Positions 1 through 48,634 of a stretch of 48,634 nt of DNA are shown piece after piece. Origin of the DNA: a virus. The position numbers were made by a program, and so were the translations under genes. Numbering within the stretch: the stretch's first letter is position 1; the number at the start of each line of letters is the position of its first letter. Location of the stretch: positions 1 through 48,634 of IMG/VR virus record IMGVR_UViG_3300023220_000213. The stretch is one strand, 5' to 3'. The notes under the pieces are model-generated. The model made no database searches, had not been told where the DNA came from, and was given only the letters and a program-made list of their open reading frames with translations.

Positions 1-114
1 GGAACAAGATCAAGAGCAGAATACGAACACATTGTTGATAGCTCTGGTGAATTCAATGTCATAACTAGAATAGTATCAAAAATAGAAGGTAACGGCGGTT
101 CGGGCGGTGCTGGT
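1..114. repeat. Direct terminal repeat, left copy
   Basis: Identical to 48521-48634. The join keeps the reading frame of the tail-hub gene open, so the contig closes into a circle of 48,520 bp. The ends lie inside a gene with no packaging-type signal nearby, which fits the assembly overlap of a circularly permuted (headful-packaged) genome better than a physical terminus. Confidence 0.95.
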
Positions 115-420
115 TATGTTGGTGGGCTTGGTGGTGATCGAGGCGTCATATCGTTTACATTCACCCCTGATGATCCGCCACCGGATCAAACAACTAGAAC
201 CACAGGTCAAACCGTAATATCAGTTGATGGTCAAGATGGTAGCGTTGGCGGGCCTGGTGTTGTTGGGTCAATATCAGGCGGAGAGTTCGGTGAGGCAGGT
301 GAGGACGCGCCACTAAATACATTGGGTGGTGCGCCAGGTCTAGCAATAAAAACTAATGGCAATGCCGTCACGATAACATCAGGCAACAACCCATTAAATA
401 TTAAAGGAGCAATAGTATAA
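1..420 (+). CDS. Tail hub / host-recognition protein, C-terminal part
   Basis: Residues 739-877 of the protein that starts at 46307 and crosses the contig end. The segment is glycine-rich, with runs such as GGSGGAGYVGGLGGDRG and GGPGVVGS, ending in a serine/asparagine-rich strand and a TAA at 418-420. Glycine-rich C-termini of this kind are seen in phage tail-tip adhesins, where they can form polyglycine-II bundles that display receptor-binding loops; that role is inferred here. The stop overlaps the ATG of the next gene by one base (TAATG), so the two are translationally coupled. Confidence 0.85.
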   Translation, partial: GTRSRAEYEHIVDSSGEFNVITRIVSKIEGNGGSGGAGYVGGLGGDRGVISFTFTPDDPPPDQTTRTTGQTVISVDGQDGSVGGPGVVGSISGGEFGEAGEDAPLNTLGGAPGLAIKTNGNAVTITSGNNPLNIKGAIV

Positions 421-2903
421 TGGCTTTAAGTAAGTTCATCGTGACAGTTTTATCAAAGACTGACGCACCAGATAATGTTTTGCCAAATTCGCCAATTGAG
501 ATAAGAGATCGGCTAACAAATGGATCTAGCGGATTGTTATCGTTGATATTCTCGGATTCAGCAGGGACAATACCAATAACGCAGACGGGTGCCACGACTG
601 ACAGCCTTGGTCAGTTTAAGTTTTTTGGTGGAAATGCCAATTACAACGCTGAGTTTGATAATGATGGCAGCCCTGTAGTTCAGGCTATCGGACCGGTAGT
701 AGACGAAATAGCGAATCAAACTATAGAAAAAGTTAATGAAATTCAATTGGATCTTGGTGACGTTGCCATAGCCGCTTCAGATGATGCTGTATCATTAACA
801 AATCCAGCGGCTATTGTTGTTGTGCCATCAACTGACAATAAAGCAGATCCCGCAGTTGTTGATCAGCCAGAGGCGGCGGATAACGCGCCAACTCCAATTG
901 CCGCCACGGCAGATCAACTGCATAGATTGCGAAATTCAGCGCTTGGAGAGACATCTGCGCAGTCATCATCATCACTAGGTACGTTTGCTGTTAGCCGTAA
1001 ATATGATGTGACAGCATCAACGCAATTTACTGTATCAATTCACGGAGCGCCGCTAGGTTTTATAATTTATGATGTCTCATTTGATGTACAAGAGTTTGAT
1101 GCGGCCGGCGAGTTTATAGCTAATATAGTTGCCACGGTTGATACAAATAAGCGACAAATGACGTTCACAACGACAACGGGTGTAAAAATAGCATTCAACA
1201 TTAGGAATGCGTCCGACTTTTCAAACTCGAACCCGATGACAGAGGCAGCGTTAGACCTGTGCCTAAATAATATAATGATGAATTTAGGCAGTTCATCGCT
1301 GCCATTTGTGCCATTTTCTGATGGTAATTTTACGCCAACGTCAGCATTATTCGATCCGGAACCGGCTGGTGAATTGCAGGTTTCAAAGCAAGGCGCGTTT
1401 TATTATATTCGCGCCGCCGCGCAGCAATCGACAGATAAGGATCTGGTGTGGCGGGTGTTAATCAATCAAGGAGTGAATCGAGACGCAATTGACAGTAGAA
1501 CAGGTGTTGTCGATTTTTACGGGATCAGATTTGTAGACAAAACAGAAGTTGAAACACGATCGGCATTTAACAAATCAATATTAGTCCATAATGCAGGAAC
1601 AGACGAGAGTGCGCCAACAAGAATAAATGATATGTTTGTTGCTGGTGGTCATGGCGTTGTAGGGTATAAAGCAACAGACGTGGCGCATGGGAAAGCAAAT
1701 GTTGATGTTGGTTCCATATGGTCTGATGGTACAGACGAGTGGGTGGTTTACTTTATTAACGATGTTGACAACATATTACTAGTAAGAAAAAACGTAGGAA
1801 CGACTGATAAATGGATTATTTCAACGGCTGACTTTGGCTCTGGCACATTAACCCACGTTTCGGGCGCAACAAACACGGCTAATATTGTGGTTGCGGTATC
1901 AGTTCAGTTGCAGCACATTCCAATTATCCGCGACCATTTGGCCGAGTTGCGCATAGATGATGTAGTTATAACAGTAGATGATGACTATAAAGGCCAAAGG
2001 GTTGTTGTTAGCGAAACATATGCATTGCTTAACGTCGGTTCTCAACAAGCGGCATTAATAGCTGATGTGGGTAATGCCTCGCCAGATTACACAAATGAGA
2101 CCACGATAACTGAACAAAAACGATTCTACTATGAATTTGAGTGGAACGAATTCGGCGCTATGTCGATCAGAATGGCACACTCAGTTAAAGCGCCGTACCG
2201 TAGAACTGCTTTGGTTGATTACTGGGGTGGTTTACAGTTACAAAGATTGTCGTTAAGCGGTGACAGCACAGGTGGAATGCACGACAAAGTGTTCAATTAC
2301 ATACCTCAAATCGCGCCAGTTTCTGGGCTCGACTTTGAAAATATCGCGGAAGTCACAAATAACGTTCTTGATGTATTCCCGCAAGCTTCTGACTGTGACG
2401 ACCCGAACGATCCAGCATCGCACGCTTGTTTGATTGGTAAAAACAGTTCGGACGTTGTTCAATCTGGTCATGTGTTCGGTTACTCCCGAGATGAGGGGTT
2501 AGGCGTGCCAGCAACCAGGGCGGCTAGTACTGATACAATTTTTAGATTGTCACCGGCAGAAAAAAATTATATTTACGGTGTTGATGCTAAATCTGGGGAT
2601 GCTAGCGCCGGTGATTTAGATACTATCGCAGCATTTAGAGCGCCTTTCTTGCCAACCGATACTACGCTAACAATACCCGGCGTTATCGTCATGATGAGCG
2701 GCAGAACGTACTGCTACATCACCGCACATCAGAATCACACCAATAAAAAAGTGTCGATTCCGAGCAAATACAATGGTTGGCCGATTACGGTACTAAAGGC
2801 ACACTCTAACGTGACAGTAAATAGTGAATTTGTATCTACTGGCGAGATTGATATTGACGTAATTAACAGCTATGGCGATGTAGTTTTGAGACTAGGCTCG
2901 TAA
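420..2903 (+). CDS. Tail fibre / receptor-binding protein, 827 aa
   Basis: Long protein directly after the tail hub, translationally coupled to it through a TAATG overlap and ending at the convergent terminator near 2910. The first ~100 residues (MALSKFIVTVLSKTD...) look like an attachment domain, followed by a short coiled region (about 95-115, IANQTIEKVNEIQ) and then a large body with the composition of beta-sandwich domains, rich in T, V, D and N with few lysines. No enzyme motif is visible. Position at the end of the tail cluster, size and composition support a fibre that contacts the host surface; the receptor is unknown. Shadow frames inside it are not genes. Confidence 0.7.
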   Translation: MALSKFIVTVLSKTDAPDNVLPNSPIEIRDRLTNGSSGLLSLIFSDSAGTIPITQTGATTDSLGQFKFFGGNANYNAEFDNDGSPVVQAIGPVVDEIANQTIEKVNEIQLDLGDVAIAASDDAVSLTNPAAIVVVPSTDNKADPAVVDQPEAADNAPTPIAATADQLHRLRNSALGETSAQSSSSLGTFAVSRKYDVTASTQFTVSIHGAPLGFIIYDVSFDVQEFDAAGEFIANIVATVDTNKRQMTFTTTTGVKIAFNIRNASDFSNSNPMTEAALDLCLNNIMMNLGSSSLPFVPFSDGNFTPTSALFDPEPAGELQVSKQGAFYYIRAAAQQSTDKDLVWRVLINQGVNRDAIDSRTGVVDFYGIRFVDKTEVETRSAFNKSILVHNAGTDESAPTRINDMFVAGGHGVVGYKATDVAHGKANVDVGSIWSDGTDEWVVYFINDVDNILLVRKNVGTTDKWIISTADFGSGTLTHVSGATNTANIVVAVSVQLQHIPIIRDHLAELRIDDVVITVDDDYKGQRVVVSETYALLNVGSQQAALIADVGNASPDYTNETTITEQKRFYYEFEWNEFGAMSIRMAHSVKAPYRRTALVDYWGGLQLQRLSLSGDSTGGMHDKVFNYIPQIAPVSGLDFENIAEVTNNVLDVFPQASDCDDPNDPASHACLIGKNSSDVVQSGHVFGYSRDEGLGVPATRAASTDTIFRLSPAEKNYIYGVDAKSGDASAGDLDTIAAFRAPFLPTDTTLTIPGVIVMMSGRTYCYITAHQNHTNKKVSIPSKYNGWPITVLKAHSNVTVNSEFVSTGEIDIDVINSYGDVVLRLGS

Positions 2904-2909
2904 AGTAAA

Positions 2910-2945
2910 CCCCCGTTAACGCGGGGCTATTTAAACTTTTTCCCC
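2910..2945. terminator. Convergent terminator between tail fibre and early operon
   Basis: GC-rich hairpin (stem 2911-2916 with 2921-2926, loop TAAC) followed on the plus strand by an A/T stretch with five Ts at 2938-2942. On the minus strand the same hairpin is followed by GGTTTACTTT. It separates rightward tail genes from the leftward early operon. Confidence 0.6.
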
Positions 2946-2992
2946 TCGCGACATTCCCATTCGAACATGTCGCGATCTTCTTGGTTTGGCAT
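2927..2992 (-). CDS. Very small protein, 21 aa, end of early operon
   Basis: Reads MPNQEDRDMFEWECREGKKFK. Its ATG overlaps the RusA stop as TAATG, the coupling used repeatedly in this operon, which is the main reason to call it. It is acidic in the middle with a basic tail and one Cys. Function unknown; it could be a chance ORF overlapping the terminator. Confidence 0.4.
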   Translation of the reverse strand: MPNQEDRDMFEWECREGKKFK

Positions 2993-3312
2993 TATAACCC
3001 CCTTAGTTCCCATTCAATAAATTCAGCACCCTTTTTAACGATTACTTTCTCAACAAATAATTTAAAAATCATCTTATCGTCAAAGCCGTATTTTTTTTGT
3101 AAGCAATCTATAAAGCATTTTAACGGATTATCTATATCCGCAGCCCTACTGGATAGTCCAAACGTAATCTCAAGCGCTAACTCGCCGTCAGGAACATTTA
3201 ACGGCGGAAGAATAAGCAACATGTGATTAATGTAATCACTGTATTTATCAGTCTTAAATCTGCGCCCTCTCCACGCCTCATTTACAGAAAGAGGTTTAAT
3301 ATCTAGACGCAT
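2992..3312 (-). CDS. rusA: RusA-family Holliday-junction resolvase, 106 aa
   Basis: RusA is a dimeric endonuclease that cuts four-way junctions made during phage replication and recombination. The family active-site pattern D-x-D-N-x-x-K is seen at D59, D61, N62 and K65 (AADIDNPLK), with further aspartates at D69 and D78/D79 after the helix. The N-terminal Lys-Pro-Leu-Ser-x-N-x-x-W start is typical, and the length fits (RusA about 120 aa). It overlaps the upstream DUF1364 gene by 10 nt. As in lambdoid nin regions, it lies beside DUF1364 and NinB relatives. Confidence 0.88.
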   Translation of the reverse strand: MRLDIKPLSVNEAWRGRRFKTDKYSDYINHMLLILPPLNVPDGELALEITFGLSSRAADIDNPLKCFIDCLQKKYGFDDKMIFKLFVEKVIVKKGAEFIEWELRGL

Positions 3313-3578
3313 ATAACTAGCCCCTTATCGATTAACTTCATTAAAGTCTCGAACATTGCGCGTTGCTGATCTTCATAACTAACTTTGCTAGAATCTAGTA
3401 ATAAATGACATTCGTAACAAGCGTATACAGCAAGTATATCAGGCGATTTAAAGCCCGTCCCGCGATAGTTTGAGTTTAAATGCGCTAACACCACCTTGCC
3501 CTCTTCATCGTGCGAGCATTGAGGGCTTACTCTGAGCGAACAAGACTCTCCGTTGGCTGATTTTCTTATTTTACTCAT
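3303..3578 (-). CDS. DUF1364-type zinc/nuclease-like nin-region protein, 91 aa
   Basis: Shows the DUF1364 layout: KSANGESCSLR with C13 and C21, then VVLAHLNS with H33, then YACYECHLLLD with C54, C57 and H58. These Cys/His pairs would bind a metal and resemble an HNH-type beta-beta-alpha site. The family is found in lambdoid nin regions next to RusA and NinB, and a role in recombination or DNA ends is inferred. Starts at an ATG overlapping the stop of the Rha gene by 4 nt. Confidence 0.75.
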   Translation of the reverse strand: MSKIRKSANGESCSLRVSPQCSHDEEGKVVLAHLNSNYRGTGFKSPDILAVYACYECHLLLDSSKVSYEDQQRAMFETLMKLIDKGLVICV

Positions 3579-4270
3579 TGATCAACTCCAATTAGCAATG
3601 TTTTGCCAAGTGCTAGTAAGTCCTGCTTAACAAGAACAAAAACAGTTTTATAGTGCTCTCCATTTGACATGTGTTTTCTGATCGATTGCTTGGCTAGGTT
3701 TTCAGCCACCATCAACTGAGACAATTCCATCATGTCGAGCGTATCTTTTAGCTTGGGTTTTTTATACTGAATTAACCCAAGCGCCTTATATGTTGCGTTG
3801 GTGTAATGTTTGTAGTAGAACTTGGCTGACTTACTGCCTTGATTGGTTGCGTACTCAACAAATTCTTTGATCACATCTGTTTGTTGCAGCCTCATCTGTT
3901 TGGATTGCGATCTTACTTTTAGCCATTGGTTATCGTGTGAATTCTCGTCGAGCTTTAACAGTGCGCTTTCCATTTCGTAAAATGCGGCGTTAAACTTCAT
4001 TTGCCACTCAAGCGCCTTTTTCCCCTTAAACCTCATGCACAATAAAGAAAAGAACTCTCTGCTCATTAAGTATGCTTCATAATCCCTTCCGCGATAATTT
4101 CTGTCTTCCTTAACAATTAAGGGTAATCCCAAATTACCCTTAATTTCAGAAATGTCGCACATCAAATTATCTATCACCTTTACAACGTGAGCATGTTTAA
4201 ACCCGAACTTCTTGGCAACTATAGAGCTGTCACAAAAAATATCACTGCCTTTAACTTCAACTAAGCCCAT
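3575..4270 (-). CDS. rha: Rha-family phage regulatory protein, 231 aa
   Basis: N-terminal Rha domain (about 1-105): a winged-helix-like SSIVAKKFGFKHAHVVKVID segment, then SREFFSLLCMRFKGKKALEWQMKFNAAFYEME, the family signature. C-terminal ~125 residues start at ENSHDNQWLKVRSQSK. Rha proteins are phage regulators known to interfere with infection of IHF-deficient hosts. The C-terminal half is nearly identical to that of the second Rha gene (26476-27162), whereas the N-terminal halves differ strongly. It has a good Shine-Dalgarno (AAGGA) and an upstream -10 box. Confidence 0.85.
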   Translation of the reverse strand: MGLVEVKGSDIFCDSSIVAKKFGFKHAHVVKVIDNLMCDISEIKGNLGLPLIVKEDRNYRGRDYEAYLMSREFFSLLCMRFKGKKALEWQMKFNAAFYEMESALLKLDENSHDNQWLKVRSQSKQMRLQQTDVIKEFVEYATNQGSKSAKFYYKHYTNATYKALGLIQYKKPKLKDTLDMMELSQLMVAENLAKQSIRKHMSNGEHYKTVFVLVKQDLLALGKTLLIGVDQ

Positions 4271-4302
4271 AATTAATCCTTAATGTTATATTTAATCATC
4301 TA

Positions 4303-4308
4303 ATTATA
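4303..4308 (-). promoter_or_regulatory. Possible -10 box upstream of rha (leftward)
   Basis: Perfect TATAAT on the minus strand in the 62-nt gap before rha. The matching -35 (TTCCAA, 17 nt away) is poor. It may give rha an internal promoter within the early operon. Confidence 0.35.
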
Positions 4309-4332
4309 GACTATTAACATGGTCATTGGAAT

Positions 4333-4779
4333 TTATTCATTCTGTAACTCCATTAAAGACCTATATTCACAAGTTGCTGGGATTTTTATTTCACAACCTA
4401 TCGACTCGGCCCATTCGATTATATGAGTTGTATAATTGAACGATTCGCCCTTATCTAACTTTGATGTTTCAACCAGCACTGATCTTATTATCACCTCACC
4501 CGTTTCAAGATCGACAAATTCATAATCACGCCAGCCAAGGAATTTGTTTTTTAAGTTTTCCTTAACCTTTACGGCGTCCCAGTCAGATCGTCCGCGACTG
4601 ATTAAATATTTACTAACCTCACCGTATATTGAATGCTGGAGTGTATTTTGGCTTAACGATCTCTTATCTCGCCATTCTTTAATTGATACTCGGTATCGTT
4701 TATCTGTTGATGATAACTCGCAGCATAACTGCCAAAATTTTGACAGAGTATCCTTACTTAGGCAGAAATCTTCTTTCAT
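4333..4779 (-). CDS. ninB: NinB-family recombination protein, 148 aa
   Basis: NinB (lambda Orf) binds single-stranded DNA and SSB and helps load recombination proteins. The family core is visible as KRSLSQNTLQHSIYGEVSKYL, followed by KENLKNKFLGW and a C-terminal ETSKLDKGESFNYTTHIIEWA segment. The start is the ATG at 4779, preceded by AGAGG at proper spacing; a GTG 36 nt upstream lies inside a hairpin and is less likely. It sits with RusA and DUF1364, as in lambdoid nin regions. Confidence 0.85.
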   Translation of the reverse strand: MKEDFCLSKDTLSKFWQLCCELSSTDKRYRVSIKEWRDKRSLSQNTLQHSIYGEVSKYLISRGRSDWDAVKVKENLKNKFLGWRDYEFVDLETGEVIIRSVLVETSKLDKGESFNYTTHIIEWAESIGCEIKIPATCEYRSLMELQNE

Positions 4780-4809
4780 GTTATCCTCTGCTTTGCATGT
4801 TAGTTCTTT

Positions 4810-4835
4810 GCCCACCCTTGCGAGTGGGCGTTTTT
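4810..4835 (+). terminator. Hairpin with T-tract on the plus strand, inside leftward operon
   Basis: Stem GCCCAC (4810-4815) with GTGGGC (4824-4829), loop of 8, then G and five Ts on the plus strand. It has the form of an intrinsic terminator against rightward (antisense) transcription. On the minus strand no U-tract follows, but the hairpin lies 30 nt before the ninB start and could act as a leader or RNase stop. Confidence 0.45.
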
Positions 4836-5007
4836 ATTTGGAATCATCAGTAATTATATCTTCATAAGTTATTTTGGTGTCATGCTTCTCCCGCCAGTTA
4901 GGGATATATTTATCTAGCCATTCGCGAGCTTTGATATCGGTTTTTAGTCCCTGCTTACGGAGATATGTAACCAACTCGTTTATTTCATCGTCTGATTTTA
5001 ATTGCAT
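4834..5007 (-). CDS. Small charged protein, 57 aa
   Basis: Reads MQLKSDDEINELVTYLRKQ and so on, with AREWLDKYIPNWREKH in the middle and an acidic tail. Shine-Dalgarno AAGGA lies about 9 nt before the ATG. It fits tightly between ninB and the 182-aa gene in the same operon. Predicted mostly helical, no metal or catalytic motif; function unknown. Confidence 0.65.
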   Translation of the reverse strand: MQLKSDDEINELVTYLRKQGLKTDIKAREWLDKYIPNWREKHDTKITYEDIITDDSK

Positions 5008-5019
5008 TTCCACTTGTCC

Positions 5020-5568
5020 TTATCTATTAATATTAACTGGTATACCAAACACCATTACAACCTTGCCTAGCCCTTTGCGCTTACGATGGCAAGAGTCGAC
5101 TAAATTCGATCTGTTAAAGTTCTTTGTCGCGTTCTCCTGGCATAAAACGCACTGCCCAGTTTTTGCGCTTCTCCTTCTCACTGCGACGTGTCCGTTAACG
5201 CATGACTTACCGGTAAAATAATAATGCCCAATAGTTGATGTTTGGTACGTTGTCGGTAACCTTGCAATATATTCATCAGTAAAATAACGCCACGGTGCAG
5301 GCTTATGACCATCATTCTTTTTAACATAAGGCCTTATATTAAGATGGCATAAATACTCGTCAACCGTCTCTTTAAAGCTCCTTATTTGAAAGCTGACATT
5401 GTTCGCCTTCAAATTCAACCGGGCGGCAATAGCCTTTGGCATTAACCCGTCAACGTGGCGCATTTTGTAAATTTTTATTTTGGTGTCGAGTTTGAATGAT
5501 TCCTTAAATCGGTTTTCGCACCAATGCGCGAGGCCGAAATGATCAAGGTATTCGGTGTAATTGGTCAT
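5020..5568 (-). CDS. Unknown protein with C-terminal zinc-finger-like motif, 182 aa
   Basis: The ATG at 5568 has GGAGG 8 nt upstream; a GTG two codons earlier overlaps that site. Residues 38-68 (HVDGLMPKAIAARLNLKANNVSFQIRSF) resemble a helix-turn-helix. Near the end C123, H127, C140 and C143 form C-x3-H-x12-C-x2-C (GKSCVNGH...GQCVLC), a motif seen at the ends of many phage HNH and DNA-binding proteins. A DNA-binding role is inferred; no catalytic residues are recognised. Confidence 0.6.
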   Translation of the reverse strand: MTNYTEYLDHFGLAHWCENRFKESFKLDTKIKIYKMRHVDGLMPKAIAARLNLKANNVSFQIRSFKETVDEYLCHLNIRPYVKKNDGHKPAPWRYFTDEYIARLPTTYQTSTIGHYYFTGKSCVNGHVAVRRRSAKTGQCVLCQENATKNFNRSNLVDSCHRKRKGLGKVVMVFGIPVNINR

Positions 5569-5632
5569 CTTCACGCCCTCCGTGATTTAACTAACCGCGT
5601 AACAGCTCATTTTATTCCTCATTTTTAGCCGC

Positions 5633-5866
5633 CTAGATTTGTTTAAGTGGTGGTAGTGATTTGGGATCCGCACCGGCGGCGATCTCGGCTTGGCGTTGAT
5701 CCCAAGCGACCTTGAACTTATCGCGACTATCACAGCCAAGCATTTTGTTAAAGCTGGTGATCATACTGCTTTGCTTCTTTGCCATTTTTTTAAGCGGCTC
5801 AACATCCTTAACCTTGTGGATGATTGGCCCGGTCATACATATCATTGTTATATTTGCTAATAGCAT
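5633..5866 (-). CDS. Small protein with hydrophobic start, 77 aa
   Basis: Starts MLLANITMICMTG, followed by a lysine-rich helix and a helical region SMITSFNKMLGCDSRDKFKVAWDQRQAEIAAG. A GGGGGAATAAC Shine-Dalgarno precedes the ATG, which lies inside the end of the zinc-ribbon gene upstream (10-nt overlap). Function unknown. Confidence 0.55.
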   Translation of the reverse strand: MLLANITMICMTGPIIHKVKDVEPLKKMAKKQSSMITSFNKMLGCDSRDKFKVAWDQRQAEIAAGADPKSLPPLKQI

Positions 5867-6063
5867 GTTATTCCCCCTGTAAAAACGTCTTTATCTTGAG
5901 AGTTTCTATCCCAAGTGTAATTGCATCGACTGCCATCCGGTAAGAAATCATGGCAATGACCTTGAGGCTTGTTGCCAGTGCACCCGCTAGTCCCGAACAT
6001 GCTACCGCCACACTCGGGACATTTAAATCTAAACCTAAAACTTACATGTTTCTTGTCGCTCAT
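5857..6063 (-). CDS. Zinc-ribbon protein, 68 aa
   Basis: The start is the ATG at 6063, overlapping the upstream stop as TAATG. Metal ligands are clear: FKCPECGG near residues 14-20, then GCTGNKPQGHCHDF and SRCNYTW. Paired CxxC and Cys/His groups suggest one zinc ribbon, as in small phage transcription or recombination accessory proteins. Specific function unknown. Confidence 0.65.
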   Translation of the reverse strand: MSDKKHVSFRFRFKCPECGGSMFGTSGCTGNKPQGHCHDFLPDGSRCNYTWDRNSQDKDVFTGGITCY

Positions 6064-6377
6064 TATTTTTGCTCCCGTAGTTTGTTGTGTTCGGAATATT
6101 CCTCTAACAACTTCATTGCGCGACAATGGTGATCGTTCCAGTCAGGATTACTGGCAATAACTTCCAAGGTATGTTTCATGCGAGTAATAGTTAGAATTAA
6201 CTCGTTATTCTCATCGACTTGCTTGTTAATTCTCGCATCAGCCACCGCCAGCATTAATTTTAGTTCTGCGATTTCAGCTTGCTGAATCTTAAACCCTCTA
6301 GCCGGTAGATACTCACCAAGCCCTTCGACCGAAATAAGGCCCGAACCGTTACCATCTCTGTATACTTTTCTTTTCAT
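6063..6377 (-). CDS. Coiled-coil protein, 104 aa
   Basis: Start ATG at 6377 overlaps the upstream stop (ATGA) with GGAG 9 nt before it. After a short basic head (MKRKVYRDGNGSG) the middle is a long heptad-like helix (IQQAEIAELKLMLAVADARINKQVDENNELILTITRMKHTLEVIA, quoted here only as a region, residues about 31-76). The tail (HHCRAMKLLEEYSEHNKLREQK) is also helical. Similar small coiled-coil proteins are common in phage early operons; role unknown. Confidence 0.6.
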   Translation of the reverse strand: MKRKVYRDGNGSGLISVEGLGEYLPARGFKIQQAEIAELKLMLAVADARINKQVDENNELILTITRMKHTLEVIASNPDWNDHHCRAMKLLEEYSEHNKLREQK

Positions 6378-6781
6378 TTCGTTTCGCTCCATTGTCCGTT
6401 GATAAACTCATAATGTGGCTTTTTATCTAAGCCAAGGTGGTAACGCATGTTTTGCCATTGGCTTAATGTGTATCGCTCCTGAGGGCAATCAACCCCATTA
6501 TCCGCGTCAGAGTAAATGACCGTATTGCAACCACCTCTCGCCATAAACCCTTTGCCTCTCATAGACCGACTCCAATCACTAACCTTAACCGATAACCACT
6601 CTAAATTATTTTGAGGAACGAATGAGTAGCTTATAAAGAAGTTACCAATGTGAGCAGCTAAGACATGACTAAATAAGGGGTGAATGTAATAAACATTCCC
6701 AGTTTTCTTGTTGTACGATTCTATTTTTACTTCAGTCTCGCCCTCACTGGTCCAAATCTGCCCGACTCTTACTTTAATCAT
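6374..6781 (-). CDS. Phage accessory protein, paralogue of 27599-28495 N-terminus, 135 aa
   Basis: Begins MIKVRVGQIWTSEGE and contains FVPQNNLEWLSVK and LSQWQNMRYHLGLDKKP. The same landmarks, in the same order, occur in the first ~125 residues of the protein at 27599: MGQVWENNG, FIPQNDLEWLAVN, RQQWQDKRYELGLDTEP. The two are therefore paralogues. The ATG at 6781 has GGAG upstream; the GTG four codons earlier is part of that site. No catalytic motif; function unknown. Confidence 0.65.
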   Translation of the reverse strand: MIKVRVGQIWTSEGETEVKIESYNKKTGNVYYIHPLFSHVLAAHIGNFFISYSFVPQNNLEWLSVKVSDWSRSMRGKGFMARGGCNTVIYSDADNGVDCPQERYTLSQWQNMRYHLGLDKKPHYEFINGQWSETK

Positions 6782-6860
6782 TTTCGTCTCCACTTGTTAA
6801 TTTAGTTTAATTTATATCACTTAAGTGATTAGCGGTATTATCAATTGGTCTAATTGACTT

Positions 6861-7172
6861 TTAGTTAATTTTACTCTTCCATAACCCATCAGATGAATTA
6901 TATTTCTCCTCTGGCTTCTTGTTAACGAAACTACGCTTAACCTTTGGTTCAACAACTTCTCGCTCGGTTCGATACTCACTAGCTATGGCGTTAAGATATT
7001 CGTTGGCGTCTTTTCGTCCGGTGCCGCCCTTATTCCTTAGAAATAAAGTCTCATAATGGTTGCTTACTTCCCGACGCCTGGACTCGGGGATAGCTCTAAT
7101 TTTCTCAACAATCCAAGGTCGATCGGATTTACCGCGCCACTTATAAAATAGCGGTCTAATTAGTTTGTTCAT
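6861..7172 (-). CDS. Unknown basic protein, 103 aa
   Basis: MNKLIRPLFYKWRGKSDRP followed by RREVSNHYETLFLRN, a glycine turn and a helical EYLNAIASEYRTEREV. Strongly basic at both ends, which would suit nucleic-acid contact. Its start overlaps the upstream membrane/zinc gene by 17 nt. About 80 nt separate it from the next gene. Not recognised. Confidence 0.55.
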   Translation of the reverse strand: MNKLIRPLFYKWRGKSDRPWIVEKIRAIPESRRREVSNHYETLFLRNKGGTGRKDANEYLNAIASEYRTEREVVEPKVKRSFVNKKPEEKYNSSDGLWKSKIN

Positions 7173-7449
7173 TTATTTTCCCGCCGCAATACGGGCAGTG
7201 TGTAGCCCAGTCAGTAACCGGATTTTCATCGTTTGCATTATAAAAAGTTTGTTCACAACTGGTTTCATAAATAGAACAACTGGTATCGCCACTACTTACC
7301 CATTTGCATAATTTATAATTGTTTTGCCACTCACGGTTATCATTCATGATTGCATTTACGGTTCGCCATATTAATACAACCATAGAAACTGCACCCAAAA
7401 ACACAAACGCAGCCAGTAAAATCACCAAAAACCCTAATACCATATCCAT
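7156..7449 (-). CDS. Membrane-anchored zinc-ribbon protein, 97 aa
   Basis: A single hydrophobic helix at about residues 4-28 (GFLVILLAAFVFLGAVSMVV) anchors a Cys-rich domain: C48, C58, C65 and HCPYCGGKI with C85/C88. The terminal W-x-x-H-C-P-Y-C-G-G-K-I signature is common in small phage proteins. ATG at 7449 chosen because GAGG lies 8 nt upstream. An inner-membrane role is inferred. Confidence 0.6.
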   Translation of the reverse strand: MDMVLGFLVILLAAFVFLGAVSMVVLIWRTVNAIMNDNREWQNNYKLCKWVSSGDTSCSIYETSCEQTFYNANDENPVTDWATHCPYCGGKINEQTN

Positions 7450-7482
7450 AATTATCACCCTCGATGACTTGGCCAGTTAAAT

Positions 7483-7830
7483 TCAATCCAATGGCCGTTG
7501 TTTGCTCTCATAATTGGTAGGCAGGCAGTCGTTACAGCCTTTACATTTTTGGCCGTTGGGAAAGGCTTTAAGCCCACTACATAGTGGTGTTGGGTCTTGT
7601 ACTATTGGATTTTCTTTGCGATATTCTTCTACTGTTTTTCCGAAATGGATTTCAGCACATTTTTTGCAATACCACTCCCCGCAATACAGGCATCTGAATG
7701 CGTTTAGGTGGTTTATATTTTTATTACAGCCGCAGACAACGTGAGCCCTAATAGGATGCTTCATTTGCCGAGTCTGTCTGCCGACCATAAGTAGCTTGGA
7801 TTGCCATTGACTTTCTGTAATTTCACTCAT
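7483..7830 (-). CDS. Cys-rich zinc-binding protein, 115 aa
   Basis: Contains at least eleven possible ligands: C33, C35, C47, C50, C55, C58, H62 (FRCLYCGEWYCKKCAEIH, a treble-clef or double-ribbon pattern) and a second cluster C84, C96, C99, C102 (GQKCKGCNDC). The rest is basic and polar. It probably folds around two zinc sites; function unknown. It lies between dnaB and the small-gene part of the early operon. Confidence 0.6.
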   Translation of the reverse strand: MSEITESQWQSKLLMVGRQTRQMKHPIRAHVVCGCNKNINHLNAFRCLYCGEWYCKKCAEIHFGKTVEEYRKENPIVQDPTPLCSGLKAFPNGQKCKGCNDCLPTNYESKQRPLD

Positions 7831-7872
7831 AATTATTTATCCCTGATTTCTGTGGCTAGGCCATTAAAATTG

Positions 7873-9252
7873 TTAATCGTTCCAATCAAGTTGTTTGTTC
7901 TTTTTGTAAGTTTTAGTTTGTTCATTTTGCATCGTCATAATTTGATTAACTTCTGACGGCTCAACATTGTTCATTATGCCGTCAATCATATTTACATAAG
8001 CCGTGCCTGTTGCGCCGTGGCGGTTAGCTCTTACAATAAGCTCCGTTAAGCCACCTAAGCCGCAGTTTTCATCATAAACAGACTCGCGGTATATCATTAT
8101 AATTCTGTCTGCATCCTGCTCGATTTGGCCTGTTTCGCGGAGGTCACTCATGATTGGGCGTTTATCATTTCTAGACTCGAGGCCACGGTTTAATTGTGCT
8201 AATAAAAATACCGGAACCTTTAAATCTTTGGCCATATTTTTAAGCCCTTTGGTTATAGCACCAATGGCTAAATCGTTTCTATCGGCCTTTTCAGCTTTCA
8301 TCAGCGTCAGGTAATCAATGAATATCGCACCAATTGAACCTTTTTTAGCTTTCATTTTTCGGCATTCGCCACGGATATACGACAATGACATATTAGTGTG
8401 ATCATCGATGTAAATATCTGTTTGGGCCATCTTTGCTATTGCACAGTTAACCGCATCAAATTCAATGTTGCCCATTGGCTGATAGAAATTATCAGTGGCC
8501 ACTTGAGAGCTGCTAGATAGCATCCGTTCAAATACTTGCTCGTTTGACATTTCCATTGAGAAAACCATTACAGGCTTTCTGGTGGTGGTTGCAATATGTT
8601 CGGTCATCTTTAACGCTAGCTGTGTCTTGCCCATTTTAGGCCTTGCACCTATGACAATGAGATCGGTCTTGCCAACTCCACGATTGCCAAATAAATCATC
8701 AAGACCAGTAACACCTGTTTTTATTCCTGCCGCATCAGGGTTGTTAATTCGATCTTCATAAATATCAAGCCATGCCATAGCGATATCTTTTACGTGAGTG
8801 ACGCCGCCTTGGCCAATTGAATTATCTTGCTCAACCGTTGCCATTAATGCCGCTATATCGTTAATTTTATCTCTTGAACTGCCGACACCTGTTAAAACTG
8901 CTATAGATTCGTTTAATTTGGCCAGCGTTACACGCTCTAAGCTGCGTTCTTTTATTAGTTGAACATATCCACTAAGGTTAGCCGCGGAGTGAACATCCTT
9001 GATTATAGAGCCTATATAAGTAAGTGAATCGCCACCTAGTCGATCTGACATGATTAGCAAGTCGATTGGTTCACCGTCGAAAAATAATTGCTTTTGCAGT
9101 GAGAATATTTTTTGGTTCTTAGTTTTATAAAAATCCTCTGGTGTTAATTGGCTAAATGCTTTTGCTAGCGCCTCACTTCCAGATCCTAATTTAAAAACAG
9201 AGCCTATAAAGTTTTCCTCTGCTTCGATATTAAATGCTTGCCATTGGTTCAT
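7873..9252 (-). CDS. dnaB: DnaB-like replicative helicase, 459 aa
   Basis: Hexameric 5'-3' helicase that unwinds the phage replication fork. The N-terminal DnaB domain begins NIEAEENFIGSVFKL. The RecA-type motor has Walker A GARPKMGKT (202-210), VFSMEMSNEQV (about 230-240), Walker B IFIDYLTLM (310-318) and the DnaB motif 3/4 region FLLAQLNRGLE with SDLRETGQIEQDADRI. Length matches bacterial DnaB (about 470 aa). Its ATG overlaps the stop of the upstream loader gene by 4 nt. Confidence 0.95.
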   Translation of the reverse strand: MNQWQAFNIEAEENFIGSVFKLGSGSEALAKAFSQLTPEDFYKTKNQKIFSLQKQLFFDGEPIDLLIMSDRLGGDSLTYIGSIIKDVHSAANLSGYVQLIKERSLERVTLAKLNESIAVLTGVGSSRDKINDIAALMATVEQDNSIGQGGVTHVKDIAMAWLDIYEDRINNPDAAGIKTGVTGLDDLFGNRGVGKTDLIVIGARPKMGKTQLALKMTEHIATTTRKPVMVFSMEMSNEQVFERMLSSSSQVATDNFYQPMGNIEFDAVNCAIAKMAQTDIYIDDHTNMSLSYIRGECRKMKAKKGSIGAIFIDYLTLMKAEKADRNDLAIGAITKGLKNMAKDLKVPVFLLAQLNRGLESRNDKRPIMSDLRETGQIEQDADRIIMIYRESVYDENCGLGGLTELIVRANRHGATGTAYVNMIDGIMNNVEPSEVNQIMTMQNEQTKTYKKNKQLDWND

Positions 9253-10016
9253 TGACTGCCTCCAAAATTACTTAGTCGTTCCTCTCGAGCTTTAGCGATC
9301 GTTTCTTCACGTAATAAATACTCAAGGTCTGCTTTCCATTTACCTTCCGTGCCAAATATCCAAGAGTGATCGGCGCGGTTGTTCCATAGCCAATTAAAAT
9401 AACTTTCAACTCTTTTGATCCCGTGCTTACCTTCTCGAGTCCAGTATTTTTTAATAGATGTTTTTCGTTTAGTTGTTAGCGTTTGCATGTTAACTAAACT
9501 CATTCCGCACTCACCTGTATTGACTAATATTGATTGATACAAATCAGCTATCTTTTGATAAGGAACTTTATCGGCCTTTTTTGGTGGTTCTGATTCGCCA
9601 GAATCCGACATATCTTTTTTATTTTCATTCTTATCATTCTTGTTAGGTGCGATTTGTATGTCATCCGTTTGCGATTTGAATGTCATCGGCGTGTCATCCT
9701 GTGTGCTATCGCCCTGATAGGAATCATAACAAACCACTGTAATAACAGTATGTTGACTGGTAGATTCGTGTGCTATTTCGTGTGTCGATTTTAGCTTTTT
9801 TAATGCTGTCCTTAATTGACTTTTTGAAAGTGAAATTTCAGAGGAAAGCCGATCTAATGAGGTGATAAATTGACCTCGTTTAATCTTGATACCCTTCCAG
9901 CTGCCGTCTTTATGATTGGCTTTTAATAGGCAATGGATAAACAGTCTTGATACATTTGCATCGCTGTACCACTCCCATTCTAAAAGCTGTCTATGTAGCT
10001 TCACCCACCCCTGCAT
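9249..10016 (-). CDS. Replication initiation / helicase-loader protein, 255 aa
   Basis: N-terminal ~110 residues have the phage replisome-organiser winged-helix form: MQGWVKLHRQLLEWEWYSD, RGQFITSLDRLSSEISLSKSQLRTALKKL, ending in VVCYDSYQ. A charged linker follows, then a C-terminal part with KRVESYFNWLWNNRADHSWIFG. This architecture, directly upstream of and overlapping dnaB, indicates an origin-binding or DnaB-loading protein. I cannot see an origin inside it by eye. Confidence 0.75.
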   Translation of the reverse strand: MQGWVKLHRQLLEWEWYSDANVSRLFIHCLLKANHKDGSWKGIKIKRGQFITSLDRLSSEISLSKSQLRTALKKLKSTHEIAHESTSQHTVITVVCYDSYQGDSTQDDTPMTFKSQTDDIQIAPNKNDKNENKKDMSDSGESEPPKKADKVPYQKIADLYQSILVNTGECGMSLVNMQTLTTKRKTSIKKYWTREGKHGIKRVESYFNWLWNNRADHSWIFGTEGKWKADLEYLLREETIAKAREERLSNFGGSQ

Positions 10017-10018
10017 GA

Positions 10019-10246
10019 TTAGCCCACCACTGTGAACGTTTTTATAGAAACACTCTCAAGCATGTTTTGAACGCCAGCTATGGTTTTGAATAATCTAACG
10101 TCATCACGCTGAGACTTTAAGATAAATGCTTGATTGGGAGTCTCGAGAACGATTCTGTAATATCCATTACTCTTGGTTGCGATTGCACTAGTAACAAGAC
10201 CAGCCACTACCATTTTAGATAACTCAAGTTGATTTAAACGTTCCAT
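10019..10246 (-). CDS. Small ParC/KorA-like protein, first gene of early operon, 75 aa
   Basis: Reads MERLNQLELSKMVVAGLVTSA, followed by a beta-rich YYRIVLETPNQAFILKSQRDDVRLFKTIAGVQNMLESVSIKTFTVVG. The final RLFKT-x9-L-x5-I-x2-FTV pattern resembles small plasmid partition-associated ParC-family proteins; the match is by memory only. GAGGT lies before the ATG. As the first gene of the operon it may autoregulate. Confidence 0.5.
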   Translation of the reverse strand: MERLNQLELSKMVVAGLVTSAIATKSNGYYRIVLETPNQAFILKSQRDDVRLFKTIAGVQNMLESVSIKTFTVVG

Positions 10247-10277
10247 TTTGATACCTCGTTAATTAATTGACTGGGTA

Positions 10278-10307
10278 ATCATATCAGCACCATTGATACG
10301 TCGTCAA
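10278..10307 (-). promoter_or_regulatory. Main leftward early promoter
   Basis: On the minus strand: -35 TTGACG (10302-10307), 18-nt spacer, -10 TATGAT (10278-10283) with an extended TG one base before. It starts the operon 10246 to 2927. It is the best sigma70-type promoter in this intergenic region and faces away from the rightward promoter at 10341. Confidence 0.7.
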
Positions 10308-10340
10308 CACTTTGATTGATTTATTTTGGTCGTAAAAAAG

Positions 10341-10352
10341 TGTGGTATAATT
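10341..10352 (+). promoter_or_regulatory. Rightward extended -10 promoter
   Basis: TGTGGTATAATT, an example of the TGTGRTAYAAT motif that recurs before rightward genes. No good -35 is present. It would drive the Gp49-family gene at 10394. Confidence 0.6.
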
Positions 10353-10393
10353 AACGTGCCAATTTTGGCGAGACTGAAAAAGAGATTGATAAA

Positions 10394-10696
10394 ATGACAG
10401 ACCAAAAGATTGAAAAAGAAATCATTGAAAAAGGCTTAACAGCTCCACGGGTAACACCAGAGCGACTAGAGCAAGTTATCGCATCCGAGCAGTATCATGT
10501 TTTTGCTGGCACAACGTTTACCGCGTGCTTACTGACACTTGAAAATGGATATACTGTTATTGGTGAATCTGCGTGCGCTAGTCCTGAAAACTTTAACGCT
10601 GAACTTGGGCGCAAGATTGCGAGATCAAACGCCGTCAATAAGATTTGGCAGCTTGAGGGTTATCTTCTAAAACAGAGCCTACATGATAAAGCGTAA
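10394..10696 (+). CDS. Gp49-family phage protein, 100 aa
   Basis: Matches the phage Gp49/66 family: an N-terminal EKEIIEKGLTAPRVTPERLEQVIASE stretch, then YHVFAGTTFTACLLTLENGYTVIGESAC and ENFNAELGRKIARSNAVNKIWQLEGYLL. These proteins are found in many phages and have no established biochemical role. It follows its own promoter and overlaps the next gene by 14 nt. Confidence 0.75.
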   Translation: MTDQKIEKEIIEKGLTAPRVTPERLEQVIASEQYHVFAGTTFTACLLTLENGYTVIGESACASPENFNAELGRKIARSNAVNKIWQLEGYLLKQSLHDKA

Positions 10697-10961
10697 GCTT
10701 GGAGTTTTCTTGTTGAAGGTTGGCGCAAAGCTGACCTTTGATAGCGAAAGCCAAAAGCAAAAACTCAAAGACTGCATAAATAGTCACACTCAATTATATT
10801 CACATATTGAGTCGGGTGGCCACATTCACGGCTATGTTAAACCGATGTGTGATTATGATACTCAAAGCGTTGTTAATGTGCTTACTCAGGGCTTAATGCT
10901 TGAGGACCAAGAAGCGCCAACAACGAAAGAGTATTACTATTCTGAAAAGTGGAATTGGTAG
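10683..10961 (+). CDS. Unknown small protein, 92 aa
   Basis: Starts MIKRKLGVFLLKVGAKLTFDS, overlapping the end of the Gp49 gene, so probably co-translated. The middle (HTQLYSHIESGGHIHGYVK) is His-rich. No recognised family. The convergent terminator at 10968-10988 follows at once. Confidence 0.6.
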   Translation: MIKRKLGVFLLKVGAKLTFDSESQKQKLKDCINSHTQLYSHIESGGHIHGYVKPMCDYDTQSVVNVLTQGLMLEDQEAPTTKEYYYSEKWNW

Positions 10962-10967
10962 GGTCGT

Positions 10968-10988
10968 AAAAAAGCCCGCAGTGCGGGC
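10968..10988 (-). terminator. Intrinsic terminator of leftward block 12718-11008
   Basis: On the minus strand GCCCGC (10983-10988 side) and GCGGGC form a perfect 6-bp stem with a 3-nt loop, followed by six Ts (10968-10973). On the plus strand the hairpin has only the preceding A-tract, so it mainly stops leftward transcripts. Confidence 0.85.
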
Positions 10989-11007
10989 AATTGGTTGGGT
11001 GGGTTGG

Positions 11008-11238
11008 TTACCTTTTGGGGAAGTTTATAGGGTCGGCATCTTCAAAAATAAAATTAAAGTCGCCATCTATATAATGAGTCCATTTTTCAAAGTCGAAATC
11101 TTCCTCTAAATATCCGCTGCCATAATAAAGCTCTGGCGGCTCACCTAATATTTCACCGCTCTCGCTTCGGCTAAAGCTAATAAAAATTGATGTGCCTAGG
11201 TCTTCGTGCCACTCAGTTGATGGTTTGCATTTCATCAT
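11008..11238 (-). CDS. Unknown acidic protein, 76 aa
   Basis: Very acidic, aromatic-rich C-terminal half (YLEEDFDFEKWTHYIDGDF and FIFEDADPINFPKR). Good Shine-Dalgarno AAGGGGAAGA before two adjacent ATGs. Last gene before the leftward terminator. Such DNA-mimic-like acidity is seen in anti-restriction proteins, but no homology is claimed. Confidence 0.6.
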   Translation of the reverse strand: MMKCKPSTEWHEDLGTSIFISFSRSESGEILGEPPELYYGSGYLEEDFDFEKWTHYIDGDFNFIFEDADPINFPKR

Positions 11239-11271
11239 TCTTCCCCTTTATCGGTCATAGTTTAGTGGTGG

Positions 11272-11664
11272 TTATTTACTTGTCGGTGATAGTGGCTTGA
11301 TAATCTTTATGTATTTAGTGTCAACCATCGATAAGTCATCACCCGCTAAGTTTTGCCAGTAATTAACTGGACCACCAAATCTATTGTAATTATTGAAATG
11401 GCACATAATTATTTTTCCACAAGGGAAGTGAACCCAATACAAATTATCTTCGGTAGTTGGTGGTTGATCTTCTGTGATAATCCACTTTTCTTTCGAGTCG
11501 CGATCAAACATGCCTGCATAAAACAATTCCGACCACTCCGACCACTTTTTAATTCTTTCGTCATAATCATGACTCATTAAGCAATCGTCTTTGCCAGGTG
11601 CCATAGTTCCGGTTTCTTTGTAAAACTTAGCGGCCATGTATTCGAATCTTTCGTTGCTGTTCAT
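11272..11664 (-). CDS. DUF551-like phage protein, 130 aa
   Basis: Start ATG at 11664 overlaps the homing-endonuclease stop (ATGA) and has GGAG upstream. The C-terminal half has the W-x6-P-P-x-x-x-x-x-Y-W pattern (EKWIITEDQPPTTEDNLYW) followed by a small beta domain, resembling DUF551. N-terminal part is helical and charged. Function unknown. Confidence 0.55.
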   Translation of the reverse strand: MNSNERFEYMAAKFYKETGTMAPGKDDCLMSHDYDERIKKWSEWSELFYAGMFDRDSKEKWIITEDQPPTTEDNLYWVHFPCGKIIMCHFNNYNRFGGPVNYWQNLAGDDLSMVDTKYIKIIKPLSPTSK

Positions 11665-12311
11665 TTTGTCATTCTCCAATGTGCGTTAGTTTCTTTTAGT
11701 AATTCAGCGTGTAGGCGCAGTCCTTTAGCTATCGATGAGTCTGTTTGCTCGTTTGCTACTTTAAGTATTAGCTTTGTTTTTTCTTTGATATATACGGCGC
11801 TTGCCTCCTCTGGTGTTGAGAAAATACCTAGGTTATTTAGCTTTCCGTTTGCGTTTAGCTGCGCGGTGAATTTTCCGGTGCCCTTATGAAAGCAGACGCC
11901 TTGCGGGAGCCTACCTCTTGCCGCTGCGCGATCTAGCAAAAGGTTGTTAAGCTTACTAGTTATAAATCTACAGCGACTTGGTGAGTATATTTTATTGCCC
12001 GGCTCGATAATATCCTTATCTAAGTGCATCCCATTCCAACTTTGCGTCTTCATCCAGACTTTAAAGTTGCTGAACGTTAACCACTCATCACACACTGCAC
12101 ACTCCATATAAGTTGGGTACCTTGCTTTGTATTTTTGGCTGTAGCATCGATTTATCATGCTGCTCCATTTTCGATAGAAAGGGCAAATAGTTCTTTTACC
12201 ATTAATTATTTGGCTGGTTGTGTACTTTGCATCATTTACCCCAACGCCATAAACTAACTTTCTTTTTGATATAGAACCTTTGCTTGCTGGCACTTCAGTG
12301 AAGTTATTCAT
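11661..12311 (-). CDS. HNH/AP2-type homing endonuclease, 216 aa (copy 1)
   Basis: Member of a set of paralogues here (also 20769, 38510; more distantly 45649). Shared landmarks: VPASKGSISKRKLVYGVGVN at the N-terminus; W-x-x-M-x-x-RCY, PTYMECAVCDEWLTF and LDKDI-x5-GNKIYSPSRCRFI-x5-LN, the variant HNH-type site; and an AP2-like C-terminal DNA-binding part (GVCFHKGTGKFTAQLNANGK, LGIFSTPEEASAVYIK). The ATG at 12311 is chosen over one 21 nt upstream because AAGGA precedes it and the paralogues start there. Such genes are mobile and copy themselves into alleles lacking them. Confidence 0.8.
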   Translation of the reverse strand: MNNFTEVPASKGSISKRKLVYGVGVNDAKYTTSQIINGKRTICPFYRKWSSMINRCYSQKYKARYPTYMECAVCDEWLTFSNFKVWMKTQSWNGMHLDKDIIEPGNKIYSPSRCRFITSKLNNLLLDRAAARGRLPQGVCFHKGTGKFTAQLNANGKLNNLGIFSTPEEASAVYIKEKTKLILKVANEQTDSSIAKGLRLHAELLKETNAHWRMTK

Positions 12312-12332
12312 GATTTTCCTTACCTGTAACAT

Positions 12333-12512
12333 CTAACCAACAGCCATGTTGGCGCGTTTAAGTGATTTCATCTCGCGAATGAACATTATGTTTTCAATGT
12401 CGCGCCACTTTAGTTTTTTAGATTGAGTAGTCGGGCGTTCTACTGCCAATGCTTCACGCCTTGCCGCTCGTTCCTGGTTTATCTCGTTTAAGTCTAAGGT
12501 GGAAATGCTCAT
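12333..12512 (-). CDS. Small basic protein, 59 aa
   Basis: Reads MSISTLDLNEINQERAARRE and so on, with SKKLKWRDIENIMFIREMKS later. Its ATG overlaps the stop of the repressor gene (ATGA), giving tight coupling. Arginine/lysine-rich helices suggest nucleic-acid or protein binding; function unknown. The homing endonuclease gene follows 21 nt later. Confidence 0.6.
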   Translation of the reverse strand: MSISTLDLNEINQERAARREALAVERPTTQSKKLKWRDIENIMFIREMKSLKRANMAVG

Positions 12513-12718
12513 GATGCTTCCTTAATGAATTTAATTTTAAAGCCAAGAGCACTAGCAACATGTGCAACGTCTGAAATCTTAGCCGATGTGTCGCCACGAT
12601 AAACACGAGATACACGCTCATAACTAATATCGCAAGCCTTGGTCAACTCCATTACGCCACTAATGCCAGCGTCTTCTGTAGCTTCCTGGATGATTCGTTT
12701 TAATTCTCTGCTTTCCAT
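12509..12718 (-). CDS. Xre/Cro-like HTH regulator, 69 aa
   Basis: Compact helix-turn-helix domain with little else: residues about 20-45 (SGVMELTKACDISYERVSRVYRG) hold the HTH, followed by AKISDVAHVASALGFKIKFI, typical of XRE/Cro proteins and HigA-like antitoxins. No toxin gene adjoins. It lies at the divergent promoter region 12738-12777 and probably represses the leftward block and/or the rightward recombination operon. Confidence 0.75.
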   Translation of the reverse strand: MESRELKRIIQEATEDAGISGVMELTKACDISYERVSRVYRGDTSAKISDVAHVASALGFKIKFIKEAS

Positions 12719-12737
12719 TTTAATTCCTAATGTGTGG

Positions 12738-12777
12738 TTGATGGGTTTAAATTACACTTATATATGTATGTTGTCAA
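12738..12777. promoter_or_regulatory. Overlapping divergent promoters between regulator and recombination operon
   Basis: Rightward: -35 TTGATG (12738-12743), 17 nt, -10 TATATG (12761-12766). Leftward: -35 TTGACA (12772-12777), 17 nt, -10 TAATTT (12749-12754). The two promoters interlock, so one bound repressor could switch both. The rest of the 167-nt gap is AT-rich with no further clear element. Confidence 0.5.
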
Positions 12778-12885
12778 ATTCTACTATATTTAAATTAATT
12801 TGATAAAGCTATTGCAATGGATGGCCAAAGTGGTAAGCTTTAAAACGTCAAAAACATTTAAACAAAAATAATTAAGGTGACTAAC

Positions 12886-13215
12886 ATGCAAGTAGAAAAT
12901 AAAGAAACATTTGAAGTAAAGCTGTTTATTCATGCTCCTCAATACAGCAACGAACTTAACGTATTCACTAATGATATGCAGCCACACGGATATATATTGT
13001 TAGGTTCTCAGGTCGTAACGCTTAACGTGCCAACTAAAGACCCGGTTGAAGCCGAGATTGAAATGCTCGACAAGAAAGAAGCCTCATTAATTAAAGAGCA
13101 CCTGGCAGCGCTTCACGCCATTCAATGCCGCAAGAATGATTTGCTTTGCCTTGAAAATAAATATCATGATCCTGATGATATTCTTTCAACCCTTAACACT
13201 GAGGTTAACGAATAA
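12886..13215 (+). CDS. Unknown protein, first gene of recombination operon, 109 aa
   Basis: Start ATG at 12886, with AAGGTG 9 nt upstream (the GTG at 12877 is part of that site). N-terminal beta-rich half (FEVKLFIHAPQYSNELNVF, HGYILLGSQVVTLNV), then a charged helix EAEIEMLDKKEASLIKEHLA and a Cys pair. Unknown function; position suggests an early, recombination-associated role. Confidence 0.6.
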   Translation: MQVENKETFEVKLFIHAPQYSNELNVFTNDMQPHGYILLGSQVVTLNVPTKDPVEAEIEMLDKKEASLIKEHLAALHAIQCRKNDLLCLENKYHDPDDILSTLNTEVNE

Positions 13216-13397
13216 TGAAAGACTTAAATTTGCCTGATAACTGCCAGGGAAATAATCCAGATTTCCCCTGGAACCAAGATGACCTAACTTGTAACGGCTG
13301 CGGTAACGGTAACGTACACGTCGAAGGTGATGCTATGTATTGTGATGACTGCGAATACGTAGAATATCCCCCTGAAGAATACGATGGAGATTATTAA
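13215..13397 (+). CDS. Small acidic zinc-ribbon protein, 60 aa
   Basis: LTCNGCGNGNVHVEGDAMYCDDCEYVEY gives two CxxC pairs (C26/C29 and C43/C46), a classical zinc ribbon, in a strongly acidic protein. TAATG overlap with the upstream gene. Function unknown. Confidence 0.65.
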   Translation: MKDLNLPDNCQGNNPDFPWNQDDLTCNGCGNGNVHVEGDAMYCDDCEYVEYPPEEYDGDY

Positions 13398-13398
13398 G

Positions 13399-14139
13399 AT
13401 GAAAATTTTAGAACTAAAACAAGGCGATGATATTTGGCACGAACACCGCTGGGCCTGTGTTACTGGCACAAGAATAGAATCAGCGGTTGGTGCTTCATAT
13501 TCCAACGCTACAGGGGCTTGGACTCTTGGCGGTAAAACTTGGATTATGGATGGCGAAAAGCTTGTTGTCGATGAATCCAAGAAGATCAAAGCAATTGACC
13601 GTAAAAAGCAAAATACTCTACTTCTTGAGCTGGTTTCGGAGCGCCAAAGCGAACTCGAAATAAACGATTTTTGCTCGGCAGACATGGAGCGGGGAAACGA
13701 TTTAGAGCCGTTTTCTGTTGCAGCAGCAAGTAAGCGTCACAATATAGAGCTTTCGGTGTGCGGAATGCTTCAAAGCGAAACATTGCCCCGATTTAAATAC
13801 AGCCCTGACTCTGTTCACTTTGATAAAAATGGCGTGGTTGTTGGCGGCTACGAAACAAAATCAAAGGCTGGCAAAAAACATATTGAATATCTCATGACCA
13901 ATGAAGTGCCAAGCGAACATTTGATGCAATGCCTATGCCCTATGATTATGGACGACTGCGTTAAATGGTGGATATTTGGCCATTTTGATGATCGGAATCA
14001 AATCAACAACCTTTTCACTAAAGGCATTAAGCGTGAAAATTACGAGGATTTTATCCAGGAAGCGCGATCTTTATTAGTGGCATTCTTGGCAGAAGTTGAC
14101 GCAACAGTAGAAAAATTAGGTGGTGAATATCATGGCTAA
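13399..14139 (+). CDS. YqaJ-type viral recombinase / lambda-exonuclease-like nuclease, 246 aa
   Basis: PD-(D/E)xK nuclease that resects DNA ends for annealing-type recombination. Key residues: WACVTGTRI (about 18-26), MERGNDLEP with E103, YSPD with D137, and GGYETKSK with E152 and K154, in the order and spacing of the lambda exonuclease/YqaJ fold. Ends with a helix-rich region containing QCLCPMIMDDCVKWWIFGHF. Start ATG at 13399 has GGAG upstream; an ATG 15 nt earlier overlaps the previous gene. The SSB-like gene downstream completes a recombination module. Confidence 0.85.
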   Translation: MKILELKQGDDIWHEHRWACVTGTRIESAVGASYSNATGAWTLGGKTWIMDGEKLVVDESKKIKAIDRKKQNTLLLELVSERQSELEINDFCSADMERGNDLEPFSVAAASKRHNIELSVCGMLQSETLPRFKYSPDSVHFDKNGVVVGGYETKSKAGKKHIEYLMTNEVPSEHLMQCLCPMIMDDCVKWWIFGHFDDRNQINNLFTKGIKRENYEDFIQEARSLLVAFLAEVDATVEKLGGEYHG

Positions 14140-14638
14140 CAAAATAACTCAAAAAAGATTGAAAGAGCTTTTTTCTTATTCAGAAGTGACTGGGCTTTTC
14201 ACAAGAATAAATAAAACGAGCAGGTTTAAATCTGGGACAGTTGCTGGTTTTTTGCGAAAAGATGGTTACGTGCAAATAAAAGTCGACTACGTTAATTATT
14301 TGGCGCACAGACTGGCTTGGATTTATGTGAGCGGTGAGATTCCAGCCGGAGAGATTGATCATGTAAATCACAAAAGATCAGACAACGCGATAAGTAATCT
14401 CAGAGATGTATCGAGACTAGAGAATAGCAAAAACCTCTCTGCCTCAAAGAATGGCAGCGGCGCGACTGGGGTGCGTTTTCTTCAAACAAGATCCAAGTAC
14501 GTAGCTAGCATTAGTGACGCTGGCCGGGTTGTTTTCTTAGGTCACTTTGATAACCATCAGGATGCTGCGCACGCCAGAAAAATAGCAGAAAATAAATATG
14601 GTTATCATGAAAATCACGGACAAATAAGGGGAAACTGA
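14132..14638 (+). CDS. HNH endonuclease with AP2-like domain, 168 aa (copy 2, distinct subfamily)
   Basis: Resembles the HNH_3 plus AP2 phage family: LAHRLAWIYVSGEIPAGEIDHVNHKRSDNAISNLRDVS holds the HNH site (H of AHR, DH of EIDH, N of DNAISNLR), followed by an AP2-like segment ATGVRFLQTRSKYVASIS and LGHFDNHQDAAHARK. Start ATG at 14132 overlaps the exonuclease stop by 8 nt. Inserted between exonuclease and recombination genes, as is usual for free-standing homing endonucleases. Confidence 0.85.
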   Translation: MANKITQKRLKELFSYSEVTGLFTRINKTSRFKSGTVAGFLRKDGYVQIKVDYVNYLAHRLAWIYVSGEIPAGEIDHVNHKRSDNAISNLRDVSRLENSKNLSASKNGSGATGVRFLQTRSKYVASISDAGRVVFLGHFDNHQDAAHARKIAENKYGYHENHGQIRGN

Positions 14639-14640
14639 AA

Positions 14641-15162
14641 ATGGCCAACGTAAAACAGGCAATGCAATCAAAATCAGATCAATTAAATTATGTTGATGTT
14701 GGTAATGGAAGTTTAATTGCTCTAATTGAGTCGGTTCACGTCACTAATTCAGATCAGCAACCGGTAACAATTAACTTTGCTGGCTGTAATGGCAAGCCAT
14801 ACAAACCAAACAAGGGAATGATTCGAGTGTTAGCTGGTGCCTGGGGTGAAGAGTCTGATTGCTGGGTTGGCAAAACAATTAAAATAACTGGTGACGAAAC
14901 GGTTAAATGGGGCGGTGAAGAGGTTGGCGGTTTAGTTATTGGCGCTTTATCTCACATAGAACAGGCAGGGTATACCGCATACATACAGAAAAATAAGCGC
15001 GTTAGGGTTAAGAGAACAATCCCGCTTTTGGTTGTTGATCCCCCACAGTTAACAGCGGACGATCAATCGTGGATTGATGCTGCCAGGCAAGATAATAGCG
15101 TATTAGAACAAATTACAGATCCACTATACAAGCAATTCATTATTGACAATCTAAAAGGGTAA
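14641..15162 (+). CDS. Unknown recombination-module protein, 173 aa
   Basis: Lies between the YqaJ-type exonuclease and the SSB-like gene, the usual place of a single-strand annealing partner. Visible features are a beta-rich core with KPNKGMIRVLAGAWGEESDCWVGKTIKITGD and VKWGGEEVGGLVIGALSHIE, and a helical C-terminus (TADDQSWIDAARQDNSVLEQI). I do not recognise Erf, RecT or Sak motifs, so an annealing function is only a contextual guess. Confidence 0.55.
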   Translation: MANVKQAMQSKSDQLNYVDVGNGSLIALIESVHVTNSDQQPVTINFAGCNGKPYKPNKGMIRVLAGAWGEESDCWVGKTIKITGDETVKWGGEEVGGLVIGALSHIEQAGYTAYIQKNKRVRVKRTIPLLVVDPPQLTADDQSWIDAARQDNSVLEQITDPLYKQFIIDNLKG

Positions 15163-15166
15163 CATC

Positions 15167-15541
15167 ATGGCTAAACGCATCGTAGCAAAAACAGGCTCAT
15201 ACACTAACAACGAGGGCCAGGAAAAAGGCGAGTACACTAAACTAGGTGTAATGCTTAACAATCAAAATGGCGATTATATGCTTTTAGATCCAACAATTTC
15301 ACTAGCTGGCGTTTTATTAAAGCAAAATGCGCTTGCGGCAAAAACCAACGGGCAACAGCGCGACATGGTTATGATCTCAATCTTTGACGATGACAATCAG
15401 AATCAACAGCAAAATAACCAAGGCGGTCACCAGCAGCAACAAAATAACCAGCAGCAAGGCTACCAGGGCCAGCAACAACAGGGATACCAAGGGGAGCAGC
15501 AACAAAGCCAGCAGGGTGGATACCAAAATCAGCGCGGCTAG
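15167..15541 (+). CDS. SSB-like protein with Gln/Asn-rich tail, 124 aa
   Basis: The first ~75 residues (TGSYTNNEGQEKGEYTKLGVML, DYMLLDPTISLAGVLLKQNALAA, RDMVMISIFDDD) look like a compact OB-fold ssDNA-binding domain found in phages. Residues 77-124 are almost only Q, N, G, Y and H, in units like GYQGQQQQ and GYQGEQQQ. Bacterial SSBs have a disordered linker and acidic tip; here the acidic patch (FDDDN) precedes the linker and no acidic tip ends the tail. Probably coats ssDNA for the recombination module. Confidence 0.6.
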   Translation: MAKRIVAKTGSYTNNEGQEKGEYTKLGVMLNNQNGDYMLLDPTISLAGVLLKQNALAAKTNGQQRDMVMISIFDDDNQNQQQNNQGGHQQQQNNQQQGYQGQQQQGYQGEQQQSQQGGYQNQRG

Positions 15542-15577
15542 CTAGTCCAAAGGTCTAATACCCACCCAAACAAATAA

Positions 15578-15599
15578 GGCTTACTCTTATGGGTAAGCC
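15578..15599. other. Intergenic hairpin without T-tract
   Basis: Perfect 7-bp stem GGCTTAC (15578-15584) with GTAAGCC (15593-15599), loop of 8, in the 85-nt gap after the SSB-like gene. No T-tract follows on either strand, so it is more likely an mRNA-stability or processing element than a terminator. Confidence 0.45.
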
Positions 15600-15626
15600 A
15601 ACCTAACAAGTAGAAGCGAGAACGAT

Positions 15627-15959
15627 ATGACTATATCAATGAAAAACGGAAAAATAGTAATCGACGGAAAAACGTTTGTAGGTAGCAGCATTCAAATAAA
15701 CGGCAACAAAGTTATTGTTGATGGCGTTACTCAAGATGGTGAGTTGGTTGGTGATATTAATATAACCGTTGATGGCGACGTTGAATCGATAGAGAACACG
15801 AACGGAATGGTTTCAGCTAACAATGTTGGCAGCGTAAGAACAACTAATGGTGATGTAACTTGCTCGGACGTATCTGGCGACGTGAGCACAACTAACGGCG
15901 ACATTAGAGCCAGCAAAATAATTGGCAGAGTAAGCACAGTTAACGGCGATATAAATTAA
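15627..15959 (+). CDS. Beta-helix repeat protein, 110 aa
   Basis: After a beta-rich head (KNGKIVIDGKTFVGSSIQIN) the sequence repeats with a period of 16: TNG at 58-60, TTNGD at 72-76, TTNGD at 88-92 and TVNGD at 104-108, each followed by V/I and a V-x-G step. This is the pattern of a short beta-solenoid as in DUF4097-type proteins. All turns are asparagine-glycine. No signal peptide. An odd protein to find between recombination and regulatory genes; function unknown. Confidence 0.6.
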   Translation: MTISMKNGKIVIDGKTFVGSSIQINGNKVIVDGVTQDGELVGDINITVDGDVESIENTNGMVSANNVGSVRTTNGDVTCSDVSGDVSTTNGDIRASKIIGRVSTVNGDIN

Positions 15960-15964
15960 ATAAT

Positions 15965-16228
15965 ATGAAATATTTATTAGCTGGCAACGAAAGCGCTGAA
16001 CGAGTTGGGCTACTAATCAGCCTAACCAGAATAGAAAGCGAACCATTGATTAAGGCTATAAATCAGCACTTAGTTAATGGCAAGCCAGAAACCAGCGCGG
16101 CCATACTCAACGGCATACCGCAGCCTAATTTTAATCGGGCAATGGTCAAGTTAAACAAAGTGGCTGAGACCGTTGAAGCAATCAAAGAATTGGACTGGTC
16201 TCACATTAATAACAAATCAACTAAGTGA
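15965..16228 (+). CDS. PapB-like transcription regulator, 87 aa
   Basis: The core SLTRIESEPLIKAINQHLVNG followed by a helix-turn-helix-like PETSAAILNGIPQPNFNRAMVKLNKVAETVE has the layout of PapB/FocB regulators (I-x5-I-x-A-x-x-x-x-L-V-x-G, then a recognition helix). PapB proteins bind AT-rich DNA cooperatively. Length also fits (about 100 aa). The assignment is from pattern memory, not a search. It would regulate the rightward operon or the host. Confidence 0.5.
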   Translation: MKYLLAGNESAERVGLLISLTRIESEPLIKAINQHLVNGKPETSAAILNGIPQPNFNRAMVKLNKVAETVEAIKELDWSHINNKSTK

Positions 16229-16246
16229 TATAAAACGGAGAAAACC

Positions 16247-16420
16247 ATGCAGCAAGTACAGGATAGACTGGAATTTCAAATTGAAACGCCGAGCGATACA
16301 GAATTATCAAAGCGATTTGCCGATAGACAAAAGGAATTGAATGTAAAGCCAGCAAATTCCCAAAAATATAAAAAGCGCTGTAATAAAAGCGCCAAGAAAT
16401 TAGCCCGCTTGCACCGCTAA
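16247..16420 (+). CDS. Small basic protein, 57 aa
   Basis: Starts MQQVQDRLEFQIETPSD and ends in a strongly basic tail (YKKRCNKSAKKLARLHR). GGAG lies 8 nt before the ATG. No family recognised; the basic tail suggests nucleic-acid binding. Confidence 0.6.
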   Translation: MQQVQDRLEFQIETPSDTELSKRFADRQKELNVKPANSQKYKKRCNKSAKKLARLHR

Positions 16421-16425
16421 ACTTG

Positions 16426-16470
16426 TTGGTAAAATATCGATAAATCAGCCCGTTAATTCGGGCTTTACCA
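16426..16470 (+). promoter_or_regulatory. Extended -10 promoter followed by leader hairpin
   Basis: TTGGTAAAAT (-10 TAAAAT at 16430-16435), then a 6-bp hairpin AGCCCG/CGGGCT (16447-16452, 16459-16464). The sequence GGTAAA within the -10 can also pair with TTTACC (16464-16469), extending the dyad through the promoter. It precedes the lysis cassette starting at 16496. Confidence 0.5.
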
Positions 16471-16495
16471 GTAGTAAAACAACAAAGGAACTAAC

Positions 16496-16702
16496 ATGAC
16501 AAATCATGAATTAAATATCGTAAAGCTTGCCGACCTAATAGAAAAGCAGGTAGACACCAGGCATCACCTAATCAACAGGGGTAGCCTTATTCGATTAAAT
16601 ACTTTAGTGGAGTGCCACGCTATAATGACAGGTACCAAGCCTGAGTATTACGACCAAACCGAACAAAAGCCGGGGCCAGCTAAGGATTATCATGTGGGCT
16701 GA
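16496..16702 (+). CDS. Unknown small protein, 68 aa
   Basis: Helical N-terminal half (HELNIVKLADLIEKQVDTRHHLINRG) and a polar tail. Shine-Dalgarno AAAGGA precedes the ATG. First gene after the promoter at 16430; it overlaps the small membrane protein that follows. Function unknown. Confidence 0.6.
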   Translation: MTNHELNIVKLADLIEKQVDTRHHLINRGSLIRLNTLVECHAIMTGTKPEYYDQTEQKPGPAKDYHVG

Positions 16703-16805
16703 GGTCGCAATAACAATACTAGCTGTGTCGGCTGGTATTATCGGTATAGCGTCTGCATTTGGCGCTTTGATTAATTATTATTTTGGAGAGGATGACGATG
16801 AATAG
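16692..16805 (+). CDS. Single-pass membrane miniprotein, 37 aa (lysis cassette)
   Basis: MWAEVAITILAVSAGIIGIA and on: one hydrophobic helix over residues 3-31 and an acidic EDDDE tail. Overlaps both neighbours. Its place just before the endolysin suggests a pinholin-, antiholin- or accessory-type role, but the sequence alone does not decide this. Confidence 0.55.
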   Translation: MWAEVAITILAVSAGIIGIASAFGALINYYFGEDDDE

Positions 16806-17298
16806 TCAACAATTACTAGATCACATAATCACACCAACACTTAAATACATGGGCGGTAATTACGATAGCCTTGATGCAAGAATGCTACTACTTTCAACAG
16901 CCGCCATTGAGTCGAATTGCGGTTATTATATTAAACAGGTTGGAGGTCCAGCTCTTGGTATTTGGCAGATGGAGCCTAACACCCATCAGGATGTAAATTT
17001 AAATTGTGACGCGCTAAGTGATGAAGATGGCGAAATGTGTGCAAAGCAATGCAATCTATATATGCCATACAATCTTGAAGTTGAAGCGCCGGATTTAGTA
17101 AATAACCCTATGTATTCTTGCTTTATGGCCAGATTAAAATACTCAATGGACCCAAAGCGACTACCTAGCTATAACGACAAGCACGCCATTTATGATTATT
17201 ACAAGCGCATTTATAATACTGAATTAGGCGCGTCAACTCGCGAAAAGTTTTTAATTGCTTGGGACCGGAATGGATTGGGCAAGGTGAAATTATCATGA
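16798..17298 (+). CDS. Endolysin, lytic-transglycosylase/lysozyme-like, 166 aa
   Basis: Degrades host peptidoglycan at lysis. The lysozyme-superfamily core is visible: AAIESNCG with the likely catalytic E38, followed by GPALGIWQMEP (50-60), the usual G-x-x-Q-M-x-P transglycosylase motif, and a helical C-terminal half. No signal peptide, so it needs a holin. Start ATG at 16798 has GGAGAGG 7 nt upstream; the ATG at 16792 lies too close to that site. Its stop overlaps the holin start by 4 nt. Confidence 0.75.
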   Translation: MNSQQLLDHIITPTLKYMGGNYDSLDARMLLLSTAAIESNCGYYIKQVGGPALGIWQMEPNTHQDVNLNCDALSDEDGEMCAKQCNLYMPYNLEVEAPDLVNNPMYSCFMARLKYSMDPKRLPSYNDKHAIYDYYKRIYNTELGASTREKFLIAWDRNGLGKVKLS

Positions 17299-17609
17299 GC
17301 TTACTTGATTGGATAAACCCATTTAGCAAAGTTATCGATGTTGTTGATCAATATGTTGAAGACAAAGATAAGGCCAACGAACTAAAGCATAAATTAAACA
17401 TGGGGGCTCAACAGGTTTACTTGACCGAACTCAATACTAAAACGGTTCCTTGGGTTGATGCTTTACACAAGATGGGGCGACAGATTACCGGGTACGTTGG
17501 CTATGTGCTGGCGTTCTACATGGTTCATCAAGGTTACGATCCGATGGCAGCTATGGCCGCAGTCGCTCCTGGTGGCATTTACGCAGCATTTAAGAACAAG
17601 GGGAAATAA
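17295..17609 (+). CDS. Holin of the 3TM/DUF3154 type, 104 aa
   Basis: Matches the family pattern: MSLLDWINPFSKVID start, an amphipathic charged helix (VEDKDKANELKHKL), the signature TELNTKTVPWVDALHKMGRQ (44-63), then two hydrophobic helices at about 65-78 and 84-98 and a basic end. It would permeabilise the inner membrane to release the endolysin. ATG overlaps the endolysin stop. Confidence 0.7.
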   Translation: MSLLDWINPFSKVIDVVDQYVEDKDKANELKHKLNMGAQQVYLTELNTKTVPWVDALHKMGRQITGYVGYVLAFYMVHQGYDPMAAMAAVAPGGIYAAFKNKGK

Positions 17610-17610
17610 C

Positions 17611-17721
17611 ATGTTAATTAGAGTCATATCAAGAGACGATTTAAGCATTAAAGAAAACTGCTTTTGCATGGCTCTTGCGTTGGTTTTTACTGGTATTGGC
17701 TTATGTGCTATTATCGGTTAA
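17611..17721 (+). CDS. Small membrane protein, 36 aa
   Basis: MLIRVISRDDLSIKENC then a single hydrophobic helix FCMALALVFTGIGLCAIIG at the C-terminus. AAGGGGAAATAAC precedes the ATG, one base after the holin stop. Likely a lysis-cassette accessory (tail-anchored) protein; no homologue recognised. Confidence 0.55.
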   Translation: MLIRVISRDDLSIKENCFCMALALVFTGIGLCAIIG

Positions 17722-17743
17722 TTCATAATCAATTGAGTTAACA

Positions 17744-17863
17744 ATGGGCAGTATATTCAAACCAAAGCGCGCACCGACATTCCAGGGTAAGAAGAAAAAG
17801 AAAACTTCATTCTCTGAGTCCGGTGTCAATCGCGACAAGGCTTCTGGAAGGTTTAAAAAATGA
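17744..17863 (+). CDS. Very basic small protein, 39 aa
   Basis: MGSIFKPKRAPTFQGKKKKK followed by a serine-rich stretch and GRFKK. Its TGA overlaps the next ATG by 4 nt. Similar Lys-rich miniproteins beginning MGSIFKP are common beside phage lysis and head genes; function unknown. Confidence 0.55.
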   Translation: MGSIFKPKRAPTFQGKKKKKTSFSESGVNRDKASGRFKK

Positions 17864-18324
17864 GTAAAATACACTTAAATGCGCCAATTACCGCAATAGC
17901 ATATTTAGGTGCTTTATTTGCTGTTGATGCGTCTTATGAGTTTGATACATGGCAGGCGTTATTAACTTATATTCTAGTGGAGTTTTTGTTTATCTCATAT
18001 GTATCATACGGCAAAATCAACTACATCAAAGCAAGATGGATGAGCCTCTTGTTAAGGTCAGCGATGATAGTCGGCGGGGCTTTTTGCGTAGTGGTGTACA
18101 TGAGGGAATCAGGAATGATAGCTAAAAACTCTGGAGCTTTTCCATACTTTGAGTTGTTATATCAATATGTTAACATCGTAATAACTGCGCTTTTATTCTT
18201 AACTGCGTTTACTCGACAAAGACTATTGAGCAAATTCGATGATTTATGTTGGCCTAGCGTGTTTAATAACATTTATATTCGTGGTGACGATGATAGCTGG
18301 CAAACTGATAAGCAGGATAAATAA
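17860..18324 (+). CDS. Multi-pass membrane protein, 154 aa
   Basis: Four hydrophobic segments at roughly 10-24, 32-48, 62-82 and 97-117, with an acidic hydrophilic tail (RGDDDSWQTDKQDK). In the lysis cassette, it could be a second holin or a superinfection-exclusion protein. Couples to its neighbours by ATGA and TAATG overlaps. Confidence 0.6.
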   Translation: MSKIHLNAPITAIAYLGALFAVDASYEFDTWQALLTYILVEFLFISYVSYGKINYIKARWMSLLLRSAMIVGGAFCVVVYMRESGMIAKNSGAFPYFELLYQYVNIVITALLFLTAFTRQRLLSKFDDLCWPSVFNNIYIRGDDDSWQTDKQDK

Positions 18325-18614
18325 TGCCAGCACAAGCACTAGCAGAAATAATCAGGGAGGAACTAGGCGAGATGACTAAATCATTAATGAATAAGATGTT
18401 GCTTGGTTCAATAGCGACAACAACAACCCTCGCGACAGCTCAGGCGGCAGAGGTTATACCCGTAACTACAATGGATGTTTCAACTTGGGTTATGACTGAT
18501 TACGGATTAGCAATATCAATGATCGCCGGTGTTGTATTGATATTAGAGCGAACTCAGACTATTATTTATAAAGCAGTCGATAGGCACAGACAAAAGAAAG
18601 AGGCCAGGTTATGA
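18324..18614 (+). CDS. Two-helix membrane protein, 96 aa
   Basis: Amphipathic start (LAEIIREELGEMTKSL), a first hydrophobic stretch with an AQAAE end that could serve as a signal peptide (about 24-43), a second helix (LAISMIAGVVLILE, about 62-76) and a basic tail. Possibly a holin or spanin-related component; the family is not recognised. Confidence 0.55.
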   Translation: MPAQALAEIIREELGEMTKSLMNKMLLGSIATTTTLATAQAAEVIPVTTMDVSTWVMTDYGLAISMIAGVVLILERTQTIIYKAVDRHRQKKEARL

Positions 18615-18712
18615 GTAAAGAATTAAGTGACGGCCACATGGATATCGGTGGTGGCAGTGGTAATATAGACACTGATCCACCAATTTTAGACAACGGATTC
18701 TCAGGCGGATAA
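18611..18712 (+). CDS. Gly/Asp-rich miniprotein, 33 aa
   Basis: Starts MSKELSDGHMDIGGGSGN, with an ATGA overlap to the membrane protein before it. No structure or family is evident. Last gene before the 18831-18855 terminator. Confidence 0.4.
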   Translation: MSKELSDGHMDIGGGSGNIDTDPPILDNGFSGG

Positions 18713-18830
18713 AGAATAGACGGCACGGGCATCGCTACCCAACATCTTCAATAAGGGGGTGGGACCATCTAGGTATTTGGCAACACCAGGCGCATTAATA
18801 TATCTGTGAAGGTGATTTAATGTGATAACT
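18713..18830. other. Intergenic stretch without a gene
   Basis: No ORF with a ribosome site is seen in this 118-nt stretch. It has GC-rich patches (GGGCATCGCTACCC, a GGGGGTGGG run) capable of weak pairing, and a TGTGATAACTAACC sequence at 18821 resembling the phage promoter motif but abutting the terminator. It is probably a 3' untranslated region. Confidence 0.3.
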
Positions 18831-18855
18831 AACCCACTTAATCGGTGGGTTTTTT
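18831..18855 (+). terminator. Intrinsic terminator of the lysis operon
   Basis: AACCCAC (18831-18837) pairs with GTGGGTT (18845-18851), loop TTAATCG, with six Ts from 18850 and then ATTGCC. The TTTTTTATTGCC end is shared with the two structured RNAs at 20486 and 36561. Confidence 0.85.
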
Positions 18856-18904
18856 ATTGCCCAATGAAATAATGTCAACATAAATGTATACACGCGCGGT
18901 TACA

Positions 18905-18915
18905 TGTGATTTAAT
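18905..18915 (+). promoter_or_regulatory. Extended -10 promoter for the RHH gene
   Basis: TGTGATTTAAT: TG-bearing extended -10 with TTTAAT as hexamer, 24 nt before the next ATG. A member, one base off, of the recurring TGTGRTAYAAT motif. Confidence 0.45.
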
Positions 18916-18939
18916 GGTTATCGAAGTCAAGGGGGAAAT

Positions 18940-19116
18940 ATGCCACAACAGAGAATACACGAAGCAACAGCTCGAAAGCTTTCAAAGTTAAGCGAGTCAA
19001 TCAACAAAATTCGCATAGCTGAAGGTTTAAAGGCTAAAACAGTGCCAGATATTATTCACGACATTGTTGATGCGTTCGAATTTAAACGTAACGAAGAATT
19101 AAGGAGCAAGAAATGA
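18940..19116 (+). CDS. Ribbon-helix-helix-like small protein, 58 aa
   Basis: MPQQRIHEATARKLSKLSES followed by INKIRIAEGLKAKTVPDIIHDIVDAFEFKR has the size and strand-helix-helix rhythm of Arc/MetJ-type regulators. GGGGG lies before the ATG. It overlaps a membrane protein (ATGA), so the pair could be a regulator with its partner; a toxin-antitoxin pair is possible but unsupported. Confidence 0.5.
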   Translation: MPQQRIHEATARKLSKLSESINKIRIAEGLKAKTVPDIIHDIVDAFEFKRNEELRSKK

Positions 19117-19496
19117 GTATCAAAGTTAAGACAGGTTCGAGTATCTGGAAGTTAGCAACATACTGGGGTAATGATAATTTGCCTAACAACCTTTGTGATT
19201 TAGTAAAGAACACCGCATGGTGTTTTTGTGTAAGCTTTATTGTTGTTATTGCTTTGTCGGCATGGGTGGCTTGCATTCTTGCATCAATAGCGGCATCTTT
19301 TAATGTTGGTTATGTCATTTGGTCAATAGCGTTTTCCGTGTTTGTCGGGTTAATATGTTTGATTTTAGCCGCCTTTTGTAGCGAGCTTTTATCATCGTAT
19401 TTAAGGCGCAATCCAAGCGAAAGGTTAAGTAATGCACAAACAGTTTATATGTCATGGAAAGATAAGTTTTGCCCATTAGTAAAAGAAATTAAATAA
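19113..19496 (+). CDS. Two-helix membrane protein, 127 aa
   Basis: Two long hydrophobic stretches, at about 36-60 and 65-92, flanked by basic and polar ends (YLRRNPSERLSNAQ). Immediately downstream of and overlapping the RHH-like gene. Function unknown; superinfection exclusion or lysis control would fit a small accessory membrane protein. Confidence 0.55.
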   Translation: MSIKVKTGSSIWKLATYWGNDNLPNNLCDLVKNTAWCFCVSFIVVIALSAWVACILASIAASFNVGYVIWSIAFSVFVGLICLILAAFCSELLSSYLRRNPSERLSNAQTVYMSWKDKFCPLVKEIK

Positions 19497-19541
19497 ACTC
19501 ATTGACGAATTAGTCGATAAAACATAACAAGAGAGAATCAT

Positions 19542-19835
19542 ATGAATACATTATCAGAAAGCTCAATGGGACAATGCGCACCATGCCCTGAAGAGAAGTA
19601 TGTATCACTAATGTCTGTTTATCATCAGATTAATGATGTTATTAATCGATTGGACAATTTAAACGAAAGACTTGGTGTTTATGGCGAGGTGCTGACTAGT
19701 GGTGATAAGCCAAAAGCAGACAGTATGGATCCTAGCAACTTGATTCAGGTCATAGATAGATTGCCTGGGATGGCTGGCGACAAGCTATCGAATATTCATG
19801 ATTTAATTTCACAATTAGAATCTCGATTGATTTAA
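19542..19835 (+). CDS. Unknown helical protein, 97 aa
   Basis: Predicted mainly alpha-helical, with SVYHQINDVINRLDNLNERLG and a C-terminal NIHDLISQLESRLI that could form short coiled coils. One CAPC pair near the N-terminus. A hairpin (CACCGG/CCGGTG near 19845-19865) follows. Function unknown. Confidence 0.55.
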   Translation: MNTLSESSMGQCAPCPEEKYVSLMSVYHQINDVINRLDNLNERLGVYGEVLTSGDKPKADSMDPSNLIQVIDRLPGMAGDKLSNIHDLISQLESRLI

Positions 19836-19881
19836 ATAAAGCCCCACCGGCTTACGGGCCGGTGCAAATAAGGGAATGACG

Positions 19882-20121
19882 ATGGCGATAAGAAATGTAT
19901 TGCACAGAAGCAAATTAGAAGATTTTAAGGCTTGGCTATCTAAAAATGGTTTCGTACCGCTAGAGCCTAAAGGAACTTTCGAGGTTCTTAGGTGGAAAGT
20001 TATTGGACAGCCAATGGGTATTATATTTGACGGTAAAAGCCCTGAGCATCTTTCATGTAATAACGCAGCTAGACCAATGGTGTTTAAATTTGTAACCGAA
20101 GCTCGCGGAGAAACGACATGA
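19882..20121 (+). CDS. Unknown small protein, 79 aa
   Basis: Compact alpha/beta sequence: KLEDFKAWLSKNGF, TFEVLRWKVIGQPMGIIFD, ending RPMVFKFVTEARGETT. The ATG at 19882 has AAGGGA at proper spacing; the earlier ATG at 19876 is too close to it. ATGA overlap with the next gene. Function unknown. Confidence 0.55.
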   Translation: MAIRNVLHRSKLEDFKAWLSKNGFVPLEPKGTFEVLRWKVIGQPMGIIFDGKSPEHLSCNNAARPMVFKFVTEARGETT

Positions 20122-20300
20122 ACGAAATAGATAAGGTTATATTTGATCTCTTTAATGATCGATGGGTTGAGAGAAATCCTTTTGTAACAAAGAGTATTAA
20201 CACCATGAAAAAGCAGCTACATAAGAATCTAAGTAATCAAGTTGACGGTTACTGGTCAGGGCATACGGCTTATAATTTAATGGTTGATGGTGGATCTTGA
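20118..20300 (+). CDS. Unknown small protein, 60 aa, probably truncated by frameshift
   Basis: MNEIDKVIFDLFNDRWVERN ... GYWSGHTAYNLMVDGGS, then TGA. The -1/+2 frame continues without interruption for 26 codons (LIDGKSGAEKKLTAIGQVFM...). Adding one T within GGATCTTG would give a continuous GGFLIDGK. The original protein therefore probably ran to 20377 (about 87 aa). Confidence 0.5.
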   Translation: MNEIDKVIFDLFNDRWVERNPFVTKSINTMKKQLHKNLSNQVDGYWSGHTAYNLMVDGGS

Positions 20301-20377
20301 TTGATGGCAAGTCTGGCGCCGAGAAAAAGCTAACAGCTATCGGTCAGGTGTTTATGGATAATTACGGAAAGGTTTGA
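20297..20377 (+). pseudogene. Displaced C-terminus of the 20118 gene
   Basis: Reads LIDGKSGAEKKLTAIGQVFM and on to TGA at 20375-20377. It has no ATG of its own in this frame until late, and fits as the tail of the upstream ORF after a one-base indel. A TTG start at 20297 overlapping the upstream stop is the alternative. The stop overlaps the extended -10 of the RNA that follows. Confidence 0.4.
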
Positions 20378-20383
20378 TATAAT
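20375..20383 (+). promoter_or_regulatory. Promoter of structured RNA 1
   Basis: Extended -10 TGATATAAT with the perfect hexamer TATAAT at 20378-20383. No clear -35. The bases downstream (TGNTTTGTTGATTGG) are shared with the second RNA locus, placing the start near 20390. Confidence 0.6.
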
Positions 20384-20389
20384 TGTTTT

Positions 20390-20491
20390 GTTGATTGGCG
20401 TCGGAACCAAAAGACACTAGATAGGGTTTAGTTAGTAACTGTGGTGATTCAACGTCACCATTCCGACCAGTTACTAAACTAAGCCTTTTTT
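20390..20491 (+). ncRNA. Structured pseudoknot RNA 1, about 102 nt
   Basis: Helix A: GTCGGAA (20400-20406) with TTCCGAC (20461-20467). Helix B: GGTTTAG plus TTAGTAACT (20425-20440) with AGTTACTAA, one bulged A, and CTAAGCC (20469-20485). Helix C: TGGTGA/TCACCA hairpin (20442-20447, 20455-20460). The order A, B, C, A', B' makes a pseudoknot. Six Ts (20486-20491) follow helix B directly, so B doubles as the terminator stem. A second locus (36468-36566) has the same architecture with changed but still complementary stems. No ORF. I do not recognise a known RNA family. Confidence 0.75.
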
Positions 20492-20768
20492 ATTGCCTCA
20501 GTTTTACGTCAAGATTTATCCTAGAGCACATTCTTTATCAACTAACATGATATTCAAAGCTGCGAATCAAAACAGCACTTTGCAAACCTTTACATAAGAC
20601 AACGTTTAAGGCCGCGTTTCAGCGCAATTAAGGGTCGAGTTTGGGCAGCTCAATGGATTAAAATGCTAGCTGATATCTGGATTATGTATTTGTATTAGAA
20701 GTATCGTTAAGGCTCCATCCCTTTAATAACGGCTTTCTTTGGCCTATGGAACAAATTAAGGTTGCTAT
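20492..20768 (+). other. Non-coding leader between RNA 1 and homing endonuclease
   Basis: 277 nt without a credible ORF on either strand. The first ~25 nt resemble those after RNA 2 (ATTGCCTCA, then CAAGATT-Y-AT). ATTAAGGG (20627-20634) can pair with CCCTTTAAT (20719-20727, one bulge), enclosing a domain that includes a CAGC/GCTG stem. No strong promoter seen. It may be a structured 5' leader of the endonuclease gene or the remains of displaced DNA. Confidence 0.4.
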
Positions 20769-21392
20769 ATGTTTATTGAAATTCCAGCTAGTAAAAGATC
20801 TATATCGCAAAGAAAATTGGTTTACGGAATCGGCATTAATGATGCTGATTATGTGACGCAACCTTCAGTTAATGGGAGGCAAGTAACCTGCGGCATATAT
20901 AAAGCCTGGAGAGGGATGCTTGAGCGTTGTTATTGTGAAAAGACAAGACATAATAACCCTTCATATCGTGATTGCACTGTGTTTCCTGACTGGCTTATTT
21001 TTAGTAATTTCAAGAAATGGATGGCTAATCAAGACTGGAAAGGAAACGAGTTAGATAAGGATATAATTAAGGTTGGAAACAAGGTGTATCACCCTGACCT
21101 TTGTGCTTTTGTTAGCCAGGATGTAAATAAGTTATTATCACACGGCGGCTTTGTGGATAACGGAATGCCGCCAGGAGTTTACTACCATAAAAAAGGAAAG
21201 GTATTTATAGCCCAGATTGGTAAACACTCAAAAGTTGTTTATATCGGTAGTTATTCTACGCCTCTAGAGGCTGGGGTAGCATATGCAAAAGCAAAAGGCG
21301 AACATATATTGCATGTTGCATCACAACAAGATGAAGAAAGAATAAAAAATGGATTAGCAATGCATGCCGAATACTGGCTATCAAAGCGTTAG
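20769..21392 (+). CDS. HNH/AP2-type homing endonuclease, 207 aa (copy 3)
   Basis: Same family as 11661 and 38510: IPASKRSISQRKLVYGIGIN, W-x-x-M-x-x-RCY, CTVFPDWLIFSNFKKWM, LDKDI-x5-GNKVYHPDLCAFV, and an AP2-like GVYYHKKGKVFIAQIGKHSK with TPLEAGVAYAK. It departs from its sisters in the Cys motif (CTVFPDW instead of C-x-VCDEW), losing one Cys, and in YHP for YSP, so activity may be reduced. AAGG Shine-Dalgarno 8 nt before the ATG. Confidence 0.8.
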   Translation: MFIEIPASKRSISQRKLVYGIGINDADYVTQPSVNGRQVTCGIYKAWRGMLERCYCEKTRHNNPSYRDCTVFPDWLIFSNFKKWMANQDWKGNELDKDIIKVGNKVYHPDLCAFVSQDVNKLLSHGGFVDNGMPPGVYYHKKGKVFIAQIGKHSKVVYIGSYSTPLEAGVAYAKAKGEHILHVASQQDEERIKNGLAMHAEYWLSKR

Positions 21393-21439
21393 AGATAGGT
21401 CTTATTGATACTAATGTTTAAAAATAAAGAGGAATAATT

Positions 21440-22051
21440 ATGAATGTTACAGATTATCTGAATAAAGTCGCTTATGTAGCTGATATGGGAATTTTCAAAG
21501 ACGATCCGTCAAAGGTTTATCTAAGCAGGTTTGATGATAGCTATATAGCACACGTTGATATGGAAGATAATATCAAATATTTAGCAGAGCGTGAAATAAC
21601 GGATGAATTAACCCACGGCGTCGGTTTTAGCCCTCTTGATGGTAAGTGGTACGGATGGAGTCATCGCGCAATTTATGGGTTTGAGATTGGCTCAGAATGC
21701 AAAAAAGGGGATTGTCATTATGCGGGATCGACACCGGAAGAGTTGATAGATGATCACGCTAATTTTTTCTTGGACATTAGCAAAGACAGTGCAGATCAAA
21801 AACGTGCTGAATGCCAGATTTTAGATGACAGGAGTGGTATTCGTATTTTACATACTCCAATTACTATGCACGTTGCACCATCAATTGAAGGGGCTGAACA
21901 AGCGGTTAGTGATGGCACTATATCGGATTTACCAGAAGAAACTATCGACAGTGGATTCTCAATCGTTAGATGTGGTCGTGGTGAGTGGACGGCCGAAACG
22001 ATGGAGGACGCCAAACAAATGGCTAAAGACTTTAACGAGTGCGTATCTTAA
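21440..22051 (+). CDS. Unknown phage protein, 203 aa
   Basis: The central segment DGKWYGWSHRAIYGFEIGSE followed by CKKGDCHYAGSTPEELIDDHANFF is a module I have seen in other phage proteins, with no known function; it has a Cys pair and a His. The C-terminal GRGEWTAETMEDAKQMAKDF looks like a small helical domain. AAAGAGGAATAATT precedes the ATG, the same ribosome-site style as 22107 and 22442, so these genes form one set. Confidence 0.55.
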   Translation: MNVTDYLNKVAYVADMGIFKDDPSKVYLSRFDDSYIAHVDMEDNIKYLAEREITDELTHGVGFSPLDGKWYGWSHRAIYGFEIGSECKKGDCHYAGSTPEELIDDHANFFLDISKDSADQKRAECQILDDRSGIRILHTPITMHVAPSIEGAEQAVSDGTISDLPEETIDSGFSIVRCGRGEWTAETMEDAKQMAKDFNECVS

Positions 22052-22106
22052 CGAGTGCAGGGATGGCTCACCTAAGAGCCTATTCAAGCAATAAAGAGGA
22101 ATAACA

Positions 22107-22376
22107 ATGAGCAACGTAATAAAAGCTGATTTTGGCAATGACGACAGCAACAACGGTTATTTAGTTGAGGACTTAAAAGGCGATAAGAAAGCTATACCTG
22201 GCGTTTATTGTGGCAACGTATCAGCCATGAAGCTCAATGATGATGAGGTGGTTGTTGGGACTAAAACAATTGACGGAATAGATAACCCAACATTAACAAC
22301 AATAAAAGAAATGAACGAATTCTGCCTGATGTGGTTATTGATATTTGACCAAAGCGTAATCAAAGAAGATTTGTAG
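22107..22376 (+). CDS. Unknown small protein, 89 aa
   Basis: MSNVIKADFGNDDSNNGYLV start, a beta-rich acidic middle and a hydrophobic end (EFCLMWLLIFDQSVI). AAAGAGGAATAACA Shine-Dalgarno. A GGCTC/GAGCC hairpin lies in the gap before it. Function unknown. Confidence 0.55.
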   Translation: MSNVIKADFGNDDSNNGYLVEDLKGDKKAIPGVYCGNVSAMKLNDDEVVVGTKTIDGIDNPTLTTIKEMNEFCLMWLLIFDQSVIKEDL

Positions 22377-22441
22377 CTGGTCGGATATGTCCAACCCCAA
22401 ATAAATGCAGTAGTGCAATACCAAATAAAGAGGAATAACTA

Positions 22442-23590
22442 ATGACATTTACATTAGAGAATACGAAAAGAGCAACTCAAGTTGCGATGTGTTTAGCTGG
22501 CTCTACTGGGCATCAGTTCTATAAAAATATAGCGGATCCAAGTTTTGAGCTTCTATCAGAGTTAACTAGTTTATCATGGGAGGTAATCTATAATTCCCCA
22601 TCTTATGAATTGATCGAGCTATCCCGCCCACACAACGAGACCCGCGAATACTGGACAACTAACGGCGTAACACAATACGCACAGCCACAAGGAAATGAAA
22701 TGGACATTAAAAAGTTAATACCAATCGATTTTAGCCGAAATATTACGCCGTTTGTGGTTGGTGATGTTTACTGGAACAACTTTTTAGAATTTGAGTTGAC
22801 AATGGATCAGCAGGAAGCCGACGAATTTAATAACGCCGACCCTGGGAGCGAATTTAATACTTACTTTATCGTATCATTCGCAGGCCGCCCAAACACCGGT
22901 AAGCAGCCAGTGGGTGATGATGTGATTGTTGATATCTTATTTGAGGATACCGACACTCATACCTTGACTTCTAATAATGTGAATTGGTTCATTAGGGGGG
23001 TTCTAGATGAATGCGGATTCCTAATTAAATCATGGAAACCCAACCTCGCCGCCATGCTAAAACAATACCAAGCAGAGCAACTAGCAGAGGAAGCTAAACG
23101 AATGGATAACATCACAATGAACGGTAACGACGGTGAGCATTATGAACAAGACCATCACATAGCATTGCAAGTCGAAGCGTTGGGCGACGCACTTGAGCCA
23201 TCACAAGATCTTATTGACCTACTGCATAAAGACGTTGGCTTTAGTGGGCTGGATGAGTTAATTAGGCCTGACGACAAGAAAGATCATTATCGCTCATGGG
23301 ACGGTAAGGAGAATCTTGATATTGGCATGGCTTACACCGCCGGCGGCGGAATCGATTGTATGTTTATTGGTATTCATGCTGGGATTGTCATCGGAAGACC
23401 GATAGACATGTCGTGCCATAATAGACTGTACCTGTCGACTAGTGATAAATCATTTTGCAAGCCAATCCAGACAGTCGAAGACAAACTGCGTGATGCCATA
23501 ATGGAAGCTCTTAGCTGCACCTCGATTAGTCTTGACGTTGATAACCTACTGGCTAGCGACAAATTCACAATCACATTAAACAGTGAGTAA
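22442..23590 (+). CDS. Multidomain accessory protein of unknown function, 382 aa
   Basis: The N-terminal ~110 residues, an acidic middle (FELTMDQQEADEFNNADPGSE), and a C-terminal part with hydrophobic GIDCMFIGIHAGIVIGRPID look like separate small domains joined together. The ribosome site (AAAGAGGAATAACTA) matches its neighbours. Codon 80s onward read as an independent domain start (MDIKKLIPIDFSRNI), so a fusion of smaller accessory genes is possible. No catalytic motif recognised. Confidence 0.55.
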   Translation: MTFTLENTKRATQVAMCLAGSTGHQFYKNIADPSFELLSELTSLSWEVIYNSPSYELIELSRPHNETREYWTTNGVTQYAQPQGNEMDIKKLIPIDFSRNITPFVVGDVYWNNFLEFELTMDQQEADEFNNADPGSEFNTYFIVSFAGRPNTGKQPVGDDVIVDILFEDTDTHTLTSNNVNWFIRGVLDECGFLIKSWKPNLAAMLKQYQAEQLAEEAKRMDNITMNGNDGEHYEQDHHIALQVEALGDALEPSQDLIDLLHKDVGFSGLDELIRPDDKKDHYRSWDGKENLDIGMAYTAGGGIDCMFIGIHAGIVIGRPIDMSCHNRLYLSTSDKSFCKPIQTVEDKLRDAIMEALSCTSISLDVDNLLASDKFTITLNSE

Positions 23591-23596
23591 CTGTAC

Positions 23597-23649
23597 CAAA
23601 ATCGTGTTTGCTTAACGAAAAGAGGCAAACGCGTCATCTGTGTTACAAT
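23597..23649 (+). promoter_or_regulatory. Hairpin and extended -10 promoter before 23671 gene
   Basis: A long hairpin (CGTGTTTGC pairing with GCAAACGCG, one wobble, loop of 13; about 23602-23633) is followed by TGTTACAAT (-10 TACAAT at 23644-23649). The hairpin lacks a T-tract and may be a weak terminator or processing site for the upstream genes. Confidence 0.45.
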
Positions 23650-23670
23650 AATGATTTACCGGAGAAAGCC

Positions 23671-23916
23671 ATGCCAATAGCTAACATGTACACACCCGAA
23701 ATGGCAGGAAGTGGTCAGCATGGAGCTTGTGTTAAATGTAAAAAAGAGCCAACCAAGGAAGGGCATGACGGTTGCATTGGTACACTGCCAGGTAAAGATG
23801 TAATGAATGCTTGTTGTGGCCACGGCTCAGATAGCCTGGCTTATGTTCAGCGTTGGACTAGGCGTAAATTAATGGGACAAGAAGCAATTGATTATATAAA
23901 CAAAAACAAACCTTAA
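23671..23916 (+). CDS. Cys-rich zinc-binding protein, 81 aa
   Basis: ACVKCKKEPTKEGHDGCIGT and NACCGHGSD supply about five Cys and two His ligands. GGAG precedes the ATG at 23671; a longer reading from 23608 would run through the promoter. Similar small Cys/His proteins occur just before terminase genes in other phages. Function unknown. Confidence 0.6.
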   Translation: MPIANMYTPEMAGSGQHGACVKCKKEPTKEGHDGCIGTLPGKDVMNACCGHGSDSLAYVQRWTRRKLMGQEAIDYINKNKP

Positions 23917-23934
23917 TTAACGGGAGTAATCACA

Positions 23935-24036
23935 ATGCCAAAACACACAAAATCAGAACGAGTAAAAAACATAGCAAATAAACGAAGAGCAGAAGCCAGG
24001 AAGGTTGCAAGAAAGCCCCGCAGTAAAAGAAAGTAA
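23935..24036 (+). CDS. Highly basic miniprotein, 33 aa
   Basis: MPKHTKSERVKNIANKRRAE followed by RKVARKPRSKRK: nearly half the residues are K or R. GGGAG lies at proper spacing before the ATG. Likely binds nucleic acid; similar miniproteins accompany phage packaging genes. The AT/GC-rich stretch to 24097 contains a weak hairpin with TTTTT. Confidence 0.5.
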   Translation: MPKHTKSERVKNIANKRRAEARKVARKPRSKRK

Positions 24037-24097
24037 CCTGTCACTATATCCAAATTCAATTGGCCGTTTGACCGCGGCTTTTTGCTATCTATCATGA

Positions 24098-24108
24098 TGT
24101 GATATAAT
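24098..24108 (+). promoter_or_regulatory. Late promoter before the terminase genes
   Basis: TGTGATATAAT: perfect TATAAT (24103-24108) with extended TG. Followed by GGGCCATTA, closely resembling GGGGCATTA after the promoter at 28498. A CCCC/GGGG mini-hairpin lies in the leader. Confidence 0.65.
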
Positions 24109-24151
24109 GGGCCATTACCCCAGTGGGGCAGGCAATAAATGTGAGTCACAT

Positions 24152-24631
24152 ATGTCAAAGCAAGATAGTAAACCAAAGAAGTCAACAAAGAAAAATGGGA
24201 GGCCAACAAAATATCAAAAGCAATATGATGAGCAAGCTAGAAAATTATGCCTGATGGGTCACACAGACGCGCAATTAGCGGATTTCTTCGGTGTAGTTGA
24301 GTCGTCTATCAATAAGTGGAAACTAGACCACCCAAGCTTTTCAGAGTCCTTAAAGGCCGGAAAGGTAATGGCAGACGCCAATGTAACGGCGAGCTTATAC
24401 GAAAGAGCTGTTGGTTATAGTCATACAGAAACTAAAGTATTCAACAATCAAGGTGAGATACTAACTCACGATGTAAAGAAGATTTACCCACCAGACCCGA
24501 TATCAATCAAGTACTGGCTCAATAATAGGCAGCCTGGAATATGGCGAGAAAAGGTTGAGCAATCAAATGGCGACGATACACCTATTAGCAAGATTCAAAT
24601 AGAGGTGATTAGTGCGAACTGTAACGATTAG
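24152..24631 (+). CDS. terS: Terminase small subunit, 159 aa
   Basis: Recognises phage DNA for packaging. After a basic head (KPKKSTKKNGRPTKYQKQYD) come the helix-turn-helix LCLMGHTDAQLADFFGVVESSINKWKLDHPSF and the segment ASLYERAVGYSHTETKVF, then PPDPISIKYWLNNRQPGIWREK, all hallmarks of one widespread TerS family. The ATG at 24152 is taken; a longer frame would start before the promoter's transcription start. It overlaps terL by 20 nt. Confidence 0.85.
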   Translation: MSKQDSKPKKSTKKNGRPTKYQKQYDEQARKLCLMGHTDAQLADFFGVVESSINKWKLDHPSFSESLKAGKVMADANVTASLYERAVGYSHTETKVFNNQGEILTHDVKKIYPPDPISIKYWLNNRQPGIWREKVEQSNGDDTPISKIQIEVISANCND

Positions 24632-25901
24632 ACCAACACAGCCTCAAGCTGATTTCTATGCGCTAACTTGCAAGCATCCCGCGTTTGTGGCTGGCTTCGG
24701 CACTGGCAAATCAGAAACTATGGCTAACCAAGCATTCATGGATGCCAGTCATTCGTCTAATGCGCTAATAGGGCTTTATGAACCAACCTATGACCTTGTG
24801 CGCCTTATAATGGCCCCAAGGATGGAGGAAAAACTCCAAGAGTACGGAGTGCGTTACAAATACAATAAAACAGAAAATATAATATACACGTCAAACGGTA
24901 GTATTGGCGATTTTATACTTAGAACGTTAGACAACCCAGCCAGGATAATCGGCTATGAGACATATCGCGCCCATGTTGATGAAATAGACACGCTCAAAGA
25001 AGATAAAGCGGTCGAGGCATGGATTAAAATCATGGCAAGGAATCGCCAAACGCCAAAGGGAATCGATAAGCCATTCAACCGGGTGAGCGCATATTCAACA
25101 CCTGAAGGGTTTAAATTCGTATACAAATACTGGAAGAAAGATCCAAGACCAGGATATGAAATGATTCAAGCCTCAACGATGTCTAATCCATTTCTTCCTG
25201 ATGATTACGTGGATACATTGAGAAGCACATACCCGGCACAATTAATTGAAGCTTATATCAATGGTGAGTTCACCAACTTAACCGCTGGCACTGTATACCA
25301 CGAATTTGACAGAGACCTAAATAAGTCGGATGAGCTAATGCAAGATGGTGAGCATTTATATATCGGCATGGATTTCAACGTTGGTAAGATGTCAGCAGTC
25401 ATTCACGTTAAGCGCGGTGATGATGCTCATGCAGTCGATGAAATAATGGGCGCTTACGACACATCAAACATGATACAGCTCATCAAGGATAAGTACTGGA
25501 CGTATAGCAACGGCAAATACAACAAGACGCGGAACCTATACATCTACCCGGACGCCAGCGGTGATAGCAGAAAGACGGTAGACGCCAGCACGACGGATAT
25601 TGACTTGCTTGAACAGGCTGGATTCTTCGTGATAGTCGACGGCTCCAACCCAAGAGTTAAAGACCGCATCAACTCAGTGAATGCCATGTTTAAAAACGCG
25701 AAGGGAGAACGCAGATACTTTGTTAATCCGAATATGTGCAGATTGACAGTTGAGGCATTTGAGCAGCAGGCATATAACGCTAATGGTGAGCCTGATAAAA
25801 CAAAAGACACCGACCACCCAATTGACGCGGCCGGTTACTTTATTGTGCATGATTATCCGATTGTTAAACCATCAATGCCGCCTAGGATTAGGCATTATTA
25901 G
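24612..25901 (+). CDS. terL: Terminase large subunit, 429 aa
   Basis: ATP-driven packaging motor and nuclease. ATPase: Walker A GFGTGKSE (28-35) and Walker B AHVDEID (120-126), with coupling motif SAYSTPEGF (159-167). RNase-H-like nuclease: D254 in IGMDFNVG, D314 in IYPDASG and DHPIDAAGYF (401-410) with the last acidic site. GTG start with AGAGGTGATTA before it, inside the end of terS. The family type fits headful (pac) packaging, which agrees with the circular contig. Confidence 0.93.
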   Translation: MRTVTIRPTQPQADFYALTCKHPAFVAGFGTGKSETMANQAFMDASHSSNALIGLYEPTYDLVRLIMAPRMEEKLQEYGVRYKYNKTENIIYTSNGSIGDFILRTLDNPARIIGYETYRAHVDEIDTLKEDKAVEAWIKIMARNRQTPKGIDKPFNRVSAYSTPEGFKFVYKYWKKDPRPGYEMIQASTMSNPFLPDDYVDTLRSTYPAQLIEAYINGEFTNLTAGTVYHEFDRDLNKSDELMQDGEHLYIGMDFNVGKMSAVIHVKRGDDAHAVDEIMGAYDTSNMIQLIKDKYWTYSNGKYNKTRNLYIYPDASGDSRKTVDASTTDIDLLEQAGFFVIVDGSNPRVKDRINSVNAMFKNAKGERRYFVNPNMCRLTVEAFEQQAYNANGEPDKTKDTDHPIDAAGYFIVHDYPIVKPSMPPRIRHY

Positions 25902-26149
25902 TACACATTGAGAGTTGCCGCTATGGACGCTGCACCTCTCATCTTGTCAAACTCATCTAGCCCGTGCTGGTAATCATCAAAAGAATCAATATGCTCAAAC
26001 TCATCAACCTCTGGATCATTTAATTTTACAACTTCCCACCCTAAGTTATCAAACCTATTATCCCTGTAAAACCACTTTGCCCACTCAATTTTATATGCGT
26101 CATATTTCTTTAAAAGCTGTTCTTTAGTAACATAATTATCGTTGATCAT
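25898..26149 (-). CDS. Unknown acidic protein, 83 aa, leftward
   Basis: Aromatic/acidic sequence (YDAYKIEWAKWFYRDNRFD, DEFEHIDSFDDYQHGLDEFD) on the strand opposite to the packaging genes. GGAG lies before the ATG, and its stop overlaps the end of terL by 4 nt. Second gene of a leftward accessory unit from the promoter near 26395-26423. Function unknown. Confidence 0.6.
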   Translation of the reverse strand: MINDNYVTKEQLLKKYDAYKIEWAKWFYRDNRFDNLGWEVVKLNDPEVDEFEHIDSFDDYQHGLDEFDKMRGAASIAATLNVY

Positions 26150-26160
26150 TCTCTCACTCC

Positions 26161-26322
26161 TTAGCCTGTTATGGTGGACACAACCTCGTCATCGATGGTT
26201 ATCATAGCGAAATATAGTTCAGAGTTGCCAAATTCCGTCATCTCTCTGTCGCTGTCGTATGTGAACCCCCGAGACATCATATCGTAAACTCTGTGCATGT
26301 GTACCATTACTGATGTTTTCAT
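26161..26322 (-). CDS. Small protein, 53 aa, leftward
   Basis: MKTSVMVHMHRVYDMMSRGF followed by TYDSDREMTEFGNSELYFAMITIDDEVVSTITG. AAGGA precedes the double ATG; the second (26322) has better spacing. Its stop and ribosome-site region repeats in the upstream spacer (TCCTTAGCCTGTTA at 26158 and 26330). Function unknown. Confidence 0.55.
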   Translation of the reverse strand: MKTSVMVHMHRVYDMMSRGFTYDSDREMTEFGNSELYFAMITIDDEVVSTITG

Positions 26323-26394
26323 CATCTCGTCCTTAGCCTGTTAGGGCTGGTTGTTATGATTTTTTGACTAGGAAGGCTCCCCAGCGAGATTAAA

Positions 26395-26456
26395 ACAATA
26401 TCATGACAATTCAAAATTGACAATCCTTTTTATGAATGTTATATTTAAATTGTCAT
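26395..26456. promoter_or_regulatory. Interlocked divergent promoters with 9-bp inverted repeats
   Basis: Rightward: TTGACA (26417-26422), 17 nt, TATATT (26440-26445) with an extended TG, a strong sigma70 promoter for the second rha. Leftward: TTGTCA (26418-26423 on minus), 17 nt, TATTGT (26395-26400). ATGACAATT (26403-26411) and AATTGTCAT (26448-26456) form perfect 9-bp arms around the rightward promoter and suggest an operator or DNA-loop site. Confidence 0.65.
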
Positions 26457-26475
26457 ATAGCGATAGGAACAAAAA

Positions 26476-27162
26476 ATGAAAGATTTAGTTAAATTTGTTG
26501 GCGGTGAGATAATTGCATCATCAAAGGATGTTGCGGAGAAATTCGGGAAAGTTCACAGAAATGTTTTAATCGACATTAAGCGATTGGAATGCAGCGATGA
26601 ATTTAGAGAGCACAATTTCCTGCTGTCCTCATACACTTCAAGTCAGAACAAAACTCTTCCATGCTATGAAATAACAAGAGACGGATTCGCATTCTTATGT
26701 ATGGGTTTTACTGGCAAGAAAGCTGCTCAATGGAAAGAAAAATATATTTCAGCGTTTAATGCAATGGAAAAGGCGCTATTAAGCGCTAACGAAAACTCAC
26801 ATGACAACCAATGGCTGAAAGTAAGATCACAATCAAAAGCGATGAGACTGCAACAAACAGATGTGATCAAAGAATTTGTAGAATATGCAACCAACCAAGG
26901 CAGTAAATCAGCTAAGTTCTATTACAAACACTACACCAATGCAACATACAAGGCTCTGGGGCTTATACAGCACAAGAGACCTAAGCTTAAAGATACGTTA
27001 GACATGATGGAGCTATCGCAGTTAATGGTTGCTGAAAATGTTGCCAAGCAATCCATCAGAAAACACATGAATAATGGCGAGCATTACAAATCAGTATTTT
27101 TGTTAGTTAAGCAAGATTTAATCGCATTTGGCGATTCATTAATGCTGGAGAATAAACAATGA
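26476..27162 (+). CDS. rha: Second Rha-family regulatory protein, 228 aa
   Basis: Rha N-terminal domain (ASSKDVAEKFGKVHRNVLIDI, then EITRDGFAFLCMGFTGKKAAQWKEKYISAFNAME). From about residue 105 (ENSHDNQWLKVRSQSK) the sequence is nearly the same as the rha at 3575. The N-terminal halves share only the family pattern, so the two genes are a mosaic pair. Controlled by the strong promoter and inverted repeats just upstream; it may autoregulate. Sits between terminase and head genes as a moron-like insert. Confidence 0.85.
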   Translation: MKDLVKFVGGEIIASSKDVAEKFGKVHRNVLIDIKRLECSDEFREHNFLLSSYTSSQNKTLPCYEITRDGFAFLCMGFTGKKAAQWKEKYISAFNAMEKALLSANENSHDNQWLKVRSQSKAMRLQQTDVIKEFVEYATNQGSKSAKFYYKHYTNATYKALGLIQHKRPKLKDTLDMMELSQLMVAENVAKQSIRKHMNNGEHYKSVFLLVKQDLIAFGDSLMLENKQ

Positions 27163-27347
27163 ATATAACATTCGAATCAATATCAGACATTTCCTGCACA
27201 ATGATTAATGACAAACCCGATCTTAATATAGGCGAGTCAATAGGCGATCATAGCTGGGGCGTTAAGCCAACATACGGTATGACTGCTGATAGTATGGGTT
27301 TCGCTGGTTTTGTTATGACAATTATTTTAGGGGCAAGCAATGACTGA
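27159..27347 (+). CDS. Unknown small protein, 62 aa
   Basis: ATGA overlap with the Rha gene. Polar start (MNITFESISDISCTMINDKPD) and a hydrophobic end (MGFAGFVMTIILGAS) that might touch membrane. Function unknown. Confidence 0.5.
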   Translation: MNITFESISDISCTMINDKPDLNIGESIGDHSWGVKPTYGMTADSMGFAGFVMTIILGASND

Positions 27348-27423
27348 CTTACCACGCGAACTCCAAGAGCAATTCGATAAAATATTTGGGAAAAAGAAAT
27401 GGCAGAAAAGGAAATTAAAATAA
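27340..27423 (+). CDS. Basic miniprotein, 27 aa
   Basis: MTDLPRELQEQFDKIFGKKK followed by WQKRKLK. Overlaps both neighbours (8 and 25 nt). The sequence pattern (acidic helix then Lys tail) looks real, but nothing else supports it. Confidence 0.35.
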   Translation: MTDLPRELQEQFDKIFGKKKWQKRKLK

Positions 27424-27602
27424 TAACGGCGATTGTATTGGCTAAAATTGAGTTGCAAGCAATTAAGAACCCACGCGGGATAGCGACCTTAGCAATATCA
27501 GTATCAACGGCGGCGCAGTATATGGAACAAATTAAGGCTATGAAGCAGAATGGCGCTACGTTTACCGATATATTGACAATGCTTACAGGGGAAAAGAAAT
27601 GA
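27399..27602 (+). CDS. Unknown small helical protein, 67 aa
   Basis: Predicted helical: AEKEIKIITAIVLAKIELQA, TLAISVSTAAQYMEQIKAM, FTDILTMLTGEKK. Overlaps the next gene by 4 nt. Part of the accessory cassette from the rha promoter. Function unknown. Confidence 0.5.
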   Translation: MAEKEIKIITAIVLAKIELQAIKNPRGIATLAISVSTAAQYMEQIKAMKQNGATFTDILTMLTGEKK

Positions 27603-28495
27603 GCAACGTTAAACCGAAGATGGGTCAAGTTTGGGAAAATAACGGTAACGAGTACACAGCCAAGCAAGCTCTCGATGGCTTTGTGAATATGTGGGCCCCT
27701 CAAATTTCTGCCAAGTTAGGGATAAAAATAGACGATGGGTTTTATTCTGTTTTTAAATTCATTCCGCAAAACGATTTAGAGTGGCTGGCTGTTAATGAGC
27801 CCGTTTGGAAGGCTGACCATTTTGTAGTTATCAGGAAAGATAGCGACTGGGGTACGATGTATCACAGGGCTTTAAATAGCTCGCTCGAATGGTACATCCG
27901 TCAACAATGGCAAGACAAACGATATGAGCTGGGACTTGATACTGAGCCTAAGAGTAAAACTTATACTGGCGACGCGCTATATCCACTGAAGCATTACAGC
28001 TTCCCATGCGTATTAACACCGATTAAAAAGGAAACGAAAATGATTGATTTAAGTAATGCGAAAGTTGGTGATAAGTTTGTTGCTCGTAACGATACTATAG
28101 TTTCATTTTTAGCCCGAACTAAAATGAATTCCATCTGTGAGTCAAATACAGGTCGAGCAATAGTGTACCACCACAATGGCCAGCTTGACGAATCAGTTGG
28201 GGCCGGGATAAATAACTATGGTTGGGATATTAAATCAAAACACGAGCCCCGCCACTGGCTAAAAGACTTGCCGGATGCTGATTTGTTTAGTGATGATGTT
28301 AATTGGATTGCTTTCGATAATAATCAGTCATGGTGGGCATATCCTAGCGAACCGGAGTTATTAATACGAGACTTTGAAGGTAAAGGTCAACAGCAAATCA
28401 AAGCTATCAAAATGCCCACCCTAAGCGGCGACGATTGGAAGCTAAGTAAGATTAGTATTGCTGACCTTAAGGCTTGGCAGGGGGCCAATAAATAA
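27599..28495 (+). CDS. Accessory protein with N-terminal domain shared with 6374-6781, 298 aa
   Basis: The first ~125 residues match the early protein at 6374: MGQVWENNG, FIPQNDLEWLAVN and RQQWQDKRYELGLDTEP in the same order. The remaining ~170 residues have a DLSNAKVGDKFVARNDTIV beta start, and read like a second phage small-domain protein (GDKF...). Fusion of two modules is likely; an internal ATG with AAGGAAACGAAA before it (28040, MIDLSNAKVGDKF) could yield the second part alone. Function unknown. Confidence 0.6.
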   Translation: MSNVKPKMGQVWENNGNEYTAKQALDGFVNMWAPQISAKLGIKIDDGFYSVFKFIPQNDLEWLAVNEPVWKADHFVVIRKDSDWGTMYHRALNSSLEWYIRQQWQDKRYELGLDTEPKSKTYTGDALYPLKHYSFPCVLTPIKKETKMIDLSNAKVGDKFVARNDTIVSFLARTKMNSICESNTGRAIVYHHNGQLDESVGAGINNYGWDIKSKHEPRHWLKDLPDADLFSDDVNWIAFDNNQSWWAYPSEPELLIRDFEGKGQQQIKAIKMPTLSGDDWKLSKISIADLKAWQGANK

Positions 28496-28497
28496 AA

Positions 28498-28508
28498 TGT
28501 GATACAAT
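28498..28508 (+). promoter_or_regulatory. Late promoter before MuF-like gene
   Basis: TGTGATACAAT (-10 TACAAT at 28503-28508), extended -10 type, followed by GGGGCATTA as at the terminase promoter. Both leaders also contain GTGAGTCA just before the start codon. Confidence 0.6.
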
Positions 28509-28536
28509 GGGGCATTAACTAACCGTGAGTCATTTA

Positions 28537-29694
28537 ATGTCCCATACCGATGATACCATTGCCGATTCAATCCTAAGGCGTGAATTTTTCTTACAAAGAT
28601 TCGCGTCTTTCCTCGTTAATAAAGAAGTAGACGGCACAATACAGACTTTCTCTCGTAAGCTGCCATCATTGCTTAATGAGTTTGGAGATGCTCAAGACCT
28701 TAACCTTACTGAGCGAAGGGCGGTAACTAAAGCCGTCACCGTAGAGATGGCGGGACTATGGACTAACATGTGGTCAAACATCACTGAGCAGCTTGGTGAA
28801 ATGGCTATCATGGACGCTGCGCACGTTGCTGGAGTTTATGACCACCTATTGGGCGTATCTCTAACATTGCCATCTGATTCAATCCTGCTTGGCCACGTCG
28901 CCAACTCTGTCATGGTGCTTACATCTGGGCAAACAACAACAGCTGGAGTGTGGGCTAAGTTCTTACGTGATAATACGGACGCAGCGACCAAGGCAGTTAA
29001 TGGCGCGATCTTCAGTGGATATACATCAGATTTAACCAACCAGCAAATAGCTCAAAGCATTCGTGGCACGTTTAATCGATCAACTAAGCTTTACCAGGGC
29101 GGCATATTACAAGGCCGAGTTAGAGCGCAGGCCGACGCATTAGTTAGGACTGGAGTGTCGCATTTCTCTAATTCAGCAAGAGATAGGACTTACGCGGCAA
29201 ACAAAGATATCATCCAGTCTAGGATACTAATAGCCACCTTAGACAATCGCACTACGTTTATTTGCATGAGCCGTAATTTGCGAGAGTGGGAAATTGACGA
29301 TCCAAATTACCCACGATTGCCGTTCCATTTCAATGAGCGATCAGTTTATATTGTGCGCATAACTGGCACCGACCCACTAGAAGGGTTAAAGCCTAGCGTT
29401 GGTGGGCAGAGAGGCACGGATAAATCAGACTTTAATCGCAAGTTTAGAGGGCGAAAGGACACGGATATTTATAATGTCGAGCAAGTCGCTGCTGACACCT
29501 CAACTGATGCATTCTTGAGGCGGCAACCAAAATCATTTATTCAAAGCACTCTCGGTAACGATCGAGCGGATCTGTTTTTAAAAGGCGGCTTTGATGTTAA
29601 AAGATTCACCGATGCCACTGGCCGCACTTTAACGCTAAAACAGCTACGAGCTATCGACGCCAAAGCATTTAAACGTGCCGGACTTACTGACTAG
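28537..29694 (+). CDS. MuF/SPP1-gp7-like minor head protein, 385 aa
   Basis: Head morphogenesis protein thought to sit inside the capsid near the portal and help entry of DNA or early infection. The family signature is in the centre: RVRAQADALVRTGVSHFSNSARD, then ILIATLDNRTTFICMSRNLREW and YPRLPFHFNERSVYIVR. It lies directly upstream of the portal, the reverse of the common portal-MuF order. ATG at 28537 chosen; a GTG 12 nt earlier is part of the GTGAGTCA element. Confidence 0.75.
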   Translation: MSHTDDTIADSILRREFFLQRFASFLVNKEVDGTIQTFSRKLPSLLNEFGDAQDLNLTERRAVTKAVTVEMAGLWTNMWSNITEQLGEMAIMDAAHVAGVYDHLLGVSLTLPSDSILLGHVANSVMVLTSGQTTTAGVWAKFLRDNTDAATKAVNGAIFSGYTSDLTNQQIAQSIRGTFNRSTKLYQGGILQGRVRAQADALVRTGVSHFSNSARDRTYAANKDIIQSRILIATLDNRTTFICMSRNLREWEIDDPNYPRLPFHFNERSVYIVRITGTDPLEGLKPSVGGQRGTDKSDFNRKFRGRKDTDIYNVEQVAADTSTDAFLRRQPKSFIQSTLGNDRADLFLKGGFDVKRFTDATGRTLTLKQLRAIDAKAFKRAGLTD

Positions 29695-29700
29695 CCATAC

Positions 29701-29712
29701 TGTGATACAATT
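29701..29712 (+). promoter_or_regulatory. Late promoter before portal gene
   Basis: TGTGATACAATT (-10 TACAAT at 29706-29711), followed by AACC. It falls in the 43-nt gap between the MuF-like and portal genes. Confidence 0.6.
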
Positions 29713-29737
29713 AACCAAAATTTAATGAGATTAGCCA

Positions 29738-31225
29738 ATGCCACTACATAGCGATATGATGGACATCCACCATCCAGACTACGACTTCACCATTGATGAG
29801 GTAAAAACCGTCCGTGATGCGATAGAGGGATCAAATGCCATAAAAAATGGTGAACGCTCAAAAATCTATCTACCCAATCCCACTGATTTAGATATCCTAA
29901 GAGGTCAAGATTTTGTAGAGGCTAGTAATCGCTATAAAGCATATAAAAACAGAGCGGAGTATGATGCTTTCCCCGGCAGAACAGAAAGCGGCTATGTTGG
30001 GGCTTTGAAGTCAACGCCGCCAGACTTCGCCGAGATGCCATCTGAGATTGAATACTTACTGAAAAATTCAGACGGTGATAATCTCACGCTATCCGAATCA
30101 ATCGAAATTACCCAAGCTAATTTGCTTGAAGTTAAGTTTCACGGATTACTAGTGGACTTTAACGGCCTAACTCAAGTCGATATCAATGACGATTCGCCAC
30201 AATTAACAAACGCTCAAGCCAAGGCGCTAGATTTAAAGGCAACCATTAAGCACTATCCGCGAGAATCAATTGTCGACTGGGACTATGGCGTTGTTAATAA
30301 CCAAAACCAATTAACCTTCGTTAAGCTCGCGGAAAAAACAACCGAAATCGACCGTGAAACATTGCAACGTGTCGAGGTTGAAAATCAATTAGTATTAGCA
30401 TTGGACGAAGAAACCGGCGAATATTATCAGCAGCAGATAACTAAAACAGCCGAAGGTAAAGATCAAATCAGTGACCGATTGTTTCCTGAAAACAACACTG
30501 GACGATTAAACCTTATCCCGTTCGAAATAGTTATTGAGCAAAAGCAAAAGTCATCGTCAATCCCAAAGTCGTTAGGAATACTGTATCCAGTTTGCCTAAA
30601 AGCGATTGCCCGCTATCAAGTATCCGCGGATCTTAAAGAAGCTATCCATCGGTCTGCACAGCCTACAATGTGGTCAAGCGGTTGGACTAATCAAGCATTT
30701 GAAATATATAAAAACTTAACTGGCAACGAACATATAGCAATAGGTGCGTCTTCACACATACCATTACCTAAAGATTCAAGTATCGGTTACTTACAATGGG
30801 ACGCCGATAGTAATGCCATGTTTAAATACATGGAGGAAAACCAGAAAGAGGCCAAGGCGCTAGGTGCCAGGTTCGATACTTCAGATCCAAAAGACGAAGC
30901 TGTTGGCGTTGCTAAAATTCGTAGCGCTGAAGAATTAAGCGCATTAATGAACATTCAGGCGTCAATCGAGGAATCATATACTCGCGTTCTCGGTTGGTGC
31001 TTTAACTTTATGTCTACCAGCACAAGCGATCCTGAAATTGAAATTAACCTTAATAAAGAATTCAACAAGGTTAAATTAACTCCTCAAGAGCAAAAGGCGA
31101 TACTCGATAACTTCACTATGGGATTAATCGATAGAGCAGAGGCTTTAGCTCAGCTAGAAAAAGGCGGGGTATTAATAAGCGAGGCCGAAGAGTTATTAAA
31201 TCGGTCAGAAATTAACGGCGAGTAG
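29738..31225 (+). CDS. Portal protein, DUF4055 family, 495 aa
   Basis: Forms the dodecameric ring through which DNA enters the head. DUF4055 features: KDGERSKIYLPNP-like start (NGERSKIYLPNPTDLD), YVGALKSTPP, a central WDYGVVNNQNQLTFVKL and NLIPFEIV, then LKAIARYQVSADLKEAIHRSAQPTMW and the C-terminal stem/crown helices (IRSAEELSALMNIQASIEESYTRVLGW). Length is normal for the family. Weak ribosome site (GAG); translation may depend on its own promoter. Confidence 0.85.
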   Translation: MPLHSDMMDIHHPDYDFTIDEVKTVRDAIEGSNAIKNGERSKIYLPNPTDLDILRGQDFVEASNRYKAYKNRAEYDAFPGRTESGYVGALKSTPPDFAEMPSEIEYLLKNSDGDNLTLSESIEITQANLLEVKFHGLLVDFNGLTQVDINDDSPQLTNAQAKALDLKATIKHYPRESIVDWDYGVVNNQNQLTFVKLAEKTTEIDRETLQRVEVENQLVLALDEETGEYYQQQITKTAEGKDQISDRLFPENNTGRLNLIPFEIVIEQKQKSSSIPKSLGILYPVCLKAIARYQVSADLKEAIHRSAQPTMWSSGWTNQAFEIYKNLTGNEHIAIGASSHIPLPKDSSIGYLQWDADSNAMFKYMEENQKEAKALGARFDTSDPKDEAVGVAKIRSAEELSALMNIQASIEESYTRVLGWCFNFMSTSTSDPEIEINLNKEFNKVKLTPQEQKAILDNFTMGLIDRAEALAQLEKGGVLISEAEELLNRSEINGE

Positions 31226-31250
31226 GCAAATTCGCCATTAATTGGCTAAA

Positions 31251-31260
31251 CTGATATAAT
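31251..31260 (+). promoter_or_regulatory. Late promoter before scaffold gene
   Basis: CTGATATAAT with perfect TATAAT (31255-31260) and extended TG, 43 nt before the scaffold ATG. No clear -35. Confidence 0.55.
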
Positions 31261-31302
31261 CATTACTGATTTAACAACTGCAACAATTCGGAGTCCGAAA
31301 GC

Positions 31303-32058
31303 ATGCAATTACAATTTGAGAACGAGTCTGATATCCCCAGTGGTGATAAAGACAGCTTTGTGTCATTTGAACAAGATGGCAAGCAAGTATTTATGCATAA
31401 AGATTTGGCTGAATCTAAAAAAACAGCATTTCGACATCAGGGACAGTTAAGTAATTTAACTAAAGATTTCGAAACGTTTAAAAGCGGTATTACCGTTAAG
31501 CAGGAAGAAGCAACTGCTGCGGCTAAATTGGCACAAGAAACGGCATTGCAAGAGCAAATGGACAAGCTTAAGTCTGATGGTAAAACATCAGAATTGCATG
31601 TTTTAGAAATGCAGCAGTTGCAAGATAAACTCAATGTATCTCAAGAGAACAATGAGTCTTATAAAGAAAAGTATTCAATCTTGGAACAATCTCTAGTAGA
31701 GAAAGACAAGACTGATTTGGCAACTAAAATTGCCATTGAATTTGTACCGGCAGAAATGGTGCCATCGTTTAGCAAGTTGCTTAAGATGGACCGGATTAAA
31801 TCGGTTGAAGGAAAAGTCGTTTTTACCAATGCCAGTGGCGAAGCTGTAGACAACGACCCTGAGCGATGGATTGAGATTTTAAATAAAGATCCAGAACTCA
31901 AACAGTTTGCTAAATTCCCCGGCTCGAAGGGTGGCTATGGTGGCAAAGGTGGTTCAGGTGGTGGTGATGGCAAAACAATGTCTCGCGGCGCATTTAATCA
32001 GCTTACCGCTCATGAAAAAAGTGCCAAAATGAGAGCTGGCATTAAATTAATTGATTAA
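31303..32058 (+). CDS. Capsid scaffold protein, 251 aa
   Basis: Guides coat assembly and is then lost. A long charged coiled coil spans about 55-135 (QLSNLTKDFETFKSGITVKQ, then EQMDKLKSDGKTSELHVLE), followed by VPAEMVPSFSKLLKMDRIK, a glycine-rich linker (KGGYGGKGGSGGGDGK, about 206-221) and a basic coat-binding-like end (FNQLTAHEKSAKMRAG). Position between portal and coat, highly charged composition and size all fit. Confidence 0.75.
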   Translation: MQLQFENESDIPSGDKDSFVSFEQDGKQVFMHKDLAESKKTAFRHQGQLSNLTKDFETFKSGITVKQEEATAAAKLAQETALQEQMDKLKSDGKTSELHVLEMQQLQDKLNVSQENNESYKEKYSILEQSLVEKDKTDLATKIAIEFVPAEMVPSFSKLLKMDRIKSVEGKVVFTNASGEAVDNDPERWIEILNKDPELKQFAKFPGSKGGYGGKGGSGGGDGKTMSRGAFNQLTAHEKSAKMRAGIKLID

Positions 32059-32069
32059 GGTAAAAAATA

Positions 32070-33209
32070 ATGGCTAACACACTAACGGATCTAATTCCGG
32101 ATTTATACGCAGCGCTAGACGTTGTATCACGCGAGCAGGTTGGCTTTATTCCTGCTGTAACCATGAACGCAACAGATGGCCGTGCTGCTGTTGGTGAAAG
32201 CGTTCGAGTATCTGTGACCCGAGCGGCTAACGTTGTTGATATTACGCCAGCAATGGTGACTCCTGAACCAACGGATCAAGTAGTTGATAATGTGCCTATT
32301 ATCATCACCAAGTCACGCGCCGCAGAATTTGGCTGGGTTGGTGAAGAACAGAAGGGCTTAAATAACGGTCCGGGGTTCTTAACTATTCGCGCTGGTCAAA
32401 TGGCCCAAGCGATGCGAAGCCTAACCAACGAAATCGAAACGGACATTGCAAGTTTATATAAAGCAACTTCTCGCGCTTTCGGTACTGCTGGTGTAACTCC
32501 GTTTGCCTCAACGCTCCAAGACACAGCGCAAATGCGTAAGATTTTGTCAGACAACGGCGCACCATTAGGTGATCTTCAGTTGGTTATCGATTCGACTGCT
32601 GGCGCTAACATGCGTACTTTGACTAACTTAACTAAGGCCAATGAAGCTAACGACGCATCATTGCTACGTCAAGGTGTATTGCTTGATATTCATGGCTTTG
32701 CAATTCGTGAGTCAGCTCAAAATGCAAACGTCGTCAATGGTACTGGTACAGCTTACACAACCGATACCGCTGGTTACGCTGTGGGTGCAACAGTTATCAC
32801 GCTAATCACTGGCTCGGGTACTGTTCTTGCTGGTGATGTTGTTACATTTGCAGGCGATACCAATAAGTATGTTGTCGATGTGGGTGTTGCGGCCCCTGGT
32901 GCGATTACACTTGCGGCCCCTGGTCTCCGTGAAGCTGTCGCGGCATCCGCTGTTGCAATGACCATTGGTGGTGACTTTGTTGCTAACATGGCGTTCTCTC
33001 GCAGCGCATTACAGTTAGTAACCCGCGCTCCAGCATTGCCTGAAGAAGGCGACATGGCGATTGACCGGATGTTGATTACCGATGACCGTTCAGGATTAAG
33101 CTTTGAAGTGTCAATCTATCCTGGTTACCGTAAGGTTCGTTATGAGATTGCCATCGCCTGGGGATTTGAGAACATAAAACCTGAGCATAGTTCGATCCTA
33201 TTAGGCTAA
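32070..33209 (+). CDS. Major capsid protein, P22 gp5-like coat, 379 aa
   Basis: Starts NTLTDLIPDLYAALDVVSREQ followed by VGFIPAV, the recognisable N-arm of the P22-type coat, then RAAVGESVRVSVTRA, DNVPIIITKSRAAEFGWVGEE and MRSLTNEIETDIASLY. The region about 215-300 is rich in G, T, V and A and probably forms the inserted beta domain. C-terminal RSGLSFEVSIYPGYRKVRYEIAIAWGF matches the family end. P22 itself has a short tail; here this coat is combined with a long siphovirus tail. Confidence 0.88.
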   Translation: MANTLTDLIPDLYAALDVVSREQVGFIPAVTMNATDGRAAVGESVRVSVTRAANVVDITPAMVTPEPTDQVVDNVPIIITKSRAAEFGWVGEEQKGLNNGPGFLTIRAGQMAQAMRSLTNEIETDIASLYKATSRAFGTAGVTPFASTLQDTAQMRKILSDNGAPLGDLQLVIDSTAGANMRTLTNLTKANEANDASLLRQGVLLDIHGFAIRESAQNANVVNGTGTAYTTDTAGYAVGATVITLITGSGTVLAGDVVTFAGDTNKYVVDVGVAAPGAITLAAPGLREAVAASAVAMTIGGDFVANMAFSRSALQLVTRAPALPEEGDMAIDRMLITDDRSGLSFEVSIYPGYRKVRYEIAIAWGFENIKPEHSSILLG

Positions 33210-33230
33210 TTTGATAACGGCTTAATTCTT

Positions 33231-33256
33231 AAGGGGCTTAATTGCCCTTTATTTTT
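33231..33256 (+). terminator. Probable terminator after the coat gene
   Basis: AAGGGGC (33231-33237) pairs with GCCCTT (33244-33249) with one bulged G, loop TTAATT, followed by TATTTTT. It would limit read-through so that coat is made at higher level than downstream proteins. Confidence 0.6.
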
Positions 33257-33274
33257 AATTGAAAGGTAAGTATC

Positions 33275-33409
33275 ATGCGAATCCCAACGGTAAAAGTTAA
33301 AGACGACAAAGACGGTTACTATGTAATCAACGAATCCGACTTTGACAAAGAAAAACACCAGCTATTTGCTGAGCCTAAGAAGAAAAAGGCGAAACCAGAA
33401 AAAGAATAA
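33275..33409 (+). CDS. Small head protein, 44 aa
   Basis: MRIPTVKVKDDKDGYYVINE followed by SDFDKEKHQLF and a Lys/Glu-rich tail. The pattern V-K-x-x-D-x-D-G-Y-Y-V-I-N-E-S-D-F-D is common in small phage genes next to coat genes. GAAAGG precedes the ATG. Possibly a minor head or head-fibre component. Confidence 0.6.
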   Translation: MRIPTVKVKDDKDGYYVINESDFDKEKHQLFAEPKKKKAKPEKE

Positions 33410-33411
33410 GC

Positions 33412-33417
33412 TATAAT
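33412..33417 (+). promoter_or_regulatory. -10 box before structured leader
   Basis: Perfect TATAAT; lacks the TG extension and a good -35. The leader RNA would begin near 33424. Confidence 0.4.
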
Positions 33418-33514
33418 TTCTATGGGTTGCGGAACCCGCTCACCTTTCGAGGTGGGCACCGCGCCCGCCCTTAAACATCCGCAGCCTATATTATTAACTT
33501 AATAAGGCGGCGTT
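33418..33514 (+). ncRNA. GC-rich structured 5' leader of head gene 33515
   Basis: GGTTGCGG (33425-33432) pairs with CCGCAGCC (33479-33486, one wobble), closing a domain with an 8-bp hairpin capped by UUCG (GCTCACCT 33438-33445, AGGTGGGC 33450-33457). An alternative hairpin GGGTT-gcgg-AACCC (33424-33437) would instead present GCGG as loop. GCCCGCCCTTAA (33463-33474) can pair imperfectly with the ribosome-site region TTAATAAGGCGGC. Alternative folds that include the ribosome site suggest a regulatory leader. Confidence 0.55.
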
Positions 33515-33862
33515 ATGTCTACCAATTCACAAAGATTCGAAAAATCAGGCGCTATAGCCGATGGTCCAGCCATTCAGGGTATGGACATCAATCTATTATC
33601 ACACTTCATATCAATATTATTCTTCACTGATGCCACTCAAGCCGTGATTGTCGATAAGGCAACCATGACAGGAAATGTCGTATTTGAAATGTCAGAAAAT
33701 GGCGACGAATTCGGCACGATGGCAAACGGCACGCTAGCGCTTGGCACTAGCCAGTATAACAGGCCAAACGCCACTGGCTCGTATACAACCGCAAAAGCAA
33801 CATTTACCACAGTAGTCGGTGCAACTCATTATAAGATGCTAGTTTCTAGCTTTGCGGGGTAA
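33515..33862 (+). CDS. Head decoration or minor structural protein, 115 aa
   Basis: Beta-rich, few charges: LLSHFISILFFTDATQAVIV, GNVVFEMSENGDEFGTM, and a T/A-rich end TTVVGATHYKMLVSSFAG. AAGG site before the ATG. Lies just after coat genes, where decoration or head-fibre proteins occur. Identity inferred from position. Confidence 0.5.
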   Translation: MSTNSQRFEKSGAIADGPAIQGMDINLLSHFISILFFTDATQAVIVDKATMTGNVVFEMSENGDEFGTMANGTLALGTSQYNRPNATGSYTTAKATFTTVVGATHYKMLVSSFAG

Positions 33863-33864
33863 CC

Positions 33865-35295
33865 ATGGCTAATTTACCAGGAATATCCGGACTAACGATT
33901 AATAAAACGCCTATAGATTCGTTGTTGGATTTACCAGCTCCATCATTAAAAGATGGCGTCATGACTATTAAGTTAGAAGATAAACATTATGTGCTTAATG
34001 TTGACTTAAACAGTACATTCCCATTGGCGTTCCCGGGCGCTGGCAATAGGGCCACATGGGAGACAGTTAACGGTGCGAAATATAACTATACCGGCACTGA
34101 TGCATGTTTTAGAGATAAAGACGCTGAGGGCGACATAGAAATTCATGGTCAAGCAGAATTCACTGCTGTGAATGGCAATATGTTTGATGTTCTAGCCGTT
34201 ACCGGATCATGGAGCCTGCAAGGGGTTGCCATACCTAGATTTAGAAATTGTAAATCATTAGGTATCGTTAGTGGGGGTACCAGTGGTAATGGTGAATTTA
34301 ATACTTTCTTCGGTTCATTTACTGGCTTCTCTGACGGATTAATACTTGAAAATTTAGTATTTGATGAGCAGAGTACTATGTTCGTCGATGGTAATGATAC
34401 TGCCAAACTGGATTATGATGGCCAAACTGTAAACTTTACTGATGGAGAAACAGTAACCGGCGGCACAAGTGGCGCAACCGGCATTGTTGATATTGACAAT
34501 GACGCTGGAGCAACTGGAACATTAGTGTTATCTAGCGTGACAGGTACGTTCCAGAATAACGAAGCGCTAACAGGATCCTCCACTGGCGTGGCTGTAGTTG
34601 ATGGCGTATTGCAGAATACCGTTATGTTCACGGTGAAAGGTGCGGCTACTAGTGGGTCAGTCAACTTCCTTAACTTAACCTTTTTTGCGTCTGCTAATCA
34701 AACCCTGTTCGACTTAAAGCCCGAGATCGAATCTGGCGTATCTTCAATAAACTTGCGGGGCAATCAGTCAGAAAACATTTTGATCCCTACTGCATTTGCT
34801 CCAGGCAGTTTGGATACAGATAGTGCAAAAGTATTTTCTGTTGGTAACACCTTTTTCCCTGATACGAAGCTATCGGCTCTTCTGAATTTTAAAGGTAATT
34901 CAACAGCTACTGTAATTTCTGCAGCAAGCTCAGATGGAAGTAACGCAGTGCTGATTGCCGGAACATGGACATGTACAAAACAATCCTTAGTTACTTGTAC
35001 ATCAGCAGGCAGAGTTACATCTAACAGCGAAAGACCTTTGACAGTATCTATTGATGTAATTTCCACAATGGATACTCCTACGGCTGACACAGTAGCTGTG
35101 TACATAGCTTTAAATGGAACTCCTATAACGGCTACGGGCATATCGCAATTGTTAGAGGCTGGAGATGCAGGGACTATCCCCACACTATGGGAGCTTGTTT
35201 TTAATAAAGATGATTTTCTTGAAGTGCATGTAGAAAACCAAACGGATGCAACGGATATTACAACAATTGATATTATATTCAGAGTACGTTCGTAA
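33865..35295 (+). CDS. Large beta-rich virion protein (head fibre/decoration), 476 aa
   Basis: N-terminal half resembles a fibre or beta-helix (EIHGQAEFTAVNGNMFDVLA, FRNCKSLGIVSGG). About residues 185-250 hold two copies of a phage structural module: FTDGETVTGGTSGATGIVDI and FQNNEALTGSSTGVAVVDG, each with GE-x-x-TG-x-(T/S)-SG. C-terminal ~110 residues form a TNF-like or jelly-roll-type beta domain (TFSVSIDVIS-like pattern, ending DIIFRVRS). Probably a capsid-surface fibre. Followed by a strong terminator. Confidence 0.55.
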   Translation: MANLPGISGLTINKTPIDSLLDLPAPSLKDGVMTIKLEDKHYVLNVDLNSTFPLAFPGAGNRATWETVNGAKYNYTGTDACFRDKDAEGDIEIHGQAEFTAVNGNMFDVLAVTGSWSLQGVAIPRFRNCKSLGIVSGGTSGNGEFNTFFGSFTGFSDGLILENLVFDEQSTMFVDGNDTAKLDYDGQTVNFTDGETVTGGTSGATGIVDIDNDAGATGTLVLSSVTGTFQNNEALTGSSTGVAVVDGVLQNTVMFTVKGAATSGSVNFLNLTFFASANQTLFDLKPEIESGVSSINLRGNQSENILIPTAFAPGSLDTDSAKVFSVGNTFFPDTKLSALLNFKGNSTATVISAASSDGSNAVLIAGTWTCTKQSLVTCTSAGRVTSNSERPLTVSIDVISTMDTPTADTVAVYIALNGTPITATGISQLLEAGDAGTIPTLWELVFNKDDFLEVHVENQTDATDITTIDIIFRVRS

Positions 35296-35355
35296 CTGCA
35301 CTGTTGCATTTAAGCAATACTCAGACGCTATTAGGTAATTCATCCACCAAAACAA

Positions 35356-35379
35356 AAGCCCCTTTAATTAGGGGCTTTT
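35356..35379. terminator. Bidirectional terminator
   Basis: AAGCCCC (35356-35362) pairs with GGGGCTT (35371-35377), loop TTTAATTA. T-rich sequence follows on the plus strand (TTTTA) and on the minus strand (TTTGTTTTG), so it ends both the rightward head operon and the leftward 36338-35383 unit. Confidence 0.8.
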
Positions 35380-35382
35380 ACA

Positions 35383-35517
35383 TCACTTAACTGATTGCTC
35401 TTTTAACTTGGCTCTGCGCGTTCTAGCCTCGCAAGCAGAATTAAAGTAAACCCGCCGCTTGGTGCCGTGGAATTTTTTGCCACAACCGCAGGCGCATGTC
35501 TTTTCTGTTATTGCCAT
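35383..35517 (-). CDS. Small zinc-finger-like protein, 44 aa
   Basis: TCACGCGKKFHGTKRRVYFN with C8, C10, C12, and C29 in SACEARTRRAKLKEQS: the C-x-C-G-C-x-K-x-F...YFN-x-x-C-x-x-x-x-x-R-x-A pattern of small phage and bacterial zinc fingers. Two bases after the stop of the coiled-coil gene. Ends at the bidirectional terminator. Confidence 0.65.
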   Translation of the reverse strand: MAITEKTCACGCGKKFHGTKRRVYFNSACEARTRRAKLKEQSVK

Positions 35518-35519
35518 GA

Positions 35520-36338
35520 CTACCCCAGCTCCTTAAGTTTTTTATCCATGCTTTCTTTGTTTGTTTTTTGGGACATGTCGTAAAAGTCCTGTATTTCCTT
35601 TCGTTTGCTCTGCTTGATCTCTTGCACGTAAGATTCTGGCACGGTGATATATTTAGCCGCCTCGCGCACTACGTCTAGTGTAAGCTTGCCCTCTTTATAT
35701 TTGCTTTCTATTAACTCAAAAAGGAATGCATGAAGATCTTTGTCACCCTTTAGGAGTTTGAATCCTCTTTCGCTTCCCGATCCATCTGTGTAGTTTGATA
35801 TTCTTACTGCGCATCTGCGGTCTGACGTGTAGCGGCTGCTTTTTAATGCGTATAAGCTCATCATCTTGAGGCCTTCATAGCTGCGATCGCCATAGTGATT
35901 ATCCCAAGAGAATAATCCGTCCTCAAACTCCTTAACATTAAGACCATAATGATCCTCTACAATGTACTTGATATTACCCATCAAGATATCGGCCATATCG
36001 TCAATGTTGCAATCATTTAGCAAGCTAATAATTTTCTCGTTCTGACTTAATATGTCAACGTGACCCTGTCGCTTGCCTTTCATTACCTTTAATTCTTTTT
36101 CTATAGTCTTGATTTCTTCTTTTGCTTTATCGTACCGACTTTCAACCTTGGCAATCTCTTTTTCCTTCCATGACTGAACTGGGGCATCATGAAGAGATTT
36201 CGCAGTGAAATTCTCGCCACTAGGTATTTCATCACCATTATCTGTAACAAAAATCTCTTGCACTATAAATTCTGTTTTATTGATTTTGCCCACAACTGAA
36301 ACCTTGCGGCCATCTGATAAATATTTTAGTTCACTCAT
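35520..36338 (-). CDS. Coiled-coil accessory protein, 272 aa, leftward
   Basis: Beta-rich N-terminus (MSELKYLSDGRKVSVVGKIN, EFIVQEIFVTDNGDEI), then a coiled coil at about 56-90 (WKEKEIAKVESRYDKAKEEI), a globular middle with FSWDNHYGDRSYEGLKMMSLYALK, and a lysine-rich helical end. It stands alone on the minus strand between head and connector genes, with its own promoter and a structured RNA starting divergently next to it. No enzyme motif; a defence or anti-defence role is possible but unproven. Confidence 0.55.
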   Translation of the reverse strand: MSELKYLSDGRKVSVVGKINKTEFIVQEIFVTDNGDEIPSGENFTAKSLHDAPVQSWKEKEIAKVESRYDKAKEEIKTIEKELKVMKGKRQGHVDILSQNEKIISLLNDCNIDDMADILMGNIKYIVEDHYGLNVKEFEDGLFSWDNHYGDRSYEGLKMMSLYALKSSRYTSDRRCAVRISNYTDGSGSERGFKLLKGDKDLHAFLFELIESKYKEGKLTLDVVREAAKYITVPESYVQEIKQSKRKEIQDFYDMSQKTNKESMDKKLKELG

Positions 36339-36367
36339 TTCATTCTCTCCGTTGATTAATTAACATC

Positions 36368-36395
36368 AGTGTAGCGCAACTGAGCGACAAGTCAA
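36368..36395 (-). promoter_or_regulatory. Leftward promoter of the 272-aa gene
   Basis: On the minus strand TTGACT (36390-36395), 16 nt, TACACT (36368-36373), then GGAGAGA and the ATG at 36338. A complete sigma70-type promoter. Confidence 0.65.
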
Positions 36396-36432
36396 CAGTA
36401 AAAATAAGTATTAAATAAATAAAAACACCGCT

Positions 36433-36461
36433 TTGATTAATAATCTTGGCGGTGGTATAAT
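36433..36461 (+). promoter_or_regulatory. Promoter of structured RNA 2
   Basis: -35 TTGATT (36433-36438), 17-nt spacer, -10 TATAAT (36456-36461). The best-formed promoter of the two RNA loci; the following TTGCTTTGTTGATTGG is shared with RNA 1. Confidence 0.75.
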
Positions 36462-36467
36462 TGCTTT

Positions 36468-36566
36468 GTTGATTGGATGCGGGTCCATAAGACAAGAGAG
36501 AGGTTTGTTAGTATTTCTGAAGCATTAATTTGCTTATCCCGCCAGATTTACTACCAAACCTTTTTT
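36468..36566 (+). ncRNA. Structured pseudoknot RNA 2, about 99 nt
   Basis: Same plan as 20390-20491. Helix A: GCGGG (36479-36483) with CCCGC (36538-36542). Helix B: GGTTTG and TAGTA (36502-36513, one mismatch) with TACTA and CAAACC (36549-36560). Helix C: AAGCA (36520-36524) with TGCTT (36531-36535), loop TTAATT. Six Ts at 36561-36566, then ATTGCCTCA as in RNA 1. Loop 1 carries the shared CCAWAAGACA. Stem sequences differ from RNA 1 while pairing is kept, the mark of a selected RNA structure. Confidence 0.75.
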
Positions 36567-36962
36567 ATTGCCTCAAGATTCATTCCCTTCAAACGTTGCA
36601 ACAAGCCCACTAATCGCAGGAAGCGGTAGCCAATGTCGAGAGACAGCACGTAATAGACCCGGTGGCCGAATGCTTAACTTAGCCGTAGCATGGTAGGATA
36701 AACAGTTCAAAAAATGACATTATCGTGATCAACAGGAAAGTGGTAAGGCATTAGCCGAGCAGAAGACCACAAAAATAAACTCTGGAATCCTTTCACGTAG
36801 CAGACCCGGTAAGTCTGAATAAACTACAATTGATAAGATTTGTTGCAATCGACCAGCTAATTATAATGTTAATAGTTCCTTCTTGTTTGGTTATGGTTTG
36901 GTAGTAGTCAAATGATCGGGTCTAATGATTTCTATATTTAAATTAAAGAGGAAACATTCAAA
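36567..36962 (+). other. Non-coding region downstream of RNA 2
   Basis: About 395 nt with no credible ORF on either strand. It holds a 17-nt imperfect direct repeat (36647-36663 and 36794-36810, two mismatches, core AGACCCGGT), a hairpin CAGAC/GTCTG (around 36801-36817), and a possible promoter (TTGTTG, 16 nt, TATAAT at 36862-36867) for the zinc-protein genes. GGTTTGGTAGTA at 36895-36906 is a perfect 12-nt complement of the helix B' strand of RNA 2. Confidence 0.5.
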
Positions 36963-37229
36963 ATTAAAAGCAAAACTACAAATCAAAAACTTTGTTGTCA
37001 CGCCTCTGTTGAAGTAAACGAACAAACACAAATGATTGAATGTTGCTCATGCGGGGTTATATTTAGCGCATACGAATATGTAATTAAATTGGCTAAAAAA
37101 GAAATTAGACAGGTTAACCAAGTTAAATATTTAAAGATGGAGTGTGAGCAATTACAAAAAGAGGTTGACGATTTAAAACGGCAACGAACCAATATCAAAG
37201 CTCAAGTTAGGCGAGCAAATAAAAATTAA
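36963..37229 (+). CDS. Zinc-finger plus coiled-coil protein, 88 aa if from ATT (65 aa from ATG 37032)
   Basis: The ATG at 37032 has no ribosome site. The frame stays open upstream to 36942 and adds LCCHASVEVNEQTQ, giving a second Cys pair to match IECCSCG, so CC-x12-CC-x-C would bind zinc. AAAGAGG sits at 36945-36951, upstream of an in-frame ATT (36963). The true start is thus probably a non-ATG codon near 36963, or an ATG was lost. The second half is a lysine-rich coiled coil (KMECEQLQKEVDDLKRQRTN). Confidence 0.45.
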   Translation: MKSKTTNQKLCCHASVEVNEQTQMIECCSCGVIFSAYEYVIKLAKKEIRQVNQVKYLKMECEQLQKEVDDLKRQRTNIKAQVRRANKN

Positions 37230-37242
37230 AGAGGATTAAATT

Positions 37243-37359
37243 ATGAAATGGCTAAAAAGATTATTTTGCAAGCATAAGTGGCACTATGAAGAATATGGTG
37301 ACGGATGGCTTATTGTTGGCACATGTCATAAATGTGGAAAACAAAATCATAACGGGTAA
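37243..37359 (+). CDS. Small zinc-binding protein, 38 aa
   Basis: MKWLKRLFCKHKWHYEEYGD followed by TCHKCGKQNHNG: C9, H11, C28 and C31 are a ready zinc site. AAAGAGGATTAAATT precedes the ATG. Same operon as the preceding gene. C-K-H-K-W-x-x-x headed miniproteins are widespread in phages; function unknown. Confidence 0.6.
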   Translation: MKWLKRLFCKHKWHYEEYGDGWLIVGTCHKCGKQNHNG

Positions 37360-37392
37360 CACTGGAGTCGTTAAATTTTACGAGGATAAATA

Positions 37393-37575
37393 ATGCCATG
37401 CGGAAAAACTTATCTTTACTCAAAGAAACACGCAAAGAAAATACTTAAGAAAAGGAAAAGTGGAGGATTAAAAATAAAGCTAAGAATATACAAATGTGAC
37501 AAATGTTCAGCTTGGCACTTCACGAGCATGCCGGCTTGGGCAATTTCGAAACTTAAAGATAATAGGAGCAACTAG
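37393..37575 (+). CDS. Small basic zinc-finger protein, 60 aa
   Basis: YSKKHAKKILKKRKSGGLKI followed by RIYKCDKCSAWHFTSM: CxxC plus WH, with a strongly basic N-terminal helix, a pattern seen in many phage miniproteins (K-R-x-Y-x-C-x-x-C-x-x-W-H-x-T-S). Likely nucleic-acid binding. Last gene of the accessory island. Confidence 0.6.
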   Translation: MPCGKTYLYSKKHAKKILKKRKSGGLKIKLRIYKCDKCSAWHFTSMPAWAISKLKDNRSN

Positions 37576-37609
37576 AAAATATCAACTTTTTATTTAATCA
37601 ACCATTCGT

Positions 37610-37647
37610 GATAAACTAAGCCCTATATTAACTTATCGGGCTTTTTT
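37610..37647 (+). terminator. Compact pseudoknot/terminator at the start of the 37649 gene
   Basis: GATAA (37610-37614) pairs with TTATC (37633-37637) and AAGCCC (37618-37623) with GGGCTT (37638-37643), in A-B-A'-B' order with no gap between A' and B': a canonical H-type pseudoknot. Alternatively B/B' alone is a terminator stem with a T-tract to 37647. The ATG follows one base after the T-tract. The 3' end TTTTTTAATGGC resembles the ends of RNAs 1 and 2. Confidence 0.5.
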
Positions 37648-37648
37648 A

Positions 37649-38143
37649 ATGGCTTTAATAATCGAAGACGGCAGCCAAGTTGCTAACTCAAATACTTTTA
37701 TTGACGATGCTTTCTATGTTGTATACGCAGCAGCAAGGGGCTTGACAATCGGCGTAGACGCACCGACAAGAGAAATCGAACTCATTCTAGCGGTCGATTA
37801 TCTTACGTCGATTGAATCCAGATTCAAAGGTACCAGAGTTGAGTCAGACCAATCACTACTCTACCCGCGCCGAAACGTCATTATCTTTAGTGATTTATTC
37901 GATCAAGATTCTATTCCGATTCAATTGAAAAACAGTCAGGCAGAAGCGGCTATTGCGGCTAATTCACAACTGCTACTCACAAACGAATCAAATCAAAACG
38001 TCAAGAGTAATAAGCTAGATACTCTCGCCCAAGAGTTTTTCGAAGGTGGCTCATGGTCGGTGGCGAGACTTGATAGAGTTAACGCAGCGGTTAGGGAGCT
38101 GGTAATTGCTGGAGGATTTGGCCGCACTGTGAGGATTTTATAA
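37649..38143 (+). CDS. Head-tail connector annotated as DnaT-like protein, 164 aa
   Basis: MALIIEDGSQVANSNTFID, then AARGLTIGVDAPTREIELIL, ESRFKGTRVESDQSLLYPRR and a C-terminal GFGRTVRIL are typical of the phage head-completion family often labelled DnaT-like ssDNA-binding protein. It would seal the portal after packaging. Notably it has no Shine-Dalgarno: the ATG follows a T-tract and terminator-like fold. Confidence 0.75.
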   Translation: MALIIEDGSQVANSNTFIDDAFYVVYAAARGLTIGVDAPTREIELILAVDYLTSIESRFKGTRVESDQSLLYPRRNVIIFSDLFDQDSIPIQLKNSQAEAAIAANSQLLLTNESNQNVKSNKLDTLAQEFFEGGSWSVARLDRVNAAVRELVIAGGFGRTVRIL

Positions 38144-38502
38144 TGGTCACTCGCGTTGATTTTCAAAACTTAGCGGCCGGACTAATTAATAATACGTTCG
38201 GTGATTTCCGTGAAGATGTTGTGCTAACTCAGCTCGGAGCCTTTGATTATGATACACAAGCAACTACCGGCGACACAGTTAACAACACCAAAGGTATCAG
38301 GACTGAATTTGATAAAAACCAGATAGACGGCCAAAAGGTCCAAGTGGGGGATTTTAAGGTTTTGGTATTACAACAAAGTGTAACGGTAGATGTTAGGGCT
38401 GATAACACCGACATGACATTTAACGGCGTACCAGTAAGCATAGAGTTTGTATCGGAAGATGCGGCGCAGGCTGTGTATACCATACAGGCCAGAGCCAAAT
38501 AA
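38143..38502 (+). CDS. Head-tail connector / stopper-like protein, 119 aa
   Basis: TAATG overlap with the connector gene. Beta-rich sequence (DFREDVVLTQLGAFDYDTQA, GQKVQVGDFKVLVLQQSVTV, VSIEFVSEDAAQAVYTIQAR) fits the small beta-barrel stopper or adaptor proteins at this place. Named by position and fold, not by motif. Confidence 0.6.
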   Translation: MVTRVDFQNLAAGLINNTFGDFREDVVLTQLGAFDYDTQATTGDTVNNTKGIRTEFDKNQIDGQKVQVGDFKVLVLQQSVTVDVRADNTDMTFNGVPVSIEFVSEDAAQAVYTIQARAK

Positions 38503-38509
38503 TTTCGGT

Positions 38510-39148
38510 CTAATTTTGCCGCTGTGACTTACCCTTAATCAATAGATCTACATGAAGTCCCAGGCCGTTAGCTATGCGAGTATCGGTTTGTTCGCTTAGG
38601 TATTTTATTATTATCGCTGTTTTAGCCTTGATGTATGCCTCGCTTGCTTCTTCAGGTCCTTTATAGTATCCGAGACTTGCTTGTTTGCCATTGAATCTAA
38701 CTCTTGCTTGGAATTTTTTGGTGGCCTTATGCCACGAAACCCCTTGAGGATATTTACCACGCGAAGATCCGCTGTCCGTCAATAGTGCGTTCAGCGACTT
38801 TGGAATGAAGCAGCAAGTGTCAGGAGAATATAATTTATTGTCGGGAAATATAACATCTTTATCTAATTCCATCCCTTCCCAATTCTGTTTAACCATCCAA
38901 GATTTAAAATTAGAAAATAATAACCACTCATCGCAAACTGAGCATTCAATATACGTTGGATTCCTGTCGTGGAATTCATCGGAATAACACCTTTTTATCA
39001 TATTGCTCCATCTAATATAGTAAGGACAGACCAGTGTTTTGTTTGATGATGCAATGTGTGCTTTATAGCCAGCATCATTAATGCCAACCCCGTAAATAGG
39101 ATTTCTCTTTGAAATTGACTTTTTGCTTGCAGGAATTTCTTTAAACAT
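38510..39148 (-). CDS. HNH/AP2-type homing endonuclease, 212 aa (copy 4)
   Basis: Start at 39148 (MFKEIPASKKSISKRN), aligned with its sisters and preceded by GTGAGGTT; an upstream in-frame ATG would add 30 unrelated residues. Full family signature: RCYSDEFHDRNPTYIECSVC then DEWLLFSNFKSWM, LDKDVIFPDNKLYSPDTC, and the AP2-like GVSWHKATKKFQARVRFNGK with LGYYKGPEEASEAYIK. Inserted against the direction of transcription between connector genes, with its own promoter and structured leader. Confidence 0.82.
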   Translation of the reverse strand: MFKEIPASKKSISKRNPIYGVGINDAGYKAHIASSNKTLVCPYYIRWSNMIKRCYSDEFHDRNPTYIECSVCDEWLLFSNFKSWMVKQNWEGMELDKDVIFPDNKLYSPDTCCFIPKSLNALLTDSGSSRGKYPQGVSWHKATKKFQARVRFNGKQASLGYYKGPEEASEAYIKAKTAIIIKYLSEQTDTRIANGLGLHVDLLIKGKSQRQN

Positions 39149-39299
39149 AATAACCTCACTAAGGTTCACTACAGAAGGGATGTTGAGCGCGTCTGGTAGT
39201 GAATCAGAACGAGGAGCAACCCTCTCGCGCAATGCCATTATAACAAAAAACGTTTTATTATGGTAAAATTAATTTATTACTAAATGCAAGGGTAAAATA
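39149..39299. promoter_or_regulatory. Promoters and structured leader between endonuclease and 39300 gene
   Basis: Leftward: TGTTATAAT (-10 at 39237-39242 on minus) for the endonuclease. Its leader holds a hairpin of up to 13 bp (GGTTCACTACAGA 39163-39175 with TCTGGTAGTGAATC 39192-39205, one bulge). Rightward: ATGGTAAAAT (-10 TAAAAT at 39264-39269) restores expression of the connector gene at 39300, followed by a weak AGGG ribosome site. Confidence 0.55.
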
Positions 39300-39668
39300 A
39301 TGAGCTTTCACAATTTACTATCAATACTTGACGATATAGAAGAAGATCTTAACGAAGAAGTTAGAATAGTTGCATTGAATCTTCTTAATGGGTTGACACT
39401 TCGCACCCCGGTAGATTCCGGACGCGCGCGCGGTAACTGGAACGTTAGCCCATCGGAAAGTCCAAACAGAAGTGTAGATGAGTCCAGGCGAGCCGATCAG
39501 GCGAGGGCGGAAGGAACGGCTACAATAAATAGCGTAATATCTCAGGGTGATTTCCCTACAATTACGATTAGCAATAACTTGCCTTACATTGAAAAATTGA
39601 ATGATGGAAGCTCATTGCAGGCCCCGAAAAAATTCGTTGAAATGGTAATTAATCGAGTGACAAGATAA
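39300..39668 (+). CDS. HK97 gp10-like tail-completion protein, 122 aa
   Basis: Helical start (LLSILDDIEEDLNEEVRIVA), then LTLRTPVDSGRARGNWNVSP, the T-P-V-D-x-G-x-x-R-x-x-W signature of HK97 gp10-type proteins, and ITISNNLPYIEKLNDGSSLQAP (Y-I-x-x-L-x-x-G-x-S). Acts where head meets tail. One-base overlap (TAATG) with the next gene. Confidence 0.82.
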   Translation: MSFHNLLSILDDIEEDLNEEVRIVALNLLNGLTLRTPVDSGRARGNWNVSPSESPNRSVDESRRADQARAEGTATINSVISQGDFPTITISNNLPYIEKLNDGSSLQAPKKFVEMVINRVTR

Positions 39669-40069
39669 TGGCAAACGATATCACCCTAACGCAACCAGAT
39701 TTAGTTGACAGGCTTAGAGATAACCTACCGGCTGGCTATACTGATGCGACACTTAAAAAGCCAAACGCGCCCTTTACGACTCCAACAAATACAAAGTGGT
39801 TGCGCATAACTGTCAATTTAGAGCCAACTGACAACGTTACACCGGACGGCTACCAGCGCACATTTGGAATTTGCACAGTAGATGTATTCTTCCCAAAGGG
39901 GGTCGGCGATAAAGCGCAAAACGCAGACGCCAAAATAATAAAAGATCTATTCAATAACCAAGAATTTGGAAACACAAAAACCGAAGAGGCTAGCATATTA
40001 GCTGGGGTAGAAGTTGAATCTTGGTTTATGGTTCAGGTTGATATTAACTTCAGCATGGAAGGCGTCTAG
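39668..40069 (+). CDS. Tail terminator protein, DUF4128-like, 133 aa
   Basis: Caps the tail tube and joins it to the head. Pattern: LRDNLPAGYTDATLKKPNAPF, KWLRITVNLEPTDNVTPDGY, RTFGICTVDVFFPKGVGDKA and a C-terminal WFMVQVDINFSMEGV, as in DUF4128 proteins. Immediately after the gp10-like gene, as expected. Confidence 0.75.
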   Translation: MANDITLTQPDLVDRLRDNLPAGYTDATLKKPNAPFTTPTNTKWLRITVNLEPTDNVTPDGYQRTFGICTVDVFFPKGVGDKAQNADAKIIKDLFNNQEFGNTKTEEASILAGVEVESWFMVQVDINFSMEGV

Positions 40070-40093
40070 TCGTAATAACACAATTTATATTAT

Positions 40094-40130
40094 TGTGGTA
40101 AAATAGATTAAATTTTGGCGGTTTCGCCAC
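40094..40130 (+). promoter_or_regulatory. Promoter and leader hairpin of the tail-tube gene
   Basis: TGTGGTAAAAT (-10 TAAAAT at 40099-40104, extended TG), then a TGGCG/CGCCA hairpin (40116-40130) in the leader and AAGGTG before the ATG. A strong promoter would suit the abundant tube protein. Confidence 0.6.
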
Positions 40131-40150
40131 TAACTAAATAAGGTGAAAGT

Positions 40151-41338
40151 ATGAGTTCCACAGTTGCGGATCGTTCATTATCTGGCAGTGATATTAGCGT
40201 ATTTACTAGCCCACAAACGGCAAAAGGCGTAATAGATACAAGTCCTATCTTCGATCAATTTCGCCGTGTTGAAGGTAAGCCTGTAAAGACAGTTGCTTAC
40301 ACAAATTCAAACGAAGTTAAAACCAATCGTCAAGCGCGAATGCAGATCCAGGAATCTACAACTAACGCTGCTGAGTTGAGTTTTGAGCTCAATGAATCAA
40401 CAGCTTTATACTTAGACGCAATGCTCCACGGCAATAAGGTGGACAACAGTGTTGCGACGGCCATAACTATCGCATCAGATGCCGACGGGTTTACAGATAG
40501 CGCTAATGGCTTTACCGGACTATCAGTTGGTGACTGGTTTAATATCACTGGTTTTGCAGATTCATCTATTGACGGGTTTTATAGAATTTCAGTTAAAAAC
40601 AGTGATGGCGATATCGAAACGTTGCCAGTCCCTCCTGCTGTAGAGGCTGCTGGCGCGTCAGTGACAATCGAAAGCCAGAAAACATCATCTGGTAGCGACC
40701 CTACATATTTTACCGTTCAAACTCGAACATTGGACAAATCAGCCGCGGGCGACTTAAGTCATGACACTTTCCTTGATGCCATCATAAACACCGGCGCATT
40801 GGAAATTGGAGAAACGGGAATTGTTACAGGAAATTTCGCGCTAAATATTGAATCATTAGTTTCAGGTAATTCAGCTATAGCTGGTCAAACCGATAATCCA
40901 GTCGATACATCAAGCGTCGTCAGTTCAACAAATAACATTACAACTATTTATGTTGATGGGGTTGATTCTGCTTGTGAAGTGAAATCATTCGGTTTGGAAT
41001 TCAATAACGGTTACAGTGAAGATAGATCAGCAGCTTGTAGTGGGGCGCGTTACGCCTTTGGGGATATCGAAGTATCAGGATCGCTAGTAACGCGTGCCGT
41101 AATAAGCAATACGTTTCTATGGAGAGATAAATATAGAAATAGCACCCCATTTTCTGTCGCTATGTTGGTTGAATTTTCAGGAACTACCAGGTGGATGATT
41201 ATTGAATTGATGCAGGCGCTTGTTACAGACCATGCGATGGCCGATGGTTCAAATGTTATAGCAAGTAATGATATGACGATGACATTAGAAGAGGACGATG
41301 TCACCAAGAAAACAGTCCAGCTATTTCGTAACTTTTAA
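40151..41338 (+). CDS. Major tail tube protein, 395 aa
   Basis: VEGKPVKTVAYTNSNEVKTN followed by QARMQIQESTTNAAELSFEL is the recognisable phage tail-tube start. It continues with a Gly/Asp-rich inserted domain (about 105-180: DGFTDSANGFTGLSVGDWFN and following) and SFGLEFNNGYSEDRSAACSG plus VSGSLVTRAVISN of the tube core. Longer than simple tube proteins because of the insert, which may decorate the outside of the tail. Under its own promoter. Confidence 0.78.
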   Translation: MSSTVADRSLSGSDISVFTSPQTAKGVIDTSPIFDQFRRVEGKPVKTVAYTNSNEVKTNRQARMQIQESTTNAAELSFELNESTALYLDAMLHGNKVDNSVATAITIASDADGFTDSANGFTGLSVGDWFNITGFADSSIDGFYRISVKNSDGDIETLPVPPAVEAAGASVTIESQKTSSGSDPTYFTVQTRTLDKSAAGDLSHDTFLDAIINTGALEIGETGIVTGNFALNIESLVSGNSAIAGQTDNPVDTSSVVSSTNNITTIYVDGVDSACEVKSFGLEFNNGYSEDRSAACSGARYAFGDIEVSGSLVTRAVISNTFLWRDKYRNSTPFSVAMLVEFSGTTRWMIIELMQALVTDHAMADGSNVIASNDMTMTLEEDDVTKKTVQLFRNF

Positions 41339-41347
41339 TTAACCGGA

Positions 41348-41363
41348 GGGGCTTAACGGCCCC
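41348..41363 (+). other. Hairpin between tail-tube and chaperone genes
   Basis: GGGGC (41348-41352) pairs with GCCCC (41359-41363), loop TTAACG, with no T-tract. It may slow transcription or protect the tube mRNA end, helping to give more tube than chaperone. Confidence 0.45.
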
Positions 41364-41371
41364 ATTACCTT

Positions 41372-41770
41372 ATGCAACTACTAGACTTCGCCGAAGACTC
41401 ACAAAAACAAGAAAACGGATCGCCGCTATATTTAGACGATGGCTTTATTTGCGTCAAACGAATTCATACGGTCGAGTACAACAAGCAGCGTGAATCGATT
41501 AGAAACAGCATATACGGATTTTCACCTAACGATATTGACGAGAACTTAATCACTAGTCATTGGCTTGCTGAATATGGCGTCACAGGCTGGGATGGGGTTT
41601 TAGACGGAGACAAGGAGCTTGAGTTTAGTCGCGAAAACGCTAGAGCTGTATTCCTTAACCCTAATTACAAACTAAGCCTTAACGCGCTACTTATTAACCA
41701 CGCCGCTAACTATGCCAATTACTTATTTGACGAAGTTAGCGAGGATATTAAGAAAATAAAAAAGAGCTAA
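41372..41770 (+). CDS. Tail assembly chaperone G, 132 aa
   Basis: Sits between tube and tape-measure genes and carries a -1 frameshift site at its end, the layout of lambda gpG. Sequence has an acidic start (LLDFAEDSQKQENGSPLYLD), VEYNKQRESIRNSIYGFSP, and ends VSEDIKKIKKS. Coats the tape measure during tail assembly. The ribosome site is weak; translation may be coupled. Confidence 0.75.
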   Translation: MQLLDFAEDSQKQENGSPLYLDDGFICVKRIHTVEYNKQRESIRNSIYGFSPNDIDENLITSHWLAEYGVTGWDGVLDGDKELEFSRENARAVFLNPNYKLSLNALLINHAANYANYLFDEVSEDIKKIKKS

Positions 41771-41794
41771 CGTATCGAATTGAGGTTGGATACG
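41758..41794 (+). promoter_or_regulatory. Programmed -1 ribosomal frameshift signal
   Basis: Slippery heptamer A AAA AAG (41758-41764), correctly phased with the G reading frame, followed after 6 nt by a stem-loop CGTATC (41771-41776) / GATACG (41789-41794). After slipping, GAG CTA ACG leads without a stop into the 41821-42105 frame. Confidence 0.85.
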
Positions 41795-42105
41795 GTGACT
41801 CAGAAGAACAAGTAAGGCTGATGTATGAGCGATCTGGCAGTTTGGATGAATTTTACAAACTAAAGCCTAAGCTAACAACTAAACAGTTTTCACTACTTAG
41901 CGCGTTCAACCGATTAAGCCAGGAGCGCAGGTTAGAAAACGGCGGACCTATGCCGATTAAAGACCGTGACATTCATTATTACCAGCATCACAACGGCTCG
42001 CACGGTTACGCGCCTGATTTATTTATCATGGCAATTCATGGGGTAGATCAAGAATACATAACGCAAACTTGCGATGAATTGCGCCGCAAAACGAATAAGG
42101 GGTAA
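41764..42105 (+). CDS. T extension of the GT tail assembly chaperone (frameshift product)
   Basis: Read by -1 frameshift from the G gene to give a GT fusion of about 244 aa. The first codons after the shift (ELTYRIEVGYGDSEEQVRLM) have no start codon before the ATG at 41821, which lacks a ribosome site. The T part contains DEFYKLKPKLTTKQFSLLSA and DRDIHYYQHHNGSHGYAPDL. In lambda the T domain recruits tail tube subunits while G binds the tape measure. Confidence 0.82.
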   Translation, partial: ELTYRIEVGYGDSEEQVRLMYERSGSLDEFYKLKPKLTTKQFSLLSAFNRLSQERRLENGGPMPIKDRDIHYYQHHNGSHGYAPDLFIMAIHGVDQEYITQTCDELRRKTNKG

Positions 42106-42109
42106 ATAA

Positions 42110-44782
42110 ATGGCCACTACCAGATTTATCGATATCCGTATAAGATCTAGACCTGCAGAAAGAAACATTAACAGACTAGATAGGAGAATGACAGGACTTG
42201 GGCGAACAGCAGATAATACCGCCAGATCAATGTCTCGTTTATCTAAAGTTGCTATAGGTGTATTTTCTGGTATCGCCCTAAATGCAGTAACAAAATACGC
42301 TGATGCATTTACATCAATACAAAATCAAATCAGGCAAACCACAAAAACAACCGAAGATTTAACGCAAAGAACGGCAGAGCTATTAGAGATAGCTAACCGA
42401 TCTCGCATAGAGTTTGGCGCAACGGCCGAATTATATACCCAGTTAAATTTATCAACTGAAAATCTCAATCTGTCAACTGGTGAGCTATTAAGGTTAACCG
42501 AGACGATTGGCAAATCATTTGCTGTGAGTGGGAAAAGCGCGGCCGAGTCGGCGGGGGCAATTAGACAGCTAGGTCAGGCGTTTAGCGCTGGAGCCTTGCG
42601 TGGAGATGAATTCAATTCAATAGCCGAAGGTGCTCCAGAGATAATGAGAGCGCTACAGAGGTCATTAGAGCTGACTCAGGGTGAATTGCGTGATCTCGCA
42701 GCGACGGGAGGTATAACAGCCGAAGTACTTGTAACAGCGTTAAGTGAAGCGGCTAGTGTTATCGATGAGAAAATGAACAAAGCAGTAAAAACATTTGCTC
42801 AGTCAATGCAAGAAGCTAATAACAACATGATAACATTTATTGGTAGCTCTGCTCAGGTTCAAAATATTATTGGCGGGGCTGGTGAAGCATTAATAACGGC
42901 AAGCGATAATATAGAATCAATAGCGAAATTTGCAGTGTTAACCGCTGCTGTTTTCGCATCGAAATTAGCACCTTCGGCCATAGTTAGCGCAAAAGCAATA
43001 CTTTCAAGCGCGGCAGCATCAACCGTGGACGCGAAAGCCAAGGTAACAGAAGCGACGGCCATAAAGGTATTAACAAGAGAAGAGGTAATATCAACAGCCG
43101 CAACAGTTACAAAATCAAGGGGAGATTTAGTAGCGACAATCACGACGAAACAGAGAGCGATCGAGACGGTTAAAGCTGCAAGGGCAGCTAACGCCGAGGC
43201 GATCGCCACCTTAGAGGCATCCAGAGCGTCAGTTATTCACGCTAGAGCGACTAGTCAACTTTCGGCAGGGGCTCAAGTGTTGGCATTTCAAATAAACAAT
43301 AGAACAGCAGCGACAATCGCAGCGACAGCGGCAGCTACAGCACTCACCAAGGCAGAGCTTGCGGCGTCAGCATCAGCGGCCAATCTAACATCAACTAAAG
43401 TGTTGTCAGCGGCCGCAATATCAGCAGCCGCAACAGCAAAAACCGCAAGCGCTATAGCTGCAACAAGATTAACTGCGGCCAACAACGGGATGGCGTTATC
43501 ATCGAGATTAGCAGCTACAGCGGCGAGAGGGCTATCTTCTGCAATGGCATTAATAGGTGGGCCTTTGGGTGCAGCATTGTTAGCAGCCACAGCTATATTC
43601 TTATTTGTCGATGCGGCAGAAGATGCAGAAGATAGATCTAAAAGGCTATCGGACGAGCTAGACACACTAAAGGATTCATTCGTTGGCCTAACAGAAGCCC
43701 AGCGTTTGGTATCAATTGATAAGCTAAGCATAGAAATGCGGACCTTAAGATCTAGATTGCAACTAGTTAATGAGCAATTAGCTACCGCAGAATCATCAGC
43801 AATTGGCGGTAAAGGTCGAGAAACTAGAATATCAATTCTTACAAACCAAGCTAAAGATTTAAATGACCAATTGGATCAAGCGTCAATTCGTCAGCAAGCC
43901 ATATTTGAGGGTGGATTGCCAGAGATAACTGGACAGCCAGGGACGAGGCCTCAAGATGACGAAGGTAAATTAAAAGACAAAGACAAAGCTAAAATAGACG
44001 AAACTCTCGAGTTTTTCAAGCGTGAACGAGATGAATCATTAAAGCATTTTCGCGACTTATTCGATATTGAATTCGGATTCAAAACACAACAAGAGGTCGA
44101 TGAGGAAAATAGATTCGCCAACGAACAACAGAGGCTTAATGATAGATTTCAACAAAGCCTAGTAACCGCAGCGGAAAATGATGCAGCAAAAAAAGCACTT
44201 CAAGCTGAATTTGACCTGGCAGAGCAAGCGATAAAAATAGAACATGAAAAAATACTAACAGACATCAAGGTTGCTGAGGACAAAAAGAAAACCGAATCCG
44301 AAACCAACGCATCACGAATCAGATTAAAGCTGGGCGCTAAGGCTATTAGTGATTTTGCTGGACTATCAAAGAAAGGCCAAAAGATACAACGAAGATTGCA
44401 GCAGGCGGATATTATAGCAAGCACAGCGGTTGCGGTTGTTGACTCATTTAGAAATGCTGGCGGCTTTCCTCTTGGTATACCGGCGGCGGCAGCTATGGCG
44501 GCGGCTGGTGCGGTCCAACTTAAACAATTAGGTGGACAAGGTGGCGGAGGCAGTATAGCTAGCCCAACAGGTGCGGCGGGCGGAACACAGCAAACGCCAA
44601 CAGCAACGGCTCAAGACCTACCGCAGCAAACAAGAGTCATTGAAATTAGGATTGACGATAACGCCTTACTGACTGGTGCTATGTTTAAAGAGGCTTTTAA
44701 TAGTGTGTTAGAATCAGACTCGGACATTGCAATAAATATATCTAACGCACAAGCTGAAGCCGTTAGAACAGGGGCGATTTAA
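42110..44782 (+). CDS. Tape measure protein, 890 aa
   Basis: Sets tail length and takes part in DNA injection. N-terminal tape-measure domain: YADAFTSIQNQIRQTTKTTE, GATAELYTQLNLSTENLNLS, FAVSGKSAAESAGAIRQLGQ, EFNSIAEGAPEIMRALQRSL. A long Ala/Thr-rich helical region (about 290-480), one hydrophobic stretch (LIGGPLGAALLAATAIFLFV, about 478-497), a charged coiled coil (about 610-740) and a Gly/Pro-rich region (VQLKQLGGQGGGGSIASPTG). Minus-strand ORFs within it are shadows of the alanine-rich code. Confidence 0.92.
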   Translation: MATTRFIDIRIRSRPAERNINRLDRRMTGLGRTADNTARSMSRLSKVAIGVFSGIALNAVTKYADAFTSIQNQIRQTTKTTEDLTQRTAELLEIANRSRIEFGATAELYTQLNLSTENLNLSTGELLRLTETIGKSFAVSGKSAAESAGAIRQLGQAFSAGALRGDEFNSIAEGAPEIMRALQRSLELTQGELRDLAATGGITAEVLVTALSEAASVIDEKMNKAVKTFAQSMQEANNNMITFIGSSAQVQNIIGGAGEALITASDNIESIAKFAVLTAAVFASKLAPSAIVSAKAILSSAAASTVDAKAKVTEATAIKVLTREEVISTAATVTKSRGDLVATITTKQRAIETVKAARAANAEAIATLEASRASVIHARATSQLSAGAQVLAFQINNRTAATIAATAAATALTKAELAASASAANLTSTKVLSAAAISAAATAKTASAIAATRLTAANNGMALSSRLAATAARGLSSAMALIGGPLGAALLAATAIFLFVDAAEDAEDRSKRLSDELDTLKDSFVGLTEAQRLVSIDKLSIEMRTLRSRLQLVNEQLATAESSAIGGKGRETRISILTNQAKDLNDQLDQASIRQQAIFEGGLPEITGQPGTRPQDDEGKLKDKDKAKIDETLEFFKRERDESLKHFRDLFDIEFGFKTQQEVDEENRFANEQQRLNDRFQQSLVTAAENDAAKKALQAEFDLAEQAIKIEHEKILTDIKVAEDKKKTESETNASRIRLKLGAKAISDFAGLSKKGQKIQRRLQQADIIASTAVAVVDSFRNAGGFPLGIPAAAAMAAAGAVQLKQLGGQGGGGSIASPTGAAGGTQQTPTATAQDLPQQTRVIEIRIDDNALLTGAMFKEAFNSVLESDSDIAINISNAQAEAVRTGAI

Positions 44783-45588
44783 TGAGTAACACTTTAGTAG
44801 TTGACAAAACCCTACAGGCTCAGCAACAAGCGGCCGATTTTAGTGTTCTTGGATTCAGGACCGTTCTGCCAACATCTACTATTACTGGTCAAGCTGAAGA
44901 TCCTTTATTTCCATTTTCTAATACTCTTGATTTCAGGGATAACACAAAATACAGCCCATTAGCCACAAGCGGAACCGTTGTGATAACTTTCGTGCAAACT
45001 ATTGCAACCGATATTGATTACTTTGCTTTTGCTGTTCATAACTCACAAGATGCTGGATTGACTGGGCAATTAGAGGTTGATTCAGGTTCAGGTTTTGAAG
45101 TTGTCGCAGAATTCTCGGCTGTGAAGAATAACCGGCCGTTTTTAAAATTTTTCGGAACCAAGAACTCGATACAGCAAAGACTTACTCTTAACTTTACTTC
45201 TCAGTTATTTATCGGTTCGATTTATATTGGTAGGGCCGAGACTTTTGATAGGACACCTTCATTGAATTTTCAGCCAGGAAGGACGGCGCCACTTGATACT
45301 GTTGAGCAATTCAGGACAGACAGCGGGAATAATTTCATAATAGGAAGAAGGGTTAATAGAGGTTTCAATGAAAAATCGGCATTTAGATTTGTTGAATTTG
45401 ATGATTTGGATTTGTTTTACGAAGAGTTTCAGAATCATGTTCTTGACTCAAAAACTCTATTTTTTAAATGGTCAAACACAAAAGATCAAACAATATTTGG
45501 ATTGCAAAACGCTAAGACAATGACCAAGCCGCAATTCGTTACTAGCTTCCATGCTGATATATCATTTAATATTAGCGGATATAGTTAA
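44782..45588 (+). CDS. Distal tail protein-like, 268 aa
   Basis: First gene after the tape measure, coupled by TAATG. Beta-rich throughout (GTVVITFVQTIATDIDYFAF, LKFFGTKNSIQQRLTLNFTS, RRVNRGFNEKSAFRFVEFDD), consistent with a distal tail (Dit) or tail-tip ring protein. Assigned by position, size and fold; no diagnostic motif. Confidence 0.6.
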   Translation: MSNTLVVDKTLQAQQQAADFSVLGFRTVLPTSTITGQAEDPLFPFSNTLDFRDNTKYSPLATSGTVVITFVQTIATDIDYFAFAVHNSQDAGLTGQLEVDSGSGFEVVAEFSAVKNNRPFLKFFGTKNSIQQRLTLNFTSQLFIGSIYIGRAETFDRTPSLNFQPGRTAPLDTVEQFRTDSGNNFIIGRRVNRGFNEKSAFRFVEFDDLDLFYEEFQNHVLDSKTLFFKWSNTKDQTIFGLQNAKTMTKPQFVTSFHADISFNISGYS

Positions 45589-45616
45589 AAAATAAATGGG
45601 CGCCTCTTTGGCTCGA

Positions 45617-45625
45617 TGTTATAAT
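45617..45625 (+). promoter_or_regulatory. Promoter of the 45649 endonuclease
   Basis: TGTTATAAT, extended -10 with perfect TATAAT (45620-45625), 24 nt before the ATG and followed by AAAGGGG as ribosome site. Confidence 0.6.
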
Positions 45626-45648
45626 AAGATCAACCAAAGGGGTAAGAC

Positions 45649-46317
45649 ATGATAAGTAAAGGCGAAACATACGAGAGCAAGAACTCAGGAACGTACATTA
45701 TAGTTAACTATATCAACAACAGAAACATAACTATAAAATTCTTAGACACCGGAAGCCTTATGGTTGTTGGTAGTAAAAGAGTGTACGACGGGGCCATGAA
45801 AGACAGAATGAGACCCTCGATAGCTGGCGTTGGATATGTAGGCATAGGAGACCACTCGCCTACAGACTCAAGGAACGCTGTTAGCAGAGAGTACAACGCT
45901 TGGCATCACATGATAATGCGATGCTATGATGTTAAACTACAGATTAAAATTCCTACATACACTGATTGTGAAGTGTGTGATGAGTGGCATAATTTCCAAG
46001 TGTTCGCTGAGTGGTTCAAAGATAACTACATTGACGGATACGAGTTAGATAAAGATATAAAAATAAAAGGCAATAAGCTATATTCGCCTAGCACCTGTCT
46101 TTTTGTGAGTAAACTAGACAATATACTTGAGGCTAATAAGTGGAAAATGAGCATTGTCACAGTTAGCAATGACGACGGAAGAGTTGAGGACGTATTCAAC
46201 CAAAGTCAATTTTGCAAGGAGAACGGCTTGCAACAAGCTAATTTTAACAACATGATTAATGGCAAAAGAAAATCACACAAAGGGTGGAGACTAGCGGTGA
46301 ATAACGATGACATTTAA
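45649..46317 (+). CDS. Modular HNH homing endonuclease with NUMOD/IENR-like ends, 222 aa (copy 5)
   Basis: N-terminal beta module (GETYESKNSGTYIIVNYINN, FLDTGSLMVVGSKRVYDGAM) typical of DNA-binding repeats before phage HNH sites. Catalytic-type core: YNAWHHMIMRCYD, PTYTDCEVCDEWHNFQVFAE, LDKDIKIKGNKLYSPSTCLF. C-terminal helix-turn-helix (VFNQSQFCKENGLQQANFNN, then GKRKSHKGWRLA), the IENR/NUMOD1 pattern. It lies between Dit-like and tail-hub genes and overlaps the tail-hub start by 11 nt, so the insertion has been fitted to its neighbour. Confidence 0.82.
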   Translation: MISKGETYESKNSGTYIIVNYINNRNITIKFLDTGSLMVVGSKRVYDGAMKDRMRPSIAGVGYVGIGDHSPTDSRNAVSREYNAWHHMIMRCYDVKLQIKIPTYTDCEVCDEWHNFQVFAEWFKDNYIDGYELDKDIKIKGNKLYSPSTCLFVSKLDNILEANKWKMSIVTVSNDDGRVEDVFNQSQFCKENGLQQANFNNMINGKRKSHKGWRLAVNNDDI

Positions 46318-48634
46318 CGCATTAAAAGTACAAGCCGGCCAAAAGATCGTAACAATTGCAGATTTGGAATTGGACAGATGCAGGCACACCACGCCGCAAT
46401 CCGTGCTTGATGGCACTATCACGATAAGCGATTCATTGGCCCAAGGCGCAACAACAACGCTTGCCATTACAGGCGGCACAGCTTTGTCATTCGTTAACTC
46501 AACGCCTTTTATATTATGGGATAGCGAAGTAATAAAAGTCACGGTCGATTCTGATATTCAGCTTACGGTAATTAGCCGTGGTGAATTTGGCACAATTGAT
46601 GTGGCTCACTCCCCAAGCGCTGCTATATTACAGCATTTAGGCGAGGCAGACGGTTCATGCTATGGCACGCCTTTTACATGCAATAGCCCTGATTCATTTG
46701 AAGCTAACACTAAATTATTATTTAGATTCCCATCGACACAGATTAGTTTTGATCAAGTTTATTTTAGTGGCTATAAATCATGGACACACAAAGCCGGTAC
46801 TATAGATCCAGGTCAATCAATGGGTAAGCGTGCCGGAGCTGGATTAACAATGCTTGATAGTGTTGATGATGACAATTATGTTCCATACATCGACAGGCGA
46901 ACAAGTAGAGGGACGTTATTCACTAAATTGATAGCGCGACACCCTAATTTTGAGGGCCGCCCAATTAAGATTCATGAGGGTTTTGATCCGCTTAATATCG
47001 ACTTCGATAACTTCCTCACTCGCGAATACATTATCGATAAGGCTCAATTGAAAAATGGCGTATTTACCATAAGCGCTTTAGATCCATTAATACTGTCAGA
47101 TGATAAAAAATCTAAAGCTCCGGTAGCATCGTTAGGCACCAACACGATAGCAATAACTGGCGCTAGCACAACAATAACTTACGTTGGGGCGCCAGCCTTT
47201 GATTATGGCGCGGCAACCTCAAAGGCGTTCGTTCGTATGGATTCGGAGGTTATCGAATGCACCGTGTTAAGCGACTTTGTTTTAACTATTGATAATCGAG
47301 CCATTGGCGGCACAGAGCAAGCTGATCATGATATTAATGCAACCATTCAAGAGTGCCTTGTATTTGACGATGTAAATGTTGTTGAAATAATCGAAACGTT
47401 ATTAACTGATTTCACCGGAATACCATCAACGTTTTTAGATGATTACACGGCAGTTAAGGCTGCAACATCAACTATCACGCTAACACGAAATATTAACAAG
47501 CCAACACCTGTTAAAAAGCTAATTGACGAGTTAATCAGAAATGGTGACTTGACGGTTTTTTATGATGAAATAACCAGCAAAATAAAAATCAAACAAGTTG
47601 CAGACGCTAATGTAGAGCCTATCAACATTAATGAAGAAGATCATATAGGCCAAGATTCAATCGATTTCACCCGAGATACTAAAAATCAGTTTACCAGGCA
47701 TTCTGTAGCATGGGGACCAAACGATATAACCGAAGATGCCGGGGAGGAAAATTTCTCTATAATATTTCAATCAATAAATCTTGGTAATGAACAGCCTGAA
47801 TTTATCGGTGAGATTAACGAAAAGAAAATATTTTTTAATCCATGGCTAACTACATCAAATGATGACGTAATAATAGGTACTTCAATTGCTCAACGTGTTA
47901 TTGATCGAGTCGAAGACGTCCCAATCATTGCTGAGTTCGACTTAGACATTGAAAGCGTATTTTCTACGCAGGGCGGCAACCTTGAGTTAGGATCTATTAT
48001 AAACTTATCGAGCGGAAGATCTGTTAATGTTGACGGCACAAATAGAGCAGCTAACCATCAAGTCTTAAGTATTAAAGACAAAGGCGGCATGCGCTACAGA
48101 ATAAAAACCAAGTTGTTTCAAGACCCATTGGAAGGTCTCAACGTCGACTTTACCATTTCAGATGATAAAGAAGATTACGATATGTCGACCGAGTTTGCAC
48201 CAGCGGCCGGTAATTTTGTAATTTTAATTGATACCGGCGTGACAATAGGTTCGACCTCAACGTCCAACCCGGCATTCACAACAGGAACGCAAGCGGCTGG
48301 TGTTACGTTTGATTTCGTAATAAAAGGTTCAATTCTCGGGGCTGGTGGCGATGGTGGCGACAGCAGCGGGACTGACGTAATAAATGTTGATACTACTGAC
48401 TTTGTAGTGTTTGAAACAGGTCTAGTTGGTCTGATTGGTGGTAATTCGATGGAGCTGACAGTTCCTTGCACTATAAATGTTGGGTCCGGCGCTATATGGG
48501 CTGGCGGGGGTGGCGCGGCAGGAACAAGATCAAGAGCAGAATACGAACACATTGTTGATAGCTCTGGTGAATTCAATGTCATAACTAGAATAGTATCAAA
48601 AATAGAAGGTAACGGCGGTTCGGGCGGTGCTGGT
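46307..48634 (+). CDS. Tail hub / host-recognition protein, N-terminal 776 residues
   Basis: Continues at 1-420 for a total of 877 aa. N-terminal module (ISDSLAQGATTTLAITGGTA, DSEVIKVTVDSDIQLTVISR) and a later YVGAPAFDYGAATSKAFVRM both read as small viral beta domains on the tail-tip theme of a surface marked SEVI-x-x-x-V-x-x-x-x-L-x-I. The middle (about 360-620) resembles baseplate-hub proteins (PVKKLIDELIRNGDLTVFYD, then QFTRHSVAWGPNDITED). From about residue 675 it becomes glycine-rich (GAGGDGGDSSG, GGGGAAGTR). ATG at 46307 with a GGTGAA ribosome site inside the endonuclease gene. Confidence 0.75.
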   Translation, partial: MTFNALKVQAGQKIVTIADLELDRCRHTTPQSVLDGTITISDSLAQGATTTLAITGGTALSFVNSTPFILWDSEVIKVTVDSDIQLTVISRGEFGTIDVAHSPSAAILQHLGEADGSCYGTPFTCNSPDSFEANTKLLFRFPSTQISFDQVYFSGYKSWTHKAGTIDPGQSMGKRAGAGLTMLDSVDDDNYVPYIDRRTSRGTLFTKLIARHPNFEGRPIKIHEGFDPLNIDFDNFLTREYIIDKAQLKNGVFTISALDPLILSDDKKSKAPVASLGTNTIAITGASTTITYVGAPAFDYGAATSKAFVRMDSEVIECTVLSDFVLTIDNRAIGGTEQADHDINATIQECLVFDDVNVVEIIETLLTDFTGIPSTFLDDYTAVKAATSTITLTRNINKPTPVKKLIDELIRNGDLTVFYDEITSKIKIKQVADANVEPININEEDHIGQDSIDFTRDTKNQFTRHSVAWGPNDITEDAGEENFSIIFQSINLGNEQPEFIGEINEKKIFFNPWLTTSNDDVIIGTSIAQRVIDRVEDVPIIAEFDLDIESVFSTQGGNLELGSIINLSSGRSVNVDGTNRAANHQVLSIKDKGGMRYRIKTKLFQDPLEGLNVDFTISDDKEDYDMSTEFAPAAGNFVILIDTGVTIGSTSTSNPAFTTGTQAAGVTFDFVIKGSILGAGGDGGDSSGTDVINVDTTDFVVFETGLVGLIGGNSMELTVPCTINVGSGAIWAGGGGAAGTRSRAEYEHIVDSSGEFNVITRIVSKIEGNGGSGGAG
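48521..48634. repeat. Direct terminal repeat, right copy
   Basis: Exact copy of bases 1-114. It begins at the first base of a codon in the tail-hub reading frame, as does position 1, so the two gene halves fuse without a shift. Confidence 0.95.

Follow-up and report, generated by a model that had tools for sequence, protein, structure and literature searches.

In phage lambda, the constitutive promoter pR' gives rise to the short 6S RNA that is terminated at tR', with the late genes lying downstream and being reached by Q antitermination. The Hfq-dependent sRNAs of the RydC type are likewise short, with a pseudoknot plus a 3' terminator. Among the larger RNAs, GOLLD is encoded by phages and prophages and is bipartite, with tRNAs sometimes present in the linker, while ROOL is phage-borne, contains pseudoknots and is often located near tRNAs (PMC12286853). 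GOLLD assembles into a homo-oligomeric nanocage. In addition, each of two early promoters of phage HK022 is followed by a put RNA (PMC9378689).

We analysed a stretch of phage DNA of 48,634 nucleotides, called the window here, which probably represents a whole phage genome assembled as a circle, as deduced from the identical 114-base direct repeats at its two ends (1-114 and 48521-48634). An earlier note had described in it two related loci having the same promoter, loop, order of elements and 3' end, and the promoters, the helices and the T-tract are indeed present in both copies, as follows.

Copy 1, 20355-20383, + strand: promoter, with the −35 element TGGATA (20355-20360), a 17-nt spacer, the extended −10 element TGATATAAT and TATAAT at 20378-20383
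Copy 1, about 20390, + strand: transcription start (+1)
Copy 1, 20390-20491, + strand: 5' domain, consisting of the leader, hairpin P0, B-C-A'-B' and U6
Copy 1, 20395-20410, + strand: hairpin P0, UUGG (20395-20398) with CCAA (20407-20410) and A in the loop, read by hand
Copy 1, 20400-20406 with 20461-20467, + strand: helix A/A', GTCGGAA with TTCCGAC, a pseudoknot between loop and strand
Copy 1, 20424-20441 with 20468-20485, + strand: terminator-like stem B/B', with the C hairpin (20442-20460) inside
Copy 1, 20442-20447 with 20455-20460, + strand: helix C
Copy 1, 20486-20491, + strand: T6, directly after B'
Copy 2, 36433-36461, + strand: promoter, with the −35 element TTGATT (36433-36438), a 17-nt spacer, the extended −10 element TGGTATAAT and the −10 element at 36456-36461
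Copy 2, about 36468, + strand: transcription start (+1)
Copy 2, 36468-36566, + strand: 5' domain
Copy 2, 36479-36483 with 36538-36542, + strand: helix A/A', GCGGG with CCCGC
Copy 2, 36502-36519 with 36543-36560, + strand: stem B/B'
Copy 2, 36520-36524 with 36531-36535, + strand: helix C
Copy 2, 36561-36566, + strand: T6

In both loci the promoter is of the sigma-70 type with an extended −10 element, which is retained across nearly all the relatives described below, the start is at about GUUGAUUGG, and the series of helices (A, B, C, A', B') ends in CCTTTTTTA. Over 126 bases, the copies share 72% identity. Within the window, the loop CCAWAAGACA occurs at these two loci only (chance 0.25), and so does the exact TTTTTTATTGCCTCA, of which a form with two mismatches is present at 18850-18864. 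The latter closes an ordinary-looking terminator hairpin (18830-18864, with the tail TTTTTTATTGCCCAA), which shows that the RNA is not alone in having a tail of this kind. As the earlier note had also held, the 5' domains are non-coding, with no open reading frame of at least 60 amino acids over either of them in the list of open reading frames. The folding energies are −34.1 kcal/mol (z = −6.07) for copy 1 and −32.3 kcal/mol (z = −5.31) for copy 2, with none of 200 shuffled sequences being as good in either case. In the minimum-energy folds of both copies, obtained by nested folding, A' is an unpaired bulge, free for contact with A. Moreover, the leader UUGG can pair with CCAA, placing A in the apical loop, so that the A-A' interaction is a kissing-loop or pseudoknot contact. 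It is noted that just upstream of the copy 2 promoter (36420-36455) there is an inverted repeat ACCGC...GCGGT followed by a minus-strand T-run, which looks like a minus-strand terminator, and that similar repeats lie upstream of the promoters in several relatives.

Gapped-pattern scans of IMG/VR, of which the matches were mostly due to chance and were screened by eye or script for A/B pairing, gave about a dozen further distinct copies. In 12 aligned copies, all 7 pairs of A/A' have changed on both sides and 91.5% of the cells are paired. The pseudoknot, which the earlier note could deduce from two sequences, is therefore confirmed by covariation beyond these two. For helix B, one-sided and some two-sided changes support the pairing, and for helix C a few double changes do so. 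The structure as a whole scores above 500 of 500 shuffles on four of five measures and above 497 of 500 on the fifth, and it beats all of its slid versions. Furthermore, when the A/A' partners of each RNA were compared with permuted partners in 30 distinct copies, the observed sum was 504.5 and the maximum in 20,000 permutations 458, with the A/A' of one copy, L368 (TTTGGCGA/TCGCCAAA), being visible in the sequence but missed in this test. RNAalifold on the single close pairs L308/L311 and L313/L314 showed little or no covariation, and these pairs are left out of the evidence. It is thus clear that the folding of the RNA is under selection, as had been claimed for the A-B-C-A'-B' topology.

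The A/A' sequence itself takes many distinct forms across the family. A/A' differs even within one genome (GTCGGAA versus GCGGG in the window), so that, in the most tentative of the readings given below, the two copies would each fold or self-assemble without cross-pairing. Two copies per genome are also present in two large relatives, 3300037587_000281 and 3300038548_000125. By eye, the hairpin presenting A varies from UUGG/CCAA through UUGG/CCGA to GCGG/CCGC, the last form being that of P0 in phages Seahorse and vB_VaM_H2 (H2) by hand comparison; an extra crossing helix, such as AGATGGT/ACCATCT in HS2, can be seen by eye in HS2, Pq0, NF and 1.116.O.

This variability bears on the proposal, which we regard as improbable, that the locus encodes a discrete trans-acting sRNA of about 100 nt, with the leader GUUGAUUGG or the AAGACA segment acting as the seed and with the downstream region being the leader of a late gene only. 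The proposal would fit the promoter-terminator unit, which is complete in itself, and the observation that, within the window's own group, variation is lowest in the leader and in CCAWAAGACA. However, in Seahorse, H2, 1.116.O, HS2 and L362 both the leader and CCAWAAGACA are lost and the fold is kept, implying that it is the structure rather than a seed that is conserved, and the downstream region is structured as well.

The sequence past the T-tract is conserved and non-coding over 250-450 nt; for example, the downstream parts of relatives L315 and L320 are 73% identical over 246 nt. In many relatives this 3' part closes with a motif resembling TCTAATGANNACTATTNTTTAAATT, and the next ribosome-binding site (RBS) follows immediately. 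In the window, the features are as follows.

Copy 1, 20492-20732, + strand: non-coding 3' part, conserved up to an insertion point
Copy 1, 20769-21392, + strand: HNH endonuclease gene (phrog_953), inside the copy, with AACGG (20732) before it and the 3' motif (21398-21422) after it
Copy 1, 21398-21422, + strand: 3'-terminal motif GGTCTTATTGATACTAATGTTTAAA, adjoining the RBS of the following gene
Copy 2, 36567-36944, + strand: non-coding 3' part of about 380 nt, ending in TCTAATGATTTCTATATTTAAATT (36921-36944) beside the RBS-like AAAGAGGAA

The 3' part of copy 1 is related to those of L316 (72% identity over 198 nt), L317 (90.6% over 234 nt) and L321, with weak structural support, and that of copy 2 has no homologue by DNA similarity in a phage collection of 50,697 records. 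The earlier-noted stretches are the 5' front of a larger unrecorded non-coding RNA gene of about 350-560 bases in all. The idea of a discrete RNA of about 100 nt alone falls short in that a conserved, structured 3' part continues past the T-tract, where in relatives tRNAs or a tRNA-like cloverleaf follow at once; the coordinates given before cover the 5' part only.

The connection between the two parts is supported by a scan that used the 3' motif alone, without 5' information, and returned eight stretches. A 5' domain lies 300-560 nt upstream of the motif in L362, L364, L365 and L367, which are new, and in L257 and L066, which were known; L363 is cut by the contig end. The exception is L366, having a GIY-YIG-like gene (by eye) before the motif and no 5' RNA domain, which counts against a bipartite RNA. 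In the 11 sequences with a 3' domain of type I, 15 pairs are formed, with pairing in 96.3% of the cells, two-sided changes in 10 cells and 0 of 500 shuffles doing as well, where the structure was derived from the alignment used for its test and the statistics thus lean in its favour. At least two other 3' types (II and III) carry the same 5' domain as type I, and the 3' parts of the window are two further types, one per copy.

In sequence terms, the HNH gene interrupts the 3' end of copy 1, the corresponding sequence in L317 being continuous, AACGG|TCTTATTGATACTA. A second HNH gene of phrog_953 is present in the window at 38510-39238, and the open reading frame at 11661-12332 looks by eye like a third paralogue. 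In L319 (oriented copy), a GIY-YIG-like gene, again by eye, occupies +488 to +949 from the RNA start, directly before the 3' motif. Besides these, the window encodes two proteins (3575-4270 and 26476-27162) whose C-terminal halves are nearly the same (ENSHDNQWLKVRSQSK...), which looks like the duplication of a phage gene of regulator type.

With such insertions, the locus could be an intergenic element of a mobile or selfish kind, with the RNA fold helping the element to spread, an explanation that we consider very unlikely. The HNH gene in copy 1 as compared with the uninterrupted L317, the GIY-YIG-like genes in L319 and L366 and the mosaic nature of the 3' parts would be expected of it. Against it, most members have no endonuclease, the searched loci have no match to the Rfam models of group I and II introns, a small sample of bacterial genomes contained no copy, and conserved neutral sites are also places near which homing genes insert.

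Between the T-run and the 3' domain, some relatives have no linker, others have a tRNA-like cloverleaf, and others have one to three real tRNAs, which start 0-3 nt past the T-run. The tRNAs are Trp-Arg-Gly in Seahorse, Met-Arg in H2 and Trp-Arg in 1.116.O, with the first one lying 2, 3 and 0 nt after the T-run, respectively. In NF and 1.054.O there is a cloverleaf of 66-68 nt with a 7-bp closing stem, in which ARAGORN calls no tRNA. Neither a tRNA nor a cloverleaf linker was found in the window's two copies. Note also that in L316 a tRNA-Pro (TGG) gene (10418-10494) lies directly upstream of the RNA promoter.

This organisation can be compared with the systems described above. The two domains with tRNAs between them, as found in Seahorse, H2 and 1.116.O, resemble GOLLD, and ROOL is likewise large and phage-borne, has pseudoknots and frequently lies close to tRNAs. 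By contrast with GOLLD, where the 3' region is conserved universally and the 5' region less so, here the 5' domain is common and the 3' domains vary; moreover, the present RNA is shorter, at about 350-560 nt without tRNAs, and unrelated in sequence. The GOLLD model (RF02032) matched none of seven records at E ≤ 10, and the ROOL model (RF03087) gave no match at E ≤ 10 in the seven records, a weak result by itself since the control genomes were silent too; cmscan of several loci was also negative for ROOL. The earlier note, to which the family was unfamiliar, had suggested an Rfam search as a check, and Rfam 15 returned only tRNAs and chance-level matches, both for the window at gathering scores and for the two loci together with L362, L365, L367, L369 and L370 at lax E-values. 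The RNA is therefore a family unrecorded in Rfam and, by model search, outside GOLLD. A type III toxin-antitoxin RNA, a 6S mimic, a riboswitch and an anti-CRISPR RNA were considered and dropped, because tandem repeats, a linked toxin, a constant gene downstream and an Rfam match are all lacking, and for the anti-defence role that had been suggested no support was found. A regulatory role, suggested as well, is possible. RydC-type sRNAs share the pseudoknot plus 3' terminator, which is a lead only, and differ in that here the kissing A/A' lies inside the terminator stem and a 3' domain is added.

The RNA gene is carried by many phages of marine bacteria, where it sits amid late genes. Among annotated phages, relatives are found in the Pseudoalteromonas phages HS1, HS2, HS5, H105/1, BS5 and Pq0 and in the Vibrio phages Seahorse, vB_VnaS-L3, H2, NF, 1.054.O, 1.074.O, 1.116.O, 1.131.O, 1.276.O and other V. 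breoganii phages; the Vibrio hosts include V. natriegens, V. alginolyticus and V. breoganii. In the annotations, the locus is a gap or holds small hypothetical open reading frames only. In one relative, G010 (L102), whose portal protein is 85% identical, the RNA model matched nowhere in the contig of 40.6 kb, which is possibly a fragment. By DNA similarity, the 5' domains had no match in the 50,697 phage records. The exact pattern gave 83 stretches in 84,980 bacterial genomes, none with the fold; the 3'-domain pattern gave no credible copy in 397 genomes of one family, a group with no positive control, and neither did the model R1, which performs poorly for divergent members, when run on one order (395 genomes), again with no positive control. 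The loci are co-directional with the genes that follow, in differing gene contexts: before the terminase, between head and portal genes (HS5), before a methylase, between the major capsid protein and the head-tail adaptor (Pq0) and, in the window, ahead of the head-tail adaptor. The varied neighbours argue for an autonomous unit over a regulator of one gene.

The main rival to such a unit, which we regard as possible though rather unlikely, is a cis-acting gate of late transcription similar to lambda pR'/tR'. In this explanation, a constitutive promoter would give a short RNA halted at an intrinsic terminator, a Q-like phage factor or a put-like nascent RNA would permit read-through to the late genes, and the kissing loop would tune the termination. 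At the level of sequence, the arrangement is indeed that of a constitutive promoter and then a terminator before late genes, with a sigma-70 promoter and a near-perfect terminator at +100; the loci run in the same direction as the morphogenesis or replication genes behind them, the 3' part ends at the RBS of the next gene, and tRNAs 0-3 nt behind the T-run require read-through. The two put RNAs of HK022, putL and putR, behind early promoters (PMC9378689) also offer a parallel, as two related cis-encoded structured RNAs behind two promoters. However, put is about 70 nt long, has two stem-loops and binds the RNA polymerase (beta' zinc-binding domain), whereas the RNA here forms a pseudoknot whose 3' end is itself an intrinsic terminator. 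Furthermore, the loci also lie within runs of late genes (Pq0, the window, HS5) and before unrelated genes, and the lambda scheme needs neither a conserved RNA pseudoknot nor a structured 3' domain, nor does it have tRNAs in a linker.

The explanation that we prefer, with about an even chance of being right, is that both loci represent one kind of phage gene, autonomous and moron-like, which encodes a stable, bipartite, structured non-coding RNA. It is favoured by the A/A' covariation, by the recovery of 5' domains with the 3' motif, by the covariation in type I, by the differing gene contexts of the locus in Vibrio and Pseudoalteromonas phages, by the tRNAs and cloverleaves in the linker, by the absence of an Rfam family and by the layout shared with GOLLD (PMC12286853). 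With the structure, the covariation, the conserved layout and the tRNA positions being observed, we infer termination or processing at U6, stability of the transcript and a scaffold role. The pathway could be as follows. From the host-type sigma-70 promoter with its extended −10 element, the RNA would start at GUUGAUUGG, and its first 100-135 nt would form a compact 5' domain in which the hairpin loop A pairs with A' within the long terminator-like stem ending in U6. Some transcripts probably stop at U6, giving a stable RNA of about 100 nt. Read-through, or transcription from upstream late promoters, would add the linker and the structured 3' domain, which extends to the RBS of the late gene that follows. 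In the relatives bearing tRNAs, RNase P cleavage 0-3 nt past the U-tract would separate the domains and leave the 5' domain with the same 3' end as does termination at U6. As the organisation is that of GOLLD (phage late region, two domains, linker tRNAs), a scaffold-like or RNP-like stable RNA of the lytic cycle would, by analogy, be the likeliest role.

Some points weigh against the bipartite RNA. A near-perfect intrinsic terminator in the middle of the unit would remove most of the 3' domain. The presence of several unrelated 3' types (I, II, III, that of copy 1 and that of copy 2) implies that different elements may be grouped together in what is called the 3' part, and its abutment to the next RBS would also suit a cis-acting leader. 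The joint action of the two domains is put forward as a proposal from the sequences. We rank the bipartite moron-like RNA first, followed by the transcription gate, the lone trans-acting sRNA and the selfish element. We suggest only tentatively that a kissing-loop-locked, terminator-like 5' domain, which is freed either when transcription terminates or through a tRNA or tRNA-like element embedded in the RNA, and which acts jointly with exchangeable structured 3' domains, would constitute a distinct RNA class.

Finally, we note that the family looks like another large ornate phage RNA, of which few, such as GOLLD and ROOL, are known. Its carriers are culturable Vibrio and Pseudoalteromonas phages, and the RNA is small enough for probing and deletion. 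The family thus makes testable the recurrence of two folded domains with intervening tRNAs in unrelated phage RNAs.
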